DNA of 46,422 nucleotides from Coriobacteriia bacterium (GTDB lineage: Bacteria > Actinomycetota > Coriobacteriia > Anaerosomatales > PALSA-660). The translations under genes were made by a program, and so were the position numbers. Position 1 is the first letter of the stretch. Every line of letters starts with the position of its first letter. The stretch is taken from assembly GCA_030651905.1 (NCBI GenBank), contig JAUSBS010000048.1:1-46422 (forward strand). The letters are read 5' to 3'. The notes below the pieces were generated by a model. It saw only the letters and a list, made by a program, of their open reading frames with translations, ran no database searches and was not told the origin of the DNA. Below are positions 1-46,422 of this stretch, one piece after another.

Positions 1-2220
<2,220 letters not shown>

Positions 2221-2225
2221 GGGAC

Positions 2226-2624
2226 ATGAAGACCTACCCGCGTTCCCGCGTGACCGGCGAGAAGGTCCGAGAGGTCGTCGCGCGCACCCTGATCGAGGAC
2301 GTGAAGGACCCACGGGTCGAATTCGTCACGGTCACGGGTGTGGCGATGTCTTCGGACAACCGGCACGCGAACGTGTTCGTCATCGCGCGGAGCGCCGAGC
2401 GCTACGCTGAGACGCTCGCAGGGTTGCAGTCGGCGAAGGGTCGTCTCCGGATAGCCCTGGGTAAGGCGCTTCGCATGAAGTACGTGCCCGACCTGCACTT
2501 CGCGATCGACCCGTCCGTGGACAACGCCGAGCGCATCACGGCGGTCATCATGGCCGAGATCGAGGCGGGTCGCGGGCCGGTCGACCGTGAGGACGACGGC
2601 GACGATGCCGCGACCGATGAGTGA
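2226..2624 (+). CDS. rbfA: Ribosome-binding factor A
   Basis: Assembly factor that binds the pre-30S subunit and helps mature the 16S rRNA 5' end. The 132-residue product is a single KH-type RbfA domain with family signatures KVREVVARTLIEDVKDPRV near the N-terminus and YVPDLHFAIDPSVDNAERI near residues 83-101. An acidic tail ends in DDGDDAATDE. I start at ATG 2226 rather than the track start 2130: GGGAGGAG lies just upstream, and a start at 2130 would overlap infB deeply and add a Pro/Arg-rich sequence foreign to the family. It sits between infB and nrnA, the usual infB-rbfA-truB neighbourhood, and its end overlaps the start of nrnA, suggesting translational coupling. Confidence 0.95.
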   Translation: MKTYPRSRVTGEKVREVVARTLIEDVKDPRVEFVTVTGVAMSSDNRHANVFVIARSAERYAETLAGLQSAKGRLRIALGKALRMKYVPDLHFAIDPSVDNAERITAVIMAEIEAGRGPVDREDDGDDAATDE

Positions 2625-3594
2625 CCACATCTCAACGCTGACCGATGCTGCCCGCGCTCTCACGAGTGCGGGCACCGTCGTCGTATGCGCGCACGTGCAC
2701 CCGGACGGCGACGCGGTGGGCGCCACACTCGGTGCCGTACTCGCACTGCGCTCGCTGGGGATCGAAGCGGTGCCCACGCTCGCCGACGGCCGCACCGCGC
2801 CGGCGACCTACGCGTTCCTGCCCGGCCACGACCTCTACCGCACGGTGGACGAGCTGGCCGCGCCGGACGTCTTCCTGGCCCTCGACTGCCCGAATTGGAG
2901 CAGGCTCGGTGACGCGGAAGCCCTGGCGCGTTCGGCCGGCGCAGTCGTGGTGGTCGACCATCACCCGGACAACACCGGCTACGGCCACATCAACGTGGTC
3001 GACGCAGCAGCCGCCGCCTCCGGCCAGATCATCTGGCGAATGCTGCCGGATCTGGGTGTGAAGGCGGCGCGCGACGTCGCGACCTGCCTCTACGTGGCCA
3101 TCATGACCGACACCGGACGCTTCTCGTACGGCAACACCGATGCGAACGTCCTGCGTGTCGCTGCGGAGATGGTAGACGCCGGCGTGGATGCCTACCACGC
3201 GTATTCCGCGGTCTACGAGGCGCGATCGGCCTCCTACTTGCGGCTTCTCGGCGTCACGCTCTCGCGCATCACCCATGCCAACGCCGGCAGGGTGGCGTAC
3301 ACCTGGATCACGGACGACGATCTTGCCACCACGGGCACGCTTCCCGAGGAGACCGAGGACTTGGTCGACATGGTCCGCACGGTCGGCGACGTCGAGGCGG
3401 TCGCCCTGTTCAAGCCGGACACCGGCTCCACGCGCGTCAGCCTTCGGGCGAAGGCGGGCTTCGACGTGGGTGCTGCTGCGCGAGCGCTCGGCGGCGGGGG
3501 ACACCACGCCGCATCCGGCGCCACGGTGGCGGGTGGCCTGGACGACGCGCTCATGGCCGTCCTGCCGCTGCTGCCGGGCGGCTCTTCGCGATGA
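2605..3594 (+). CDS. nrnA: DHH-family oligoribonuclease / pAp phosphatase NrnA
   Basis: Cytoplasmic manganese-dependent phosphoesterase that degrades 2-5 nt RNA (nanoRNA) and often dephosphorylates 3'-phosphoadenosine 5'-phosphate. The 329-residue protein shows the DHH domain, with HVHPDGDAVG near residue 27, LDCPNW and the signature VVDHHPDN. Its DHHA1 C-terminal domain ends in the substrate-binding GGGGHHAASGA motif. Three starts are possible: GTG 2587, ATG 2605 and ATG 2617. ATG 2605 has GAGGA 11 nt upstream and is used here, though 2617 is nearly as good. The gene overlaps rbfA at its start and truB at its end (ATGA). The family also includes c-di-AMP or pGpG hydrolases, so the substrate is inferred from the rbfA-nrnA-truB context. 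Confidence 0.9.
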   Translation: MPRPMSDHISTLTDAARALTSAGTVVVCAHVHPDGDAVGATLGAVLALRSLGIEAVPTLADGRTAPATYAFLPGHDLYRTVDELAAPDVFLALDCPNWSRLGDAEALARSAGAVVVVDHHPDNTGYGHINVVDAAAAASGQIIWRMLPDLGVKAARDVATCLYVAIMTDTGRFSYGNTDANVLRVAAEMVDAGVDAYHAYSAVYEARSASYLRLLGVTLSRITHANAGRVAYTWITDDDLATTGTLPEETEDLVDMVRTVGDVEAVALFKPDTGSTRVSLRAKAGFDVGAAARALGGGGHHAASGATVAGGLDDALMAVLPLLPGGSSR

Positions 3595-4505
3595 GCAGCC
3601 GCAGAGGCGCCACCACACTCCGTGGCGTCCTGCCTGTCGACAAGCCCGCGGGCATGACGAGTCACGACGTGGTGGACCAGGTGCGCCGCGCCACGGGTGA
3701 GGGTCGCGTCGGCCACGCCGGTACGCTCGACCCCCTTGCGACCGGCCTGCTGGTGGTCCTCATCGGCTCCTATACGCGCCTCGAGCCGTACCTTTCCGGC
3801 GCGCGCAAGACCTACGAGGCGCGGATCGCGTTCGGCACATCCACCGACACCGACGATGCCGAGGGAGAGGTCGTGGACGCAGCCGCGGTGCCGGACGCTG
3901 TGCTGGACCCGCATGCGGCGCAGACCGCCCTCGACGCGCTGCTGGGCGACTCCATGCAAGCTCCGCCTGCGTACTCCGCCATCAAGGTGGGAGGGCGCAT
4001 CTCGCACCGCGCGGCGAGAGCCGGGGAGACCCTCGAGCTCGCCCCTCGCGCGATCACGGTCGATGCCGCCGAACTGCTTCGGATCGACGCGGACGCCCGC
4101 ACGTGGGACGTGCGCTTCCGAGTGTCCAAGGGCACGTACGTGCGCGCACTCGCCCGCGACCTCGGGCTCGCGTGCGAGACCTTCGCGCATCTGGGTGCGC
4201 TTCGGCGGACAGCGGCGGGGCTCCTCACGCTCGACGAGGCGAGCGACCTCGACGACATCGTCGCGGCATCGGCCGAAGGCCACATCGCCGCGCTGTTCAC
4301 CGACGTGGTGGCCGCACTGGGGCTTCCCGTGGTGGAGGCGTCGCTTGCCGAGGTGGCGAACGGACGCTCACTCGACACCGGCCGCTTCAGCGACCTTCCC
4401 GAGGGTGCGCTTGCGTCGGTACTGGCCGACGGCGCGTTCCACGGCGTCTACACTATCGTCGGCGGTGCGCTCGTGCCCGTCTCGATCGTCGGAGGGACCG
4501 CTTAA
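3591..4505 (+). CDS. truB: tRNA pseudouridine(55) synthase
   Basis: Converts U55 in the T-loop of tRNAs to pseudouridine. The 304-residue protein begins its domain with GVLPVDKPAGMTSHDVV. The catalytic motif GHAGTLDPLATG places the nucleophilic Asp at residue 47. Further family motifs are KTYEARIAFGTSTDTDDAEG, PPAYSAIKVGGRISHRAAR and VSKGTYVRALARDLG, followed by a C-terminal PUA-like portion. ATG 3591 overlaps the nrnA stop by four bases (ATGA), which strongly supports both the start and coupled translation. ribF follows after one base. Length and motif order are normal for bacterial TruB. Confidence 0.97.
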   Translation: MSSRRGATTLRGVLPVDKPAGMTSHDVVDQVRRATGEGRVGHAGTLDPLATGLLVVLIGSYTRLEPYLSGARKTYEARIAFGTSTDTDDAEGEVVDAAAVPDAVLDPHAAQTALDALLGDSMQAPPAYSAIKVGGRISHRAARAGETLELAPRAITVDAAELLRIDADARTWDVRFRVSKGTYVRALARDLGLACETFAHLGALRRTAAGLLTLDEASDLDDIVAASAEGHIAALFTDVVAALGLPVVEASLAEVANGRSLDTGRFSDLPEGALASVLADGAFHGVYTIVGGALVPVSIVGGTA

Positions 4506-4506
4506 G

Positions 4507-5433
4507 ATGGGCCGCACCGTGCTGTGGACGCCCGACATGGCCTCACTGGGCCCCGCGTGCGCCGCGGTGGGGGTGTTCGATGGTGTGCACGTCGGACACC
4601 AGGCGCTCGTGCGCGACGCGGTCCGCATCGCCGCAGCCGAGGAGTGCGCGTCGGTCGTGCTCACCTTCGATCGCGATCCTGACCAGGTGGTGAGCCCCGC
4701 CAGCGCCGCACCGCAGCTGCTCGACCTCGAGGACAAACTCACGTACCTGGCCGAACTGGGACCGGATGCCATCCTCGTCATCCCGTTCGACTCATCCGTC
4801 GCGGCGATGGCGCCGCTGGTGTTCCTCGACCGAGTACTGCTCGGCGCGCTGCGGCCGGTGAGTGTCGTGGTGGGCTACGACTTCCGCTTCGGGCACCGCG
4901 CGGAGGGCGACGTGGACACGCTGGTGCGCTACGGACGCGAACACGACTTCACCGTCATCGCGCACGACCTGGTGAGCGTCGACGCAGCGCCGGTCACGTC
5001 CACGCGCGTCCGGAGGCTGGTGGCGAGTGGCGACGTGGCCGGGGCAGCGAGACTGCTGGGACGTCCGCACCGCGTGAAGGGCGATGTCGTGCACGGCAGG
5101 GCCGCGGGAGCGAGCCTCGGGGCTCCCACGGCGAACCTGGCCGTAGGACCGTTCGCCGCGGTTCCGGCCGACGGGGTCTATGCGGGTCGCGTGAGCGTGG
5201 ACGGGACACGCTACGCGGCCGGCATCTCCGTCGGGGTCCCGCCGACGTTCCCCGGTGCGACCGCCGATTTCGAGGCGCACCTCATCGACTTCGACGGCGA
5301 CCTCTACGGCCGAAGCGTGACGGTGGAGTTCGTGGAGCGGCTCCGTGACCAGCGGGCGTTCGACAGCGAGCACGAGCTGGCGGACGCGATCGCGGCGGAC
5401 CTGGATCGCGTGCGGGGGATTGTGGGGGAGTAG
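4507..5433 (+). CDS. ribF: Bifunctional riboflavin kinase / FAD synthetase
   Basis: Makes FMN from riboflavin and then FAD from FMN using ATP. The 308-residue protein has an N-terminal nucleotidyltransferase domain with GVFDGVHVGHQAL (about residues 22-34), VVGYDFRFGHRAEGD and the STRVRR motif. A C-terminal riboflavin kinase domain follows, with RVKGDVVHG, LGAPTANL and the YGRSVTVEFVERLRDQ segment. I use ATG 4507, one base after the truB stop. The 578-aa track ORF runs back through truB in another frame and yields a non-family Arg/Pro/Ser-rich sequence. This is the last gene of the infB-rbfA-nrnA-truB-ribF run; a 116-base gap follows. Confidence 0.96.
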   Translation: MGRTVLWTPDMASLGPACAAVGVFDGVHVGHQALVRDAVRIAAAEECASVVLTFDRDPDQVVSPASAAPQLLDLEDKLTYLAELGPDAILVIPFDSSVAAMAPLVFLDRVLLGALRPVSVVVGYDFRFGHRAEGDVDTLVRYGREHDFTVIAHDLVSVDAAPVTSTRVRRLVASGDVAGAARLLGRPHRVKGDVVHGRAAGASLGAPTANLAVGPFAAVPADGVYAGRVSVDGTRYAAGISVGVPPTFPGATADFEAHLIDFDGDLYGRSVTVEFVERLRDQRAFDSEHELADAIAADLDRVRGIVGE

Positions 5434-5549
5434 GCTCGAAGGATCGGTCGGCCGCCTTCCGTTGTGCCAGAATGTGGTCGGAGATACACAGACTGCTCCA
5501 GCACAACGCTTGACGTAGCCACGATCGGTCGCACGGCGATGGGGGAGCC
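5434..5549 (+). promoter_or_regulatory. ribF-microprotein intergenic gap, possible weak promoter
   Basis: This 116-base spacer separates the ribF operon from the small membrane proteins. A CAGAAT hexamer at 5468-5473 resembles a -10 element, but no convincing -35 element lies 16-18 bases upstream. No strong hairpin was found. GGGGGAG just before 5550 is the ribosome site of the next gene. A promoter is plausible because the operon logic changes here, but it is weakly supported. Confidence 0.25.
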
Positions 5550-5750
5550 ATGGACTGGGTGGCAGTGGTGATCACGTTGTCGGCTCTCGTGGCCGTCTAC
5601 TCGTGGTACAGCGCCCTTGCCGGACCGCTGTTCCAGCAAACGGCTGAAGCGCGCGACAACAGGACGTATTGGATCCGGACCGCAGTGGGGTGCTCCGTGG
5701 TCTGCACTCTCGCCGTGGCGTTCCGCCTCTTCTCCGGGGGTGGGCTGTAG
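5550..5750 (+). CDS. Small membrane protein, unknown function (66 aa)
   Basis: Unrecognised. The protein begins MDWVAVVITLSALVAVYSWY, a hydrophobic helix. A short polar stretch follows (QQTAEARDNRTYW), then a second hydrophobic segment (TAVGCSVVCTLAVAFRLF). A two-helix hairpin with the polar loop between is likely. GGGGGAG sits just upstream of the ATG. Its TAG stop shares a base with the GTG of the next small ORF (TAGTG), so the two are almost certainly translated together. The pair lies between ribF and rpsO, where Bacillus has nothing comparable. Reality of the gene rests on the ribosome site, membrane-like composition and tight coupling rather than on a known family. Confidence 0.65.
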   Translation: MDWVAVVITLSALVAVYSWYSALAGPLFQQTAEARDNRTYWIRTAVGCSVVCTLAVAFRLFSGGGL

Positions 5751-5887
5751 TGCAGCGTCGCCGGCGACTCGGTCTGCTGATCGGGGGGCTTCTCGCGTTC
5801 GTGTTCGGTGGCTGGACAGGTCTTCTCGCGGCGTGTCTCTTCGTGACCGTGGTCCGCATCGTCAATCTTGCTCGGGAGCGCCGCTGA
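5750..5887 (+). CDS. Tiny membrane protein, unknown function (45 aa), coupled to the preceding ORF
   Basis: Unrecognised. I start at GTG 5750, which shares a base with the preceding stop; GGGGGTGGGC just upstream can act as a ribosome site. The product is VQRRRRLGLLIGGLLAFVFG, then GWTGLLAACLFVTVVRIVNL and a basic ARERR end. Arginine clusters flank one long or two short hydrophobic helices. The track ORF starts earlier at 5669 by reading out of frame through the previous gene, giving an implausible Arg-rich leader. A basic N-terminus next to the membrane helix suggests an inside-facing N-terminus. Function cannot be assigned. Confidence 0.55.
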   Translation: MQRRRRLGLLIGGLLAFVFGGWTGLLAACLFVTVVRIVNLARERR

Positions 5888-5930
5888 CCGACATCGTGTC
5901 GCAGCCAGCGCGAAGGGGGAGTATGTGCCT

Positions 5931-6470
5931 ATGACGACACTCGTATCCAAAGACGCCATGCGGCGGATCGCCACGAGCCTCGCCAGGCGCGGTTATCGCA
6001 TCGTTGTGCCGCCGCCGATGAAGGCGCAGCTCTTCGCCACGCGACAGGGTCATCGGCTGGGCCCGCTCCTGCCCTTCACCGACTTCGTCGCCATCCACGA
6101 GCTTCCCGACGAGGCAGACGGACCGACCTTCGAGAGGCTCCACGTCGCGACCATGGCGTACGCCGAATCCCAGACGAACGTCCCGCGCATGCTGCGCTAC
6201 CGCGTTCCCAACGCCGTCACGATCGGTGTCACCGACTCCGAGCCTTCACCGACGCTGTGTGCCGCAGTCGGACGGGCCCGCCTGCGCTCACGGATGCAGA
6301 TCGGTGCGCAGGAGTCGACGTACCTTCTCGACCTCGTGGCAGAGACCCTTCACGGCACCGCCATGAAGCGCACGGCCATCGGCGGCGACGCCGCGAAGGC
6401 CGCGAGCGCCGATCCCGCCAACCGTGTCCGCCGCATGATGGAGCAGCTCGCCGGCGAACTGTTCGCCTGA
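5931..6470 (+). CDS. Hypothetical soluble protein, unknown function (179 aa)
   Basis: Unrecognised. I start at ATG 5931 because GGGGGAG lies 9 bases upstream; the track start at 5868 would add a stretch that overlaps the upstream small ORF. The protein begins MTTLVSKDAMRRIATSLARR, reads as mixed alpha/beta with no membrane segment, and ends in a basic, Ala-rich helical region (NRVRRMMEQLAGELFA). The segment RGYRIVVPPPMKAQLFATRQ suggests a beta strand followed by a helix. It follows the two membrane microproteins by 43 bases on the same strand, and rpsO follows. No catalytic motif is evident to me. Codon use matches its neighbours, so there is no sign of recent transfer. Confidence 0.7.
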   Translation: MTTLVSKDAMRRIATSLARRGYRIVVPPPMKAQLFATRQGHRLGPLLPFTDFVAIHELPDEADGPTFERLHVATMAYAESQTNVPRMLRYRVPNAVTIGVTDSEPSPTLCAAVGRARLRSRMQIGAQESTYLLDLVAETLHGTAMKRTAIGGDAAKAASADPANRVRRMMEQLAGELFA

Positions 6471-6505
6471 GGCTGCCAGCTGCTCATGCCATCGTCCCCG
6501 CCGTG

Positions 6506-6514
6506 TGCTACACT
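6506..6514 (+). promoter_or_regulatory. Extended -10 promoter upstream of rpsO
   Basis: TGCTACACT is a TG-N-TACACT extended -10 element. No good -35 is visible, as is often the case with extended -10 promoters. Transcription would begin near 6521, giving an rpsO leader of about 95 bases. The leader carries the near-identical direct repeats GTACTTGGAG (6539-6548) and GTACTTGAAG (6593-6602). S15 usually represses its own mRNA through a leader structure; whether these repeats take part is unknown. Confidence 0.45.
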
Positions 6515-6614
6515 ACACCGGCTCTACAGACAGGCCCCGTACTTGGAGTGCCGCCCCCACCGGCGCGCTCTCGGACGGAGGCGACACACAAGGTACTTGA
6601 AGGGTGGAACTGCT

Positions 6615-6884
6615 ATGCCGCTTGAGAAGGACGTCAAGACTGAGATCATCGGTGAGCACAAGAAGCACGACACCGACACCGGATCGCCCGAAGTCCAGGT
6701 CGCGCTGCTCTCCAAGCGCATCTCCGACCTCACCGAGCACCTGCGCACCCACAAGCACGACCACCACTGCCGCCGTGGGCTGCTCAAGCTCGTCGGCCAG
6801 CGCCGCCGGATGCTCAACTACATCAAGAAGAACGACATCGAGCGCTACCGTGCGATCGTCAGCAAGCTGGGCCTGCGTGGCTAG
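6615..6884 (+). CDS. rpsO: 30S ribosomal protein S15
   Basis: Primary 16S rRNA-binding protein of the 30S central domain. The 89-residue length is exactly the family norm. Signatures include [40 protein letters not shown] and [19 protein letters not shown]. The start is ATG 6615, preceded by AAGGGTGGA. The track start at 6486 would add 43 residues that the family lacks. pnp follows after 146 bases, the classic rpsO-pnp pair, with two hairpins between them. Confidence 0.98.
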
Positions 6885-6913
6885 GCTTTCTCGACACTGA
6901 TGGGTTTGCGTAC

Positions 6914-7006
6914 GGAAGCGGGGGAGTAGTCTCCCTCGCTTCCGAGCATATAGAGGGACGTGAATAGAGATCGTCCCCGAGGCGCGCGCCGGCAAGGGCC
7001 GGGCGC
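6914..7006 (+). promoter_or_regulatory. rpsO-pnp intergenic stem-loops (likely processing/autoregulatory leader)
   Basis: Two stem-loops lie between rpsO and pnp. The first (6914-6943) is a 13-bp stem GGAAGCGGGGGAG / CTCCCTCGCTTCC with loop TAGT and a single G-U pair, not followed by a U-tract. The second (6984-7006) is GCGCGCCGGC / GCCGGGCGC with one bulged base. In E. coli the corresponding region is cut by RNase III and PNPase then represses its own mRNA. The position and the long duplex here suggest a similar arrangement, which is inference. Confidence 0.55.
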
Positions 7007-7030
7007 ATATGAAGGAAGAGGCTAAAGAGG

Positions 7031-9232
7031 ATGGGAAAGGTAACCGAGACGTTCGAACTGTACGGCAAGAGCTACACCCTGGAGACCGGCGAGCTGGCCA
7101 AGCAGGCCGGCGGCGCGATGGTCGTCCGTCAGGGCGATACGATCGTGCTCGTCACCGCCACAGCATCGAAGAACCCGAAGGATCTGGACTTCTTCCCGCT
7201 GACCGTGGACTTCGAGGAGCGCATGTACGCCGCGGGCAAGCTGCCCGGCGGATTCATCAAGCGTGAGAGCCGGCCGTCCGAGAAGGCCACACTGACCGCG
7301 CGCATGATCGACCGCCCGATCCGCTCGTCGTTCGCCGACGGGTTCCGCAACGAGGTCCAGGTCATCGCAACGGTGCTCTCGGCCGACCAGATCAACCAGC
7401 CCGACGTCATCTCCATCATGGGTGCCTCCAGCGCTCTTCTGGCTGCCGGTATCCCGTTCGAGGGCCCGCTCGCCGGCGTGCGTGTCTGCCGCGATGAGAA
7501 CGGTGAGTTCCTCGTCAACCCGTCCTTCGAAGAGGCCGAGGCGTCCGATCTCGATCTCGTCGTCGCGGGCAGCAAGGACGCCGTCTACATGCTCGAGGCC
7601 GGCGCCCGTGAAGTCACCGAAGAGGACATGCTCGCCGCCCTCATGTTCGCGCAGGAGGCCATCGGCAAGTTCTGCGAGGTGCAGGAGCGTTTCCTCGCCA
7701 AGCTCGAGATCACCCCGATGGAGGTCGCTCTCCAGGTCATCGACCCCGCGCTGAAGGATTCGATCTTCGCCGCCGGTGCCGACAAGATGAAGACCGCGCT
7801 GCACAACTCGGACAAGCACGCCCGCATGGGTGCGGTCCAGGCCGTCAAGGACGAGATCCTCGCGACGTATTCGCCCGAGGAGCTCGCCGCATCCGGCAAG
7901 GACATCAAGGCATCGCTCAAGCAGCTCGAGAAGAAGACCATGCGCGCCATGGTCCTCGACGAGGGCGAGCGCGCCGACGGCCGTGCGCTCGACGAGGTCC
8001 GCACCATCTCCAACGCCGCCGGCTACCTGCCGCGCGCCCACGGTTCGGGCCTGTTCACCCGCGGCCAGACGCAGGTGCTCTCCGTCCTGACGCTGGGGAT
8101 GCTCTCCGAGTGGCAGCGCATCGACACGATCGACGTGTCCGAGGGCAAGCGCTACATCCACCACTACAACTTCCCGCCGTTCTCCACCGGCGAGACGGGC
8201 TTCATGCGTGGCCCGAAGCGCCGCGACATCGGTCACGGCGCCCTGGCCGAGCGCGCGCTCTTCCCGGTCATCCCGGTCGAGGAGGAGTTCCCCTACACCC
8301 TGCGCATCGTCTCCGAGGTGCTCGAGTCCAACGGTTCCAGCTCCATGGGCTCCGTCTGCGGCTCCACCCTCGCGCTGATGGACGCAGGCGTGCCGATCGC
8401 GGCCCCGGTCTCCGGCATCGCGATGGGACTCATCAAGGAGGGCGACAAGGTCGCCATCCTGACCGACATCCAGGGTCTCGAGGACTTCCTCGGCGACATG
8501 GACTTCAAGGTCGCCGGCACGCCCAACGGCATCACCGCCATGCAGATGGACAACAAGGCCAAGGGCCTGTCCGTCGACATCCTGCGCCGTGCCCTCATGC
8601 AGGCGAAGGAAGGCCGCGCGTTCATCCTCGCCAAGATGCTCGAGGAGATCGCCGAGCCGCGCGCCGAGCTGTCTGAGTTCGCGCCGCGCGTCATCACCAT
8701 CAAGATCCCGACCGACAAGATCCGCGACATCATCGGCCCGGGCGGCAAGATGATCCGTTCGATCATCGAGGCCACCGGTGCCGACATCGACGTCAACGAC
8801 GACGGCACCATCTACATCGCCAGCCGCGACCAGGGTGGCGAGGAAGCGGTCCGCCGCATCCAGATGATCACCAAGGAGCCGGAGATCGGCGAGAAGTACA
8901 CCGGCCGCGTGGTCGGCATCCAGGCGTTCGGCGCGTTCGTCGAGCTGTTCCCGGGCAAGGACGGCCTGCTGCACATCTCGCGGGTCGCCAAGGGCCGCGT
9001 GGACAAGGTCGAGGACGTCCTCAATGTCGGCGACGCCGTCGAGGTCGAGATCATCGACATCGACGACCGCGGCAAGGTGTCCCTCGACCGCACCGACAAG
9101 CCGGACGCTCCGCCCAGCTCGGGCAAGCCCGCCGGTGACCGCCCGCAGGGCGATCGTCCCAGCGGCGACCGTGGCCCGCGCCCCGGTGACCGCTCCGGCA
9201 GTGGTAGCGGCGGACCGCGCCGGCGCCACTAG
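7031..9232 (+). CDS. pnp: Polyribonucleotide nucleotidyltransferase (PNPase)
   Basis: Phosphorolytic 3'-5' exoribonuclease of mRNA decay. The 733-residue protein has two RNase PH domains flanking the all-helical domain; the second contains FMRGPKRRDIGHGALAERAL and GSSSMGSVCGSTLALMDAG. A KH domain (IPTDKIRDIIGPGGKMIRSI, about residues 557-576) and an S1 domain (KYTGRVVGIQAFGAFVELFP) follow. The C-terminus is an unusual tail of about 40 residues rich in Gly, Asp, Arg and Pro, with repeated GDRP/GDRS units and a basic end (GGPRRRH). ATG 7031 is preceded by AAAGAGG. The rpsO-pnp-M16 protease order matches Bacillus. Confidence 0.98.
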   Translation: MGKVTETFELYGKSYTLETGELAKQAGGAMVVRQGDTIVLVTATASKNPKDLDFFPLTVDFEERMYAAGKLPGGFIKRESRPSEKATLTARMIDRPIRSSFADGFRNEVQVIATVLSADQINQPDVISIMGASSALLAAGIPFEGPLAGVRVCRDENGEFLVNPSFEEAEASDLDLVVAGSKDAVYMLEAGAREVTEEDMLAALMFAQEAIGKFCEVQERFLAKLEITPMEVALQVIDPALKDSIFAAGADKMKTALHNSDKHARMGAVQAVKDEILATYSPEELAASGKDIKASLKQLEKKTMRAMVLDEGERADGRALDEVRTISNAAGYLPRAHGSGLFTRGQTQVLSVLTLGMLSEWQRIDTIDVSEGKRYIHHYNFPPFSTGETGFMRGPKRRDIGHGALAERALFPVIPVEEEFPYTLRIVSEVLESNGSSSMGSVCGSTLALMDAGVPIAAPVSGIAMGLIKEGDKVAILTDIQGLEDFLGDMDFKVAGTPNGITAMQMDNKAKGLSVDILRRALMQAKEGRAFILAKMLEEIAEPRAELSEFAPRVITIKIPTDKIRDIIGPGGKMIRSIIEATGADIDVNDDGTIYIASRDQGGEEAVRRIQMITKEPEIGEKYTGRVVGIQAFGAFVELFPGKDGLLHISRVAKGRVDKVEDVLNVGDAVEVEIIDIDDRGKVSLDRTDKPDAPPSSGKPAGDRPQGDRPSGDRGPRPGDRSGSGSGGPRRRH

Positions 9233-9362
9233 CACCACCGCACCACTCAAGCAGCTGCGCTCCGGCCCGGCGAGGCGTCCGTATTCGCGGGTGTCCTCGT
9301 CGGGCCGGATCACTTCGCGGCACTACCGATACGCATCCACACGAGGCTGGAAGAAGGCGCGC

Positions 9363-10613
9363 ATGTTCTACGAGAGGTCCGTGACGCCGGGCGGCGTCAC
9401 CGTCATCACCGAACGCATGGCGGGCTTTCGCTCCGCAGCCATCGGGATCTGGGTCGCGGCCGGCAGCCGCGACGAGCTCCCCGGGGAAGCGGGCGTCTCC
9501 CACTTCGTCGAGCACATGATGTTCAAGGGCACGCCCAGCCGAAGCGCCGCCGAGATCTCCGAGGCGTTCGATCGGATAGGCGCTCGATTCAACGCCGGCA
9601 CGGACAAGGAGTACACGACCTACTACTGCCAGGTCATCGACCAGCACGCCGTCGAGGCGTTCTCCATCCTGGCCGACATGGTGTCCCACTCGCTGATGGA
9701 GGAGCCCGCCGTCCTGTCCGAGCGCGAGGTCGTGCTTGAGGAGATCTCACGCTCCGAGGACCAGCCCGACGATATGGTGCATGACCTCTTCGCATCCACG
9801 CTCTTCCCGAGTCACCCGATCGGCCGCCCGGTCCTGGGCACGCCGTCCACGGTCGGCGCCTTCATGCCCGCCGATGTGTTCGCCTACACGGCCCGGCGCT
9901 ACGGCAGTGGCAACGTCGTCGTGGCCGCGGCCGGCAACATCGACCATGCGGCACTCGTGGCGCAGGTGAACCGCGAACTCGTCGTCCCGAAGAGTGAGCG
10001 GACCGACCGCGGCGAGATGATCCCGACGGTCACGCCTCGCTTCGAGATCGTCACCAAGGACACCGAGCAGGCGCACATCTGCTGGGGCAGTGCAGGCCTG
10101 CGCTCGCGCGACCCGGAGCGCTTCGCCATGGGCGTCATGGACACCATCATCGGCGGCGGGATGTCGTCGCGACTGTTCCAGGAGATCCGCGAGAAGCGCG
10201 GACTGGCTTATGCGGTCGGCTCCTACCACGCGCAGTACCTCGACACGGGGCATTTCACCGTCTACGCCGGAACGCGGCCCGACAACGCCGAGAAGGTCGT
10301 CGCCCTCATCAAGTCCGAAGTTGAGCGCTTCATCGAAGGCGGCGCCACTCCGGACGAGCTGTTCCGCGCGAAGGAGTCGATGAAGGGCAACCTGGTACTC
10401 GGCATGGAGTCCACGAGCGCCCGGATGTCGCGCCTCGGCAAGAGCGAGGTCACGAGCGGCGAGCTTCTCACGCTCGACGAGCTCGTGGAACGCATCGACG
10501 CCGTGGAGCAGGCCGACCTCACGCGTGTGGCGGCTTCCACGATCGCCGGACCGCGCGTGCTTGCGATGGTGGCTCCGTTCGAGAAGGAAGCGGTCGCCCA
10601 CCTGCTGGACTAG
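9363..10613 (+). CDS. M16 family zinc metalloprotease (MlpA/YmxG-like)
   Basis: Inverzincin-type peptidase of the insulinase/processing-peptidase family. The zinc motif HxxEH is intact as HFVEH (His47, Glu50, His51), followed by MMFKGTPSR. The second domain has the conserved GLAYAVGSYHAQYLDTGHF segment. At 416 residues it is the usual size of the single-chain bacterial M16B proteins next to pnp (ymxG/mlpA in Bacillus). I start at ATG 9363, with GAAGAAGG 8 bases upstream; the track start at 9024 lies inside pnp. No signal peptide is visible, so it is probably cytoplasmic. The substrate is unknown. Confidence 0.92.
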   Translation: MFYERSVTPGGVTVITERMAGFRSAAIGIWVAAGSRDELPGEAGVSHFVEHMMFKGTPSRSAAEISEAFDRIGARFNAGTDKEYTTYYCQVIDQHAVEAFSILADMVSHSLMEEPAVLSEREVVLEEISRSEDQPDDMVHDLFASTLFPSHPIGRPVLGTPSTVGAFMPADVFAYTARRYGSGNVVVAAAGNIDHAALVAQVNRELVVPKSERTDRGEMIPTVTPRFEIVTKDTEQAHICWGSAGLRSRDPERFAMGVMDTIIGGGMSSRLFQEIREKRGLAYAVGSYHAQYLDTGHFTVYAGTRPDNAEKVVALIKSEVERFIEGGATPDELFRAKESMKGNLVLGMESTSARMSRLGKSEVTSGELLTLDELVERIDAVEQADLTRVAASTIAGPRVLAMVAPFEKEAVAHLLD

Positions 10614-10681
10614 ACTTGCGTAGACACGCGCGCCCGCGAGGTTCTGCGCGGGATCGCTCTTGCTGGAGGGGAGTGGCACTC

Positions 10682-11458
10682 ATGATCGACGTCATCGTCA
10701 CCGGGTCCGCCGGCCGCATGGGCCGCGAGGTCGTTCGAGCCGTGTCCGCGGAGCACGACATGCGTGTAGTCGCCGCGGTCGACCCTGGCGAGGAGGGCGT
10801 CGTACTCGACGGCAGCGAGGGCACGATCAAGGTCGGCACCGACCTCGAACCGGCACTCGTCGCCGGGCGTGTGCTCGTTGACTTCACCGCGCCGAGCGTC
10901 GTCGAAGGCAACGTCCGCGCGGCGCTGGCTGCCGGCGTCCACTGCGTCGTCGGCACGACCGGCGTCTCGGAGGGCCGCTGGCGCGAGGTGATGGCGGAGA
11001 CGCCGTCCGACTCGTGTCTCTTCATCGCGCCGAACTTCGCTGTGGGCGCCGTGCTCATGATGCGATTCGCGACCGAGGCCGCCCGCTTCATGCCGCACGT
11101 CGAGATCATCGAGCTGCATCACGACCGCAAGCTGGACGCACCCTCCGGCACCGCCATGCGCACCGCGCAGCTGATCAGCGGCGCACGCGCGGCCGATCCC
11201 GTCGTGCCCGGCCGCGACACCGAAGTGGAGGAAGGCGCGCGCGGTGCTGTCGTCGAGGGTGTTCACGTGCACTCCGTGCGCCTGCCCGGCCTTGTCGCGC
11301 ACCAGGAGGTCCTCTTCGGTGGCGAGGGTCAGACGCTCTCCATCCGCCACGATTCGATCGACCGCACGTCGTTCATGCCCGGCGTCGTGCTCGCCGTCCG
11401 TGAGGTGGGGAAGCGCAGCGGGCTGGTCGTCGGGCTCGAGGCGCTGATGGGCCTGTGA
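10682..11458 (+). CDS. dapB: 4-hydroxy-tetrahydrodipicolinate reductase
   Basis: NAD(P)H-dependent reductase of the lysine/diaminopimelate pathway, acting on the DapA product. The 258-residue protein opens with the nucleotide-binding loop VTGSAGRMGREV. It carries VDFTAPSVVEGNV, GTTGVSEG, the APNFAVGAVLMM segment and the catalytic/substrate motif ELHHDRKLDAPSGTAM. The start is ATG 10682 with GGAGGGGAG upstream; GTG 10673 is too close to that site. The end overlaps the aspartokinase start as GTGA. It lies between the M16 protease and aspartokinase, where Bacillus has spoVFA-spoVFB-asd. Confidence 0.96.
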   Translation: MIDVIVTGSAGRMGREVVRAVSAEHDMRVVAAVDPGEEGVVLDGSEGTIKVGTDLEPALVAGRVLVDFTAPSVVEGNVRAALAAGVHCVVGTTGVSEGRWREVMAETPSDSCLFIAPNFAVGAVLMMRFATEAARFMPHVEIIELHHDRKLDAPSGTAMRTAQLISGARAADPVVPGRDTEVEEGARGAVVEGVHVHSVRLPGLVAHQEVLFGGEGQTLSIRHDSIDRTSFMPGVVLAVREVGKRSGLVVGLEALMGL

Positions 11459-12690
11459 GCGACCCCATCGACCCGGCGGTTCGCCCCGTCGTCGTCATGA
11501 AGTTCGGCGGCACGTCGGTCGCCACGACGGAAGGGCGCGCCGCGATCGCGCGACGCGTGCTCGAGGCGGCCGAGCTCGGCCGCGCACCGGTAGTGGTCGT
11601 CTCGGCGATGGGCCGGGCCGGAGCGCCGTACGCCACGGACACCTTGCTCTCGCTGGTCGACGGGCTGCCGACCGAACCGCGTGAGCGCGACCTGCTCGCC
11701 TCGTGCGGGGAGCTCATCTCGGCTGTCGTCGTCGCGCACGAGCTGCGCGCTGCAGGTGTGACCGCACGAGCCTTCACCGGCGCGGAGGCCGGAATCGGCA
11801 CCGACGGCATCCACGGCGACGCGAGCATCACCGATGTCCATCCGGGTCCGCTCCAGCGCGCGTTGGCCGACGGCGCCGTCCCGGTCGTCGCCGGGTTCCA
11901 GGGGATGGCAGCGGACGGCAGCACCACCACGCTGGGCCGAGGCGGCAGCGACACCACCGCGTGCGCGCTCGGCGTGGCGCTCGGGGCGGAAGCCGTGGAG
12001 ATCTACACCGACGTCGACGGCGTCATGTCCGCGGACCCACGCACCTGCGACGGCGCGGAGGTGCTCGACGTGATCCGCGCGGACGAGCTCTTCCAGATGG
12101 CCCGCGCGGGCGCGCGCATCGTGCACACACCCGCGGCCGAGCTCGCGCTCGCGAGTGGGCTGTCCGTGCGCGTCCGCAACACCTATACCGACCACCCCGG
12201 CACGCTCGTCGCCGACATCGCCTCGTATACGCCGTCCACGGTGGGGACCGCTGTGACGTGCGCCGGAGGTATCGCCCGCCTCCGAGTGTCGCTTCAGGCC
12301 GACGAAGGAGCCGACGGTCACATGAACAGCCAGACGCGCGTCTACCGCGCCATGGCCGATGCAGGCGTCTCGCTCGACATGTTCACGCCGGCGGGGGAGA
12401 CGTTGCTGTTCACGGTCGCGCAAGGTTCGTTGGAGGCCGCCTGCGCCACACTGACGGCACTTGCCCTGCCGTACGAGGTCACACCCTCCCTGGCGAAGGT
12501 GACGCTCGTAGGGGCTGCGATGCACGGCGTGCCCGGTGTCATGGCCACGATGGCGGAGCACCTCGCCGCGGCGGGCGTCGACGTGCTACAGACCGCGGAC
12601 AGCCACACGACCATCTCCGTGCTCGTCTCGAGCGCGGACGCCGACACGGCGGTCGACGCGCTGCACGAGGGGTTCGGACTCGGGTCGTAG
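11455..12690 (+). CDS. dapG: Aspartate kinase (lysine-branch, ACT-containing)
   Basis: Phosphorylates L-aspartate as the first committed step to lysine, methionine and threonine. The 411-residue protein has the kinase domain with KFGGTSVATTEGR near residue 16, ASCGELISAVVVAHEL and the GRGGSDTTACALGVALGAEAVEIYTDVDGV segment. Two C-terminal ACT-like domains follow, one with GHMNSQTRVYRAMADAGVSLDMF and one with LVGAAMHGVPGVMATMAEHL. It is a monofunctional kinase. The GTG start overlaps the dapB stop. Synteny with dapG-dapA-rnj-spoIIIE of Bacillus supports the dapG-like name, but lysC would be equally acceptable. ACT domains imply feedback by a pathway amino acid; which one is not visible. Confidence 0.93.
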   Translation: MSDPIDPAVRPVVVMKFGGTSVATTEGRAAIARRVLEAAELGRAPVVVVSAMGRAGAPYATDTLLSLVDGLPTEPRERDLLASCGELISAVVVAHELRAAGVTARAFTGAEAGIGTDGIHGDASITDVHPGPLQRALADGAVPVVAGFQGMAADGSTTTLGRGGSDTTACALGVALGAEAVEIYTDVDGVMSADPRTCDGAEVLDVIRADELFQMARAGARIVHTPAAELALASGLSVRVRNTYTDHPGTLVADIASYTPSTVGTAVTCAGGIARLRVSLQADEGADGHMNSQTRVYRAMADAGVSLDMFTPAGETLLFTVAQGSLEAACATLTALALPYEVTPSLAKVTLVGAAMHGVPGVMATMAEHLAAAGVDVLQTADSHTTISVLVSSADADTAVDALHEGFGLGS

Positions 12691-12738
12691 GACCGCAACG
12701 TCTGCGTGACGCCTCACGGTTCGATGTCGGCCCTGTGT

Positions 12739-12746
12739 GGCACAAT
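12739..12746 (+). promoter_or_regulatory. Possible extended -10 upstream of dapA
   Basis: The sequence TGTGGCACAAT ends in CACAAT preceded by TG-G, a weak extended -10. It lies in the 121-base gap before dapA, the only break in the dapB-dapG-dapA block. No -35 element or riboswitch-like structure was recognised. The RNA start would fall near 12753, giving a leader of roughly 60 bases before ATG 12812. Confidence 0.35.
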
Positions 12747-12811
12747 ACGGCAGGTAGATGAACGGATGGATCGCCGCCGCCGCGCGGCGACTTCGATCAG
12801 GAGCACTCACG

Positions 12812-13702
12812 ATGGCTGAGCCTCGTTTCGGCAGACTCATGACCGCCATGGTCACGCCCTTCACGGCGGACCTTGAACTCGACCTGCCCCGCGCGCAGGA
12901 GCTGGCGTTGCGCCTGCTGGACTCGGGCACCGAGGCGATCGTCGTGTGCGGCACGACAGGGGAGAGCCCGACGGTCTTCTACGACCAGAAGATGGAGCTC
13001 TTCCGCGCCGTTCTGGAGGCCGTCGACGGACGCGCTCCGGTCATCGCCAACGCGGGAGACAACTGCACCGAGGACTCCGTGGAGTTCGCCCGCAAGGTCA
13101 CCGCGCTGGGCGTCGACGGGATCATGGCCGTCGTTCCGTACTACAACAAGCCGCCACAGGAGGGCATGTACCGCCACTTCCGCGCCATCGCCGAGGCGGT
13201 CGACGTGCCCGTGATCCTCTACAACATCCCGGGCCGCTGCGTCGTGAACATGGAGGCGCAGACCACGCTCCGCCTTGCCAACGATGTGCCCAACATCGTC
13301 GCGGTCAAGGAGGCCTCGGGTAAGCTCGACCAGATCGCGGCCATCATCAACGGGTCACCGGAGGGCTTCGAGGTCCTCTCAGGCGACGACGAGATGACCT
13401 TGCCGATGATGGGCCTGGGTGGCACCGGTGTGATCTCGGTGGCCAGCCACGTGGCAGGACCGCAGATGCGCGAGATGGTCGAGGCGCAGGCCTCGGGCGA
13501 CCACACGCGCGCGCTGTCCCTGCACCTTCGCATGCTTCCGCTCTTCAAAGCGCTGTTCATGACCGCCAACCCCATCATGGTCAAGGACGCGCTGTCGCAG
13601 ACCGGCTTCCCGGTGGGGATGTGCCGCCTGCCGCTCGTGCCTCCGACGGCGGAGCAGTCCGCCGAGCTCGGTCGCGTGCTCGCACACCTCGACCTGCAGT
13701 AG
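12812..13702 (+). CDS. dapA: 4-hydroxy-tetrahydrodipicolinate synthase
   Basis: Condenses pyruvate with aspartate semialdehyde to start the diaminopimelate branch. The 296-residue TIM-barrel protein shows TAMVTPFTADLELD at the N-terminus and the dihydrodipicolinate synthase signature VCGTTGESPT. It also has VVPYYNKPPQEGMYRHF, the proton-relay Tyr in LYNIPGRCVVNM and the Schiff-base Lys in IVAVKEASGKLDQI. I start at ATG 12812 (MAEPRFGRL), which has AGGAG upstream; ATG 12758 in the track would add 18 residues not typical of the family. RNase J follows after 54 bases. Confidence 0.97.
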   Translation: MAEPRFGRLMTAMVTPFTADLELDLPRAQELALRLLDSGTEAIVVCGTTGESPTVFYDQKMELFRAVLEAVDGRAPVIANAGDNCTEDSVEFARKVTALGVDGIMAVVPYYNKPPQEGMYRHFRAIAEAVDVPVILYNIPGRCVVNMEAQTTLRLANDVPNIVAVKEASGKLDQIAAIINGSPEGFEVLSGDDEMTLPMMGLGGTGVISVASHVAGPQMREMVEAQASGDHTRALSLHLRMLPLFKALFMTANPIMVKDALSQTGFPVGMCRLPLVPPTAEQSAELGRVLAHLDLQ

Positions 13703-13756
13703 ACCCTTTGAGCGCGGCGCCGCACCCGCGGTCCGCCTGACTGATAAGAAGTGAAC

Positions 13757-15430
13757 ATGACAGCCAAGAAGCCACCGCGTCTCCGCATCATCCCGCTCGG
13801 CGGGCTCGACGAGATCGGCAAGAACATGACCGTCTTCGAATACGGAGACGACATGGTGCTCGTGGACGCGGGACTGATGTTCCCCGACGTCGAACTGCCC
13901 GGCGTCGACCTCGTTCTGCCCGATTACACCTACGTGCTGGAGCGAGCGCACAAGTTGCGCGGCATCGTCATCACGCACGGCCACGAAGACCACACCGGCT
14001 CGCTGCCGTACCTGCTCCGCGACCTCAACGTCCCGGTCCCGGTGCTCGGCTCCAAGCTCACGTGCGGCCTCATCAAGGTGAAGCTCGACGAGCACAAGCT
14101 CCTCAAGGCCAAGCTGCGCGAGGTCAAGCCCGGCATGCACGTCTCGCTCGGCGTGTTCGGGTTCGACTTCATCCGTGTCAACCACTCGATCCCCGACGCC
14201 CTCGCGCTCCTCATCCGCACACCGGTCGGCAACGTGCTCCACACCGGCGACTTCAAGTTCGACCAGACGCCCATCGACGGGCAGGCCGCGGACTACGCCG
14301 CGCTCTCGAAGGCCGGCCGTGACGGCGTCATGCTACTGATGTCAGACTCCACCGGCGCGGAGAAGATCGGCTACACGCGGCCCGAGGCCATCGTGGGCGC
14401 CACGCTGCGCCGCCTCATCTCCGAGGCGCCTCAGCGCGTGATCGTCGCGTCGTTCTCCAGCCACATCCACCGCGTCCAGCAGGTCTGTGACGCCGCGGTG
14501 GGCGCCGGTCGCAAGGTCGTCGTGACCGGCCGCTCCATGATCAACAACACGAAGATTGCCCGTGAGTTGGGCTACCTCCACATCGACGAGAAGAACATCG
14601 TCGATGCGTATCAGGCGGGCGACTTGCCGGCCGACAAGATCGTCATCCTGTCCACCGGCAGTCAGGGTGAGCCGCTGTCCGCGCTCGCACGCATGGCCAA
14701 CGGAGAGCACCGCACCGTGTCGATCGAACGAGGCGACACCGTCGTCATCTCCGCCTCGCCGGTCCCGGGCAACGAGAAGGCTGTCAGCCGCGTCATCAAC
14801 CGGCTTTTCAAGGCTGGCGCGAAGGTCCACTACCGCGGCGTTGCCGACGTGCACGTTTCCGGCCATGCGGCCACCGAGGAGCTCAAGCTCATGCTCCAGA
14901 TGGCCAAGCCGCGCTACTTCATGCCCATCCACGGCGAGACGCGTCATCTCTACTCGCACGCCCGCCTGGCGTGCGAGGTCGGGGTCGCGCCGCAGGATAC
15001 GTTCATCCTCGAGAACGGCCAGTGCCTCGAGATAGGCGAGAAGGGCGCGCGCATCTCCGAGCATGTCGAGTCCGGTGTCGTGTACGTGGACGGCCTTTCG
15101 GTGGGCGACGTCGGCGACGCCGTGCTCCGCCATCGACAGCAGCTGTCCAACGACGGCGTGGCCACGGTCGTCATCGCCATCGACACGCAGACCGGCAAGC
15201 TCGCCGGTGACGTGGAGCTCGTCACGCGCGGCATGGTGCTTGGCAGCGACAGCGACGAGGTCCTCGAGGGCGCCAAGGCCCGCATCATCAAGGTTCTCGC
15301 GCGCACCCAGCGGGAGGGCGCGACCGACCCTGGTGTCATCCAGCATGCGGTGCGCGAGGCGGTCTCGCAGTACATCTGGGAGCGCGCCCGCAGACGTCCG
15401 ATGATCATCCCGATCGTCATGGAGGTCTAG
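13757..15430 (+). CDS. rnj: Ribonuclease J
   Basis: Metallo-beta-lactamase/beta-CASP ribonuclease with 5'-3' exonuclease and endonuclease activity in mRNA turnover and rRNA maturation. The 557-residue protein contains IIPLGGLDEIGKNMTVFEYG, the zinc motif HGHEDHTGSLPYL, HTGDFKFDQTP and SDSTGAEK. The beta-CASP region has ASFSSHIHRVQQVCDAA and STGSQGEPLSALARMA, followed by VSGHAATEELKLML, MPIHGETRHLY and the C-terminal dimerisation domain. ATG 13757 fits AAGAAG better than GTG 13751. It sits after dapA as rnjB does in Bacillus. No second copy occurs in the window. Confidence 0.96.
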   Translation: MTAKKPPRLRIIPLGGLDEIGKNMTVFEYGDDMVLVDAGLMFPDVELPGVDLVLPDYTYVLERAHKLRGIVITHGHEDHTGSLPYLLRDLNVPVPVLGSKLTCGLIKVKLDEHKLLKAKLREVKPGMHVSLGVFGFDFIRVNHSIPDALALLIRTPVGNVLHTGDFKFDQTPIDGQAADYAALSKAGRDGVMLLMSDSTGAEKIGYTRPEAIVGATLRRLISEAPQRVIVASFSSHIHRVQQVCDAAVGAGRKVVVTGRSMINNTKIARELGYLHIDEKNIVDAYQAGDLPADKIVILSTGSQGEPLSALARMANGEHRTVSIERGDTVVISASPVPGNEKAVSRVINRLFKAGAKVHYRGVADVHVSGHAATEELKLMLQMAKPRYFMPIHGETRHLYSHARLACEVGVAPQDTFILENGQCLEIGEKGARISEHVESGVVYVDGLSVGDVGDAVLRHRQQLSNDGVATVVIAIDTQTGKLAGDVELVTRGMVLGSDSDEVLEGAKARIIKVLARTQREGATDPGVIQHAVREAVSQYIWERARRRPMIIPIVMEV

Positions 15431-15431
15431 C

Positions 15432-16235
15432 GTGCCGCTCCTGCAAGCGCTCGTCCTCGGCGTCGTCCAGGGACTCACCGAGTTCCTTCCGGTGTCCTCC
15501 GACGGGCATCTGGCCGTTACGTATCGGCTCTTCGGCGGCTCCCCCGACCTCACGTTCGAGGTCTTCCTGCACCTCGCCACCCTCATCGCCATGGTGGTCT
15601 ACTTCCGCGGCGAAATCCTCGAGCTGCTGCGCAGCCTCGCCCCGGCGGGGAAGGGCACCCCCGAGCGCAGGATCGTGTGGCTCATCGTTCTCGGGACCGG
15701 TGTCACCGGCGTGCTGGGCCTCGCCATGAAGGGTGTCGTCGAGGATGCGAACACGTCTCTCATCGCCATAGGCGCGGGCTTCCTCGTCACGGCCGCCGCC
15801 CTGGCCGCGGCCGAGCTGCTCTCACGGCGGGTAGAGCGGCTGGAGCCATCGGAGCTGGGCCCGGCCCGCGCCGTCGGGGTCGCCGTCGCGCAGGCGCTTG
15901 CGACGCTGCCTGGCGTCTCGCGATCGGGCATGACGATCGCGGGTGGGATGCTGTGCGGCCTCACCCGCGAGGCGGCGGCGCGCTTCGCTTTCCTGCTCGG
16001 CATCCCGATCATCGCAGCCGCCAACCTGCTCGAGGCCAAGGATATCGTCGCCGGCGCCGCGCCGATGCCGAAGCTGGTCCCGTCCGCGGTCGGATTCCTG
16101 GCCGCGGGCATCGTGGGCTACTTCGCCATCGCCGCGTTGCTCGCCGTGGTCAAGCGCCGTACGTTGTGGCTGTTCTCGGTCTATACTGCTGTCGTGGGCG
16201 TGGCGGTCATCGTGTGGGGGACCATCGCTCGCTGA
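15432..16235 (+). CDS. uppP: Undecaprenyl-diphosphate phosphatase
   Basis: Integral membrane phosphatase that recycles the lipid carrier for peptidoglycan and confers basal bacitracin tolerance (BacA family). The 267-residue protein is almost wholly hydrophobic helices. It has family motif one, GLTEFLPVSSDGHLAV (about residues 14-29), and motif two, LPGVSRSGMTIAGGM. In motif one the usual Thr/Ser-Gly-His is Asp-Gly-His, a mild variant. The GTG start follows the RNase J stop by one base, with GGAGGT upstream. ftsK follows 46 bases later, placing it among envelope and division genes. Confidence 0.95.
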   Translation: MPLLQALVLGVVQGLTEFLPVSSDGHLAVTYRLFGGSPDLTFEVFLHLATLIAMVVYFRGEILELLRSLAPAGKGTPERRIVWLIVLGTGVTGVLGLAMKGVVEDANTSLIAIGAGFLVTAAALAAAELLSRRVERLEPSELGPARAVGVAVAQALATLPGVSRSGMTIAGGMLCGLTREAAARFAFLLGIPIIAAANLLEAKDIVAGAAPMPKLVPSAVGFLAAGIVGYFAIAALLAVVKRRTLWLFSVYTAVVGVAVIVWGTIAR

Positions 16236-16281
16236 AGTCGGACGCCTTGCCGGTCGCAGCAGCACTACGACGGAGCAGTAC

Positions 16282-18516
16282 GTGACCAACAACAGACGTC
16301 GCACGAACGGCTCGAAGGGGACAGCGTCCCGCGGGCCTTCACCATCCCGTAAGTCTCAGGCGCCTGCGGCGTCCGGTGCGGGCATCCGTTCGGACATCTA
16401 CGGGATCGTGCTCACGGTCGTCGCCATCGCGCTCGTGATAGCGGTGCTCTCGCCCGAGCAGGCGTGGTTGCCCGGTATCGTGGCCGGTGCGCTGGGCCAA
16501 CTCCTCGGCGTCGGGCGTTACGTCGTGGCGCTCTTCGTCTTGCTCTGGGCCGTCTCGTTCTTCTTCGAGCGCTTCGAGTACGACGAGTTGCGCATCGGCG
16601 CGGGCCTGTCGATCTCGTTCCTGTCCATCATCGCCATGATCGCGCTCTCCGTGCCTCGAGGCGAGGCGTTCTGGGCCTCTGGGACGCTCGTTGCCCGGGG
16701 CGGATACATCGGCGGCGGGATCGCCTTCGCACTGGGCGCGGTCCTCGGACAGGTCATCGCCTACGTCGTGCTCGCTGGTGCGCTCGCGATCGGGCTCGTC
16801 CTTGCCACGGGCACGAAGCTCGCCGATGCCTACCGCATCGTCGCCGACCTGGTGGCTCCTCCGCGCGAGGAAGCCGCCCCCCGACGCTCGATCCGCCCAG
16901 GCGCGAAGACTCTGCCGCTGGCCGACCTGGACACGGACGCCCCGTTCGACCCGGCGCCGCAGCCGGCGGCTCGCCAGGTCCGCGACCCCGAGGCGGAGCG
17001 TCGCACGATCCCCACCCCGCGCGCGGTCGCGCCGCGCAAACTCGACGGTTTCGTCCTGCCGCCACTCACCATGCTCAAGCAGACCCCGGCGAACGCTTCG
17101 GGTTCTCGCGCCACCGACAAGGAGCTGCGGAGCACCGCCCAGCTCATCGAGTCGACGCTTGCCACGTTCGACATACCCGCACGCGTCGAGACCTGGGTGG
17201 CCGGTCCGACCGTCACGCTGTTCGAGGTCAAGATCGCCAAGGGCGTCAAGGTCAACCGCGTGACGGCGCTGTCCGACGATCTCGCACTCGCGCTCGCCGC
17301 GCAGACGGTCCGCGTCCTGGCGCCGATCCCGGGCAAGTCGCTCATCGGCATCGAGGTCCCCAACGAGCGCCGGACCACCGTGACACTCGGTGACGTGCTG
17401 GTGGGCGCGCAGATCCCCGACACGAGCCCGCTCATGCTCGGCATCGGCAAGGACGTGGGCGGCGACCGCATCGTGCTCGATCTCGCGGGCATGCCGCACA
17501 TGCTCATCGCAGGCTCGACCGGCACCGGGAAATCCGTGTGCATCAACGCGTTGCTCATGTCGCTCATCATGCGGGCCACGCCGGCCGAGGTACGTCTCAT
17601 ACTCATCGACCCCAAGCGCATCGAGCTCTCGCTCTACAACGAGGTCCCACATCTCTACGTCCCGGTCGTGACCGAATCGAAGGAGGCCGCCAGCGCGCTG
17701 GCGTGGGCAGTCTCCGAGATGGAATCCCGCCTTCGCCGGCTCCAGAAGGCCAGCGCGCGCAACATCGGGATGTACAACGCGATGGTGCACGACGGTAAGG
17801 CGCCCGAGGGCGCGGAGGCGATGCCCTACATCGTCATCGTCATCGATGAGCTGGCCGACCTCATGATGGCCGCCGCCCGCGAGGTCGAGGACTCGATCTG
17901 CCGGCTGGCCCAGCTCGCTCGCGCCGCCGGCATCCACCTCATCGTGGCCACCCAGCGCCCGTCCACGGACATCATCACGGGCCTCATCAAGACCAACATC
18001 ACGCACCGCATCGCGTTCATGGTCGGCTCCAGCATCGACAGCCGCGTCATCCTGGACCAGACAGGCGCGGAGCGGTTGGTCGGCCTCGGTGACATGCTTC
18101 TCTCGACGCCTGCACTGGCCAAGGCCAAGCGCATCCAGGGGGCCTTCGTCACGGAGGACGAGATCCACGCCGTGGTCGAACACCTCAAGAAGCAGGCCGA
18201 GCCCGACTACCACGAGGAGATCCTCCACCTGAAGGTCTCCGCCACGGGTGGGGGAGTCGACGGCGGCGATGGTGACGACGACCCGCTCATCTGGGAGGCC
18301 GCCGACATCGTGGTGACGTCGCGGATGGGCTCGACCTCGCTTCTCCAGCGCCGGCTCAAGGTCGGCTACGCACGCGCCGGACGCATCATGGACATGCTTG
18401 AAAGCAAGGGTATCGTCGGCGCGCCGGACGGCTCCAGACCCCGCGACGTCCTGTGCGACGTCGAGGAGCTCGAGTCCATAAAGGCGTTCGAGAGGCATGA
18501 CGCGGCCGCCGAGTAG
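16282..18516 (+). CDS. ftsK: DNA translocase FtsK/SpoIIIE
   Basis: Septum-located ATP-driven DNA pump that clears the chromosome from the division site. The 744-residue protein has a basic N-terminus, about four membrane helices (roughly residues 35-180), a short Pro/Arg linker and the RecA-like motor. The motor shows Walker A AGSTGTGKSVCINALLMSL and Walker B IVIVIDELADLMMAAAR, with RPSTDIITGLIKTNI between domains. A winged-helix gamma domain ends the protein (SLLQRRLKVGYARAGRIMDM). I start at GTG 16282, with GGAGC 7 bases upstream; the track start lies inside uppP. rodZ-like follows, as ymfM follows spoIIIE in Bacillus. Confidence 0.96.
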   Translation: MTNNRRRTNGSKGTASRGPSPSRKSQAPAASGAGIRSDIYGIVLTVVAIALVIAVLSPEQAWLPGIVAGALGQLLGVGRYVVALFVLLWAVSFFFERFEYDELRIGAGLSISFLSIIAMIALSVPRGEAFWASGTLVARGGYIGGGIAFALGAVLGQVIAYVVLAGALAIGLVLATGTKLADAYRIVADLVAPPREEAAPRRSIRPGAKTLPLADLDTDAPFDPAPQPAARQVRDPEAERRTIPTPRAVAPRKLDGFVLPPLTMLKQTPANASGSRATDKELRSTAQLIESTLATFDIPARVETWVAGPTVTLFEVKIAKGVKVNRVTALSDDLALALAAQTVRVLAPIPGKSLIGIEVPNERRTTVTLGDVLVGAQIPDTSPLMLGIGKDVGGDRIVLDLAGMPHMLIAGSTGTGKSVCINALLMSLIMRATPAEVRLILIDPKRIELSLYNEVPHLYVPVVTESKEAASALAWAVSEMESRLRRLQKASARNIGMYNAMVHDGKAPEGAEAMPYIVIVIDELADLMMAAAREVEDSICRLAQLARAAGIHLIVATQRPSTDIITGLIKTNITHRIAFMVGSSIDSRVILDQTGAERLVGLGDMLLSTPALAKAKRIQGAFVTEDEIHAVVEHLKKQAEPDYHEEILHLKVSATGGGVDGGDGDDDPLIWEAADIVVTSRMGSTSLLQRRLKVGYARAGRIMDMLESKGIVGAPDGSRPRDVLCDVEELESIKAFERHDAAAE

Positions 18517-18525
18517 CGCGTGCGG

Positions 18526-18531
18526 TACAAT
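18526..18531 (+). promoter_or_regulatory. -10-like TACAAT upstream of the rodZ-like gene
   Basis: TACAAT lies 57 bases before ATG 18588 in the ftsK-rodZ gap and differs from TATAAT at one position. No clear -35 is visible at 16-18 bases. It may give the rodZ-yajQ-rimO-pgsA-cinA run its own promoter. Confidence 0.35.
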
Positions 18532-18587
18532 CGGCACCAGCAAGCACTCGTCCCGGTCCTGCTATCGCGCCTGATCCGAGAGGCACC

Positions 18588-19334
18588 ATGCCCACGGTAG
18601 GAGAGACACTCGCCGCCGAACGTCGCCGCCAGGGCAAGTCGTTGGCAGACGCGGTGGAGGGCACCAAGATCCGCTCTCGCCTTCTCGACGCGCTCGAGAA
18701 CGGCAACTATGACGCGTTGCCCAACACAGCGTATGTGAAGGGCTACATCCAGTCGTACGCCCGCTTCCTCGAGATCTCAGCGGAGCCCCTGCTGGACGAG
18801 TACCGCAAGGAAGAGGCGGCCTTCAAGCACAAGCCTCGCGCCACGGACCGCTACCTCAACATCCCCCACGAGACGCTGGTGCCCGAAAGCACGCAGGCGC
18901 ACGCCATCCCGCGCAACGTGTGGGTGATCACGGCGGTCGCGGTGGTCTTCGTCGTGCTTCTGGTCTGCACGATATCGAGCCTCATCAAGGCCGGTTCGAC
19001 CGCCATGCCCACCTCACCGAAGGCCGGGGCCAGCGCCGAGGTCACCGCCTCGCCCGGGGAAGAGCCCACGACCACCGTCCAGCAGAGCGAGGGCAGCTTC
19101 AAGGTCCGCGTGACGGTGAAGAAGGATGCTGCGTCGTGGGTCCAGGCGACGGTCGACGGCCTCGTCGCGTACGACGGCACGCTCAACGGTGGCGAGAGTC
19201 GCGAGTGGCTCGTCAACGACACCGTCGGGCTCAAGGTCGGCAAGCCCGCGTCGGTCACCGTCACTCGCGAGGGCCAGACCGTCGCGCTGCCGAAAGGCAC
19301 GAATGTCCAGCTGACCTTGAAGGTCGGCCAGTAG
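18588..19334 (+). CDS. RodZ-like helix-turn-helix membrane protein
   Basis: Likely cytoskeletal-linker type protein (RodZ/YmfM group) that ties cell-shape proteins to the membrane. The 248-residue sequence has an N-terminal HTH_25 domain with GETLAAERRRQGKSLADAVE and TKIRSRLLDALENGNYDALPNTAYVKGYIQSYARFL. One membrane helix follows (VWVITAVAVVFVVLLVCTIS, about residues 108-128), then a Pro/Thr/Ser-rich stalk and an extracytoplasmic DUF4115-like beta domain (VRVTVKKDAASWVQATVDG). ATG 18588 follows GAGAGGC. Its place between ftsK and pgsA matches ymfM in Bacillus. Whether MreB is present cannot be seen here. Confidence 0.85.
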   Translation: MPTVGETLAAERRRQGKSLADAVEGTKIRSRLLDALENGNYDALPNTAYVKGYIQSYARFLEISAEPLLDEYRKEEAAFKHKPRATDRYLNIPHETLVPESTQAHAIPRNVWVITAVAVVFVVLLVCTISSLIKAGSTAMPTSPKAGASAEVTASPGEEPTTTVQQSEGSFKVRVTVKKDAASWVQATVDGLVAYDGTLNGGESREWLVNDTVGLKVGKPASVTVTREGQTVALPKGTNVQLTLKVGQ

Positions 19335-19401
19335 CTGCCCTCGGCGCGCGTTCGAGCCGCGCTTTGACGCCGCCCCTGACCGGGAAGAAGGAGTATTCCT
19401 C

Positions 19402-19899
19402 ATGGCCAAGGAACAGAGCTTCGACATCGTCTCCCAAGTCGACATGCAGGAGGTCGACAACGCGATCCAGCAGACCGTGAAGGAGATCGTGCAGCGCTTC
19501 GACCTCAAGGATACGAAGTCCACCGTCGAGCTCGACAAGCACGAGGCGACCATCACCATCAAGGCGCCGGGTGACTTCGTGGTCAAGCAGATCGTCGACA
19601 TCGTCGGCAGCAAGCTGTTCAAGCGCGGCATCGATCTCAAAGCTGTTCAGTGGGGCACCGCGGAGACGGCTTCCGGCGGCACCGTGCGCCAGGTCGGCAC
19701 CATCGTCAACGGGATCGAGGCGGATCTCGCACGGCGCATCAACAAGGAGATCCGCGAGGGAAAGCACAAGGTCAAGGTCCAGATCGAGGGCGACAAGCTG
19801 CGCGTCTTCTCGGCAAGCCGCGATGAACTCCAGACGGTCATCGCGTACGTCAAGGGCGAGGACTACGGCATCCCCGTTCAGTTCGTGAACTACCGCTGA
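19402..19899 (+). CDS. yajQ: YajQ family nucleotide-binding protein
   Basis: Small UPF0234/DUF520 protein; homologues bind nucleotides or tRNA, and some bind c-di-GMP. The 165-residue length and signatures are typical: SFDIVSQVDMQEVDNAIQQ at the start, RFDLKDTKSTVEL, KLFKRGIDLKAVQWG, and KLRVFSASRDELQTVIAYVK near the end. ATG 19402 is preceded by AAGGAG. The stop TGA overlaps the rimO ATG (TGATG), so the two are coupled. The specific role in this organism is unknown. Confidence 0.93.
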   Translation: MAKEQSFDIVSQVDMQEVDNAIQQTVKEIVQRFDLKDTKSTVELDKHEATITIKAPGDFVVKQIVDIVGSKLFKRGIDLKAVQWGTAETASGGTVRQVGTIVNGIEADLARRINKEIREGKHKVKVQIEGDKLRVFSASRDELQTVIAYVKGEDYGIPVQFVNYR

Positions 19900-21197
19900 T
19901 GTCCGCCCGCCGGGTCGTCCATATCCTGACCTTGGGCTGCCCGAAGAACGAGGTCGACTCGGACCGGATGGCCGCCTCGCTCGCGCCGTCCTTCGACCTG
20001 GTCGACGACCTTGATGCGGCCGACGTCGCGATCGTGAACACCTGCTCGTTCATCCGCGAGGCCACCGAGGAGTCGATCGGCACGGTCCTCGGACTCACCG
20101 GCGAGTGGAAGGCGGCCCGCCCGGGCCGTTTCGTCATCGTCGCCGGCTGCATGCCCGCACGCTACGGTGACGAGCTCGCCGCCTCGATGCCCGAGGTCGA
20201 CGCGTTCGTTCCGGTAGCGTCCGAAGCCGGATTGGCGCGCGTCGTGGCCGGACTCACCGGTTCCGCACTCGTGAGCGAGCCCGCTGCACCCACGCGCACG
20301 GCACCCGGTCCGTCCGCGTACATCCAAGTCGCGGACGGCTGCCATCGCCGCTGCACCTTCTGCACGATCCCCGACATCCGTGGCGACTACGTGAGCCGCT
20401 CGCTTCCCGATGTGCTCGCGGAGGCGCGCCTGCTTGTCGACGGCGGCGCTCGGGAGCTGATCCTCGTGGGGCAGGACGTCTCCTCGTGGGGGAGGGACCT
20501 GCCGGGCGCACCCGTCCTGGCCGATCTCGTCCGCGAGGTGGCGCGTGTCGAGGGCCTTTCATGGCTTCGTCTGATGTACGTCCAGCCCGACGGCATCACG
20601 CCGGAGCTGCTGGACGTGATGGCGACAGAGCCCACCGTGTGTCGATACCTCGACATGCCACTGCAGCACGCCTCCCGCCCCGTGCTGCGCCGCATGGCGC
20701 GTTCGGGCGACGCGGCCGAGTTCCTGCGCCTCATCGGCGTGATCCGCGACCTTGTGCCGGGAGTCTTCCTGCGAACCACACTCATCTCTGGCTTCCCGGG
20801 CGAGACGCGCGATGACGCGGCGCGCCTTGTCGACTTCGTGCGCGATGCGGGCATCGACTACGTGGGGGTCTTCGAGTACTCGGCCGAGGAAGGCACGCCG
20901 GCGGCGACCATGGACGCCCAGGTCTCCGCACGCACGCGCCGCGCCCGCACGCAGCGACTGCGGGACGCCGCTTTCGAGGTCGGTACGGAAAGGGCCGCGC
21001 TGCTCGTGGGACGCACCCTGGCTGTGCTCGTCGAAGGCGTGGACGAGGACGGCGTCACCATCGGACGCCATCGGGGGCAGGCGCCTGAGATCGACGGCCT
21101 CGTGTTGCTCGATCGGGATCTCGAGCCCGGTACGCTCGTGGAAGTCGAGATCGTCGACGCGTTGGGCTACGATCTCGTAGGTGAGGTGAGATCGTGA
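19899..21197 (+). CDS. rimO: Ribosomal protein S12 methylthiotransferase
   Basis: Radical-SAM enzyme that methylthiolates an Asp of ribosomal protein S12. The 432-residue protein has an N-terminal UPF0004 domain with cluster cysteines at 14, 49 and 84. The radical-SAM triad is CHRRCTFC (Cys148, 152, 155), and a C-terminal TRAM domain ends the protein (ALLVGRTLAVLVEGVDEDGV). LGCPKNEVDSD is diagnostic of RimO, whereas MiaB (also in this window) has FGCQMNKHDSE. It overlaps yajQ at its start and pgsA at its end (GTGA). Confidence 0.95.
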   Translation: MSARRVVHILTLGCPKNEVDSDRMAASLAPSFDLVDDLDAADVAIVNTCSFIREATEESIGTVLGLTGEWKAARPGRFVIVAGCMPARYGDELAASMPEVDAFVPVASEAGLARVVAGLTGSALVSEPAAPTRTAPGPSAYIQVADGCHRRCTFCTIPDIRGDYVSRSLPDVLAEARLLVDGGARELILVGQDVSSWGRDLPGAPVLADLVREVARVEGLSWLRLMYVQPDGITPELLDVMATEPTVCRYLDMPLQHASRPVLRRMARSGDAAEFLRLIGVIRDLVPGVFLRTTLISGFPGETRDDAARLVDFVRDAGIDYVGVFEYSAEEGTPAATMDAQVSARTRRARTQRLRDAAFEVGTERAALLVGRTLAVLVEGVDEDGVTIGRHRGQAPEIDGLVLLDRDLEPGTLVEVEIVDALGYDLVGEVRS

Positions 21198-21811
21198 AGA
21201 ACCTGGGGCTTGCGAACTGGATCACACTGGTCAGGATGACATTCATCCCGGTCTTCCTCGTGTTCCTGCTCGGTCAGTTCGGCGGGAATCCCGTGTGGGT
21301 CGCGGCGCGTCCGTGGCTTGCCGCGATCGTCTTCATCATTCTCGCCGTCACGGACGTGGTTGACGGATACGTCGCGCGCACCCGCAACGAGGTCACCACC
21401 TTCGGGAAGTTCATCGATCCGCTGGCGGACAAACTGCTTGTGACCGCCGCACTCGTCGGCCTCGTCCAGCTCGGCAACCTTCCCGGCTGGATCGCCATCG
21501 TGATCATCAGCCGCGAGCTCGTGGTGTCCGGTCTGCGCATGGTGGCCGTGGCCGAGGGCAAGGTCATCGCAGCCTCCGCGTGGGGCAAGGTCAAGACGGT
21601 GTTCCAGATCATCGCCATCGTCGGATTCATCGTGAAGGACTCGCCGAGCCTGTCCGCCTATGCCACCGCGCGTGGCGCCGAGGCCTTCGGCGTGCTCAGC
21701 TGGGTCGTCATGAGCCTCGCCATCGCACTCACGATCGTCTCCGCGGTGCAGTACTTCTACCACGCGCGTCACATCATCACCGGACCCTGGAGCGGCGGCG
21801 ACGAGGCGTGA
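21194..21811 (+). CDS. pgsA: CDP-diacylglycerol-glycerol-3-phosphate 3-phosphatidyltransferase
   Basis: Membrane enzyme that makes phosphatidylglycerol phosphate from CDP-diacylglycerol and glycerol 3-phosphate. The CDP-alcohol phosphotransferase motif is complete: DVVDGYVAR, eight residues, then GKFIDPLADK. The 205-residue protein has several hydrophobic helices. The GTG start overlaps the rimO stop, and the end overlaps the cinA GTG, so rimO, pgsA and cinA are tightly coupled. The pgsA-cinA-recA order is as in Bacillus and supports PgsA over other CDP-alcohol transferases such as cardiolipin synthase. Confidence 0.93.
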   Translation: MKNLGLANWITLVRMTFIPVFLVFLLGQFGGNPVWVAARPWLAAIVFIILAVTDVVDGYVARTRNEVTTFGKFIDPLADKLLVTAALVGLVQLGNLPGWIAIVIISRELVVSGLRMVAVAEGKVIAASAWGKVKTVFQIIAIVGFIVKDSPSLSAYATARGAEAFGVLSWVVMSLAIALTIVSAVQYFYHARHIITGPWSGGDEA

Positions 21812-23031
21812 ACGCGGCGACCGCGGCCGTCGTCACCGTCGGCACGGAGCTCGTCACCGGTCTGCTGGTCGACACCAACACCTCCGAGGTCAGTCTTGCG
21901 CTCGTTCGCGCGGGCGTCAGGGTCATCGAGGCGGTCAGTGTCCCCGACGACGAGGCACTGCTCGCAGCCACGCTTCGACGCCTCATCGCCGACGCCGACA
22001 TCGTGGTGGTGACCGGCGGGCTCGGGCCGACACACGACGACATCACGCGCGAGGCGACCGCCGCGGCATTGGGCATCCCGCTCGTTCGGGACCCCGTGAT
22101 CGAAGCGGGCCTCGCACGATGGGCCGCACGGCACACCGACGCGAGAGCCTCGGAGCGGATCCTCGTCCAAGCGGACGTCCTCCACGGCGCGCGGGTCCTC
22201 CCGGCCCTTCTGGGCACCGCCCCCGGTCAGGTCGTCGCGACGCCGCGCGGCTCGCTCGTGCTGCTCCCGGGGCCCCCGCGTGAGATGCGACCGCTGTTGG
22301 CCGGGCTGTCGGCCGAATGGGGTCAGGGAGCGACACCTCCGGCGATCCTGCGCTGCGCCGCCGTCAGCGAATCCGACGTCCAGGTCGCCACTCAGGATGT
22401 GCTCGGCGGGAGGGCGGATGTCGAACTCACCGTGCTGGCCGCACCCGGCGACGTGCGCGTCGTGCTCTTCGATCACGGCGTGGGCGCCAAGGGGCTGGCA
22501 GCCGTCGCGCGGGACGTCGCCGCGCGCCTGGGACCGCTGTGCTACTCGACGGACGGCTCCTCGCTGGCCGAGACGGTACTGCGCCTCGCGCACGAGGGCG
22601 GGGAGACACTCGGTACCGCCGAGTCGTGCACCGGCGGTCTGGTGGCTGCGGCCCTCACGGCCGTCCCGGGAGCGTCCGACGTCTTCACGGGCTCGATCGT
22701 GTCGTACTCGGACCGGGTGAAGATGGACCAGCTCCACGTGCCACCGGGCATGCTTGCCCAGTACGGCGCTGTTAGCGAGCATGTCGCGCGTGCGATGGCG
22801 GAGGGAGCGCGCGCCGCCTTGGACGTCTCGCTGGCGTTGGCAGTCACCGGCATCGCGGGACCCGGCGGTGGCAGCGACGCCAAACCGGTCGGGACCGTAT
22901 GGTTCGCCGTCTCGTCGACCCGCGGCACTCGCTGTGAGCAGCGCCACTTCCCCGGCGACCGCGAGATCGTACGCGCCCGCTCGGCCGCCCTCGGCCTCGA
23001 TCTGCTGCGCAGGTCGCTGCAGGGGCTCTGA
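21808..23031 (+). CDS. cinA: CinA family competence/damage-inducible protein
   Basis: Two-domain protein of pyridine nucleotide salvage. The N-terminal MoCF-like domain has VVTVGTELVTGLLVDTNTSE, VVVTGGLGPTHDDITREA and LLPGPPREM; in characterised CinA proteins this part carries ADP-ribose pyrophosphatase activity. The C-terminal domain has GTAESCTGGLVAAALTAVPG and VTGIAGPGGGSDAKPVGTV, typical of nicotinamide mononucleotide deamidase. I start at GTG 21808, overlapping the pgsA stop; the track start at 21580 lies inside pgsA. The length is 407 residues. It sits upstream of recA, as in many Gram-positives, with thpR between. Confidence 0.94.
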   Translation: MNAATAAVVTVGTELVTGLLVDTNTSEVSLALVRAGVRVIEAVSVPDDEALLAATLRRLIADADIVVVTGGLGPTHDDITREATAAALGIPLVRDPVIEAGLARWAARHTDARASERILVQADVLHGARVLPALLGTAPGQVVATPRGSLVLLPGPPREMRPLLAGLSAEWGQGATPPAILRCAAVSESDVQVATQDVLGGRADVELTVLAAPGDVRVVLFDHGVGAKGLAAVARDVAARLGPLCYSTDGSSLAETVLRLAHEGGETLGTAESCTGGLVAAALTAVPGASDVFTGSIVSYSDRVKMDQLHVPPGMLAQYGAVSEHVARAMAEGARAALDVSLALAVTGIAGPGGGSDAKPVGTVWFAVSSTRGTRCEQRHFPGDREIVRARSAALGLDLLRRSLQGL

Positions 23032-23036
23032 TCACG

Positions 23037-23627
23037 GTGCGCGCCCGTTGCTTCATCGCCGTCCCGTTGGGAAGTGAGGCGCTCGCGCTCGTGGCCGACG
23101 CGCGCGGCGCCTTCCTCGGTCTCGCGCCCGAATGGGCGGGTGAGAAATGGGTGCGCCCCGACATCGTCCATATGACGTTGATGTATGCGGGGCCGTTGTC
23201 GGACGTAGCGGTCGATGACTCGCTGCAGATCCTCGCCGATGAGTGCCTGCACCACGCGCCCTTCGAACTACGGCTCGCCGGCGCGCGCGCTGTCCCTTCA
23301 CACGGGCCGGCGCGGATGCTGTGGGCCACCCTCGACGGCGAGACGCATCACTGCGCGCGGCTGTCGTCCGCGATATCGCACGTGCTGGAGCAGCGCCTCG
23401 ACATCCCGCACGACGACCGTGTGTTCGTCCCGCACGTCACACTAGTCAGGAGCCGCCGGCCGCGACCGGTCCCGCCGCGTGCGGTCGACGCAGCGGGCGA
23501 GGCGCTGACGTGCGGTAAGGAAACGGACAGGATCGTGTCAGTACGGTATGTCACGCTCTACGCCAGCACGCTGCAGCCGGACGGTCCGGTCTACGAGGAA
23601 CTCGGTTCGGTCCCGCTGTTGGGATGA
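23037..23627 (+). CDS. thpR: RNA 2',3'-cyclic phosphodiesterase (2H family)
   Basis: 2H phosphoesterase that opens 2',3'-cyclic phosphate ends of RNA, LigT/ThpR group. The 196-residue protein starts RARCFIAVPLGSEALALV. It has both catalytic His-x-Thr motifs, HMTLMYAG near residue 45 and HVTLVRSRRP in the second half. The GTG start lies five bases after the cinA stop, so it shares that operon. The physiological substrate in bacteria is uncertain. The recA promoter begins 20 bases after its stop. Confidence 0.9.
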   Translation: MRARCFIAVPLGSEALALVADARGAFLGLAPEWAGEKWVRPDIVHMTLMYAGPLSDVAVDDSLQILADECLHHAPFELRLAGARAVPSHGPARMLWATLDGETHHCARLSSAISHVLEQRLDIPHDDRVFVPHVTLVRSRRPRPVPPRAVDAAGEALTCGKETDRIVSVRYVTLYASTLQPDGPVYEELGSVPLLG

Positions 23628-23647
23628 TCCGAAGGACTGCGTGCCGA

Positions 23648-23676
23648 TTGACATCGAACAGGTGTTCGTATACGTT
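23648..23676 (+). promoter_or_regulatory. recA promoter with embedded LexA box
   Basis: TTGACA at 23648-23653 is a perfect -35; 17 bases later TACGTT (23671-23676) is a weak -10. The spacer contains the perfect inverted repeat CGAACAGGTGTTCG (23655-23668), which fits the Gram-positive SOS operator CGAAC-N4-GTTCG. Repressor bound there would block RNA polymerase, and damage-induced LexA cleavage would release it. The same operator type occurs at lexA in this window. Confidence 0.85.
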
Positions 23677-23728
23677 GAGGACGCGGCCCGCCCGCGTCGA
23701 CATCGGTTGATGAAGGAGCAGTCCATCC

Positions 23729-24805
23729 ATGGAGCGCGAGCAGATCGACAAGGTCTTGGAACTGACGAAGGAACAGGTCGAGCGCAAGTTCGGCAAGGGT
23801 TCGCTGATGCGCCTCGGTGAGCAGGCGAACATCGGTGCTATGCCCGCCATCCCCACCGGCTCACTCGCGCTGGACGCCGCACTCGGCATCGGTGGCGTCC
23901 CACGCGGCCGCATCGTCGAGATCTACGGCCCCGAGTCCGGCGGTAAGACCACACTCGCCCTGCAGATCATCGCCGAGGCGCAGCGTCTGGGGGGCATCGC
24001 GGCGTTCATCGATGCTGAGCACGCCATGGATCCGGCCTACGCCGCCAAGATCGGCGTCGACATCGACGATGTCCTCATCAGCCAGCCGGACACCGGCGAA
24101 CAGGCCCTCGAGATCGCCGACATGCTGGTCCGCAGCGGTGCGATCGACGTCGTCGTCATCGACTCGGTCGCGGCCCTCGTCCCACGTGCGGAACTCGAAG
24201 GTGAGATGGGCGACGTCACGGTCGGCCTCCAGGCCCGCCTGATGAGCCAGGCCCTGCGCAAGCTCGCCGGTTCCCTGTCCAAGTCCAACACCACATGCAT
24301 CTTCATCAACCAGTTGCGCGAGAAGATCGGCGTCATGTTCGGCAGCCCCGAGACCACGTCGGGCGGTCGCGCGCTGAAGTTCTACGCTTCCATCCGCATC
24401 GACATCCGTCGCATCGACTCCATCAAGCAAGGCACGGACATCGTGGGCAACCGCGTGCGTGCGAAGGTCGTCAAGAACAAGGTCGCTCCGCCCTTCCGGA
24501 TGGCCGAGTTCGACCTCATGTACGGTCAGGGCATCAGCAAGGAGGGCTCGCTCATCGACCTGGGTGTCGAGGAGGGGATCGTCGCCAAGTCCGGATCGTG
24601 GTTCAACTACGGCGAGGAACGCCTCGGGCAAGGCCGCGAATCCGCGAAGGACTTCCTGCGCGAGCACACCGACATCCGTGATCGCATCGAATCGCAGATC
24701 CGTGAGCGGCTGGGGCTCCTGCAGCAGCGCCCCAACGGCGAGGATGCACCGGAGGCCGCGCCCGAGCCTGCTCCCAGTGAGGCGAAGACGCCCAAGACCA
24801 AGTAG
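23729..24805 (+). CDS. recA: Recombinase RecA
   Basis: ATP-dependent strand-exchange protein of homologous recombination and co-protease for LexA. The 358-residue protein has Walker A GPESGGKT at residues 67-74, [32 protein letters not shown], the L2/DNA-binding region [21 protein letters not shown] and [13 protein letters not shown] short acidic Pro/Ala tail ends the protein. ATG 23729 follows AAGGAG. It lies behind an SOS-box promoter, with recX 39 bases downstream. Confidence 0.99.
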
Positions 24806-24844
24806 CCGCACCGGGTACCGCGAGCCGCAAGGGGAGGCGAACAC

Positions 24845-25519
24845 TTGACGCTCATCTCGGAGATCGTCGCCCCGCGCCGCGGCTCGCGGCTCCGCGTGCT
24901 GCACGCCGATCACGAGGAGTGGCGTCGAACGTCCGCCGACGTGGTCAAAGCTCTCGGCCTTCGCGCGGGTCACATCGAGCCCGCGGAGGACCTCGCGGCC
25001 AGGATCGAGGCGGCTGAGCCGACCTTCGCACGCGACAGGGCCTACAGGCTCCTGGCGTACCGCGACCGGACCGCCCATGAACTGCGTGAACGGCTCGTCG
25101 AAGACGGCTACCCAGCCGCTCTCTCCGCCGGCATCGTCGCAGACCTCACTCGTGTCGGCCTCGTGGACGACGACCGCTACGCGCGTACGAGCGCTCGCAG
25201 CCTCGCCACCGTGCGCGGGTTCGGTCGCAACCGGATCCTTCGCGAACTGGAAGCGAAGGGGGTAGATCCCGGTCTGGCAGCGGCAGCCACTACAGAGGCG
25301 CTCCCTGAACACGACGAAGAAGCGTCGGCGCTGCGGCTCGCGCGGGCGCTCACGTCGCGGCCCAAGGCCGACGTGGCGCGCATCGCGACACGCCTCGCCC
25401 GAAAGGGTTTCGCTCCGGCCCTCGCCCTGAAGACGGCGCGCCGAGCGTTGGCGGAGCTCGCCGATGGCGACGCCCCTGACCTGCCCGTTCTCGACGACTG
25501 GCCGCCCCCGGAGCGGTGA
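24845..25519 (+). CDS. recX: Regulatory protein RecX
   Basis: Modulator that binds RecA filaments and limits or redirects their activity. The 224-residue protein has an N-terminal basic extension and RecX three-helix repeats. The clearest is ARDRAYRLLAYRDRTAHELRERLVEDGY, followed by LVDDDRYARTSARSLATVRGFGRNRILRELEAKGV. The start is TTG 24845, supported by GGGGAGG just upstream. It follows recA on the same strand and is probably co-transcribed and SOS-induced. A 373-base gene-free gap follows. Confidence 0.9.
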   Translation: MTLISEIVAPRRGSRLRVLHADHEEWRRTSADVVKALGLRAGHIEPAEDLAARIEAAEPTFARDRAYRLLAYRDRTAHELRERLVEDGYPAALSAGIVADLTRVGLVDDDRYARTSARSLATVRGFGRNRILRELEAKGVDPGLAAAATTEALPEHDEEASALRLARALTSRPKADVARIATRLARKGFAPALALKTARRALAELADGDAPDLPVLDDWPPPER

Positions 25520-25538
25520 GTGCGCCCGCGCGGTCGCC

Positions 25539-25568
25539 TTGACGCTTGTGCGCCCGCGGCGATACGAT
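25539..25568 (+). promoter_or_regulatory. Promoter of the rny transcript
   Basis: TTGACG (25539-25544) and TACGAT (25563-25568) are separated by 18 bases, a good vegetative-type promoter just after recX. RNA would start near 25575, leaving a leader of about 318 bases before the rny ATG at 25893. Confidence 0.6.
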
Positions 25569-25574
25569 AGCCGC

Positions 25575-25892
25575 GGCAAATGTGATCACTCCGCGCATCG
25601 AGGGTTCATGTAGCGGGGTTTGTGTGCTGGATCGTGGTTCCGAGGTACGGCGAACGGGCGCTTTGCGCCCTATCCGCATATGCGGTCACCGCGATACGCA
25701 TACACGAGTCTGTATCGCCTTTGCCGGACGCCGAGTGTGTCCGGCTTGTTCGTAGAGGGACCCGGCAGGGGAGTTTCGCCGGGTCCACGGGTGGGGCCCA
25801 TCGGGGTGTCCGCCTCCAAGCCGGTCCTCCTCTCGGCGTGCCATGAGAAGGCACACGTGTGACGCGAAACGCGTCCGAAGGGAGGGCACCAG
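25575..25892 (+). promoter_or_regulatory. Long structured 5' leader (candidate RNA element) of rny
   Basis: This is the main gene-free stretch of the window (recX stop to rny, 373 bases). It holds a dense series of hairpins. They are GGGCGC-TTT-GCGCCC (25656-25670), palindrome CCGCATATGCGG (25674-25685), GCGATAC/GTATCGC (25691-25718), GCCGGAC/GTCCGGC (25723-25745), GACCCGGC/GCCGGGTC (25759-25785), GTGCC/GGCAC (25838-25854) and GACGCG-AAA-CGCGTC (25861-25875). The last ends just before the GGGAGGG ribosome site at 25880-25886. No short ORF with a ribosome site is convincing, no U-tract follows any stem, and I match it to no known riboswitch, SRP, 6S, tmRNA or RNase P RNA. Confidence 0.6.
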
Positions 25893-27422
25893 ATGGCATT
25901 CGTCTACGCATTCATCGCACTCGTCGCCGGAACTGCCCTCGGCTTCTTCATCCGCAAGGTCTTCATCGAAGGCCAGGACTCACGCGCCCGCATGACAGCG
26001 GAGCGTATCGTCACCGACGCGGAGAAGCAGGCCGAGACACTCAAGAAGGAAGCGATCCTCGAGGCCAAGGACGAGGTCTTCAGTCTGAAGGCCGAAGCCG
26101 AGACCGAGGCCAAGGAGCGCCGCAAGGACCTCACCGCACTCGAGACCCGTCTCATGCAGCGCGAGGAATCCATCGAGCGCCGCGCCGAGTCGCTCGACAA
26201 GCGCGAGCATCAGCTCTCGAGCGCCCAGGGCCAGATCGAGAAGCAGGGCAAGGACCTCGAGGACGCGATCGCCCTCGAGAAGTCCCGACTCGAAGCGCTC
26301 GCCGGCATGACGTCGGACGAGGCTCGCGCCGTGCTCATGCAGCGCATCGAGGACGACGTCAAGCATGACGCCGCCGCCATGATCCGCGAGGTCGAGACGC
26401 GCGCCCGCGAGGAGGCCGACAAGAAGGCCCGCAACATCGTCGGCATCGCCATCCAGCGCGTCGCCGCCGACCACACGGCGGAGTCCACCGTCTCGGTCGT
26501 GCACATCCCGAGCGACGACATGAAGGGCCGCATCATCGGCCGCGAAGGCCGCAACATCCGCGCCTTCGAGCAGATGACCGGCATCAACCTCATCATCGAC
26601 GACACCCCCGAGGCGGTCATCCTCAGCAGCTTCGATCCGGTGCGACGCGAGATCGGCCGCATCACGCTTGAGTCGCTCCTGGCCGACGGCCGCATCCACC
26701 CGGCACGCATCGAGGAGATGTTCGGCAAGGCCGAGAAGATCGTCGAGCAGCAGGTCCATGAGGCCGGCGAGCAGGCGGTCTTCGAGACACAGGTACACGG
26801 ACTGCACGCCGAGCTCGTCCGGACGCTCGGACGCCTGAAGTTCCGCACCAGCTACGGCCAGAACGTGCTCAAGCACTCCCTGGAAGTCAGCTACCTCGCC
26901 GGTGTCATGGCCTCGGAGCTCGGTGTCGACGTGAAGCTCGCGAAGCGCGCCGGCCTGCTGCATGACCTGGGCAAGGCCATCGACCACGAGGTCGAGGGTC
27001 CGCACGCCCTCATCGGCGCAGAGCTCGCCAAGCGCCTCGGTGAGCACAAGGAGATCGTCCACTGCATCGAGGCCCACCACGGTGACGTCGAGGCACAGAC
27101 CGTCGAGGCCGTTCTCGTCCAGGCCGCCGACGCGATCTCCGCCTCCCGCCCGGGCGCACGTCGCGAGACGATCGAGAGCTACATCAAGCGCCTCGAGAAG
27201 CTCGAGGAGCTCGCCAGTGCCCACAAGGGTGTCGAGAAGGTCTACGCGATGCAGGCAGGTCGCGAGATCCGCGTCATGGTCAAGCCGGAGCAGATCTCAG
27301 ATGCCGATTCGATCGTGCTGGCGAGAGATATCGCCAAGGAGATCGAGGAGCAGATGGAGTATCCCGGGCAGGTCAAGGTCATGGTGGTACGCGAGTCAAG
27401 GGCCATAGACTACGCGAAGTAG
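25893..27422 (+). CDS. rny: Ribonuclease Y
   Basis: Membrane-anchored endoribonuclease that initiates mRNA decay in Gram-positives. The 509-residue protein has one N-terminal membrane helix ([18 protein letters not shown]) and a long charged coiled coil (about residues 25-190). A KH domain follows with [20 protein letters not shown], then an HD domain whose metal motif is [15 protein letters not shown]. Motifs [19 protein letters not shown] and [21 protein letters not shown] are family-specific. ATG 25893 is preceded by GGGAGGG. It lies downstream of recA-recX as in Bacillus, but ymdB does not follow; a GHKL ATPase gene does. A strong terminator hairpin ends the transcript. Confidence 0.98.
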
Positions 27423-27471
27423 CGACCGGCACCTCCAGGTCGCCGTCCGGCGGCCCCTCGCAGACGGCTTC

Positions 27472-27506
27472 GGAAGGCTCGGCACCCACTCGGTGCCGAG
27501 CCTTCC
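27472..27506 (+). terminator. Terminator-like hairpin after rny
   Basis: A perfect 15-bp stem, GGAAGGCTCGGCACC / GGTGCCGAGCCTTCC, encloses loop CACTC about 50 bases after the rny stop. No U-tract follows, which is common for strong GC-rich stems in high-GC bacteria. It separates rny from the next gene, which has its own -10 element. Confidence 0.75.
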
Positions 27507-27547
27507 TGCAGAATGTCTGCTCGAGACCGCCGGACGCCGCCCACCGC

Positions 27548-27598
27548 AGAGCAGACCCCAGGGCAGAGCAGACCCCAGGGCAGACCCCAGACCAGACC
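27548..27598 (+). repeat. 17-bp tandem direct repeat upstream of the GHKL ATPase gene
   Basis: AGAGCAGACCCCAGGGC occurs twice head to tail (27548-27564 and 27565-27581). A degraded third copy follows (AGACCCCAGACCAGACC, 27582-27598). The array ends 24 bases before the TACACT -10 element. It could be an array of regulator sites or a replication-slippage product. Confidence 0.8.
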
Positions 27599-27622
27599 AT
27601 CAGAACGGGACTCGCGCTGCGC

Positions 27623-27628
27623 TACACT
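27623..27628 (+). promoter_or_regulatory. -10 element of a probably leaderless GHKL ATPase mRNA
   Basis: TACACT ends only 7 bases before ATG 27636. Transcription would then start at or next to the A of the ATG. No ribosome site precedes the ATG, consistent with a leaderless mRNA. No clear -35 is visible; the tandem repeat occupies the region just upstream. Confidence 0.5.
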
Positions 27629-27635
27629 GCTGTGC

Positions 27636-28712
27636 ATGGCTGACAACGACGCACTTCTTCACTTCGTCTCGTCCGTGGCGAACGACGCCCACGTCAAGGT
27701 CGAGGAGACACTTGGCGACGGGTTCGTGCGCCTCAACATCTCGGAGGCGGAACGCCGCCAGGCGAAGCACGACATCCGCACCTTCGAGGACATCGTGGTG
27801 GAGTTGCTGCGCAACTCGCGGGATGCGCACGCGCGGCGCATCTTCGTCGCGAACTCGCGGGACGGGGAGATGCGCTCCCTGACCGTGCTGGACGACGGCG
27901 TCGGTGTGCCCCGGCATCTGCACGAGAAGATATTCGAGCCGCGCGTGACGTCGAAGCTCGACACGATGGTCACCGACCGCTGGGGAGTGCATGGCCGCGG
28001 CATGGCGCTGTTCTCCGTGCGCAGCAACGTGGCCGATGCGAGAGTGGCCGCATCCGATTCGCACAAGGGTATGGCGCTGTCGATCCTCTCGGACACGACA
28101 GCACTTCCGGAACGCGCCGACCAGTCCAGCTGGCCGAGCGTCGGGATAGGGGAGGACGGCCGCCCGGCGATCGGGACCGGACCACACAACATCGTCCGCC
28201 GGGTCGTCGAGTTCGCGGTCGAGCACCCCGAGGTCGAGGTCTACATCGGAACGCCGACCGAGATCGTCGCCACTCTGCACATCCTGGCCCGAGACGAACT
28301 CGACTCCGCGCGCCTGCTCTTCTGCGACGACCCGGAACGCCTTGCGGTATGGCAGCGTCCGGCCGCATGCGCCGATGCCGCCGAACTCGTACGGATCGCC
28401 CGCTCGATCGGGCTCGCGGTATCCGAGCGCACTGCGCACCGCGTCCTGGGCGGCGAGGCGGCCTGCGTCGGGCCGGTCCTCCACCTCGTCATGCCCGCAC
28501 CGGAGCCGGGGGAGAAGCGACGCCCCGACATCTTCCGCGATCGGCGCGGCCTTCGTGTGCACCACACCGACCTCTCCGCGTTCCGACGCGGGCTGGAGGA
28601 CGCGTTCGACGTCATCGGTGAGCGTTACTACGTCCACATGAAGGGCGAACCGAGGGTGACGATCGGTCGCGACTCGATCACCGTGCGCTACGACATCGAG
28701 AAAGAGGACTGA
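27636..28712 (+). CDS. GHKL-type ATP-binding protein, unknown function
   Basis: A 358-residue protein with a GHKL ATPase fold (Hsp90, MutL, histidine kinase, gyrase B class). The N-box is ELLRNSRDAHARRI (Glu56, Asn60, Asp63), the G1 box is VLDDGVGVP (about 84-92) and the G2 box is GVHGRGMALFSV (117-128). No His-phosphoacceptor, receiver or membrane helix is present, and there is no MutL endonuclease or Hsp90 middle-domain motif I recognise. The C-terminal half contains LHLVMPAPEPGEKRRPDIFR and ends in basic/acidic beta-like sequence. I choose ATG 27636 over 27513 because a -10 element sits directly before it. The gene lies between rny and spoVS, where Bacillus has ymdB. The intact boxes indicate ATP binding; the role is unknown. 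Confidence 0.85.
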   Translation: MADNDALLHFVSSVANDAHVKVEETLGDGFVRLNISEAERRQAKHDIRTFEDIVVELLRNSRDAHARRIFVANSRDGEMRSLTVLDDGVGVPRHLHEKIFEPRVTSKLDTMVTDRWGVHGRGMALFSVRSNVADARVAASDSHKGMALSILSDTTALPERADQSSWPSVGIGEDGRPAIGTGPHNIVRRVVEFAVEHPEVEVYIGTPTEIVATLHILARDELDSARLLFCDDPERLAVWQRPAACADAAELVRIARSIGLAVSERTAHRVLGGEAACVGPVLHLVMPAPEPGEKRRPDIFRDRRGLRVHHTDLSAFRRGLEDAFDVIGERYYVHMKGEPRVTIGRDSITVRYDIEKED

Positions 28713-28758
28713 CGGGGTCGGACTTCGCGCGCGGGTGCGAGATCGACGTCTCGTGCGC

Positions 28759-28764
28759 TATACT
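28759..28764 (+). promoter_or_regulatory. -10 element upstream of spoVS
   Basis: TATACT in the gap before spoVS is a near-consensus -10; the -35 region is not clear. RNA would start near 28771, giving a leader of about 90 bases that is C-rich and G-poor, with repeated GCACC and two CGCACTCGC units. Confidence 0.5.
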
Positions 28765-28859
28765 TCAAGTTCGCACCCTGCACCGCACCAGCACCTCGCC
28801 AGCATCTCCGTAACGATCGCACTCGCAGCCGCACTCGCTTCGCTCCAGCGGAGGTTCCA

Positions 28860-29135
28860 GTGGAAGTCCTCAAGGTGTCGTCGCACTCCAACCCTAACTC
28901 CGTGGCCGGCGCGCTGGCGGGCGTGATCCGCGAGCAGGGCGCAGCGGAGATGCAGACAGTCGGAGCGGGTGCCCTCAACCAGGCCGTCAAGGCGATCGCG
29001 ATCGCACGTGGCTTCGTCGCGCCCAGCGGCGTCGACCTGATCTGCGTCCCCGCCTTTGCCGACATCCTCATCAACGGCGAAGAGCGCACCGCCATCCGCA
29101 TCCTCGTGGAGCCGCGCGACATGCGCGACCGTTAG
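28860..29135 (+). CDS. spoVS: Stage V sporulation protein S family (Alba-like) protein
   Basis: Small Alba-fold nucleic-acid-binding protein; in Bacillus spoVS affects spore coat and core development. The 91-residue product carries the conserved series EVLKVSSHSNPNSVAGALAG, AVGAGALNQ-like GAGALNQAVKAIAIARGFVA, and TAIRILVEPR at the end. The GTG start at 28860 is preceded by GGAGG. SpoVS is also found in lineages not known to sporulate, where its job is unclear. The order rny, spoVS, then miaB is the Bacillus order with ymdB replaced. Confidence 0.93.
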   Translation: MEVLKVSSHSNPNSVAGALAGVIREQGAAEMQTVGAGALNQAVKAIAIARGFVAPSGVDLICVPAFADILINGEERTAIRILVEPRDMRDR

Positions 29136-29178
29136 GCTCGCGCCTCCACGCGTGTCTGATGAAGGGAGCGTCGAGCGC

Positions 29179-29994
29179 GTGAAGGCCGACCTCCACGTCC
29201 ACTCCACGGCATCCGATGGATCGCTGGCTCCGTCAGCCCTCGTGGCGATGGCCCTCGAACGCGGCCTCGATGTGCTCGCGATAGCTGATCACGACTCTGT
29301 CGAAGGCCTGGCGGAGGCTTTGGCCGCCGCTCGCGGGACGGCCCTGAAGCTGATCCCGGCGGTCGAGCTCTCCGCATCCGACGGCGGTCACGACGTGCAC
29401 GTCCTGGCGTACTTCGTCGATCACACGGATGCGCGCCTTCTCGAACACCTCGCCGACTTGCGTGTCTCGCGGCTTCGCAGGGCCGGCTCGATGGTCGCGG
29501 CACTCTGCGGTGCCGGCTACGATGTCTCGATCGACGCGGTCCTCGAGCTGTCCGGAGGCGGCGCGGTCGGGCGGAGTCACGTGGCAGCCGCCCTGGTCGA
29601 CGCCGGGCACGCCGAGAGCGTATCCGAGGCGTTTCGCACCCTCATCGGCCGCGGCAGGCCGTTCTACGTCAGCAAGGATGCGCGCCCGCCGCGAGACGTC
29701 ATCGCCACCATCGTGGCTGCGGGCGGGCTCCCGGTCATCGCGCATCCGGGTGTGACACGCGCCGACGAGTTGCTCCCCGGACTCGTGGCCTCCGGCCTGC
29801 GCGGCATCGAGGCCTTCCACGCCGACCACACACCACAGCAGCGCTCCCACTACGCGGCCATCGCACGACAGCGCGGCCTGCTCGTCACCGGCGGCAGCGA
29901 CTACCACGGACCCGGCGGGCCCAATCCCGCGCTCGGCAGCGTGGACGTGCCCTCCGAGGCGGTCGAGGCGCTGCTCGCTGCGGGACGGCCCTGA
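29179..29994 (+). CDS. PHP-domain phosphoesterase (TrpH/YciV-like)
   Basis: Metal-dependent phosphoesterase of the PHP family. Related proteins act as 3',5'-nucleoside bisphosphate phosphatases or 5'-3' exoribonucleases on short RNA (RNase AM). The 271-residue protein has the metal motifs DLHVHSTASDGS (from residue 4), IADHDSVEGL (Asp37-His38-Asp39), IPAVELSA, a His-Pro motif IAHPGVTR and a C-terminal GSDYHG. I start at GTG 29179 with AAGGGAG upstream; the track start lies inside spoVS. If it degrades 3',5'-bisphosphates or RNA ends it would join the RNA-decay set here; the substrate is inferred. Confidence 0.87.
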   Translation: MKADLHVHSTASDGSLAPSALVAMALERGLDVLAIADHDSVEGLAEALAAARGTALKLIPAVELSASDGGHDVHVLAYFVDHTDARLLEHLADLRVSRLRRAGSMVAALCGAGYDVSIDAVLELSGGGAVGRSHVAAALVDAGHAESVSEAFRTLIGRGRPFYVSKDARPPRDVIATIVAAGGLPVIAHPGVTRADELLPGLVASGLRGIEAFHADHTPQQRSHYAAIARQRGLLVTGGSDYHGPGGPNPALGSVDVPSEAVEALLAAGRP

Positions 29995-30004
29995 GCATGA
30001 CGCG

Positions 30005-30013
30005 TGCTACGAT
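30005..30013 (+). promoter_or_regulatory. Extended -10 promoter of miaB (short or no leader)
   Basis: TGCTACGAT is a TG-N-TACGAT extended -10 ending 9 bases before ATG 30023. The mRNA would carry at most two or three bases before the ATG, and no purine-rich ribosome site precedes it, so miaB is probably translated from a nearly leaderless message. Confidence 0.5.
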
Positions 30014-30022
30014 GTCGCTCCC

Positions 30023-31351
30023 ATGAACACCTTCGACGTGCGCACTTTCGGGTGCCAGATGAACAAACACGACTCCGAACGCATCGCCGGGCTTCTCCTT
30101 GCGATGGGGCTCTCACATGCCCCGGAGGGCACCGCGCCGGACGTCGTCGTCTTCAACACGTGCTGTGTGCGGGAGAACGCCGACGGACGCCTGTACGGTC
30201 AGGTCGCCTCGGTCAAGGCGCTCAAGCTGGCGAACCCGGAGACCCTCATCGCCGTGGGCGGATGTGTCGGCCAACGCGACGGCGCCGCCATCGTCGCCGG
30301 ACTGCCCCACGTGGACGTCGTCTTCGGCACGCACAACATCGGGAGCCTGCCTGCTCTGCTCAACGCGGCGGCCGAGAGCCGGCGCCCCGTCGTCGAGGTC
30401 AGCGACTCGTCCGACGGTGACTTCGCGTCCGACCTTCCCACCGAGCGCGAGCACGCGTGGCACGCGTGGGTCCCCATCACGGTGGGCTGCGACAACTTCT
30501 GCACCTACTGCGTCGTGCCCTACGTGCGCGGACGCGAGCGCTCGCGCACGCTGGACGACGTCGTGACCGAGATCGGGCGTCTCATCACCGACGGAGTGGT
30601 CGAGGTGACGCTGCTGGGTCAGAACGTGAACAGCTACGGACGCGACCTGTACGGCGAGCCCAGGTTCGCCGAGCTGCTCACGGCGGTCGCCGGGACCGGG
30701 ATCGACCGCATCCGCTTCACGACCTCGCATCCCAAGGACCTCTCGGACGCGACGATCGAGGCCATGGCGACCCACCCCAACATCGCCCGTTACCTGCACC
30801 TGCCGGTCCAGTCGGGCTCGGACGACGTTCTGAAGCGTATGAACCGCCACTACACGCAGGAAGCCTACCTGGCCCTCGTCGCGAGACTCTACGCGGCCAT
30901 GCCCGACCTCGCGCTCTCGACCGACGTGATCGTCGGCTTCCCGGGGGAGACCGAGTCGGACTTCGAGAAGACCATGCAAGTCGTCGAGGCCGCCCGCTAC
31001 GACCAGGCCTTCACCTTCATCTACAGTCCTCGAGAGGGCACACCCGCGGCGACGATGGACGATCAGATACCCCGCGAAGTCGCCCAGCCGCGGTTCGACA
31101 GGCTCGTCTCGGCGATCCAGGCCTCCGCTCTCGCGAAGTCACAGGCCTATGTCGGGACAGTCCAGCGTGTGCTCGTCGAGGGGCCGTCGAAACGTGACGC
31201 CGGCGTGCTCGCCGGGCGAACCAGCGGAAACAAGATGGTCCATGCCGTGTGCCCCGAAGGTGTGACGCCGACCTCACTGGCGGGGACGTTCACAGATGTG
31301 GAGATCACGGACGCGCAGACGTGGTTCCTGGTCGGGAGTGTCATAACATGA
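30023..31351 (+). CDS. miaB: tRNA (N6-isopentenyl adenosine(37)-C2)-methylthiotransferase
   Basis: Radical-SAM enzyme that adds a methylthio group to isopentenyl-A37 of tRNAs reading UNN codons. The 442-residue protein has cluster cysteines 11, 47 and 81 in the UPF0004 domain, with the diagnostic TFGCQMNKHDSE. The radical-SAM triad is CDNFCTYC (156, 160, 163), and a TRAM domain ends it. It works on the product of MiaA, encoded two genes downstream. It differs from the RimO paralogue earlier in the window by its N-terminal motif and 2 bifurcated positions of the triad. Confidence 0.96.
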   Translation: MNTFDVRTFGCQMNKHDSERIAGLLLAMGLSHAPEGTAPDVVVFNTCCVRENADGRLYGQVASVKALKLANPETLIAVGGCVGQRDGAAIVAGLPHVDVVFGTHNIGSLPALLNAAAESRRPVVEVSDSSDGDFASDLPTEREHAWHAWVPITVGCDNFCTYCVVPYVRGRERSRTLDDVVTEIGRLITDGVVEVTLLGQNVNSYGRDLYGEPRFAELLTAVAGTGIDRIRFTTSHPKDLSDATIEAMATHPNIARYLHLPVQSGSDDVLKRMNRHYTQEAYLALVARLYAAMPDLALSTDVIVGFPGETESDFEKTMQVVEAARYDQAFTFIYSPREGTPAATMDDQIPREVAQPRFDRLVSAIQASALAKSQAYVGTVQRVLVEGPSKRDAGVLAGRTSGNKMVHAVCPEGVTPTSLAGTFTDVEITDAQTWFLVGSVIT

Positions 31352-31409
31352 ACGGGGGCCCGTGCCGCCCGGACCGAGATGCGCGCGAATGCTGGGAGTC
31401 GTTAAGGCC

Positions 31410-32819
31410 ATGAGCATGGATGTCGTTGGCATAGTCGCACCGCACCCGCCGATCATGGTGCCGGAGGTGGGCGGCGCCGAGTCCGGCGCGACGGCGAGCT
31501 CGTCGGATGCCTTGGGCGCGGCCCGGCTCGTGCTCGAGCGCTTCGCCCCCGATACCGTGGTGCTCATGTCGCCGCACGCACCGGGCTACCGCGACGCGTT
31601 CGGCGTCACGACCGCAGCTACGCTCTCCGGCGATCTGGCCGCCTTCCGGGCGCCCCAGGTCGCACTTCGCCTGTCGGGCGACCCCGAACTCGCGGCGGCG
31701 ATCCTCACAGGCGCCGCCGCGGCCGACATCACGGTGGTCCCGCGTGAGGACGACCGCTTCGGACTCGACCGGGAACTCGACCACGGGGTCGTGGTGCCGA
31801 TGTCGTTCCTCGATCCGGAGGCGCGCTATCCGCTCGTCGTGCTGTCCTTGTCCTACTTGCCGTACGAGGCGCATCGACGCCTCGGTTCCGTCGTCCGTGA
31901 CGCTGCCGCGTCCCTCGGACGGCGCGTGGCCTTCGTCGCCAGTGGCGACTGCAGCCACCGTCTCACCCCCGGAGCGCCCGCCGGCTACTCCCCGGACGCG
32001 CACCTCTTCGACGAACTGATCGTCGAACTGCTCTCGGCGTGCGATTTCGACGCCCTCGAGCACATCGACCCACACTCGATCGAGGAGGCGGGGGAGTGCG
32101 GCCTACGCTCCTTCATAACTCTCGGCGGCTTTCTCGACGGTTCGGGAGCCGCATCCCGCGTGCTCGCGTACGAGGACCCCTGGGGCGTGGGATACCTGAC
32201 AGCGGTGTTCGGACCCGAAGCGGCGCTTCAGGCGGCGCTGGGGGCCGATGGTGGCCCCGTGAGGCCATCACTGACACCTGATAGCGGCTCGAAGGGCGGT
32301 TCGAAGGGCTCTGACGAGAGCGAGATCGTCCGTCTCGCTCGTGAGACGATCGAATGCTTCGTGCGCGACGGCTCCTTCCCGGACGTACCCGGGCTAGCGG
32401 ATCCCGCGCTTCCGGCCCGCGCCGGCGCCTTCGTCTCCATCCATGAGGGCGGAGCACTGCGCGGCTGTATCGGCACCATCCGCGCCACACAGCCCACGCT
32501 AGCCGACGAGGTCGTCCACAACGCCATCGAGGCCGCCACGCGGGATCCGCGGTTCTCGCCCGTGTCGCCGACCGAGCTGGGCGCCCTTGAGATCAAGGTC
32601 GACGTGCTCCACGCTGCCGAGCCATGCGAGATGGCGGACCTCGACCCGTCGACATACGGCGTCATCGTGAGTTCCGGCTCGCGGCGCGGCCTGCTGCTGC
32701 CGGACCTTGAAGGGGTCGATACCGTCGATCAGCAACTCGACATCGCGCGGCGCAAGGCCGGCATCGCTCCCGGTGAACCGGTCAGCCTCGAGCGCTTCAA
32801 GGTCGACCGGCATGCCTAG
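31410..32819 (+). CDS. LigB-like class III extradiol dioxygenase domain fused to AMMECR1 domain
   Basis: A two-domain protein of unknown function (AmmeMemoRadiSam system protein A type). The N-terminal about 265 residues are LigB/MEMO-like, with metal-ligand-like segments APHPPIMVPEV, MSPHAPGYRDAF and ASGDCSHRL. A Ser/Gly linker follows. The C-terminal AMMECR1 domain has the six-residue motif LRGCIG near residue 349, then AIEAATRDPRFSPVSPTELG and SRRGLLLPDLEGV. ATG 31410 is chosen; ATG 31416 is as good by spacing. No AmmeMemo radical-SAM partner is adjacent. The gene overlaps miaA by eight bases, tying it to tRNA-modification genes. Class III dioxygenase activity is not implied by the fold alone. 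Confidence 0.85.
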   Translation: MSMDVVGIVAPHPPIMVPEVGGAESGATASSSDALGAARLVLERFAPDTVVLMSPHAPGYRDAFGVTTAATLSGDLAAFRAPQVALRLSGDPELAAAILTGAAAADITVVPREDDRFGLDRELDHGVVVPMSFLDPEARYPLVVLSLSYLPYEAHRRLGSVVRDAAASLGRRVAFVASGDCSHRLTPGAPAGYSPDAHLFDELIVELLSACDFDALEHIDPHSIEEAGECGLRSFITLGGFLDGSGAASRVLAYEDPWGVGYLTAVFGPEAALQAALGADGGPVRPSLTPDSGSKGGSKGSDESEIVRLARETIECFVRDGSFPDVPGLADPALPARAGAFVSIHEGGALRGCIGTIRATQPTLADEVVHNAIEAATRDPRFSPVSPTELGALEIKVDVLHAAEPCEMADLDPSTYGVIVSSGSRRGLLLPDLEGVDTVDQQLDIARRKAGIAPGEPVSLERFKVDRHA

Positions 32820-33756
32820 GTCCCGTCGTCTTGCCCCGCTCCCCGGTCCGGTCATCGCTGTCGTGGGTCCCACGGGCGTCGGCAAGACCGCGGTGGGCGA
32901 GGAGATCGCCGTTCGTCTCGGCGGGGAGATCGTCTCCGCGGACTCGATGCAGGTCTATCGGAGCATGGACGTCGGCACGGCGAAGCAGCCCTGCGCCGTT
33001 CGCCGCGTGCCCTACCACCTCCTCGACGTGGCGGAACCCGGAGAGCACTACTCCGTCGCGCTCTATCAGCGCGCCGCCCGCACCGCCATCGACGGAGTCC
33101 TGGCGGGCAAGGGGGTACCGGTCGTCGTCGGCGGGAGCGGCCTCTACGTGCGTGCGGCACTCGACGACATGGTGTTCCCGAGCGGACAGCCTGCGTCGCC
33201 CACGCGCGAACGCTTCGAGCAGCTGGCGGCCGAACTCGGCCCGGAGCGCCTGCACGCATACCTCGCAGAACGGGACCCGGAGGCCGCCGCGCTCATCCAT
33301 CGCAACAACACGCGCCGCGTCCTGCGGGCGCTGGAGATGCTCGAGGGCGATGGCGTGTCCTACGCCGATCAGCATGCGCTGCTCGCCGAGCGCAGGGCCG
33401 TCTACAGCGCCACCTACATCGGACTCGTCATGGACCGCGCGGAACTCTACGCTCGCATCGACCGCAGGGTGGATGCGATGCTGGCCGCCGGCCTCCTCGA
33501 CGAGGTCCGCTCCCTGCTGGGTGCGGGCTACCGTCACGCGCTCACCGCCGCTCAGGCGATCGGCTACAAGGAGCTTGTGCCGGTCATTGAGCACGGGGCG
33601 GATCTCGCCACGGCCGTGGATACCATCAAGCAGGCCACCCGCCGCTACGCGAAGCGCCAGCTCACCTGGTTCCGTGCGGATCCTCGAGTGCACTGGATCG
33701 ATGTCACCGGATCGTCACCGGAGGCGGCCGCGGAGGCTGCGTGCGCGCTGGTATGA
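32812..33756 (+). CDS. miaA: tRNA dimethylallyltransferase
   Basis: Transfers the dimethylallyl group to A37 of tRNAs, making the substrate of MiaB. The 314-residue protein has the P-loop VVGPTGVGKTAVGEEIA near residue 17, VSADSMQVYRSMDVGTAKQ, VPYHLLDVAEPGEHYSV and GGSGLYVRAALDD. The later signature is ALTAAQAIGYKEL, ending with RRYAKRQLTWFR. ATG 32812 overlaps the end of the AMMECR1 gene. The track start at 32707 lies inside that gene. dapF follows, as in Mycobacterium. Confidence 0.96.
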   Translation: MPRSRRLAPLPGPVIAVVGPTGVGKTAVGEEIAVRLGGEIVSADSMQVYRSMDVGTAKQPCAVRRVPYHLLDVAEPGEHYSVALYQRAARTAIDGVLAGKGVPVVVGGSGLYVRAALDDMVFPSGQPASPTRERFEQLAAELGPERLHAYLAERDPEAAALIHRNNTRRVLRALEMLEGDGVSYADQHALLAERRAVYSATYIGLVMDRAELYARIDRRVDAMLAAGLLDEVRSLLGAGYRHALTAAQAIGYKELVPVIEHGADLATAVDTIKQATRRYAKRQLTWFRADPRVHWIDVTGSSPEAAAEAACALV

Positions 33757-33757
33757 T
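33749..33757 (+). promoter_or_regulatory. Extended -10 promoter upstream of dapF
   Basis: TGGTATGAT is TG-N-TATGAT, one mismatch from the TATAAT consensus, overlapping the miaA stop codon. RNA would start near 33764, leaving a leader of about 40 bases. That leader contains GGGAGAGTCTCCC just before GTG 33803, a small hairpin (GGGAG-AGT-CTCCC) holding the ribosome site. Confidence 0.5.
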
Positions 33758-33802
33758 CGGTGGGTGACCGCTTGAAGCCCGCCAGGACAGGGAGAGTCTC
33801 CC

Positions 33803-34666
33803 GTGGAACTCCGATTCACCAAGATGCACGGTCTGGGCAACGACTTCGTCGTGGTCGACGACCGCGAGCGTGGCTGGGACTTCGACCCTGACGCTGTCCG
33901 GTGGCTGTGCGACCGCCACTTCGGCGTGGGCGCGGACGGCCTCATCCTGGTGCGGCCTGCCGACGACGGGCGCTCCGACTTCTTCATGCTCTACTTCAAC
34001 AGCGACGGCACGACCGCCGAGATGTGCGGCAACGGGATCCGCTGCTTCGCCAAGTGGCTCGTCGACCGCGGCCTGGTCGATGGCGACACGCTCACCGTGG
34101 CTACGCTCGGTGGATCGAAGTCCATCGAGATAGAGCGCCATCAGGACGGCACGATGGCGCTGGCCCGCGTGGACATGGGTGAGCCGGTGCTCGACCTTGC
34201 AGCCGTCCCCGCGAAGCTCGACGGGCTCACCGCCGTCGACTATCCCATCGAGACCGAGGCCGGCAGCGTGAACGTGACGGTCGTCTCGATGGGCAATCCG
34301 CACGCGGTGATCTGGGTGGACGACGTGGAGACCGCGCCGGTCGAGACGATCGGACCGCTGGTCGAGAACCACCCGGCGTTCCCGCACAAGACCAACGTCG
34401 AGTTCGCCGAGACGCTCCCCGATGAGCACAGCATCCGTCTGCGCGTATGGGAGCGCGGTGTCGGCGAGACGCTCGCGTGCGGCACAGGAGCGTGCGCCAC
34501 GCTCGTTGCGGCTGTGCTGAGCCGTCGCACCACCGGTCGCACCGCGACCATCGAGCTGCCCGGGGGCGAACTGACCGTGGAGTGGGCTTCCGACGACCGT
34601 GTCTATATGACCGGACCCGCCGAGCAGGTCTTCGAGGGCGTGATCGACCTGCCCGACGAGGAGTAG
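33803..34666 (+). CDS. dapF: Diaminopimelate epimerase
   Basis: PLP-independent epimerase converting LL- to meso-diaminopimelate. The 287-residue protein has both catalytic cysteines, Cys75 in EMCGNGIRC and Cys226 in LACGTGACA. It also carries FTKMHGLGNDFVVVDD at the start, the substrate-binding SMGNPHAV segment and HKTNVEF. The GTG start at 33803 follows GGGAGAG. dapL follows, so the last two steps to meso-DAP are adjacent. Confidence 0.96.
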   Translation: MELRFTKMHGLGNDFVVVDDRERGWDFDPDAVRWLCDRHFGVGADGLILVRPADDGRSDFFMLYFNSDGTTAEMCGNGIRCFAKWLVDRGLVDGDTLTVATLGGSKSIEIERHQDGTMALARVDMGEPVLDLAAVPAKLDGLTAVDYPIETEAGSVNVTVVSMGNPHAVIWVDDVETAPVETIGPLVENHPAFPHKTNVEFAETLPDEHSIRLRVWERGVGETLACGTGACATLVAAVLSRRTTGRTATIELPGGELTVEWASDDRVYMTGPAEQVFEGVIDLPDEE

Positions 34667-34707
34667 CGCGCCTCGTCCAGGTACGTCCGGGACATCCCGG
34701 GGCCGTC

Positions 34708-34716
34708 TGCTACCAT
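34708..34716 (+). promoter_or_regulatory. Extended -10 promoter upstream of dapL
   Basis: TGCTACCAT is TG-N-TACCAT, the same form as the rpsO and miaB elements. It lies in the 104-base dapF-dapL gap and would give a leader of about 48 bases. A CCGGGACATCCCGG inverted repeat lies just upstream (34687-34700). Confidence 0.4.
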
Positions 34717-34770
34717 ATGCGCCAACCTTCGCCCTGCCCGGGCGCGGAAACACCATCGATCCGATAGGGG

Positions 34771-35940
34771 ATGAGCTCTCTCGTGAGGACCGCCGACCGC
34801 ATCGCCAAGCTGCCGCCCTACCTGTTCGCCGAGATCGACCGCAAGGCCGGACTCAAGCGCGCACAGGGCATCGATGTCATCTCGCTGGGCATCGGCGATC
34901 CGGATCGTCCCACGCCCGAGCGCATCGTCGAGGCCATGGGCCGCGCGATCCACGTTCCCAAGAACCACCAGTACCCGAGCTACGCAGGCGCGCCGGCGTA
35001 TCGCAAGGCGTGCTCCGAGTGGATGCAGCGCAGGTTCGGCGTGGACGTCGACCCGGACACCGAGACCCTCGCCCTCATCGGGTCCAAGGAGGGCATCGCA
35101 CACCTCTTCGTCGCCTTCGTCGATCCGGGAGACGTCACACTCGTCCCGGGAGCCGGATATCCCGTCTATCACACGGGCGGCATCATGTCCGGCGGCGAGA
35201 GCCACTTCATGCCGATGACCGAGGAGAACGGCTTCCTCGCGGACTTCGAGTCCACTCCCGCTGATGTTCTCAAGCGCGCGAAGATGATGTTCCTGAGCTA
35301 CCCGAACAACCCCACGTCGGCCATCGCGAACGTGGAGTACTTCGACCGCGCGATCGCGTTCGCGCGCGAGCACGACCTGCTGCTCATCCACGACAACGCG
35401 TACAGCGAGATCGGCTTCGACGGCTACCGTCCGCCGAGCCTGCTGGAGCGTCCGGGCGCCAAGGACGTCGCGATCGAGCTCTTCTCGTGCTCGAAGGCCT
35501 ACAACATGACCGGCTGGCGTGTCGCGTTCGCATGCGGCAACGCGCAAGCGATCAAGGCCCTCGGCACGGTCAAGTCCAACATCGACTCGGGCATCTTCAC
35601 AGCGGTCCAGGACGCGGCCATAGAAGCGTTCGCGGGACCGCGCTCGGAGATCGACGAGCTGTGCGCCATGTACCAGCGCCGTCGCGACCTCGTCGTCGGC
35701 GCGCTGTCCCGCATCGGGATCCACGCCACCGTGCCCAAGGCCACCATCTACATCTGGGCGAGGGTCCCCGACGGCTTCACATCGGCCGCCTTCGCCGAGA
35801 AGATCCTCGAGGAGGCCAGCGTCATCGTGCCCGCCGGATCGGCGTACGGTCCCTCGGGCGAGGGCTACATCCGCATCTCGCTGACGACTCCCGATGAGCG
35901 TCTCGAGGAAGCTGTCGCCCGCATCGAAGCGACGCTGTAG
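34771..35940 (+). CDS. dapL: LL-diaminopimelate aminotransferase
   Basis: PLP enzyme that turns tetrahydrodipicolinate directly into LL-diaminopimelate with glutamate as donor, bypassing dapD, dapC and dapE. The 389-residue class I/II aminotransferase starts RIAKLPPYLFAEIDRKA. It has ISLGIGDPDRPTP, NHQYPSYAGAPAYRKA, YPNNPTSAIA and the Schiff-base Lys242 in FSCSKAYNMTGWR. The YLFAEIDRK and IGDPD motifs are typical of the DapL group rather than aspartate aminotransferases. Adjacency to dapF and presence of dapA and dapB in the window support the route. ATG 34771 has only a weak TAGGGG ribosome site. Confidence 0.92.
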   Translation: MSSLVRTADRIAKLPPYLFAEIDRKAGLKRAQGIDVISLGIGDPDRPTPERIVEAMGRAIHVPKNHQYPSYAGAPAYRKACSEWMQRRFGVDVDPDTETLALIGSKEGIAHLFVAFVDPGDVTLVPGAGYPVYHTGGIMSGGESHFMPMTEENGFLADFESTPADVLKRAKMMFLSYPNNPTSAIANVEYFDRAIAFAREHDLLLIHDNAYSEIGFDGYRPPSLLERPGAKDVAIELFSCSKAYNMTGWRVAFACGNAQAIKALGTVKSNIDSGIFTAVQDAAIEAFAGPRSEIDELCAMYQRRRDLVVGALSRIGIHATVPKATIYIWARVPDGFTSAAFAEKILEEASVIVPAGSAYGPSGEGYIRISLTTPDERLEEAVARIEATL

Positions 35941-35947
35941 GCGCCTC

Positions 35948-37258
35948 GTGAGCGGTCACGATCGCTTCAGGCCCGAGGAGGTCCGCGAGAAGGCGGAGGA
36001 GCGGGCCATCCTTGTGGGGGTGGATCGCGGCGGCCGCTCCTGGCCGCTCGAGGAGAGCCTCGCCGAACTCGAGCGTCTCGCGGACACGGCGGGTGCGATC
36101 ATCGTCGGTACCGTGACGCAGAAGATGCACTCGCCCGACACGCGCACGTTCGTCGGCAAGGGCAAGGCGGAGGAGATCGCGGAGCTGGCGCGCGAGACGA
36201 AGGCCACGACCGTCGTGTTCGATGACGACCTCACGCCGTCGCAGCAGGCCAATCTCGAGGACCTCGTCGGCCCCGACACACGGGTCCTTGACCGCACGGC
36301 GCTCATCCTCGACATCTTCGCCCTGCACGCAGTGAGCCGTGAGGGGAAGCTCCAGGTCGACCTCGCCCAGCTGGAATACGTCCTGCCGCGCCTGCGCGGG
36401 ATGTGGGGCCATCTGATGGCCGAGCGCCTCGGCGGCGGCAGGGGGACGCGCTTCGGAGCGGGCGAATCCCAACTCGAGAGCGACCGCCGCCTCACGCGCA
36501 GGCGCATCGCGGAACTCAAGCGCGAACTCAAGCACGTCGCGGGGGAACGATCACTCCAGCGCAAGGCTCGGGCGCGCAGCGGCATCTATCGCGTCTCGCT
36601 CGTCGGATACACCAACGCCGGGAAGTCGACGCTGCTCAACGCACTCACCGGAGCCGACGTGCTCGTGGCCGATCGGCTCTTCGCGACCCTCGACGCCACG
36701 ACGCGCACGCTCGAGCTGCCCGAAGGACGCAAGATCACGCTCACCGACACCGTCGGGTTCATCAACAAGCTGCCGCACGGTCTGGTCGAGGCGTTCAAGT
36801 CGACGCTGGACGAGACGCGCGAGGCCGACCTGCTGCTGCACGTGGTGGACGCCTCCGGGGTCCAGCTCCGCGAGCAGATGGATGCGGTGTCGGTCGTGCT
36901 CGGCGAGATCGGCGTGGCGGACAAGCCTCAACTCGTCGTGCACAACAAGACCGACCTGCTCTCGTCTCAGGACCGCGCGATGCTGGCAGCCAAGAGCCCT
37001 GGCGCGGTGCTCGTCTCGGCAGCGACAAGCGAGGGCCTGGAGGACTTGCGCGAACGGATCTCCGCGGAGGCCGCGCGTGGCAGCCGCACCCTCAGCCTGC
37101 TCATACCCTACGAACACGGAGAGATCGTGGGGCTCGCGCACGAGCAGGCGCAGGTCATCTCCGAGGAGCACGTCGCGGAGGGTACGCGCGTCACAGTCCG
37201 GGTGGCTGCTGAGCTGACGACGCGCTTCGAGCCCTACCTGGAGCGATCCGCTGAGTGA
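35948..37258 (+). CDS. hflX: Ribosome-associated GTPase HflX
   Basis: GTPase that binds the 50S subunit and splits stalled 70S ribosomes. The 436-residue protein has the N-terminal domain with GTVTQKMHSPDTRTFVGKGK and VVFDDDLTPSQQANLED. A helical linker with GGRGTRFGAGESQLESDRR follows, then the G domain with G1 GYTNAGKST, G3 DTVGF and G4 NKTD. I start at GTG 35948, 7 bases after the dapL stop; the track start lies inside dapL. The ribosome site is weak. Order miaA-dapF-hflX-lexA matches Mycobacterium, with dapL inserted. It converges with lexA. Confidence 0.95.
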   Translation: MSGHDRFRPEEVREKAEERAILVGVDRGGRSWPLEESLAELERLADTAGAIIVGTVTQKMHSPDTRTFVGKGKAEEIAELARETKATTVVFDDDLTPSQQANLEDLVGPDTRVLDRTALILDIFALHAVSREGKLQVDLAQLEYVLPRLRGMWGHLMAERLGGGRGTRFGAGESQLESDRRLTRRRIAELKRELKHVAGERSLQRKARARSGIYRVSLVGYTNAGKSTLLNALTGADVLVADRLFATLDATTRTLELPEGRKITLTDTVGFINKLPHGLVEAFKSTLDETREADLLLHVVDASGVQLREQMDAVSVVLGEIGVADKPQLVVHNKTDLLSSQDRAMLAAKSPGAVLVSAATSEGLEDLRERISAEAARGSRTLSLLIPYEHGEIVGLAHEQAQVISEEHVAEGTRVTVRVAAELTTRFEPYLERSAE

Positions 37259-37296
37259 TCGCGCACGGCCACGCGTGAGCCCCCAGGCGGGGAGCG

Positions 37297-37929
37297 CTAC
37301 ATCCGCCTGAAGACCGCGACGACCTTGCCCAGGATCGTGACGTCCCGCACGTAGATCGGGTCCATGTCGGGGTTCTGCGGCTGGAGCCGGATGCGATCCG
37401 CCTCGCGGAAGTACGTCTTCACGGTCGCCTCGTCCTCGATCAGGGCTACCACGATGTCGCCGTTGATCGCGGTCGGCTGCTGATGGACCACGACGAAGTC
37501 GCCATCGAGGATGCCCGCGTCGATCATCGAGTCACCCTTCACACGCAAGACGAAGGTCGAGTCCTCGCGGGCGATCTCGGTGGGCAGCGTGATGGTCTGC
37601 TCGATGTTCTCCATGGCCAGAGTGGGCGAGCCTGCGGCCACAGCGCCGAGAACAGGAAGCTCGATGACGCCGGACATGTCCGGTCGGCCCTCATCGCGAT
37701 CGCGGTCCAGGACCTCGAGGGCGCGAGGTTTGCTCGGATCCCGCCTGATGAGCCCCTTCGCCTCGAGAGCGGCGAGGTGCGAATGCACGGTGGACGAGGA
37801 TGAGAGACCCACTGCTGTCCCGATGTCGCGGACCGTCGGAGGATAGCCCTTGCGGCGCGTCTCGGACTTGATGAATTCGAGGACCTGACGTTGCCGGTCC
37901 GTGAGGTCCCGCTTGCGCGCGTAGGACAT
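37297..37929 (-). CDS. lexA: SOS repressor LexA
   Basis: Transcriptional repressor of the SOS regulon, inactivated by RecA-stimulated self-cleavage. The 210-residue protein has a winged-helix DNA-binding domain ([15 protein letters not shown] to about residue 75). The S24 peptidase domain has the cleavage site Ala99-Gly100 in LGAVAAGSP, catalytic Ser134 in KGDSMIDAG and Lys171 in [10 protein letters not shown] start at the ATG at 37929, with GGAAGGGG 8 bases upstream. The track start at 38049 would translate straight through two operators and the promoter, giving an Arg/Ser-rich leader unlike LexA. Two LexA boxes flank its promoter, so it should repress itself. Confidence 0.97.
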
Positions 37930-37947
37930 CTGGTGCGCCCCTTCCAT

Positions 37948-38011
37948 CGAAAGCACGTTCGACTCCGCTCCACTGTAGCGGCATCGCTTCCGTGATGCAA
38001 ACACCCGTTCG
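37948..38011 (-). promoter_or_regulatory. lexA promoter with two LexA boxes
   Basis: On the minus strand TTGCAT (38000-37995) and TACAGT (37977-37972) form a promoter with exact 17-base spacing. A box CGAACGGGTGTTTG (minus strand, 38011-37998) overlaps the -35. A second, CGAACGTGCTTTCG (37961-37948), lies just downstream in the leader. Both match the CGAAC-N4-GTTCG operator with one mismatch per half at most. This fits self-repression by LexA. Confidence 0.8.
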
Positions 38012-38021
38012 ATTCCTGCGC

Positions 38022-38069
38022 TTGCAATCGAACACGTGTTTGGTATCATCGGATGCGAACATACGTTCG
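38022..38069 (+). promoter_or_regulatory. Promoter of the LysM division suppressor with two LexA boxes
   Basis: TTGCAA (38022-38027) and TATCAT (38044-38049) form a promoter with a 16-base spacer. The near-perfect operator CGAACACGTGTTTG (38029-38042) fills the spacer. A perfect one, CGAACATACGTTCG (38056-38069), covers the expected RNA start. This is the layout expected of a tightly repressed SOS gene. Confidence 0.8.
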
Positions 38070-38175
38070 TCTCTGATGATCGAGGGCGATGTCAGACCCG
38101 GGCGGTACGGTCCCGGTGGCAGCAGGCGGGGAGAGGCCCCGCCGCGCGAGTAGGACCGAAAGCAGGAGGATCACC

Positions 38176-38562
38176 ATGTTCGCAGCGATCGTCGCAGCAC
38201 CCACCGCACACTCCACCGCCATCCGTGACGGAGACGCCCGGCGCCGCCGCCGCCCGGAGAGCGTGCTGGCGCCGTTCTGGGTCTTCGCCATCGTGCTGGC
38301 GCTGCTCGTGGTGGCCGCTGCACTCCCGACGGCCTCGGGAAGCGTGCGGGCCGCGTCGGCCACCCACCGCGTCCGCATCGCCGCATCGGACACGTTGTGG
38401 TCCGTCGCCGCGGCCAACCCCGTGGCCGGTCTCACCACCGCCGAATCGGTGGCCGTCATCCGCCGCCTCAACGGTCTCGAAGACAGTGCCTTGCTCCAGC
38501 CCGGCGCCGTCATCACCGTCCCCTCCGGCGCGGACGCCACCGCAGACCTGGCGATGCGCTAA
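38176..38562 (+). CDS. LysM-domain SOS cell-division suppressor (YneA/DivS/ChiZ-like)
   Basis: Membrane-anchored LysM protein expected to delay septation during DNA damage. The 128-residue product has a basic cytoplasmic N-terminus (DARRRRRPE), one membrane helix (about residues 31-51, VFAIVLALLVVAAAL) and an outside LysM domain (HRVRIAASDTLWSVAAANP to AVITVPSGA, about 64-118). I start at ATG 38176, which has a strong AGGAGG; ATG 38089 in the track has none. It is divergent from lexA and just upstream of nrdR, exactly where Mycobacterium has chiZ (Rv2719c) and Corynebacterium divS. The function is inferred from position, topology and the two LexA operators. ChiZ is also described as a wall hydrolase. 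Confidence 0.85.
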   Translation: MFAAIVAAPTAHSTAIRDGDARRRRRPESVLAPFWVFAIVLALLVVAAALPTASGSVRAASATHRVRIAASDTLWSVAAANPVAGLTTAESVAVIRRLNGLEDSALLQPGAVITVPSGADATADLAMR

Positions 38563-38614
38563 CCCCTCCCGACACTCGATCGCAACCGTCTGCCGACTTG
38601 GTGAACGGACCTTG

Positions 38615-38666
38615 TTGTAACCCCATATCTTGTGTGCTAGTTTCAGGAGCGGCCTAGATATTGGGG
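38615..38666 (+). promoter_or_regulatory. nrdR-nrdD operon promoter with tandem NrdR boxes
   Basis: TTGTAA (38615-38620) and TAGTTT (38638-38643) with a 17-base spacer form a likely promoter; TGC just before TAGTTT adds an extended -10 feature. ACCCCATATCTTGTGT (38620-38635) matches the NrdR consensus (acaCwAtATaTwGtgt) at 14 of 16 positions and lies in the spacer. A second site 31 bases downstream, GGCCTAGATATTGGGG (38651-38666), keeps the core CTAGATATTG. Paired boxes about three helical turns apart are usual for NrdR. Confidence 0.75.
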
Positions 38667-38679
38667 TGGGGGAGATGCG

Positions 38680-39126
38680 ATGAGATGCCCGTTCTGTGGT
38701 CATGCCGAGACCAAGGTCGTGGATTCCCGCGTCTCCGAATCCCAGGACGCCATCCGACGGCGACGCGAGTGTCTGGAGTGCGAGCAGCGCTTCACCACCT
38801 ACGAACGACGCGAGGAAGTGCCGCTGCAGGTCGTGAAGCGGGATGGTCGTCACGAGCCGTTCGATCGAGGCAAGTTGCTCCGCGGTCTTGTGGTCGCCAC
38901 AGTCAAACGGGAGGTCACCGCCGAGCAGCTCGAGAACCTGATCGACGGGATCGAGTCGGAGCTTCACAACGCGTTCAGATATGAGATCTCTGCGCACCAG
39001 CTCGGCGACATGGTCCTGGGGCGCCTCAAGGAGCTCGACAAGGTGGCGTACGTCCGTTTCGCGTCGGTCTACAAGTCCTTCCAGGACTTGGACGAGTTCA
39101 CGAGCGAGATGAAGAACCTGAAGTAG
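38680..39126 (+). CDS. nrdR: Transcriptional repressor NrdR
   Basis: Zinc-ribbon/ATP-cone repressor of ribonucleotide reductase genes that senses the dATP/ATP balance. The 148-residue protein has the ribbon cysteines 3, 6, 31 and 34 (CPFC and CLEC) and the ATP-cone VVKRDGRHEPFDRGKLLRGL. It also shows the family signatures RRRRECLECEQRFTTYER and VAYVRFASVYKSFQDLDEF. ATG 38680 has GGGGGAG 7 bases upstream. It is followed directly by nrdD, and tandem NrdR boxes lie in its own promoter, so it likely controls itself and the whole operon. Confidence 0.97.
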   Translation: MRCPFCGHAETKVVDSRVSESQDAIRRRRECLECEQRFTTYERREEVPLQVVKRDGRHEPFDRGKLLRGLVVATVKREVTAEQLENLIDGIESELHNAFRYEISAHQLGDMVLGRLKELDKVAYVRFASVYKSFQDLDEFTSEMKNLK

Positions 39127-39167
39127 CACGACACGACAGCGCCGACGAAGAGGGAGCACAGCGCAGT

Positions 39168-41336
39168 ATGGTCATGGAACGCGCGATCCGCGTCATCAAG
39201 CCCGCCGGGACACGCGGGGGCGCCGATTCCATCGACATCGCCCTACTCGTCTCCACCTCGTCGAAGCAGCAGATCGATCCGTGGGCACGCTCGAAGATCG
39301 CGGATTCCCTCGTCAGGGAGGCCGGCACATCGCCGGATCTCGCAGAGGAGATCGCCGCCGCGGTCGAGGACCGGATCGACCGAACGAACCTCATGACGGT
39401 CACCACGACGGTCATCCGCGAGATGGTCGACCTCGAACTGCTCGAGCGCGGACTCACCGCGATGCACAGGAAGCACTCCAACCTCGGCATCCCCATGTGG
39501 GACGTCGAGCAGATCATCACGAACGCCAACCACGAGAACTCGAACACGACCCACAATCCCGAGTCGGTCAATCTCACCATCGCCGAGACGATCCTCAAGG
39601 AGTTCGCGCTTCGCCGCGTCTTCTCCGAGGATGTGGCACAGGCGCACCTGACCGGCGACATGCATCTCCACGACCTCGGCTTCATCTTGAGGCCGTACTG
39701 CGGAGGCCACAGCCTCGAGTACGTGAAGAAGTACGGGCTGCGCCTGCCCAACATCACGTCCGTCTCGGAGCCGGCGAAGCACGCCGAGGTGCTCATCGGG
39801 CACATGGTGAAGATGGCCGCCGCTCTGCAGGCGCACTATGCCGGTGCTGTCGGCTGGGAGGCCGTCAACGTGTTCTTCGCCCCGTATCTCGAGGGCCGCA
39901 GCTACGAGCAGATCAAACAGATCGCCCAGATGCTCATCTTCGAGTTCAACCAGTTGGCGGGCGCCCGGGGCAGTCAGGTCGTCTTCACGGACTTCAACCT
40001 CTACTTCAACATCCCTCGCCACTTCGCCGATACGCCCGCGATCGGCCCGGGCGGCGTCTACACCGGCAAGACCTACGGCGACTACGCCCCGGAAGCTCAG
40101 GCGTTCGTGCGAGCGATGTTCGAGGTCTACTACGAGGGCGACGCCACCGGGAAGACCTTCGTGTTCCCCAAGCCGCTGCTCCACATCAACGACGACTTCT
40201 TCGCCACACCGGGGCACGAGGAGTTCCTCGAGTTGGCGTGCAGCGTGGCCTCACATCAGGGCATCACCTACTTCGTCTTCGATCGAGGCGACGAGGTGAC
40301 CGTCTCGCAGTGCTGCAGGCTCAAGTTGAAGTTGAGCCAGAGCGACCTCGACCAGACCAAGACCCCCGAGGTCATGCGCTTCTCCGCGCTTCAGAACGTG
40401 ACGGTCAACCTGCCGAGGCTCGCGTACAAGGCACAGGGTAACGACGCCGCGCTCTTCATGGAGGTCAACAAGGCCCTCGAACTCGTCGCTCAGGCGCACG
40501 TGCAGAAGCGCGCGTTCGTCCAGGAGCTCGTCGACCTCGGCAAGAACGGTCCCCTCGCTCTGCTCACGCAGGAACTCGACGGTACGCCGTACCTACGCAT
40601 GGATCAGCTCACGTACCTCGCGGGGGTCATCGGGCTCAACGAACTCGTGCAGATCCACATCGGCGAGCAGCTCCACGAGTCCGACCGAGCCCTCAAGTTC
40701 GGGTTGAAGGTCATTGCCGCCATGAACCTCAAGTGCAGGGAACTGTCCGAGCGGCACGACCTGAAGCTCGTACTGGAGGAGAGCCCGGCGGAGTCGGCCG
40801 GTTACCGGCTGGCCAAACTCGACATGAAGTACTGGCCCACGCAGGCCGGCGCCGTGGTCAAGGGCGACGCCACGAGCGGCAACTACTACTACACCAACTC
40901 GGTCCACATCGCAGTTGACGCGCCGGTCGACTACATAACCCGGGTGGAGAAGCAGTCCCGCTTCCATCCGCTCATCGACGCCGGCGCCATCGTGCACATC
41001 TGGCTGGGGGAGAGCGAGCCGGATCCCAAGTCGATCGAGTCGTTCGTGGTCAAGACGTTCCGCAACACCCAATGCTCGCAGATCGCCTTCAGCCCGGAGT
41101 TCACCGTGTGCGAGACGTGCGACCGTACGAGCCGCGGCCTCCTGACGCAGTGCCCGCTGTGCGGCTCCATGGATGTCTACGGCGTCACGCGCATCGTCGG
41201 CTACTTCAGCAAGGTGCAGACCTGGAACCGCAGCAAGATCGGTGAGCTCTACGACCGGGTCAGGACGGACCTGGGCGGTCCGGCGCCCGTGGCCGACGCC
41301 AAAGATGCCGGCACCCCACAGATCCGGGCGAGTTAG
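39168..41336 (+). CDS. nrdD: Anaerobic (class III) ribonucleoside-triphosphate reductase
   Basis: Glycyl-radical enzyme that reduces NTPs to dNTPs without oxygen. The 722-residue protein has an ATP-cone-like N-terminus (PWARSKIADSLVREAG), then active-site barrel motifs HDLGFILRPYCGGHSLEY (Cys178) and SQCCRLKLKLS (Cys382, Cys383). The zinc site is CETC and CPLC (648, 651, 662, 665), and the glycyl-radical motif is RIVGYFSKVQ (Gly678). ATG 39168 follows AGAGGGAG; ATG 39174 is also possible. A CPRC redoxin and the activase nrdG follow. The adjacent redoxin suggests a thiol-dependent subtype rather than formate-dependent NrdD1. Confidence 0.96.
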   Translation: MVMERAIRVIKPAGTRGGADSIDIALLVSTSSKQQIDPWARSKIADSLVREAGTSPDLAEEIAAAVEDRIDRTNLMTVTTTVIREMVDLELLERGLTAMHRKHSNLGIPMWDVEQIITNANHENSNTTHNPESVNLTIAETILKEFALRRVFSEDVAQAHLTGDMHLHDLGFILRPYCGGHSLEYVKKYGLRLPNITSVSEPAKHAEVLIGHMVKMAAALQAHYAGAVGWEAVNVFFAPYLEGRSYEQIKQIAQMLIFEFNQLAGARGSQVVFTDFNLYFNIPRHFADTPAIGPGGVYTGKTYGDYAPEAQAFVRAMFEVYYEGDATGKTFVFPKPLLHINDDFFATPGHEEFLELACSVASHQGITYFVFDRGDEVTVSQCCRLKLKLSQSDLDQTKTPEVMRFSALQNVTVNLPRLAYKAQGNDAALFMEVNKALELVAQAHVQKRAFVQELVDLGKNGPLALLTQELDGTPYLRMDQLTYLAGVIGLNELVQIHIGEQLHESDRALKFGLKVIAAMNLKCRELSERHDLKLVLEESPAESAGYRLAKLDMKYWPTQAGAVVKGDATSGNYYYTNSVHIAVDAPVDYITRVEKQSRFHPLIDAGAIVHIWLGESEPDPKSIESFVVKTFRNTQCSQIAFSPEFTVCETCDRTSRGLLTQCPLCGSMDVYGVTRIVGYFSKVQTWNRSKIGELYDRVRTDLGGPAPVADAKDAGTPQIRAS

Positions 41337-41347
41337 GGGAGACACGC

Positions 41348-41599
41348 ATGCCCATCAAACTCTTCGTCAAGGACGACTGTCCGAGGTGCCCCGCCGCCAA
41401 GAACGCGTGCGAAGGAATAGGCGGCGTCGAGGTCTTCAACGTCGACGAGATCGACGGGCTGGCTGAGGCCCACTTCTACGGCGTGCTGTCCACGCCGTCG
41501 GTACTCGTCATCGACGACAACGGCAAAGAGGTCACCGGTTGGCGCGGTGTGGCACCAGAGCGGGCCCGGCTCCGGATGTATGAGGAGTTGAAGAGTTGA
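41348..41599 (+). CDS. Glutaredoxin/thioredoxin-like redoxin (CPRC)
   Basis: Small thiol-disulfide protein of 83 residues with active site CPRC (Cys11, Cys14) in KLFVKDDCPRCPAAKNA, a cis-Pro loop in LSTPSVLVID and the thioredoxin-fold order of strands. It lacks the longer thioredoxin helices, so it is NrdH/glutaredoxin-like. It lies 11 bases after nrdD and overlaps the nrdG start (TTGA). Its place between the anaerobic reductase and its activase suggests it is the electron donor for NrdD or keeps its cysteines reduced. That role is inference. Confidence 0.88.
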   Translation: MPIKLFVKDDCPRCPAAKNACEGIGGVEVFNVDEIDGLAEAHFYGVLSTPSVLVIDDNGKEVTGWRGVAPERARLRMYEELKS

Positions 41600-42339
41600 G
41601 TGAGATGCATGCAGCGCCGGCGCACCACGCGCCCACCAGGCGCCTCGTCGCGTGGATGCCTGCAGGGATGCTGGATTGGCCCGGCAAGGTCTCGGCGACC
41701 CTCTTCCTCTCGGGCTGCTCGCTGCGATGCCCCTACTGCCACAACGCCTCCTTGCGTACGCCGACGGAGGCGCCCATGGAGTGGGACGACATCGTGGCGC
41801 ACATCGACGCGAAGCGCTCCTGGCTCGACGGAGTGGTCGTCACCGGCGGAGAGCCTACTGAGGATCCCGACCTGCCGTCCCTGCTCGCTGCACTCGCCGA
41901 GGTGGGCGTACCCGTCAAGCTCGACACGAACGGTACGCACCCTGAGGTCCTGCGCCATCTGATAGCGGAGGAGCTCGTGTCGTTCGTGGCGCTCGATGTG
42001 AAAGCGACTCCCGCCGGCTACGGCGCGTTCGCACGTGCAGGCTCGGCCTCGCTCGTGGCCCGCTCCATCGAGACGATCATCCGCTCGCGGATCGAGCACG
42101 AGTTCCGCACGACCGCGTACCCCGGCGCCGTGCGTCTCGACGACTTCCCCCGCATCGCCCGCGCGCTGCGCGGCGGTAGGCTCTACGCGCTCCAGCAGTT
42201 CCGCCCGGGGCACACTCTCGACCCGCACGCCTCGACCGTGCGCCCGTACCAGGAGGGCGATCTTCGTGTGGCGGCGACCGCGTGCTCCGCGTTCCTGCCC
42301 ACGATAGTCCGGGGCCTGCGGGCCGGAGAGGCGGCCTAG
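41596..42339 (+). CDS. nrdG: Anaerobic ribonucleotide reductase activating protein
   Basis: Radical-SAM activase that generates the glycyl radical on NrdD. The 247-residue protein has the CxxxCxxC triad in [15 protein letters not shown] (Cys41, 45, 48), [11 protein letters not shown] and [13 protein letters not shown]. It is longer than the 154-residue E. coli NrdG and fits the longer anaerobic activase subfamily. Start choice is between TTG 41596, which overlaps the redoxin stop with GAGGAG 8 bases upstream, and ATG 41605; the track start is kept. dut follows 10 bases later. Confidence 0.92.
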
Positions 42340-42349
42340 GGCCGTGCCG

Positions 42350-42781
42350 ATGCGACTCGCGATCCGCCGCCTCGACCCCGAACTGCCGCTTCCGGCCTAT
42401 GCACACGCGGGGGACGCGGGAATGGACCTCTACGCCGCCGAGGACGTCACCCTTCAGCCACATCAGCGCGCACTCGTGCCCACCGGCATCGCGGTCGCCA
42501 TCCCGGAGGGCTACGCCGGCTTCGTCCAGCCCCGCAGCGGACTCGCCATCAAGCAGGGGCTCAGTATCGTCAACACGCCGGGACTCATCGACAGCCACTA
42601 TCGCGGCGAGATCAAGGTCATCGCGGTCAACCTGGATCCGGCGACACCCATCTCGATACTGCGTGGCGACAAGATCGCGCAGTTCGTCATCCAGTCCGTG
42701 GTGCGCGCGGTCCTCGTCGAGGTCGCCGAACTGGACGAGACCGTCCGAGGGGAGAGCGGCTTTGGCAGCACGGGCGTCTAG
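42350..42781 (+). CDS. dut: dUTP diphosphatase
   Basis: Hydrolyses dUTP to dUMP, protecting DNA from uracil and feeding thymidylate synthesis. The 143-residue trimeric dUTPase has all five motifs: [43 protein letters not shown] and the C-terminal [12 protein letters not shown] 42350 is used because AGGG lies 8 bases upstream; GTG 42344 is too close to it. Its presence right after nrdD-nrdG ties it to the dNTP operon. The next gene starts inside its last codons. Confidence 0.95.
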
Positions 42782-43238
42782 GATCATCCGGCTGCGCGTC
42801 GCGGCCTTGGTCGTCCTCGACAGTCGTGTCGTGCTCGTCAGACACCGTCATGGCGAGCGCACGTATCACCTGCTTCCCGGGGGCGGCGTCGAGGTGGGGG
42901 AGCCCTTGGGCGATGCGCTCGTCCGCGAGGTACTGGAAGAGACGGGCCTGGAGGTCCGCGTCGTGCGTCCGCTGTTCATCAACGACTCCATCGACCCTGG
43001 CGGCTCTCGCCATATGGTCAACCTCACGTTCCTGGCACAGATCGTCGGCGGAGCGGTCACCGAGCGGCCGATGGATCGCCGTGTCGAGGCGGTCGAACTC
43101 GTCGAGCCTGCCGCACTCGGGCAGCTCGATCTGCGTCCTCCGATCGCGGCTCGCCTGATCGAGGCGCTTGCCACCATGGACGCGTACGAGGCCCGCTATC
43201 TGGGCTCAGTGTGGGTGGACGAACCGGAGTCCCGGTGA
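42762..43238 (+). CDS. NUDIX hydrolase
   Basis: Nucleoside diphosphate-linked hydrolase of 158 residues. The Nudix box is [18 protein letters not shown] followed by LEETGL, with all expected Gly, Glu and Arg-Glu positions present. I start at TTG 42762, supported by GGGGAG 7 bases upstream and by overlap with dut; the 318-aa track ORF runs back through dut and nrdG in the wrong frame. Substrate is not predictable from the box alone. Linkage to dut and nrdDG makes a nucleotide sanitation role reasonable (inference). Confidence 0.88.
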
Positions 43239-43391
43239 ATGTGACATAAGACAGGGATGGGCGCGCTGCATGGGGCAGCGGAAGGGAGGGACCTTCGAGC
43301 GAGGGCTCGACGGCGAGCAGGAGGCGTGACGGGCGGGGCCCGGCGCGCGATGGGTACGACACAGCGATCGGCTACGTGGAAGGCTGGTGAA
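43239..43391 (+). promoter_or_regulatory. Leader region of the purine permease gene
   Basis: This 153-base gap contains GTGACATAAG (a weak -10-like CATAAG) and two small hairpins, CGCTGC-ATGGG-GCAGCG and TCGAGC-GAGG-GCTCGA. I checked for a purine riboswitch and did not find its conserved core. Regulation of the permease is not visible. Confidence 0.3.
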
Positions 43392-44765
43392 ATGGACAGG
43401 TTCTTCAAGTTCTCCGAGCGCGGCACGAACCTCCGCACCGAGGTCCTCGCGGGCGTGGTCACGTTCATGACCATGGCCTACATCATCTTCGTGAACCCGG
43501 GTCTGCTGTCGGCCGCGTTCGGGGTAGACCCGGCGGCGCAGGCAGCATGGATCCCCGCTCTGGCGACCGCCACGACCATCGGCGCTGCCATCATGTGCAT
43601 CGCCATGGGAGTGTTCGCGAACCGCCCGTTCGCGCTGGCTTCAGGCATGGGCCTGAACGCCGTCGTCGCCTTCAGCATCATCATCGGACTGAAGGTGCCG
43701 TGGCAGGTCGGCATGTCGGTCATCTTCGTCGAGGGCATCGTCATCCTGATCCTCGTCCTGACCGGGTTGCGCGAGGCGGTCATGAACGCCATCCCGCTCA
43801 ACCTCAAGCGGGCCATCGGCGTCGGCATCGGACTCTTCATCACGTTCATCGGCCTCGTCGACGGCAAGATCGTCGTGGCGAACCCCGCAACGCTCGTCGC
43901 GCTCGGCGACTTCACGACGCCCGCTGTGTGGGTCAGCCTCATCGGCCTGGTGTCGATCATGGCGTTCATGGCGTTCAAGGTTAAGGGCGACATCCTGTGG
44001 GGCATCCTGGTCGCGACCGTCGCCGCGCTGCTTCTCGGCGTGACGAAGCTGCCGACCTCTATCGTGGCTCCGCTCGACTTCCGCACCTTCGGCGCGCCGT
44101 TCCAGACCATCGACGGCGGCGGCATGGCGATCATGCAGGTGTTCACCGGCTCGCTCGCGCCGACACTGCTGCTCTTCGTCTTCGCCACGATGCTGTCCGA
44201 CTTCTTCGACACCATGGGGACCGTCATCTCCGTGGGCGAACAGGCCGGATTCGTCGAGAAGGACGGTAAGATCCCGGGCATCCGCAGCATCCTGACCGTC
44301 GACTCGGTCGCGGCAGCCGTGGGTGGCTTCTTCGGCGCCAGCTCGATCACCACCTACATCGAGTCCGCTTCCGGCGTGGCCGAGGGTGGCCGCACCGGAT
44401 TGACCTCGATCGTCGTCGGACTGCTCTTCCTGGCGTCCGCGTTCTTCACGCCGATCATCGCCATGGTGGGCGGTGCGCTGCCGATCACGGCCGGCGCACT
44501 CATCATCGTGGGCTTCCTGATGATGGGCATCGTGCGCGAGATCCCGTGGACCGACTTCGAGAACGCATTCCCGGCGTTCCTGACGATCGTGGCCATCCCG
44601 CTGACCTACAACATCAGCTACGGCATCGGCCTCGGCTTCATCAGCTTCGTGCTCATCAAGCTCTTCCACGGCAAGTCGAAGGAGATCCACTGGCTCATGT
44701 GGGTCGTGAGCGGCCTGTTCATCCTCACCTTCATCATGCCGCTGATCCAGAAGCTCGTCGGCTAG
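43392..44765 (+). CDS. NCS2 family permease, AzgA-like (hypoxanthine/guanine)
   Basis: Proton-coupled nucleobase importer with about 12 to 14 membrane helices. The 457-residue protein begins MDRFFKFSERGTNLRTEVLA. It has the AzgA-type VTFMTMAYIIFVNPGLLSAA, the FALASGMGLNAVVAF segment and FATMLSDFFDTMGTVISVGE with GASSITTYIESASGVAEGGR, which carry the conserved transport residues. I start at ATG 43392, preceded by GGAAGG; the track start at 43257 adds a basic soluble stretch without a ribosome site. Substrate is by family: purine bases such as hypoxanthine, guanine or adenine. A strong hairpin follows. Confidence 0.9.
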   Translation: MDRFFKFSERGTNLRTEVLAGVVTFMTMAYIIFVNPGLLSAAFGVDPAAQAAWIPALATATTIGAAIMCIAMGVFANRPFALASGMGLNAVVAFSIIIGLKVPWQVGMSVIFVEGIVILILVLTGLREAVMNAIPLNLKRAIGVGIGLFITFIGLVDGKIVVANPATLVALGDFTTPAVWVSLIGLVSIMAFMAFKVKGDILWGILVATVAALLLGVTKLPTSIVAPLDFRTFGAPFQTIDGGGMAIMQVFTGSLAPTLLLFVFATMLSDFFDTMGTVISVGEQAGFVEKDGKIPGIRSILTVDSVAAAVGGFFGASSITTYIESASGVAEGGRTGLTSIVVGLLFLASAFFTPIIAMVGGALPITAGALIIVGFLMMGIVREIPWTDFENAFPAFLTIVAIPLTYNISYGIGLGFISFVLIKLFHGKSKEIHWLMWVVSGLFILTFIMPLIQKLVG

Positions 44766-44779
44766 ACCGCACGTACATC

Positions 44780-44809
44780 CGAAGGGCCCCGGGGAACCGG
44801 GGCCCTTCG
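44780..44809 (+). terminator. Terminator-like hairpin between the two permeases
   Basis: A perfect 13-bp stem, CGAAGGGCCCCGG / CCGGGGCCCTTCG, closes a GGAA loop 15 bases after the permease stop. Only the weak sequence AACAAG follows, not a U-tract. It separates the two nucleobase permease genes. Confidence 0.8.
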
Positions 44810-44841
44810 AACAAGACCCGCTAGGGAGGTAGGAGAGCAAG

Positions 44842-46185
44842 GTGGCATCATTCGACCGCGTGATCCAGACCGACGAGAAGCTCCCGCTTCTGCAGGCACT
44901 TCCGTTGTCACTCCAGCACCTCATGGCCATGTTCGGTGCGACGGTGCTCGTTCCGATCCTGACCGGCCTCGACCCCGGCGTCGGCCTCATGACGTCCGGG
45001 ATCGGCACGATCCTGTATCTGATCTGTGTGCGCAACAAGATCCCGAGCTACCTCGGGTCCAGCTTCGCCTTCATCGGGCCGCTCATCGCAGTAGGCGGCG
45101 GCGCAGCCGCCATCGCCGGTGGTACGGGACACCTGCCTGAGGCGCTCGGCGGCCTCGTCGCGGCCGGCTTCGTCTACATGATCGTCGCAGGGTTCGTGAA
45201 GGTCTTCGGCACGGGCTGGATCAACAAGCTGCTGCCGCCCGCGCTCGTCGGCGCGGTCGTGATCGTCATCGGGCTCGGCCTGTCCGCTGTCGCGGTCAAG
45301 ATGTCGATGTTCCCGTTCGCCGACCCGACCAAGGGCATCGACCTGAAGCTCGTGCTGGTCGCTTTCATCACGCTCGTGGCCGCGGTCGCCTTCTCGTCGT
45401 ACTTCAAGGGCTTCCTCAAGACGATCCCGGTCCTGCTCGGGATCATCGTCGGGTACATCGTCTCGATCCCGCTCGGCTTGGTGAGCTTCGACGGCATCGC
45501 GAAGGCCGCCTGGTTCGGTCTGCCGAACGTGACCTTCCCGGTGTTCGACATCACCGCGATCGCGATCATCGCGCCGGTGGCCATCGTCGTCATCGTCGAG
45601 CACATCGGACACCTGCTCGTCATCAACGAGATCACGGGCAAGGACTTCACGCCGATGCTGCCTGAGTCGCTGTTCGGCGACGGTCTCGCGACGGCCATCT
45701 CCGGCGCTCTCGGCGGCACGCCTTCCACCACCTACGCCGAGAACATCGGTGTCATGGCGGTCACGAAGGTCTACGCGACGCAGCTGTTCTGGTATGCGGG
45801 CGCGTTCGCGTTCATCATCGGCGGCTTCGTCCCGAAGTTCGGCGCGGCGATCAACTCGATCCCGACGCCGGTGATGGGCGGCATCTCGCTGCTGCTGTTC
45901 GGCCTGATCGCCTCCAGCGGTCTTCGCCTGCTCGTGAAGAGCGGCATCGACTTCAGCCATAGCCGCAACCTGATCATGACGAGCGTCGTGCTCGTCATCG
46001 GAATCGGCATGGAGACCGGCGGCTTCGCGATCCCGCTCGGCAAGTACTCCGTCCCGGGCATGGCGCTGGCCACCTTCATCGGCATCATCCTCAACCTCAT
46101 CCTGCCGAAGGAGTCGGAAGGGCTGGCACTCGAGTCTCCCGGCTTCGTGGGCGACCTGCAGGCCGAGGCCAAAGACAAGGCGTGA
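44842..46185 (+). CDS. Uracil-xanthine permease (NCS2/NAT family)
   Basis: Membrane importer of uracil and/or xanthine. The 447-residue protein has the LSLQHLMAMFGATVLVPILTG opening, SYLGSSFAFIGPLIAVG, a PxxIVVIVEHIGHLLVINEITG segment bearing the transport Glu, and GGTPSTTYAENIGVMAVTKV, the NAT signature region. The GTG start at 44842 has GGGAGGT and AGGAG upstream. It belongs to the UraA/PyrP group by EHIGH and TTYAENIG; the xanthine-specific group cannot be excluded. Two hairpins follow its stop. Confidence 0.92.
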   Translation: MASFDRVIQTDEKLPLLQALPLSLQHLMAMFGATVLVPILTGLDPGVGLMTSGIGTILYLICVRNKIPSYLGSSFAFIGPLIAVGGGAAAIAGGTGHLPEALGGLVAAGFVYMIVAGFVKVFGTGWINKLLPPALVGAVVIVIGLGLSAVAVKMSMFPFADPTKGIDLKLVLVAFITLVAAVAFSSYFKGFLKTIPVLLGIIVGYIVSIPLGLVSFDGIAKAAWFGLPNVTFPVFDITAIAIIAPVAIVVIVEHIGHLLVINEITGKDFTPMLPESLFGDGLATAISGALGGTPSTTYAENIGVMAVTKVYATQLFWYAGAFAFIIGGFVPKFGAAINSIPTPVMGGISLLLFGLIASSGLRLLVKSGIDFSHSRNLIMTSVVLVIGIGMETGGFAIPLGKYSVPGMALATFIGIILNLILPKESEGLALESPGFVGDLQAEAKDKA

Positions 46186-46188
46186 CAC

Positions 46189-46208
46189 GAGCCGCCCTAG
46201 GGCGGCTC
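46189..46208 (+). terminator. Hairpin just after the uracil permease gene
   Basis: GAGCCGCC-CTAG-GGCGGCTC is an 8-bp stem starting 3 bases after the TGA stop. It is probably the first of two 3'-end structures of this transcript. Confidence 0.6.
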
Positions 46209-46272
46209 TGACGTTGCGGAGGCACAGAAACGGCGCATCCATGACGCGGGCGACGTTTCGAGCCGAAGAGCC

Positions 46273-46307
46273 GGCCCCGGACTGCGGTACAACCGCGGTC
46301 CGGGGCC
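46273..46307 (+). terminator. Second, longer hairpin after the uracil permease gene
   Basis: GGCCCCGGACTGCGG / CCGCGGTCCGGGGCC forms a 15-bp stem with one G-U pair and loop TACAA, about 90 bases after the stop. No U-tract follows. It likely ends the transcript before the next gene at the window edge. Confidence 0.7.
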
Positions 46308-46409
46308 GCTGCACTTCATCAAGACCGCGTGCGACGCACCGGGCGACTGAGAAGCGCACACGGCGGGAAGGAAAGCGGCGTGTCCCACGGACGATCGAGG
46401 GAGATCGTG

Positions 46410-46422
46410 ATGCGAATACCGA
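46410..46422 (+). CDS. Possible start of a gene running off the window
   Basis: ATG 46410 follows GAGGGAG by six bases, a good ribosome site, and the window ends four codons later. Only Met-Arg-Ile-Pro can be read, so nothing can be said about the product; GTG 46407 is an alternative start. Confidence 0.35.

Follow-up and report, generated by a model that had tools for sequence, protein, structure and literature searches.

The gap between recX and rny in the window (the whole 46,422-nt stretch of DNA that was analysed) encodes a conserved, structured RNA that is very probably the cis-acting leader of rny, the gene for ribonuclease Y. The fuller reading that we favour, in which transcription through this leader is partly terminated ahead of rny and RNase Y feeds back on its own synthesis, is on balance somewhat probable. 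Its two components are less secure: a contribution of premature termination, to which the hairpin and U tracts described below point, stands at about even chances, and feedback by RNase Y through the leader, argued from analogous systems, is a tentative proposal. RNase Y is a main mRNA-destroying enzyme that initiates mRNA decay in many bacteria without RNase E, and most work on the control of its level has been done in B. subtilis. The conserved, terminator-bearing rny leader found across the Coriobacteriia constitutes a new RNA family, with a range that includes the human gut genera Eggerthella and Gordonibacter, and makes feedback control of RNA decay open to direct test.

The window belongs to the draft genome, in 130 contigs, of an uncultured Coriobacteriia bacterium, probably a metagenome assembly. 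In it, recA (23729–24805) and the forward-strand gene recX (24845–25519) are followed by rny (25893–27422, forward strand), whose 509-aa product matched TIGR03319 (RNase_Y) with 733 bits against a cut-off of 454 and whose ribosome-binding site, AAGGGAGGG, lies at 25878–25886 on the same strand. The 373 nt between the end of recX at 25519 and the rny ATG at 25893 contained no convincing ORF, in agreement with the initial annotation, which had described a gene-free stretch here. The initial annotation had put every other gap in the window at under 250 bases; one apparent exception, 6470–7031, contains a small ORF (6486–6884), which we take to be rpsO. The ORF that follows rny (27513–28712) gave only weak matches to GHKL-type ATPases of the MutL and histidine kinase families, all well under the family cut-offs.

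The promoter TTGACG-N18-TACGAT that had been proposed after recX was present and proved to be a good sigma-70-type match (25539–25568, forward strand), composed of TTGACG at 25539–25544, an 18-nt spacer and TACGAT at 25563–25568, with a predicted start site near 25573–25576. Only two promoter matches of 9/12 were found between positions 20001 and 40000, namely that of the rny leader and one at 38022 which overlaps ORFs. The promoter was also kept in 55 relatives of the order, with TTGACG in 41 of them and a spacing of 18 in 49. A promoter matrix trained on the leaders gave these a median score of 23.1, a value that is partly circular because the matrix was built from the leader promoters themselves. 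This circularity affects the leader scores and not the low downstream score: between the last hairpin and rny the best median was −2.8 versus −3.4 in shuffled sequences, and no second rny promoter was found there with this matrix. Little space for a promoter is left between terminator and rny in the Eggerthellaceae. With no promoter signal after the last hairpin, the element is most likely the 5′ leader of rny rather than an independent sRNA gene.

Folding of positions 25572–25895 gave a minimum free energy of −153.7 kcal/mol, compared with −139.3 ± 6.1 in dinucleotide shuffles (z −2.35), and none of the 100 shuffles was as low. The region holds 14 inverted-repeat pairs of at least 6 nt, palindromes included, the clear ones being 25691–25697/25712–25718, 25723–25729/25739–25745 and 25758–25766/25778–25786. 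The earlier description of a folded leader rich in inverted repeats was thus borne out. The antisense strand folded in a similarly unusual manner (z −3.14), so single-sequence folding proves little and comparative evidence was needed, which provided the decisive support.

Four parts, all on the forward strand, were recognised in an RNA of about 170 nt (about 25575–25745): P1 is its closing stem, P2 a hairpin and P3/P4 a long arm, and a terminator-like hairpin comes last. P1 pairs its 5′ strand GGCAAAUGUGAUC (25575–25587) with GUAUCGCCUUUGCC (25712–25725), which sequesters the predicted 5′ end, and its pairs were kept at 92.6% in 42 sequences. P2 (25588–25619, helix 4) and the P3 arm (25622–25705, helix 5) showed changes on both sides in 6 of 7 and 6 of 6 pairs, respectively, and P3 is capped by the apical P4 hairpin GGGCGC-UUU-GCGCCC (25656–25670). 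A conserved A/U-containing strand, GCAUAUGCG (25676–25684), is a candidate RNase Y cleavage site; 51 of the 55 relatives had the AU motif beside the apical hairpin, where shuffled sequences gave an expectation of 20 and a maximum of 28. The terminator-like hairpin GGACG..GUCC, followed by the weak U tract UUGUUC, occupies 25726–25755, and its extended stem GCCGGAC/GUCCGGC (25723–25745) has its first three bases in common with P1. The hairpin stem was kept in 99.5% of cells, and the U tract varied among relatives from 1 to 7 U in 8 positions, being nearly gone (1 of 8) in L069, L088, L091 and L093, for example. The remainder of the leader (25756–25877) is not conserved; it holds CCUCCUCU, which can pair with the ribosome site here, a pairing that was not conserved in relatives. 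Both the length (about 59–206 nt) and the sequence from 25746 to the start codon vary among relatives. The leader of about 300 nt that had originally been proposed is thereby reduced to a conserved portion of about 170 nt (25575–25745), about half of it (25746–25890) not being conserved.

A direct DNA search within the family returned fragments only, and we therefore turned to synteny and covariance models. Within the order, the rny gene was identified in 69 genomes (two of them with distant HD-domain matches only); 31 named records, which overlap in part with these genomes, and representatives of other Coriobacteriia families were also covered. Nearly all upstream regions of the order shared one layout: TTGACG-N17/18-TAnnAT, then GGCAnnUGUGAU a few bases on, next a hairpin and a long arm, after which come AUCGCAnUUGCC or AUCACAUCUGCC as the complementary strand and a GC-rich hairpin GGACG..CGUCC. 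A covariance model built from 13 relatives, with the window outside the training set, matched positions 25574–25756 over its full length with 54.4 bits and an E-value of about 4e-17, E-values here being rough because calibration was short. Among 42 model-aligned sequences, 24 of 35 pairs showed double-sided changes, amounting to 189 double-sided cells versus 66 ± 6.5 in shuffled data and 27–52 with slid partners, in an alignment which, being model-based, is biased towards the structure. A plain MAFFT alignment of 13 sequences gave 11 such pairs and 25 double-sided cells versus 9.0 ± 2.3. Covariation was strong in P2 and P3, while P1 for the most part and the last hairpin were conserved in sequence. 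The initial annotation had staked its proposal beforehand on conservation and covariation in relatives, and both were found.

Linkage of the element to rny was equally consistent. A search of 300 Coriobacteriia genomes gave 42 full-length matches above 27 bits, one per genome, and all 42 lay directly upstream of rny by coordinates; rny followed in all 30 loci examined. A conserved, covarying structure thus lies directly upstream of rny, as befits a cis-regulatory leader. Weaker matches (below 26 bits, mostly 35–150 nt) were scattered and were mostly treated as chance, although in some divergent genomes of the order they do lie upstream of rny. The leader was kept with rny in L047, L054 and L060, where recX was not found upstream. 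No full-length match outside the Coriobacteriia was obtained from 397 genomes of the phylum, and the partial ones (49–66 nt, at most 35 bits) were taken as chance hairpins.

The element matches no known RNA family, as had been suspected: all 4227 families of Rfam release 15 were searched against the window without a match above the gathering threshold, covariation was strong and the element always lay upstream of rny. Relaxed thresholds gave chance matches only, and the rny leaders of 40 relatives matched no Rfam family, the hits being four tRNAs in L062. 6S RNA (RF00013), which resembles the rny leader in length and in its closed 5′/3′ ends and was a possible identity by size, was rejected: its match lies on another contig (C130:59249–59430), none was found at the rny leader, and most relatives also have a separate 6S RNA gene. 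At G000:C130:59249–59430 and loci L182–L201, 6S RNA lacks a terminator hairpin, and a ribosome site with a start codon (ATGCGCA or ATGCGTA) comes no more than about 30 nt later; the 6S RNA is therefore apparently co-transcribed with the conserved ORF downstream. Lacking a terminator hairpin, 6S RNA was unusable as a yardstick for U tracts. No DNA similarity of the leader was detected in plasmids, and literature searches found no published description of an rny leader element of this kind.

A promoter and structured leader before rny were also found in the Eggerthellaceae and in a Collinsella-like and an Atopobium-like family, the latter two names being read from relatedness. These family-specific leaders are likely to be homologous, judged by position and layout and not by a common model. 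The Eggerthellaceae leader is shorter (about 108 nt). GAGUG/CGCUC forms its closing stem, and it further has a hairpin, a linker containing AUA and, 41–71 nt before rny, the strong terminator GCCGGG..UUUUUU. Its model matched exactly once in every one of 59 genomes, rny was confirmed at 30 of 30 loci, and its structure covaries (45 cells versus 13.4 ± 3.1). The 5′ strand of P2 (ACGUACC) can alternatively pair with a 3′ GUGCGU beside P1 (columns 14–22 with 88–101 of A6); P2 and this alternative are both conserved and mutually exclusive. The alternative helix had a mean score of 13.4, compared with 8.8 in letter-shuffled sequences and 12.65 ± 0.28 with swapped partners, 8 of 2000 permutations being as high; the pairing would suit a switch, with modest statistical support. 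In the Collinsella-like family, GUCAUUUGU/GCAAAUG-U-C closes a GCUCAUC/GAUGAG hairpin, and later hairpins carry U tracts in several members. The Atopobium-like family has GGGUUC-hairpin-CUCCUGAAC in place of the terminator, together with a potential anti-ribosome-site, and CUCC(U/A)GAAC is conserved before the AGGAG site in 11 of 16 sequences. At loci L162–L173 and L175 of this family, a conserved GGCGGGUUC-hairpin-CUCC(U/A)GAAC was observed about 30–60 nt upstream of rny before the AGGAG ribosome site; this element may replace the terminator by ribosome-site masking.

Based on these features, we propose that transcription would start at about 25575 from the promoter at 25539–25568 and that the nascent RNA would fold into a closed three-way structure, with P1 closing the 5′ end around P2 and P3/P4, which would end flush with the terminator-like hairpin at 25723–25745. 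Part of the transcripts would stop or be released at this hairpin, and read-through would yield the rny mRNA, since no other promoter was found between hairpin and rny; read-through from recA-recX could also supply rny. The predicted terminator is strong in the Eggerthellaceae; in the window the U tract is weak (UUGUUC), and it is variable in the order. With 1–7 U in 8 positions, termination in the order would be incomplete or, in certain lineages, lost, and since the Atopobium-like family has no terminator at that place it is not universal. When in excess, RNase Y would probably cut the accessible A/U-rich strand of its own leader and so close a feedback loop, the leader probably acting as a brake on the RNase Y level. 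This step, which the initial annotation had raised as cutting or sensing of the leader by RNase Y, is proposed by analogy with RNase E and B. subtilis RNase Y, together with the conserved A/U strand; RNase Y has little sequence specificity, and the strand can therefore be called only a plausible target.

In B. subtilis, RNase Y cuts its own rny 5′ UTR and is described as cutting single-stranded A/U-rich sequence near structure (PMC10303841). That leader, of 164 nt, belongs to the same gene and likewise has its own promoter, of the sigma-A type, without homology of the leaders being implied, and cleavage by RNase Y feeds back there, as is proposed for the Coriobacteriia. It differs in having an A/U-rich 5′ end, in that no terminator is mentioned in the main text and in that cleavage of the coding region dominates (PMC10303841). 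In Synechocystis, RNase E cleaves the rne 5′ UTR in a U stretch, and full-length rne mRNA is governed by how stable the 5′ UTR is and by suppression of premature termination (PMC10989929). This endoribonuclease leader, with premature termination and self-cleavage in a U-rich stretch, is the closest functional parallel, although enzyme family and phylum are different. We know of no RNA structure common to the Synechocystis rne and Coriobacteriia rny leaders. The E. coli rne 5′ UTR (Rfam rne5) is likewise a structured leader for feedback control of an mRNA-decay endonuclease, but it serves RNase E rather than RNase Y, and no Rfam family matches at the rny leader; the likeness is one of function and not of homology. 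To our knowledge, no intrinsic terminator forms part of the E. coli mechanism. If RNase Y is the sensor in the Coriobacteriia, its leader would parallel these independently evolved RNase E leader controls.

A strong promoter of its own, a 5′ end that P1 sequesters, flush with the terminator-like hairpin, and the strong terminator of the Eggerthellaceae would also fit a stand-alone, abundant sRNA of about 170 nt with its 3′ end at the hairpin. Such an RNA would act in trans, RNase Y or the targets of RNase Y perhaps being what it acts on, and rny would be expressed by leak-through. A dual leader/sRNA precedent exists in greA, whose terminator-bearing leader gives rise to short RNAs (GraL) and autoregulates in cis (PMC6829880); it shares with rny the leader terminator before the gene, gene and sequence being unrelated. 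We nevertheless consider a stand-alone sRNA unlikely, as the element was never found away from rny (300 genomes per model) and stayed with it at the three loci where recX is not its neighbour, an rny promoter after the element was not found, and both termination signals have gone in places, the U tract from several lineages, the terminator from the Atopobium-like family. The separate small RNA that the initial annotation had offered as an alternative is weakened by the missing promoter after the final hairpin and by this independence from recX; terminated leader RNA might still occur as a by-product.

The junction and terminator are equally the layout of a riboswitch, in which P1-P2-P3 would bind a small ligand, the hairpin would serve as expression platform and rny would be tuned to a metabolite; the second conserved, mutually exclusive partner of the P2 5′ strand, seen in the Eggerthellaceae, would agree with this. 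Junction and loops, however, do not offer a large core of invariant unpaired bases, conservation is highest in P1 itself, and rny would be the sole gene under control, whereas a riboswitch class as a rule acts on several genes of one pathway, making this reading improbable. Lower still do we place translational control, in which the leader would hide the rny ribosome site and termination would have no role. Pairing of CCUCCUCU with AAGGGAGG is possible in the window, and the Atopobium-like CUCC(U/A)GAAC before AGGAG fits the same idea, but the ribosome-site partner lies outside the conserved element and differs in position and sequence between genomes of the window's order, where conserved ribosome-site masking was tested for and not found.

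The cis-acting leader of rny could also be part of a wider scheme, which we think rather unlikely: a class-wide RNA device of the Coriobacteriia, unrelated to known riboswitches, in which RNase Y activity would decide between premature termination and read-through, so that RNA-decay capacity would be measured on a dedicated decoy structure. Its output would have been swapped from a terminator (Eggerthellaceae and Collinsella-like family) to ribosome-site masking (Atopobium-like family), the sensing leader being kept.

Two further arrangements were observed near rny. In family f21 (L151:1–917 and L153:1–894), a CGUCAU stretch situated about 25–35 nt upstream has complementarity to the rny start region GGAGGGCGAUGAC, possibly another masking of the rny start site. 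The intrinsic terminator GCCGAGCAAAGUGCUCGGCUUUUUU, a strong one, is located about 50 nt upstream of rny, just before its ribosome site, in L063, which is a more distant MAG from the Actinomycetes; this suggests attenuation of rny beyond the Coriobacteriia.

Follow-up and report, generated by a model that had tools for sequence, protein, structure and literature searches.

Which damage signals govern a division gene that is transcribed divergently from lexA, and does the LexA repressor act on it alone? The question is raised by a 46,422-nucleotide stretch of DNA from a Coriobacteriia bacterium (assembly GCA_030651905.1, contig JAUSBS010000048.1; hereafter the window), in which lexA and a gene for a small membrane protein of the YneA/ChiZ type are separated by a short region containing LexA boxes. 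In YneA, the transmembrane segment and the LysM domain are both required to block FtsW-dependent septal synthesis (PMC13396833). In mycobacteria, the regulator PafBC is activated by single-stranded DNA and works by sigma adaptation (PMC11804915). Here, we describe a computational analysis of this locus and of its relatives in the order, the class and the phylum. We present evidence that the division gene possesses, in addition to a promoter that LexA would repress, a promoter element of the PafBC type located in its leader.

Results

lexA lies opposite a gene for a membrane-anchored LysM protein

The genes of the locus are the following.

37297..37929, minus strand: lexA, 210 aa, likely start ATG 37929 (MSYARK...) behind GAAGGGG
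38176..38562, plus strand: divS/yneA/chiZ-like gene (the division gene), 128 aa, ATG 38176, Shine-Dalgarno sequence AGGAGG at 38164-38169
38680..39126, plus strand: nrdR (TIGR00244), the next gene downstream of the inhibitor gene

The lexA product matches the full-length LexA family model TIGR00498 with 244.7 bits (cut-off 110.95) and contains the Peptidase_S24 and LexA_DNA_bind domains. Reading of its sequence shows an intact Ala-Gly cleavage site (VAAGSP) and Ser/Lys dyad (the serine of GDSM and the lysine of TVK). The product of the division gene has a basic N-terminus, a single transmembrane helix at about residues 32-49 and a LysM domain at residues 69-116 that scores 27.0 bits against the Pfam LysM model (cut-off 20.9). 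An AlphaFold model contains the same helix and the LysM fold with a pLDDT of about 90, and in a fold search LysM structures ranked best, although not significantly (best E-value 0.03). The protein resembles YneA, although against the curated YneA equivalog model NF010723 it scores 33.6 bits, under the cut-off of 60. It does share the architecture and setting of ChiZ and YneA, that is, one transmembrane segment, an extracytoplasmic LysM domain, divergence from lexA and SOS boxes. The divergent pairing of lexA with a YneA/ChiZ-type gene that the initial annotation had recognized is thus confirmed, as a TIGR00498 lexA opposite a membrane-anchored LysM protein. On the basis of this architecture, the protein is probably a cell-division brake.

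At its C-terminus (38550-38562) the inhibitor, like its relatives throughout the order, ends in a short conserved tail that usually reads (V/L)A-(M/S)-R. Clearance of YneA requires proteases, and the tail may mark the protein for an extracytoplasmic protease. Downstream of nrdR, genes for the class III ribonucleotide reductase nrdD, a small thioredoxin-like protein, nrdG2 and a dUTPase follow in a row (39168-42781), and these nucleotide supply genes adjoin the SOS switch. A pair of AT-rich near-palindromes, CCCCATATCTTGTGTG and CCTAGATATTGGGG, lies ahead of nrdR at 38621-38666 with a separation of about three helical turns; it resembles paired NrdR boxes and would fit an autoregulation of nrdR and the class III reductase.

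Four LexA boxes occupy two back-to-back promoters

The intergenic region contains the following boxes and predicted promoter elements.

37948..37961, no strand: LexA box 1, CGAAAGCACGTTCG, one mismatch to the consensus CGAACNNNNGTTCG
37972..37977, minus strand: lexA -10, TACAGT, 17 nt from the -35
37995..38000, minus strand: lexA -35, TTGCAT, overlapping box 2, 17-nt spacer to the -10
37998..38011, no strand: LexA box 2, CAAACACCCGTTCG (minus strand CGAACGGGTGTTTG), one mismatch to CGAACNNNNGTTCG
38022..38027, plus strand: -35 of the division-gene SOS promoter, TTGCAA, 16-nt spacer
38029..38042, no strand: LexA box 3, CGAACACGTGTTTG, one mismatch to CGAACNNNNGTTCG
38044..38049, plus strand: -10 of the division-gene SOS promoter, TATCAT, with TGG (TGn) directly ahead
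38056..38069, no strand: LexA box 4, CGAACATACGTTCG, no mismatch to CGAACNNNNGTTCG

The initial annotation had placed CGAAC-N4-GTTCG-type boxes at 37948, 37998, 38029 and 38056, and all four starts proved exact to the base. 20,000 dinucleotide shuffles of the 243-bp intergenic region contained zero, one or two boxes with at most one mismatch, as against the four observed. Both hexamer pairs it had named, TTGCAA-N16-TATCAT on the plus strand (38022-38049) and TTGCAT-N17-TACAGT on the minus strand (38000-37972), are likewise present, but the promoters do not face each other as it had stated; they are divergent and lie back to back. TTGCAA-N16-TATCAT is the sole sigma70-like promoter found in 37800-38750, where 0.1 were expected. 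The predicted transcript starts, at about 37965 for lexA and about 38056 on the plus strand, are separated by approximately 91 bp. The boxes are positioned on these promoters as had been proposed: box 1 covers about +4 to +17 of the lexA leader, box 2 is fused to the lexA -35 and has three bases in common with it, box 3 fills the spacer of the division-gene promoter, and box 4 coincides with the predicted start of its transcript. Each promoter therefore possesses its own pair of boxes, and no box is common to both.

Uncultured Coriobacteriia throughout the order have the boxes at similar spacing, with gaps clustering at 45-48, 30-31 and 26-28 bp. Among 45 fully scored order regions, which were chosen for the CAAAC form at box 2 and which, as relatives of shared ancestry, are not phylogenetically independent, box 3 is perfect in 32 and box 4 in 36, as against one for box 1 and none for box 2. 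Box 1 is the least conserved and is missing or degenerate in several families of the order. Box 2 has the form CAAAC-N4-GTTCG in 45 of 48 order regions, this being the unbiased count, and is never perfect. TTGC of the lexA -35 is kept in 44/45 scored relatives, and the lexA -10 occurs as TACACT or TAGACT at the exact spacing in most relatives and is one base off in the others. The lexA operator would thus be kept imperfect because box 2 shares TTG with the -35, which a perfect box would destroy. This difference in box perfection supports a comparatively weak autorepression of lexA, and the boxes on the division side are the stronger ones; as worded, the earlier proposal of one repressor layer with tighter control of the division gene is nevertheless not supported.

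In a survey of the phylum, in which division-gene homologues were found with a 43-sequence family profile that may miss diverged inhibitors, exactly one box was present in 18 of 20 lexA loci in which no divS was detected, and three to four in 17 of 20 loci with divS. Box number tracks the presence of divS, and the extra boxes therefore belong to the division gene. In the organism's own 1.88-Mb genome, perfect CGAAC-N4-GTTYG sites precede recA, uvrA and uvrD, occur at the lexA/division-gene locus, and precede a gene directly upstream of a DnaE-type PHP-domain gene. Their position before SOS genes indicates that this sequence is the operator used by the genome. Five further perfect matches (L002, L003, L004, L006 and L012) lie inside open reading frames, as judged by eye, and were counted as chance. 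The site before recA forms the second SOS promoter of the window.

23655..23668, no strand: LexA box CGAACAGGTGTTCG, perfect, before recA (23729-24805)

The division-gene leader contains a conserved PafBC-type promoter element

Alignment of the family revealed an RTGTCAGA island past box 4. In the window it is part of TGTCAG-N10-TACGGT (38090-38111), just downstream of box 4 and within the leader of the division gene, with a predicted start at about 38118, approximately 62 nt downstream of the SOS-promoter start.

38090..38095, plus strand: PafBC-type (RecA-NDp) element, TGTCAG, about -28 to -23 of the second promoter
38106..38111, plus strand: -10 of the second promoter, TACGGT (TANNNT), exactly 10 nt after TGTCAG

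When up to one mismatch is allowed, TGTCAG-N10-TANNNT is found in 60/60 distinct order regions, and permuted and reversed motif controls gave no matches. All 60 share GTCA, the A that follows TGTCAG, and both the A and the final T of the -10, and 50 of the 51 spacings counted measure 10 nt; the frame of TGTCAG relative to the division gene, however, is spread 25/21/12 over the order. The element is also directional. Among 148 lexA upstream regions, the TGTCAG or TGTCCG form was found 71 times in the divS direction and once in the lexA direction. In the rest of the class the plain TGTC(A/G)G form was absent from all 42 loci, but a variant recognized later, TGTCCG-N10-TA, is present in the other orders at 18/20 divS loci as against 1/22 loci without divS.

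The mycobacterial PafBC/RecA-NDp motif has been given as tTGTCRgtg-8-TAnnnT (PMC5656591), and that of M. tuberculosis as TGTCGG, TGTCAG or TGTCAC followed by 10N-TA-3N-T (PMC8151990). The site at 38090-38111 has the arrangement TGTC(G/A)G-10 nt-TANNNT expected before damage genes and agrees letter for letter with the published mycobacterial motif. Since a sigma -35/-10 pair would need a longer gap than 10 nt, a promoter adapted by an activator fits. Here the notion of a single repressor layer falls short, as a LexA-free promoter element is also present, order-wide, in the division-gene leader, where it would add an activating layer able to bypass LexA.

An ATG at 38089, within GATGTCAGAC, is in frame with the inhibitor in the window and may lead gene callers to a 157-aa protein; as the true inhibitor start it was rejected, the frame not being conserved across the order. 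The 120-nt leader (38056-38175) is more stable than shuffled sequences (z = -2.7) and contains a GC-rich hairpin, and its length is not conserved. An Rfam scan of the 901-bp region matched no family, and the structured leader is therefore not a known riboswitch.

PafBC and its candidate regulon

The organism's own genome encodes adjacent PafB and PafC proteins with WYL/WCX domains and a PafC helix-turn-helix (HTH_PafC, 62 bits; cut-off 32), and the PafBC structure 6sj9 is the top fold match for both. Nearly all of the 36 sampled genomes of the order likewise have pafB next to pafC, as judged for PafB with a query that lacked its first residues, the reference having begun inside the open reading frame. 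PafBC proteins from the order share about 37-52% identity with those of the window. Elsewhere in the class, each of the 20 division-gene loci comes from a genome in which PafB was matched, and none of the 16 loci from PafB-negative genomes contains the division gene; in six PafB-positive cases no division gene was detected.

The TGTCAG-type motif is sparse, with 39 matches over 15 genomes as against 2 in the reversed control. Within the order it precedes recA (at one locus, L228), sbcD-like genes, and PD-(D/E)XK nuclease and HD/OB nuclease-like genes, and in the organism's own genome it precedes dnaX. A sparse motif found before recA and repair genes resembles a damage regulon. The upstream region of the window's recA (23536-23740) has a good sigma70 promoter with a LexA box but no PafBC element, and members of the order seem to differ in whether recA is under dual control.

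In the organism's own genome, a PafBC-type motif, directly followed by a perfect LexA box and then a start codon, is found on the minus strand at G000:C128:22605-22647 (L204/L206). The gene encodes a conserved protein of approximately 100-120 aa (...YFWGVVRRRAL...) for which two members tested gave no Pfam match; this layout recurs in its relatives at L232 and L234, and the motif is also found at L250. This gene may be a second damage gene under dual control. At two further loci of this genome, L207 (minus strand, 2793) and L222, PafBC-type motifs lie ahead of gene pairs of the ribbon-helix-helix/toxin-antitoxin-like kind.

Discussion

The boxes and promoter elements, their order-wide conservation, exact spacing and direction, their co-occurrence with the division gene and the presence of the PafB-PafC genes make it likely that this locus places a DNA-damage division checkpoint under two sensors, through a LexA-repressed promoter and a PafBC promoter nested downstream of it. 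For binding, promoter activity, start sites and the block to division we draw on protein families and the literature. LexA dimers at box 2, and at box 1, would dampen lexA, while dimers at boxes 3 and 4 would close the SOS promoter of the inhibitor gene. Upon DNA damage, RecA filaments on single-stranded DNA would stimulate self-cleavage of LexA and both promoters would open, the division side starting from tighter repression and lexA from leaky repression, which would allow the repressor to be replenished quickly. Independently of LexA, PafBC activated by single-stranded DNA would recruit sigma-A RNA polymerase to the second promoter, near 38118. Because the elements of this promoter lie downstream of the LexA boxes, it should fire with LexA bound or RecA missing. 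The inhibitor would then anchor in the membrane, and its LysM domain would bind septal peptidoglycan and delay division. The outcome would be OR-type control of the division brake by two sensors, with lexA responding to LexA alone.

Were LexA the only regulator of both promoters, TGTCAG would have to be something else, for example part of a start codon (ATG TCA GAC, read as M-S-D), as the ATG of GATGTCAGAC, which opens a 157-aa reading frame into the inhibitor, might suggest. Across the order, however, RTG is distributed over all three frames (25/21/12) with TANNNT held at a distance of 10 nt, a Shine-Dalgarno sequence and ATG follow about 35-40 nt later in most genomes, and recA and repair genes have this motif upstream as well, and we consider this explanation highly improbable. 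It is also rather unlikely that the element is an alternative (ECF-type) sigma promoter or the site of an activator other than PafBC. The order consensus RTGTCAGACC does depart from the mycobacterial tTGTCRgtg outside the core, but the 10-nt gap is the geometry of PafBC, a sigma -35/-10 pair requiring 16-19 nt; moreover, PafB and PafC are present in the order, divS was detected in the rest of the class only in genomes with a PafB match, and repair genes lie downstream of the motif.

A further alternative concerns the protein rather than its promoters. ChiZ has been described as a cell-wall hydrolase (PMC3989709), a LysM domain implies peptidoglycan binding only, and the YneA cut-off is not reached, so that the protein could be an SOS-induced wall-remodelling or hydrolase factor instead of a division inhibitor. 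The lexA neighbourhood, the single transmembrane segment with an extracytoplasmic LysM domain and the SOS control are nevertheless common to YneA, and the alternative appears unlikely. A division brake controlled by both LexA and PafBC is the reading we retain.

The closest parallel is the M. tuberculosis lexA/Rv2719c (chiZ) locus, where lexA is likewise divergent from a transmembrane LysM inhibitor gene with SOS boxes. Brooks is said to have reported in 2006 that induction of Rv2719c is RecA-independent. In M. tuberculosis the target of PafBC is the rv2719c operon rather than lexA (PMC8151990), and the same asymmetry, with PafBC on the inhibitor side only, is predicted here. At L185 and L192, two mycobacteria-like loci in the phylum survey, the PafBC element is upstream of the LexA box that lies closest to the inhibitor gene; in the present order it is downstream and adjoins the gene, and the LexA boxes number four. 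The order of promoters seen here recurs at mycobacterial recA, where the dual P1/P2 arrangement places the LexA-controlled promoter distal and the PafBC promoter nearer the gene (PMC5656591); that is a different gene, and the dual layout here would serve the division checkpoint. The C. glutamicum lexA/divS locus also has a LexA-controlled inhibitor gene near lexA (PMC3989709), and we found no PafBC element described for it. DivS of C. glutamicum is not clearly homologous to YneA. B. subtilis lexA/yneA resembles the present locus in its SOS-controlled transmembrane LysM inhibitor and Gram-positive type box, and differs in that the inhibitor here scores below the cut-off of the curated YneA model. 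No PafBC system or second damage promoter is known in B. subtilis.

Why two damage pathways are kept for one ligand, single-stranded DNA, has been posed as a question in the PafBC literature (PMC11804915). Both promoters are kept in a fixed layout throughout the order, and in a variant form at most division-gene loci in the rest of the class, which suggests that the division checkpoint must not depend on one sensor. A search of papers outside subscription found none linking PafBC and Coriobacteria. We think it likely that in the class Coriobacteriia the division brake is wired both to RecA-LexA derepression and to PafBC activation via two tandem promoters with the PafBC promoter adjacent to the gene, and that dual wiring is an old actinobacterial trait in which promoter order was swapped between lineages. 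If so, dual wiring of the division gene would not be a mycobacterial peculiarity, the motif RTGTCAGACC-N7-TAGGGT could be used for mapping a PafBC-type regulon in Coriobacteriia, and the checkpoint could be triggered in the absence of RecA or while LexA remains on its boxes.
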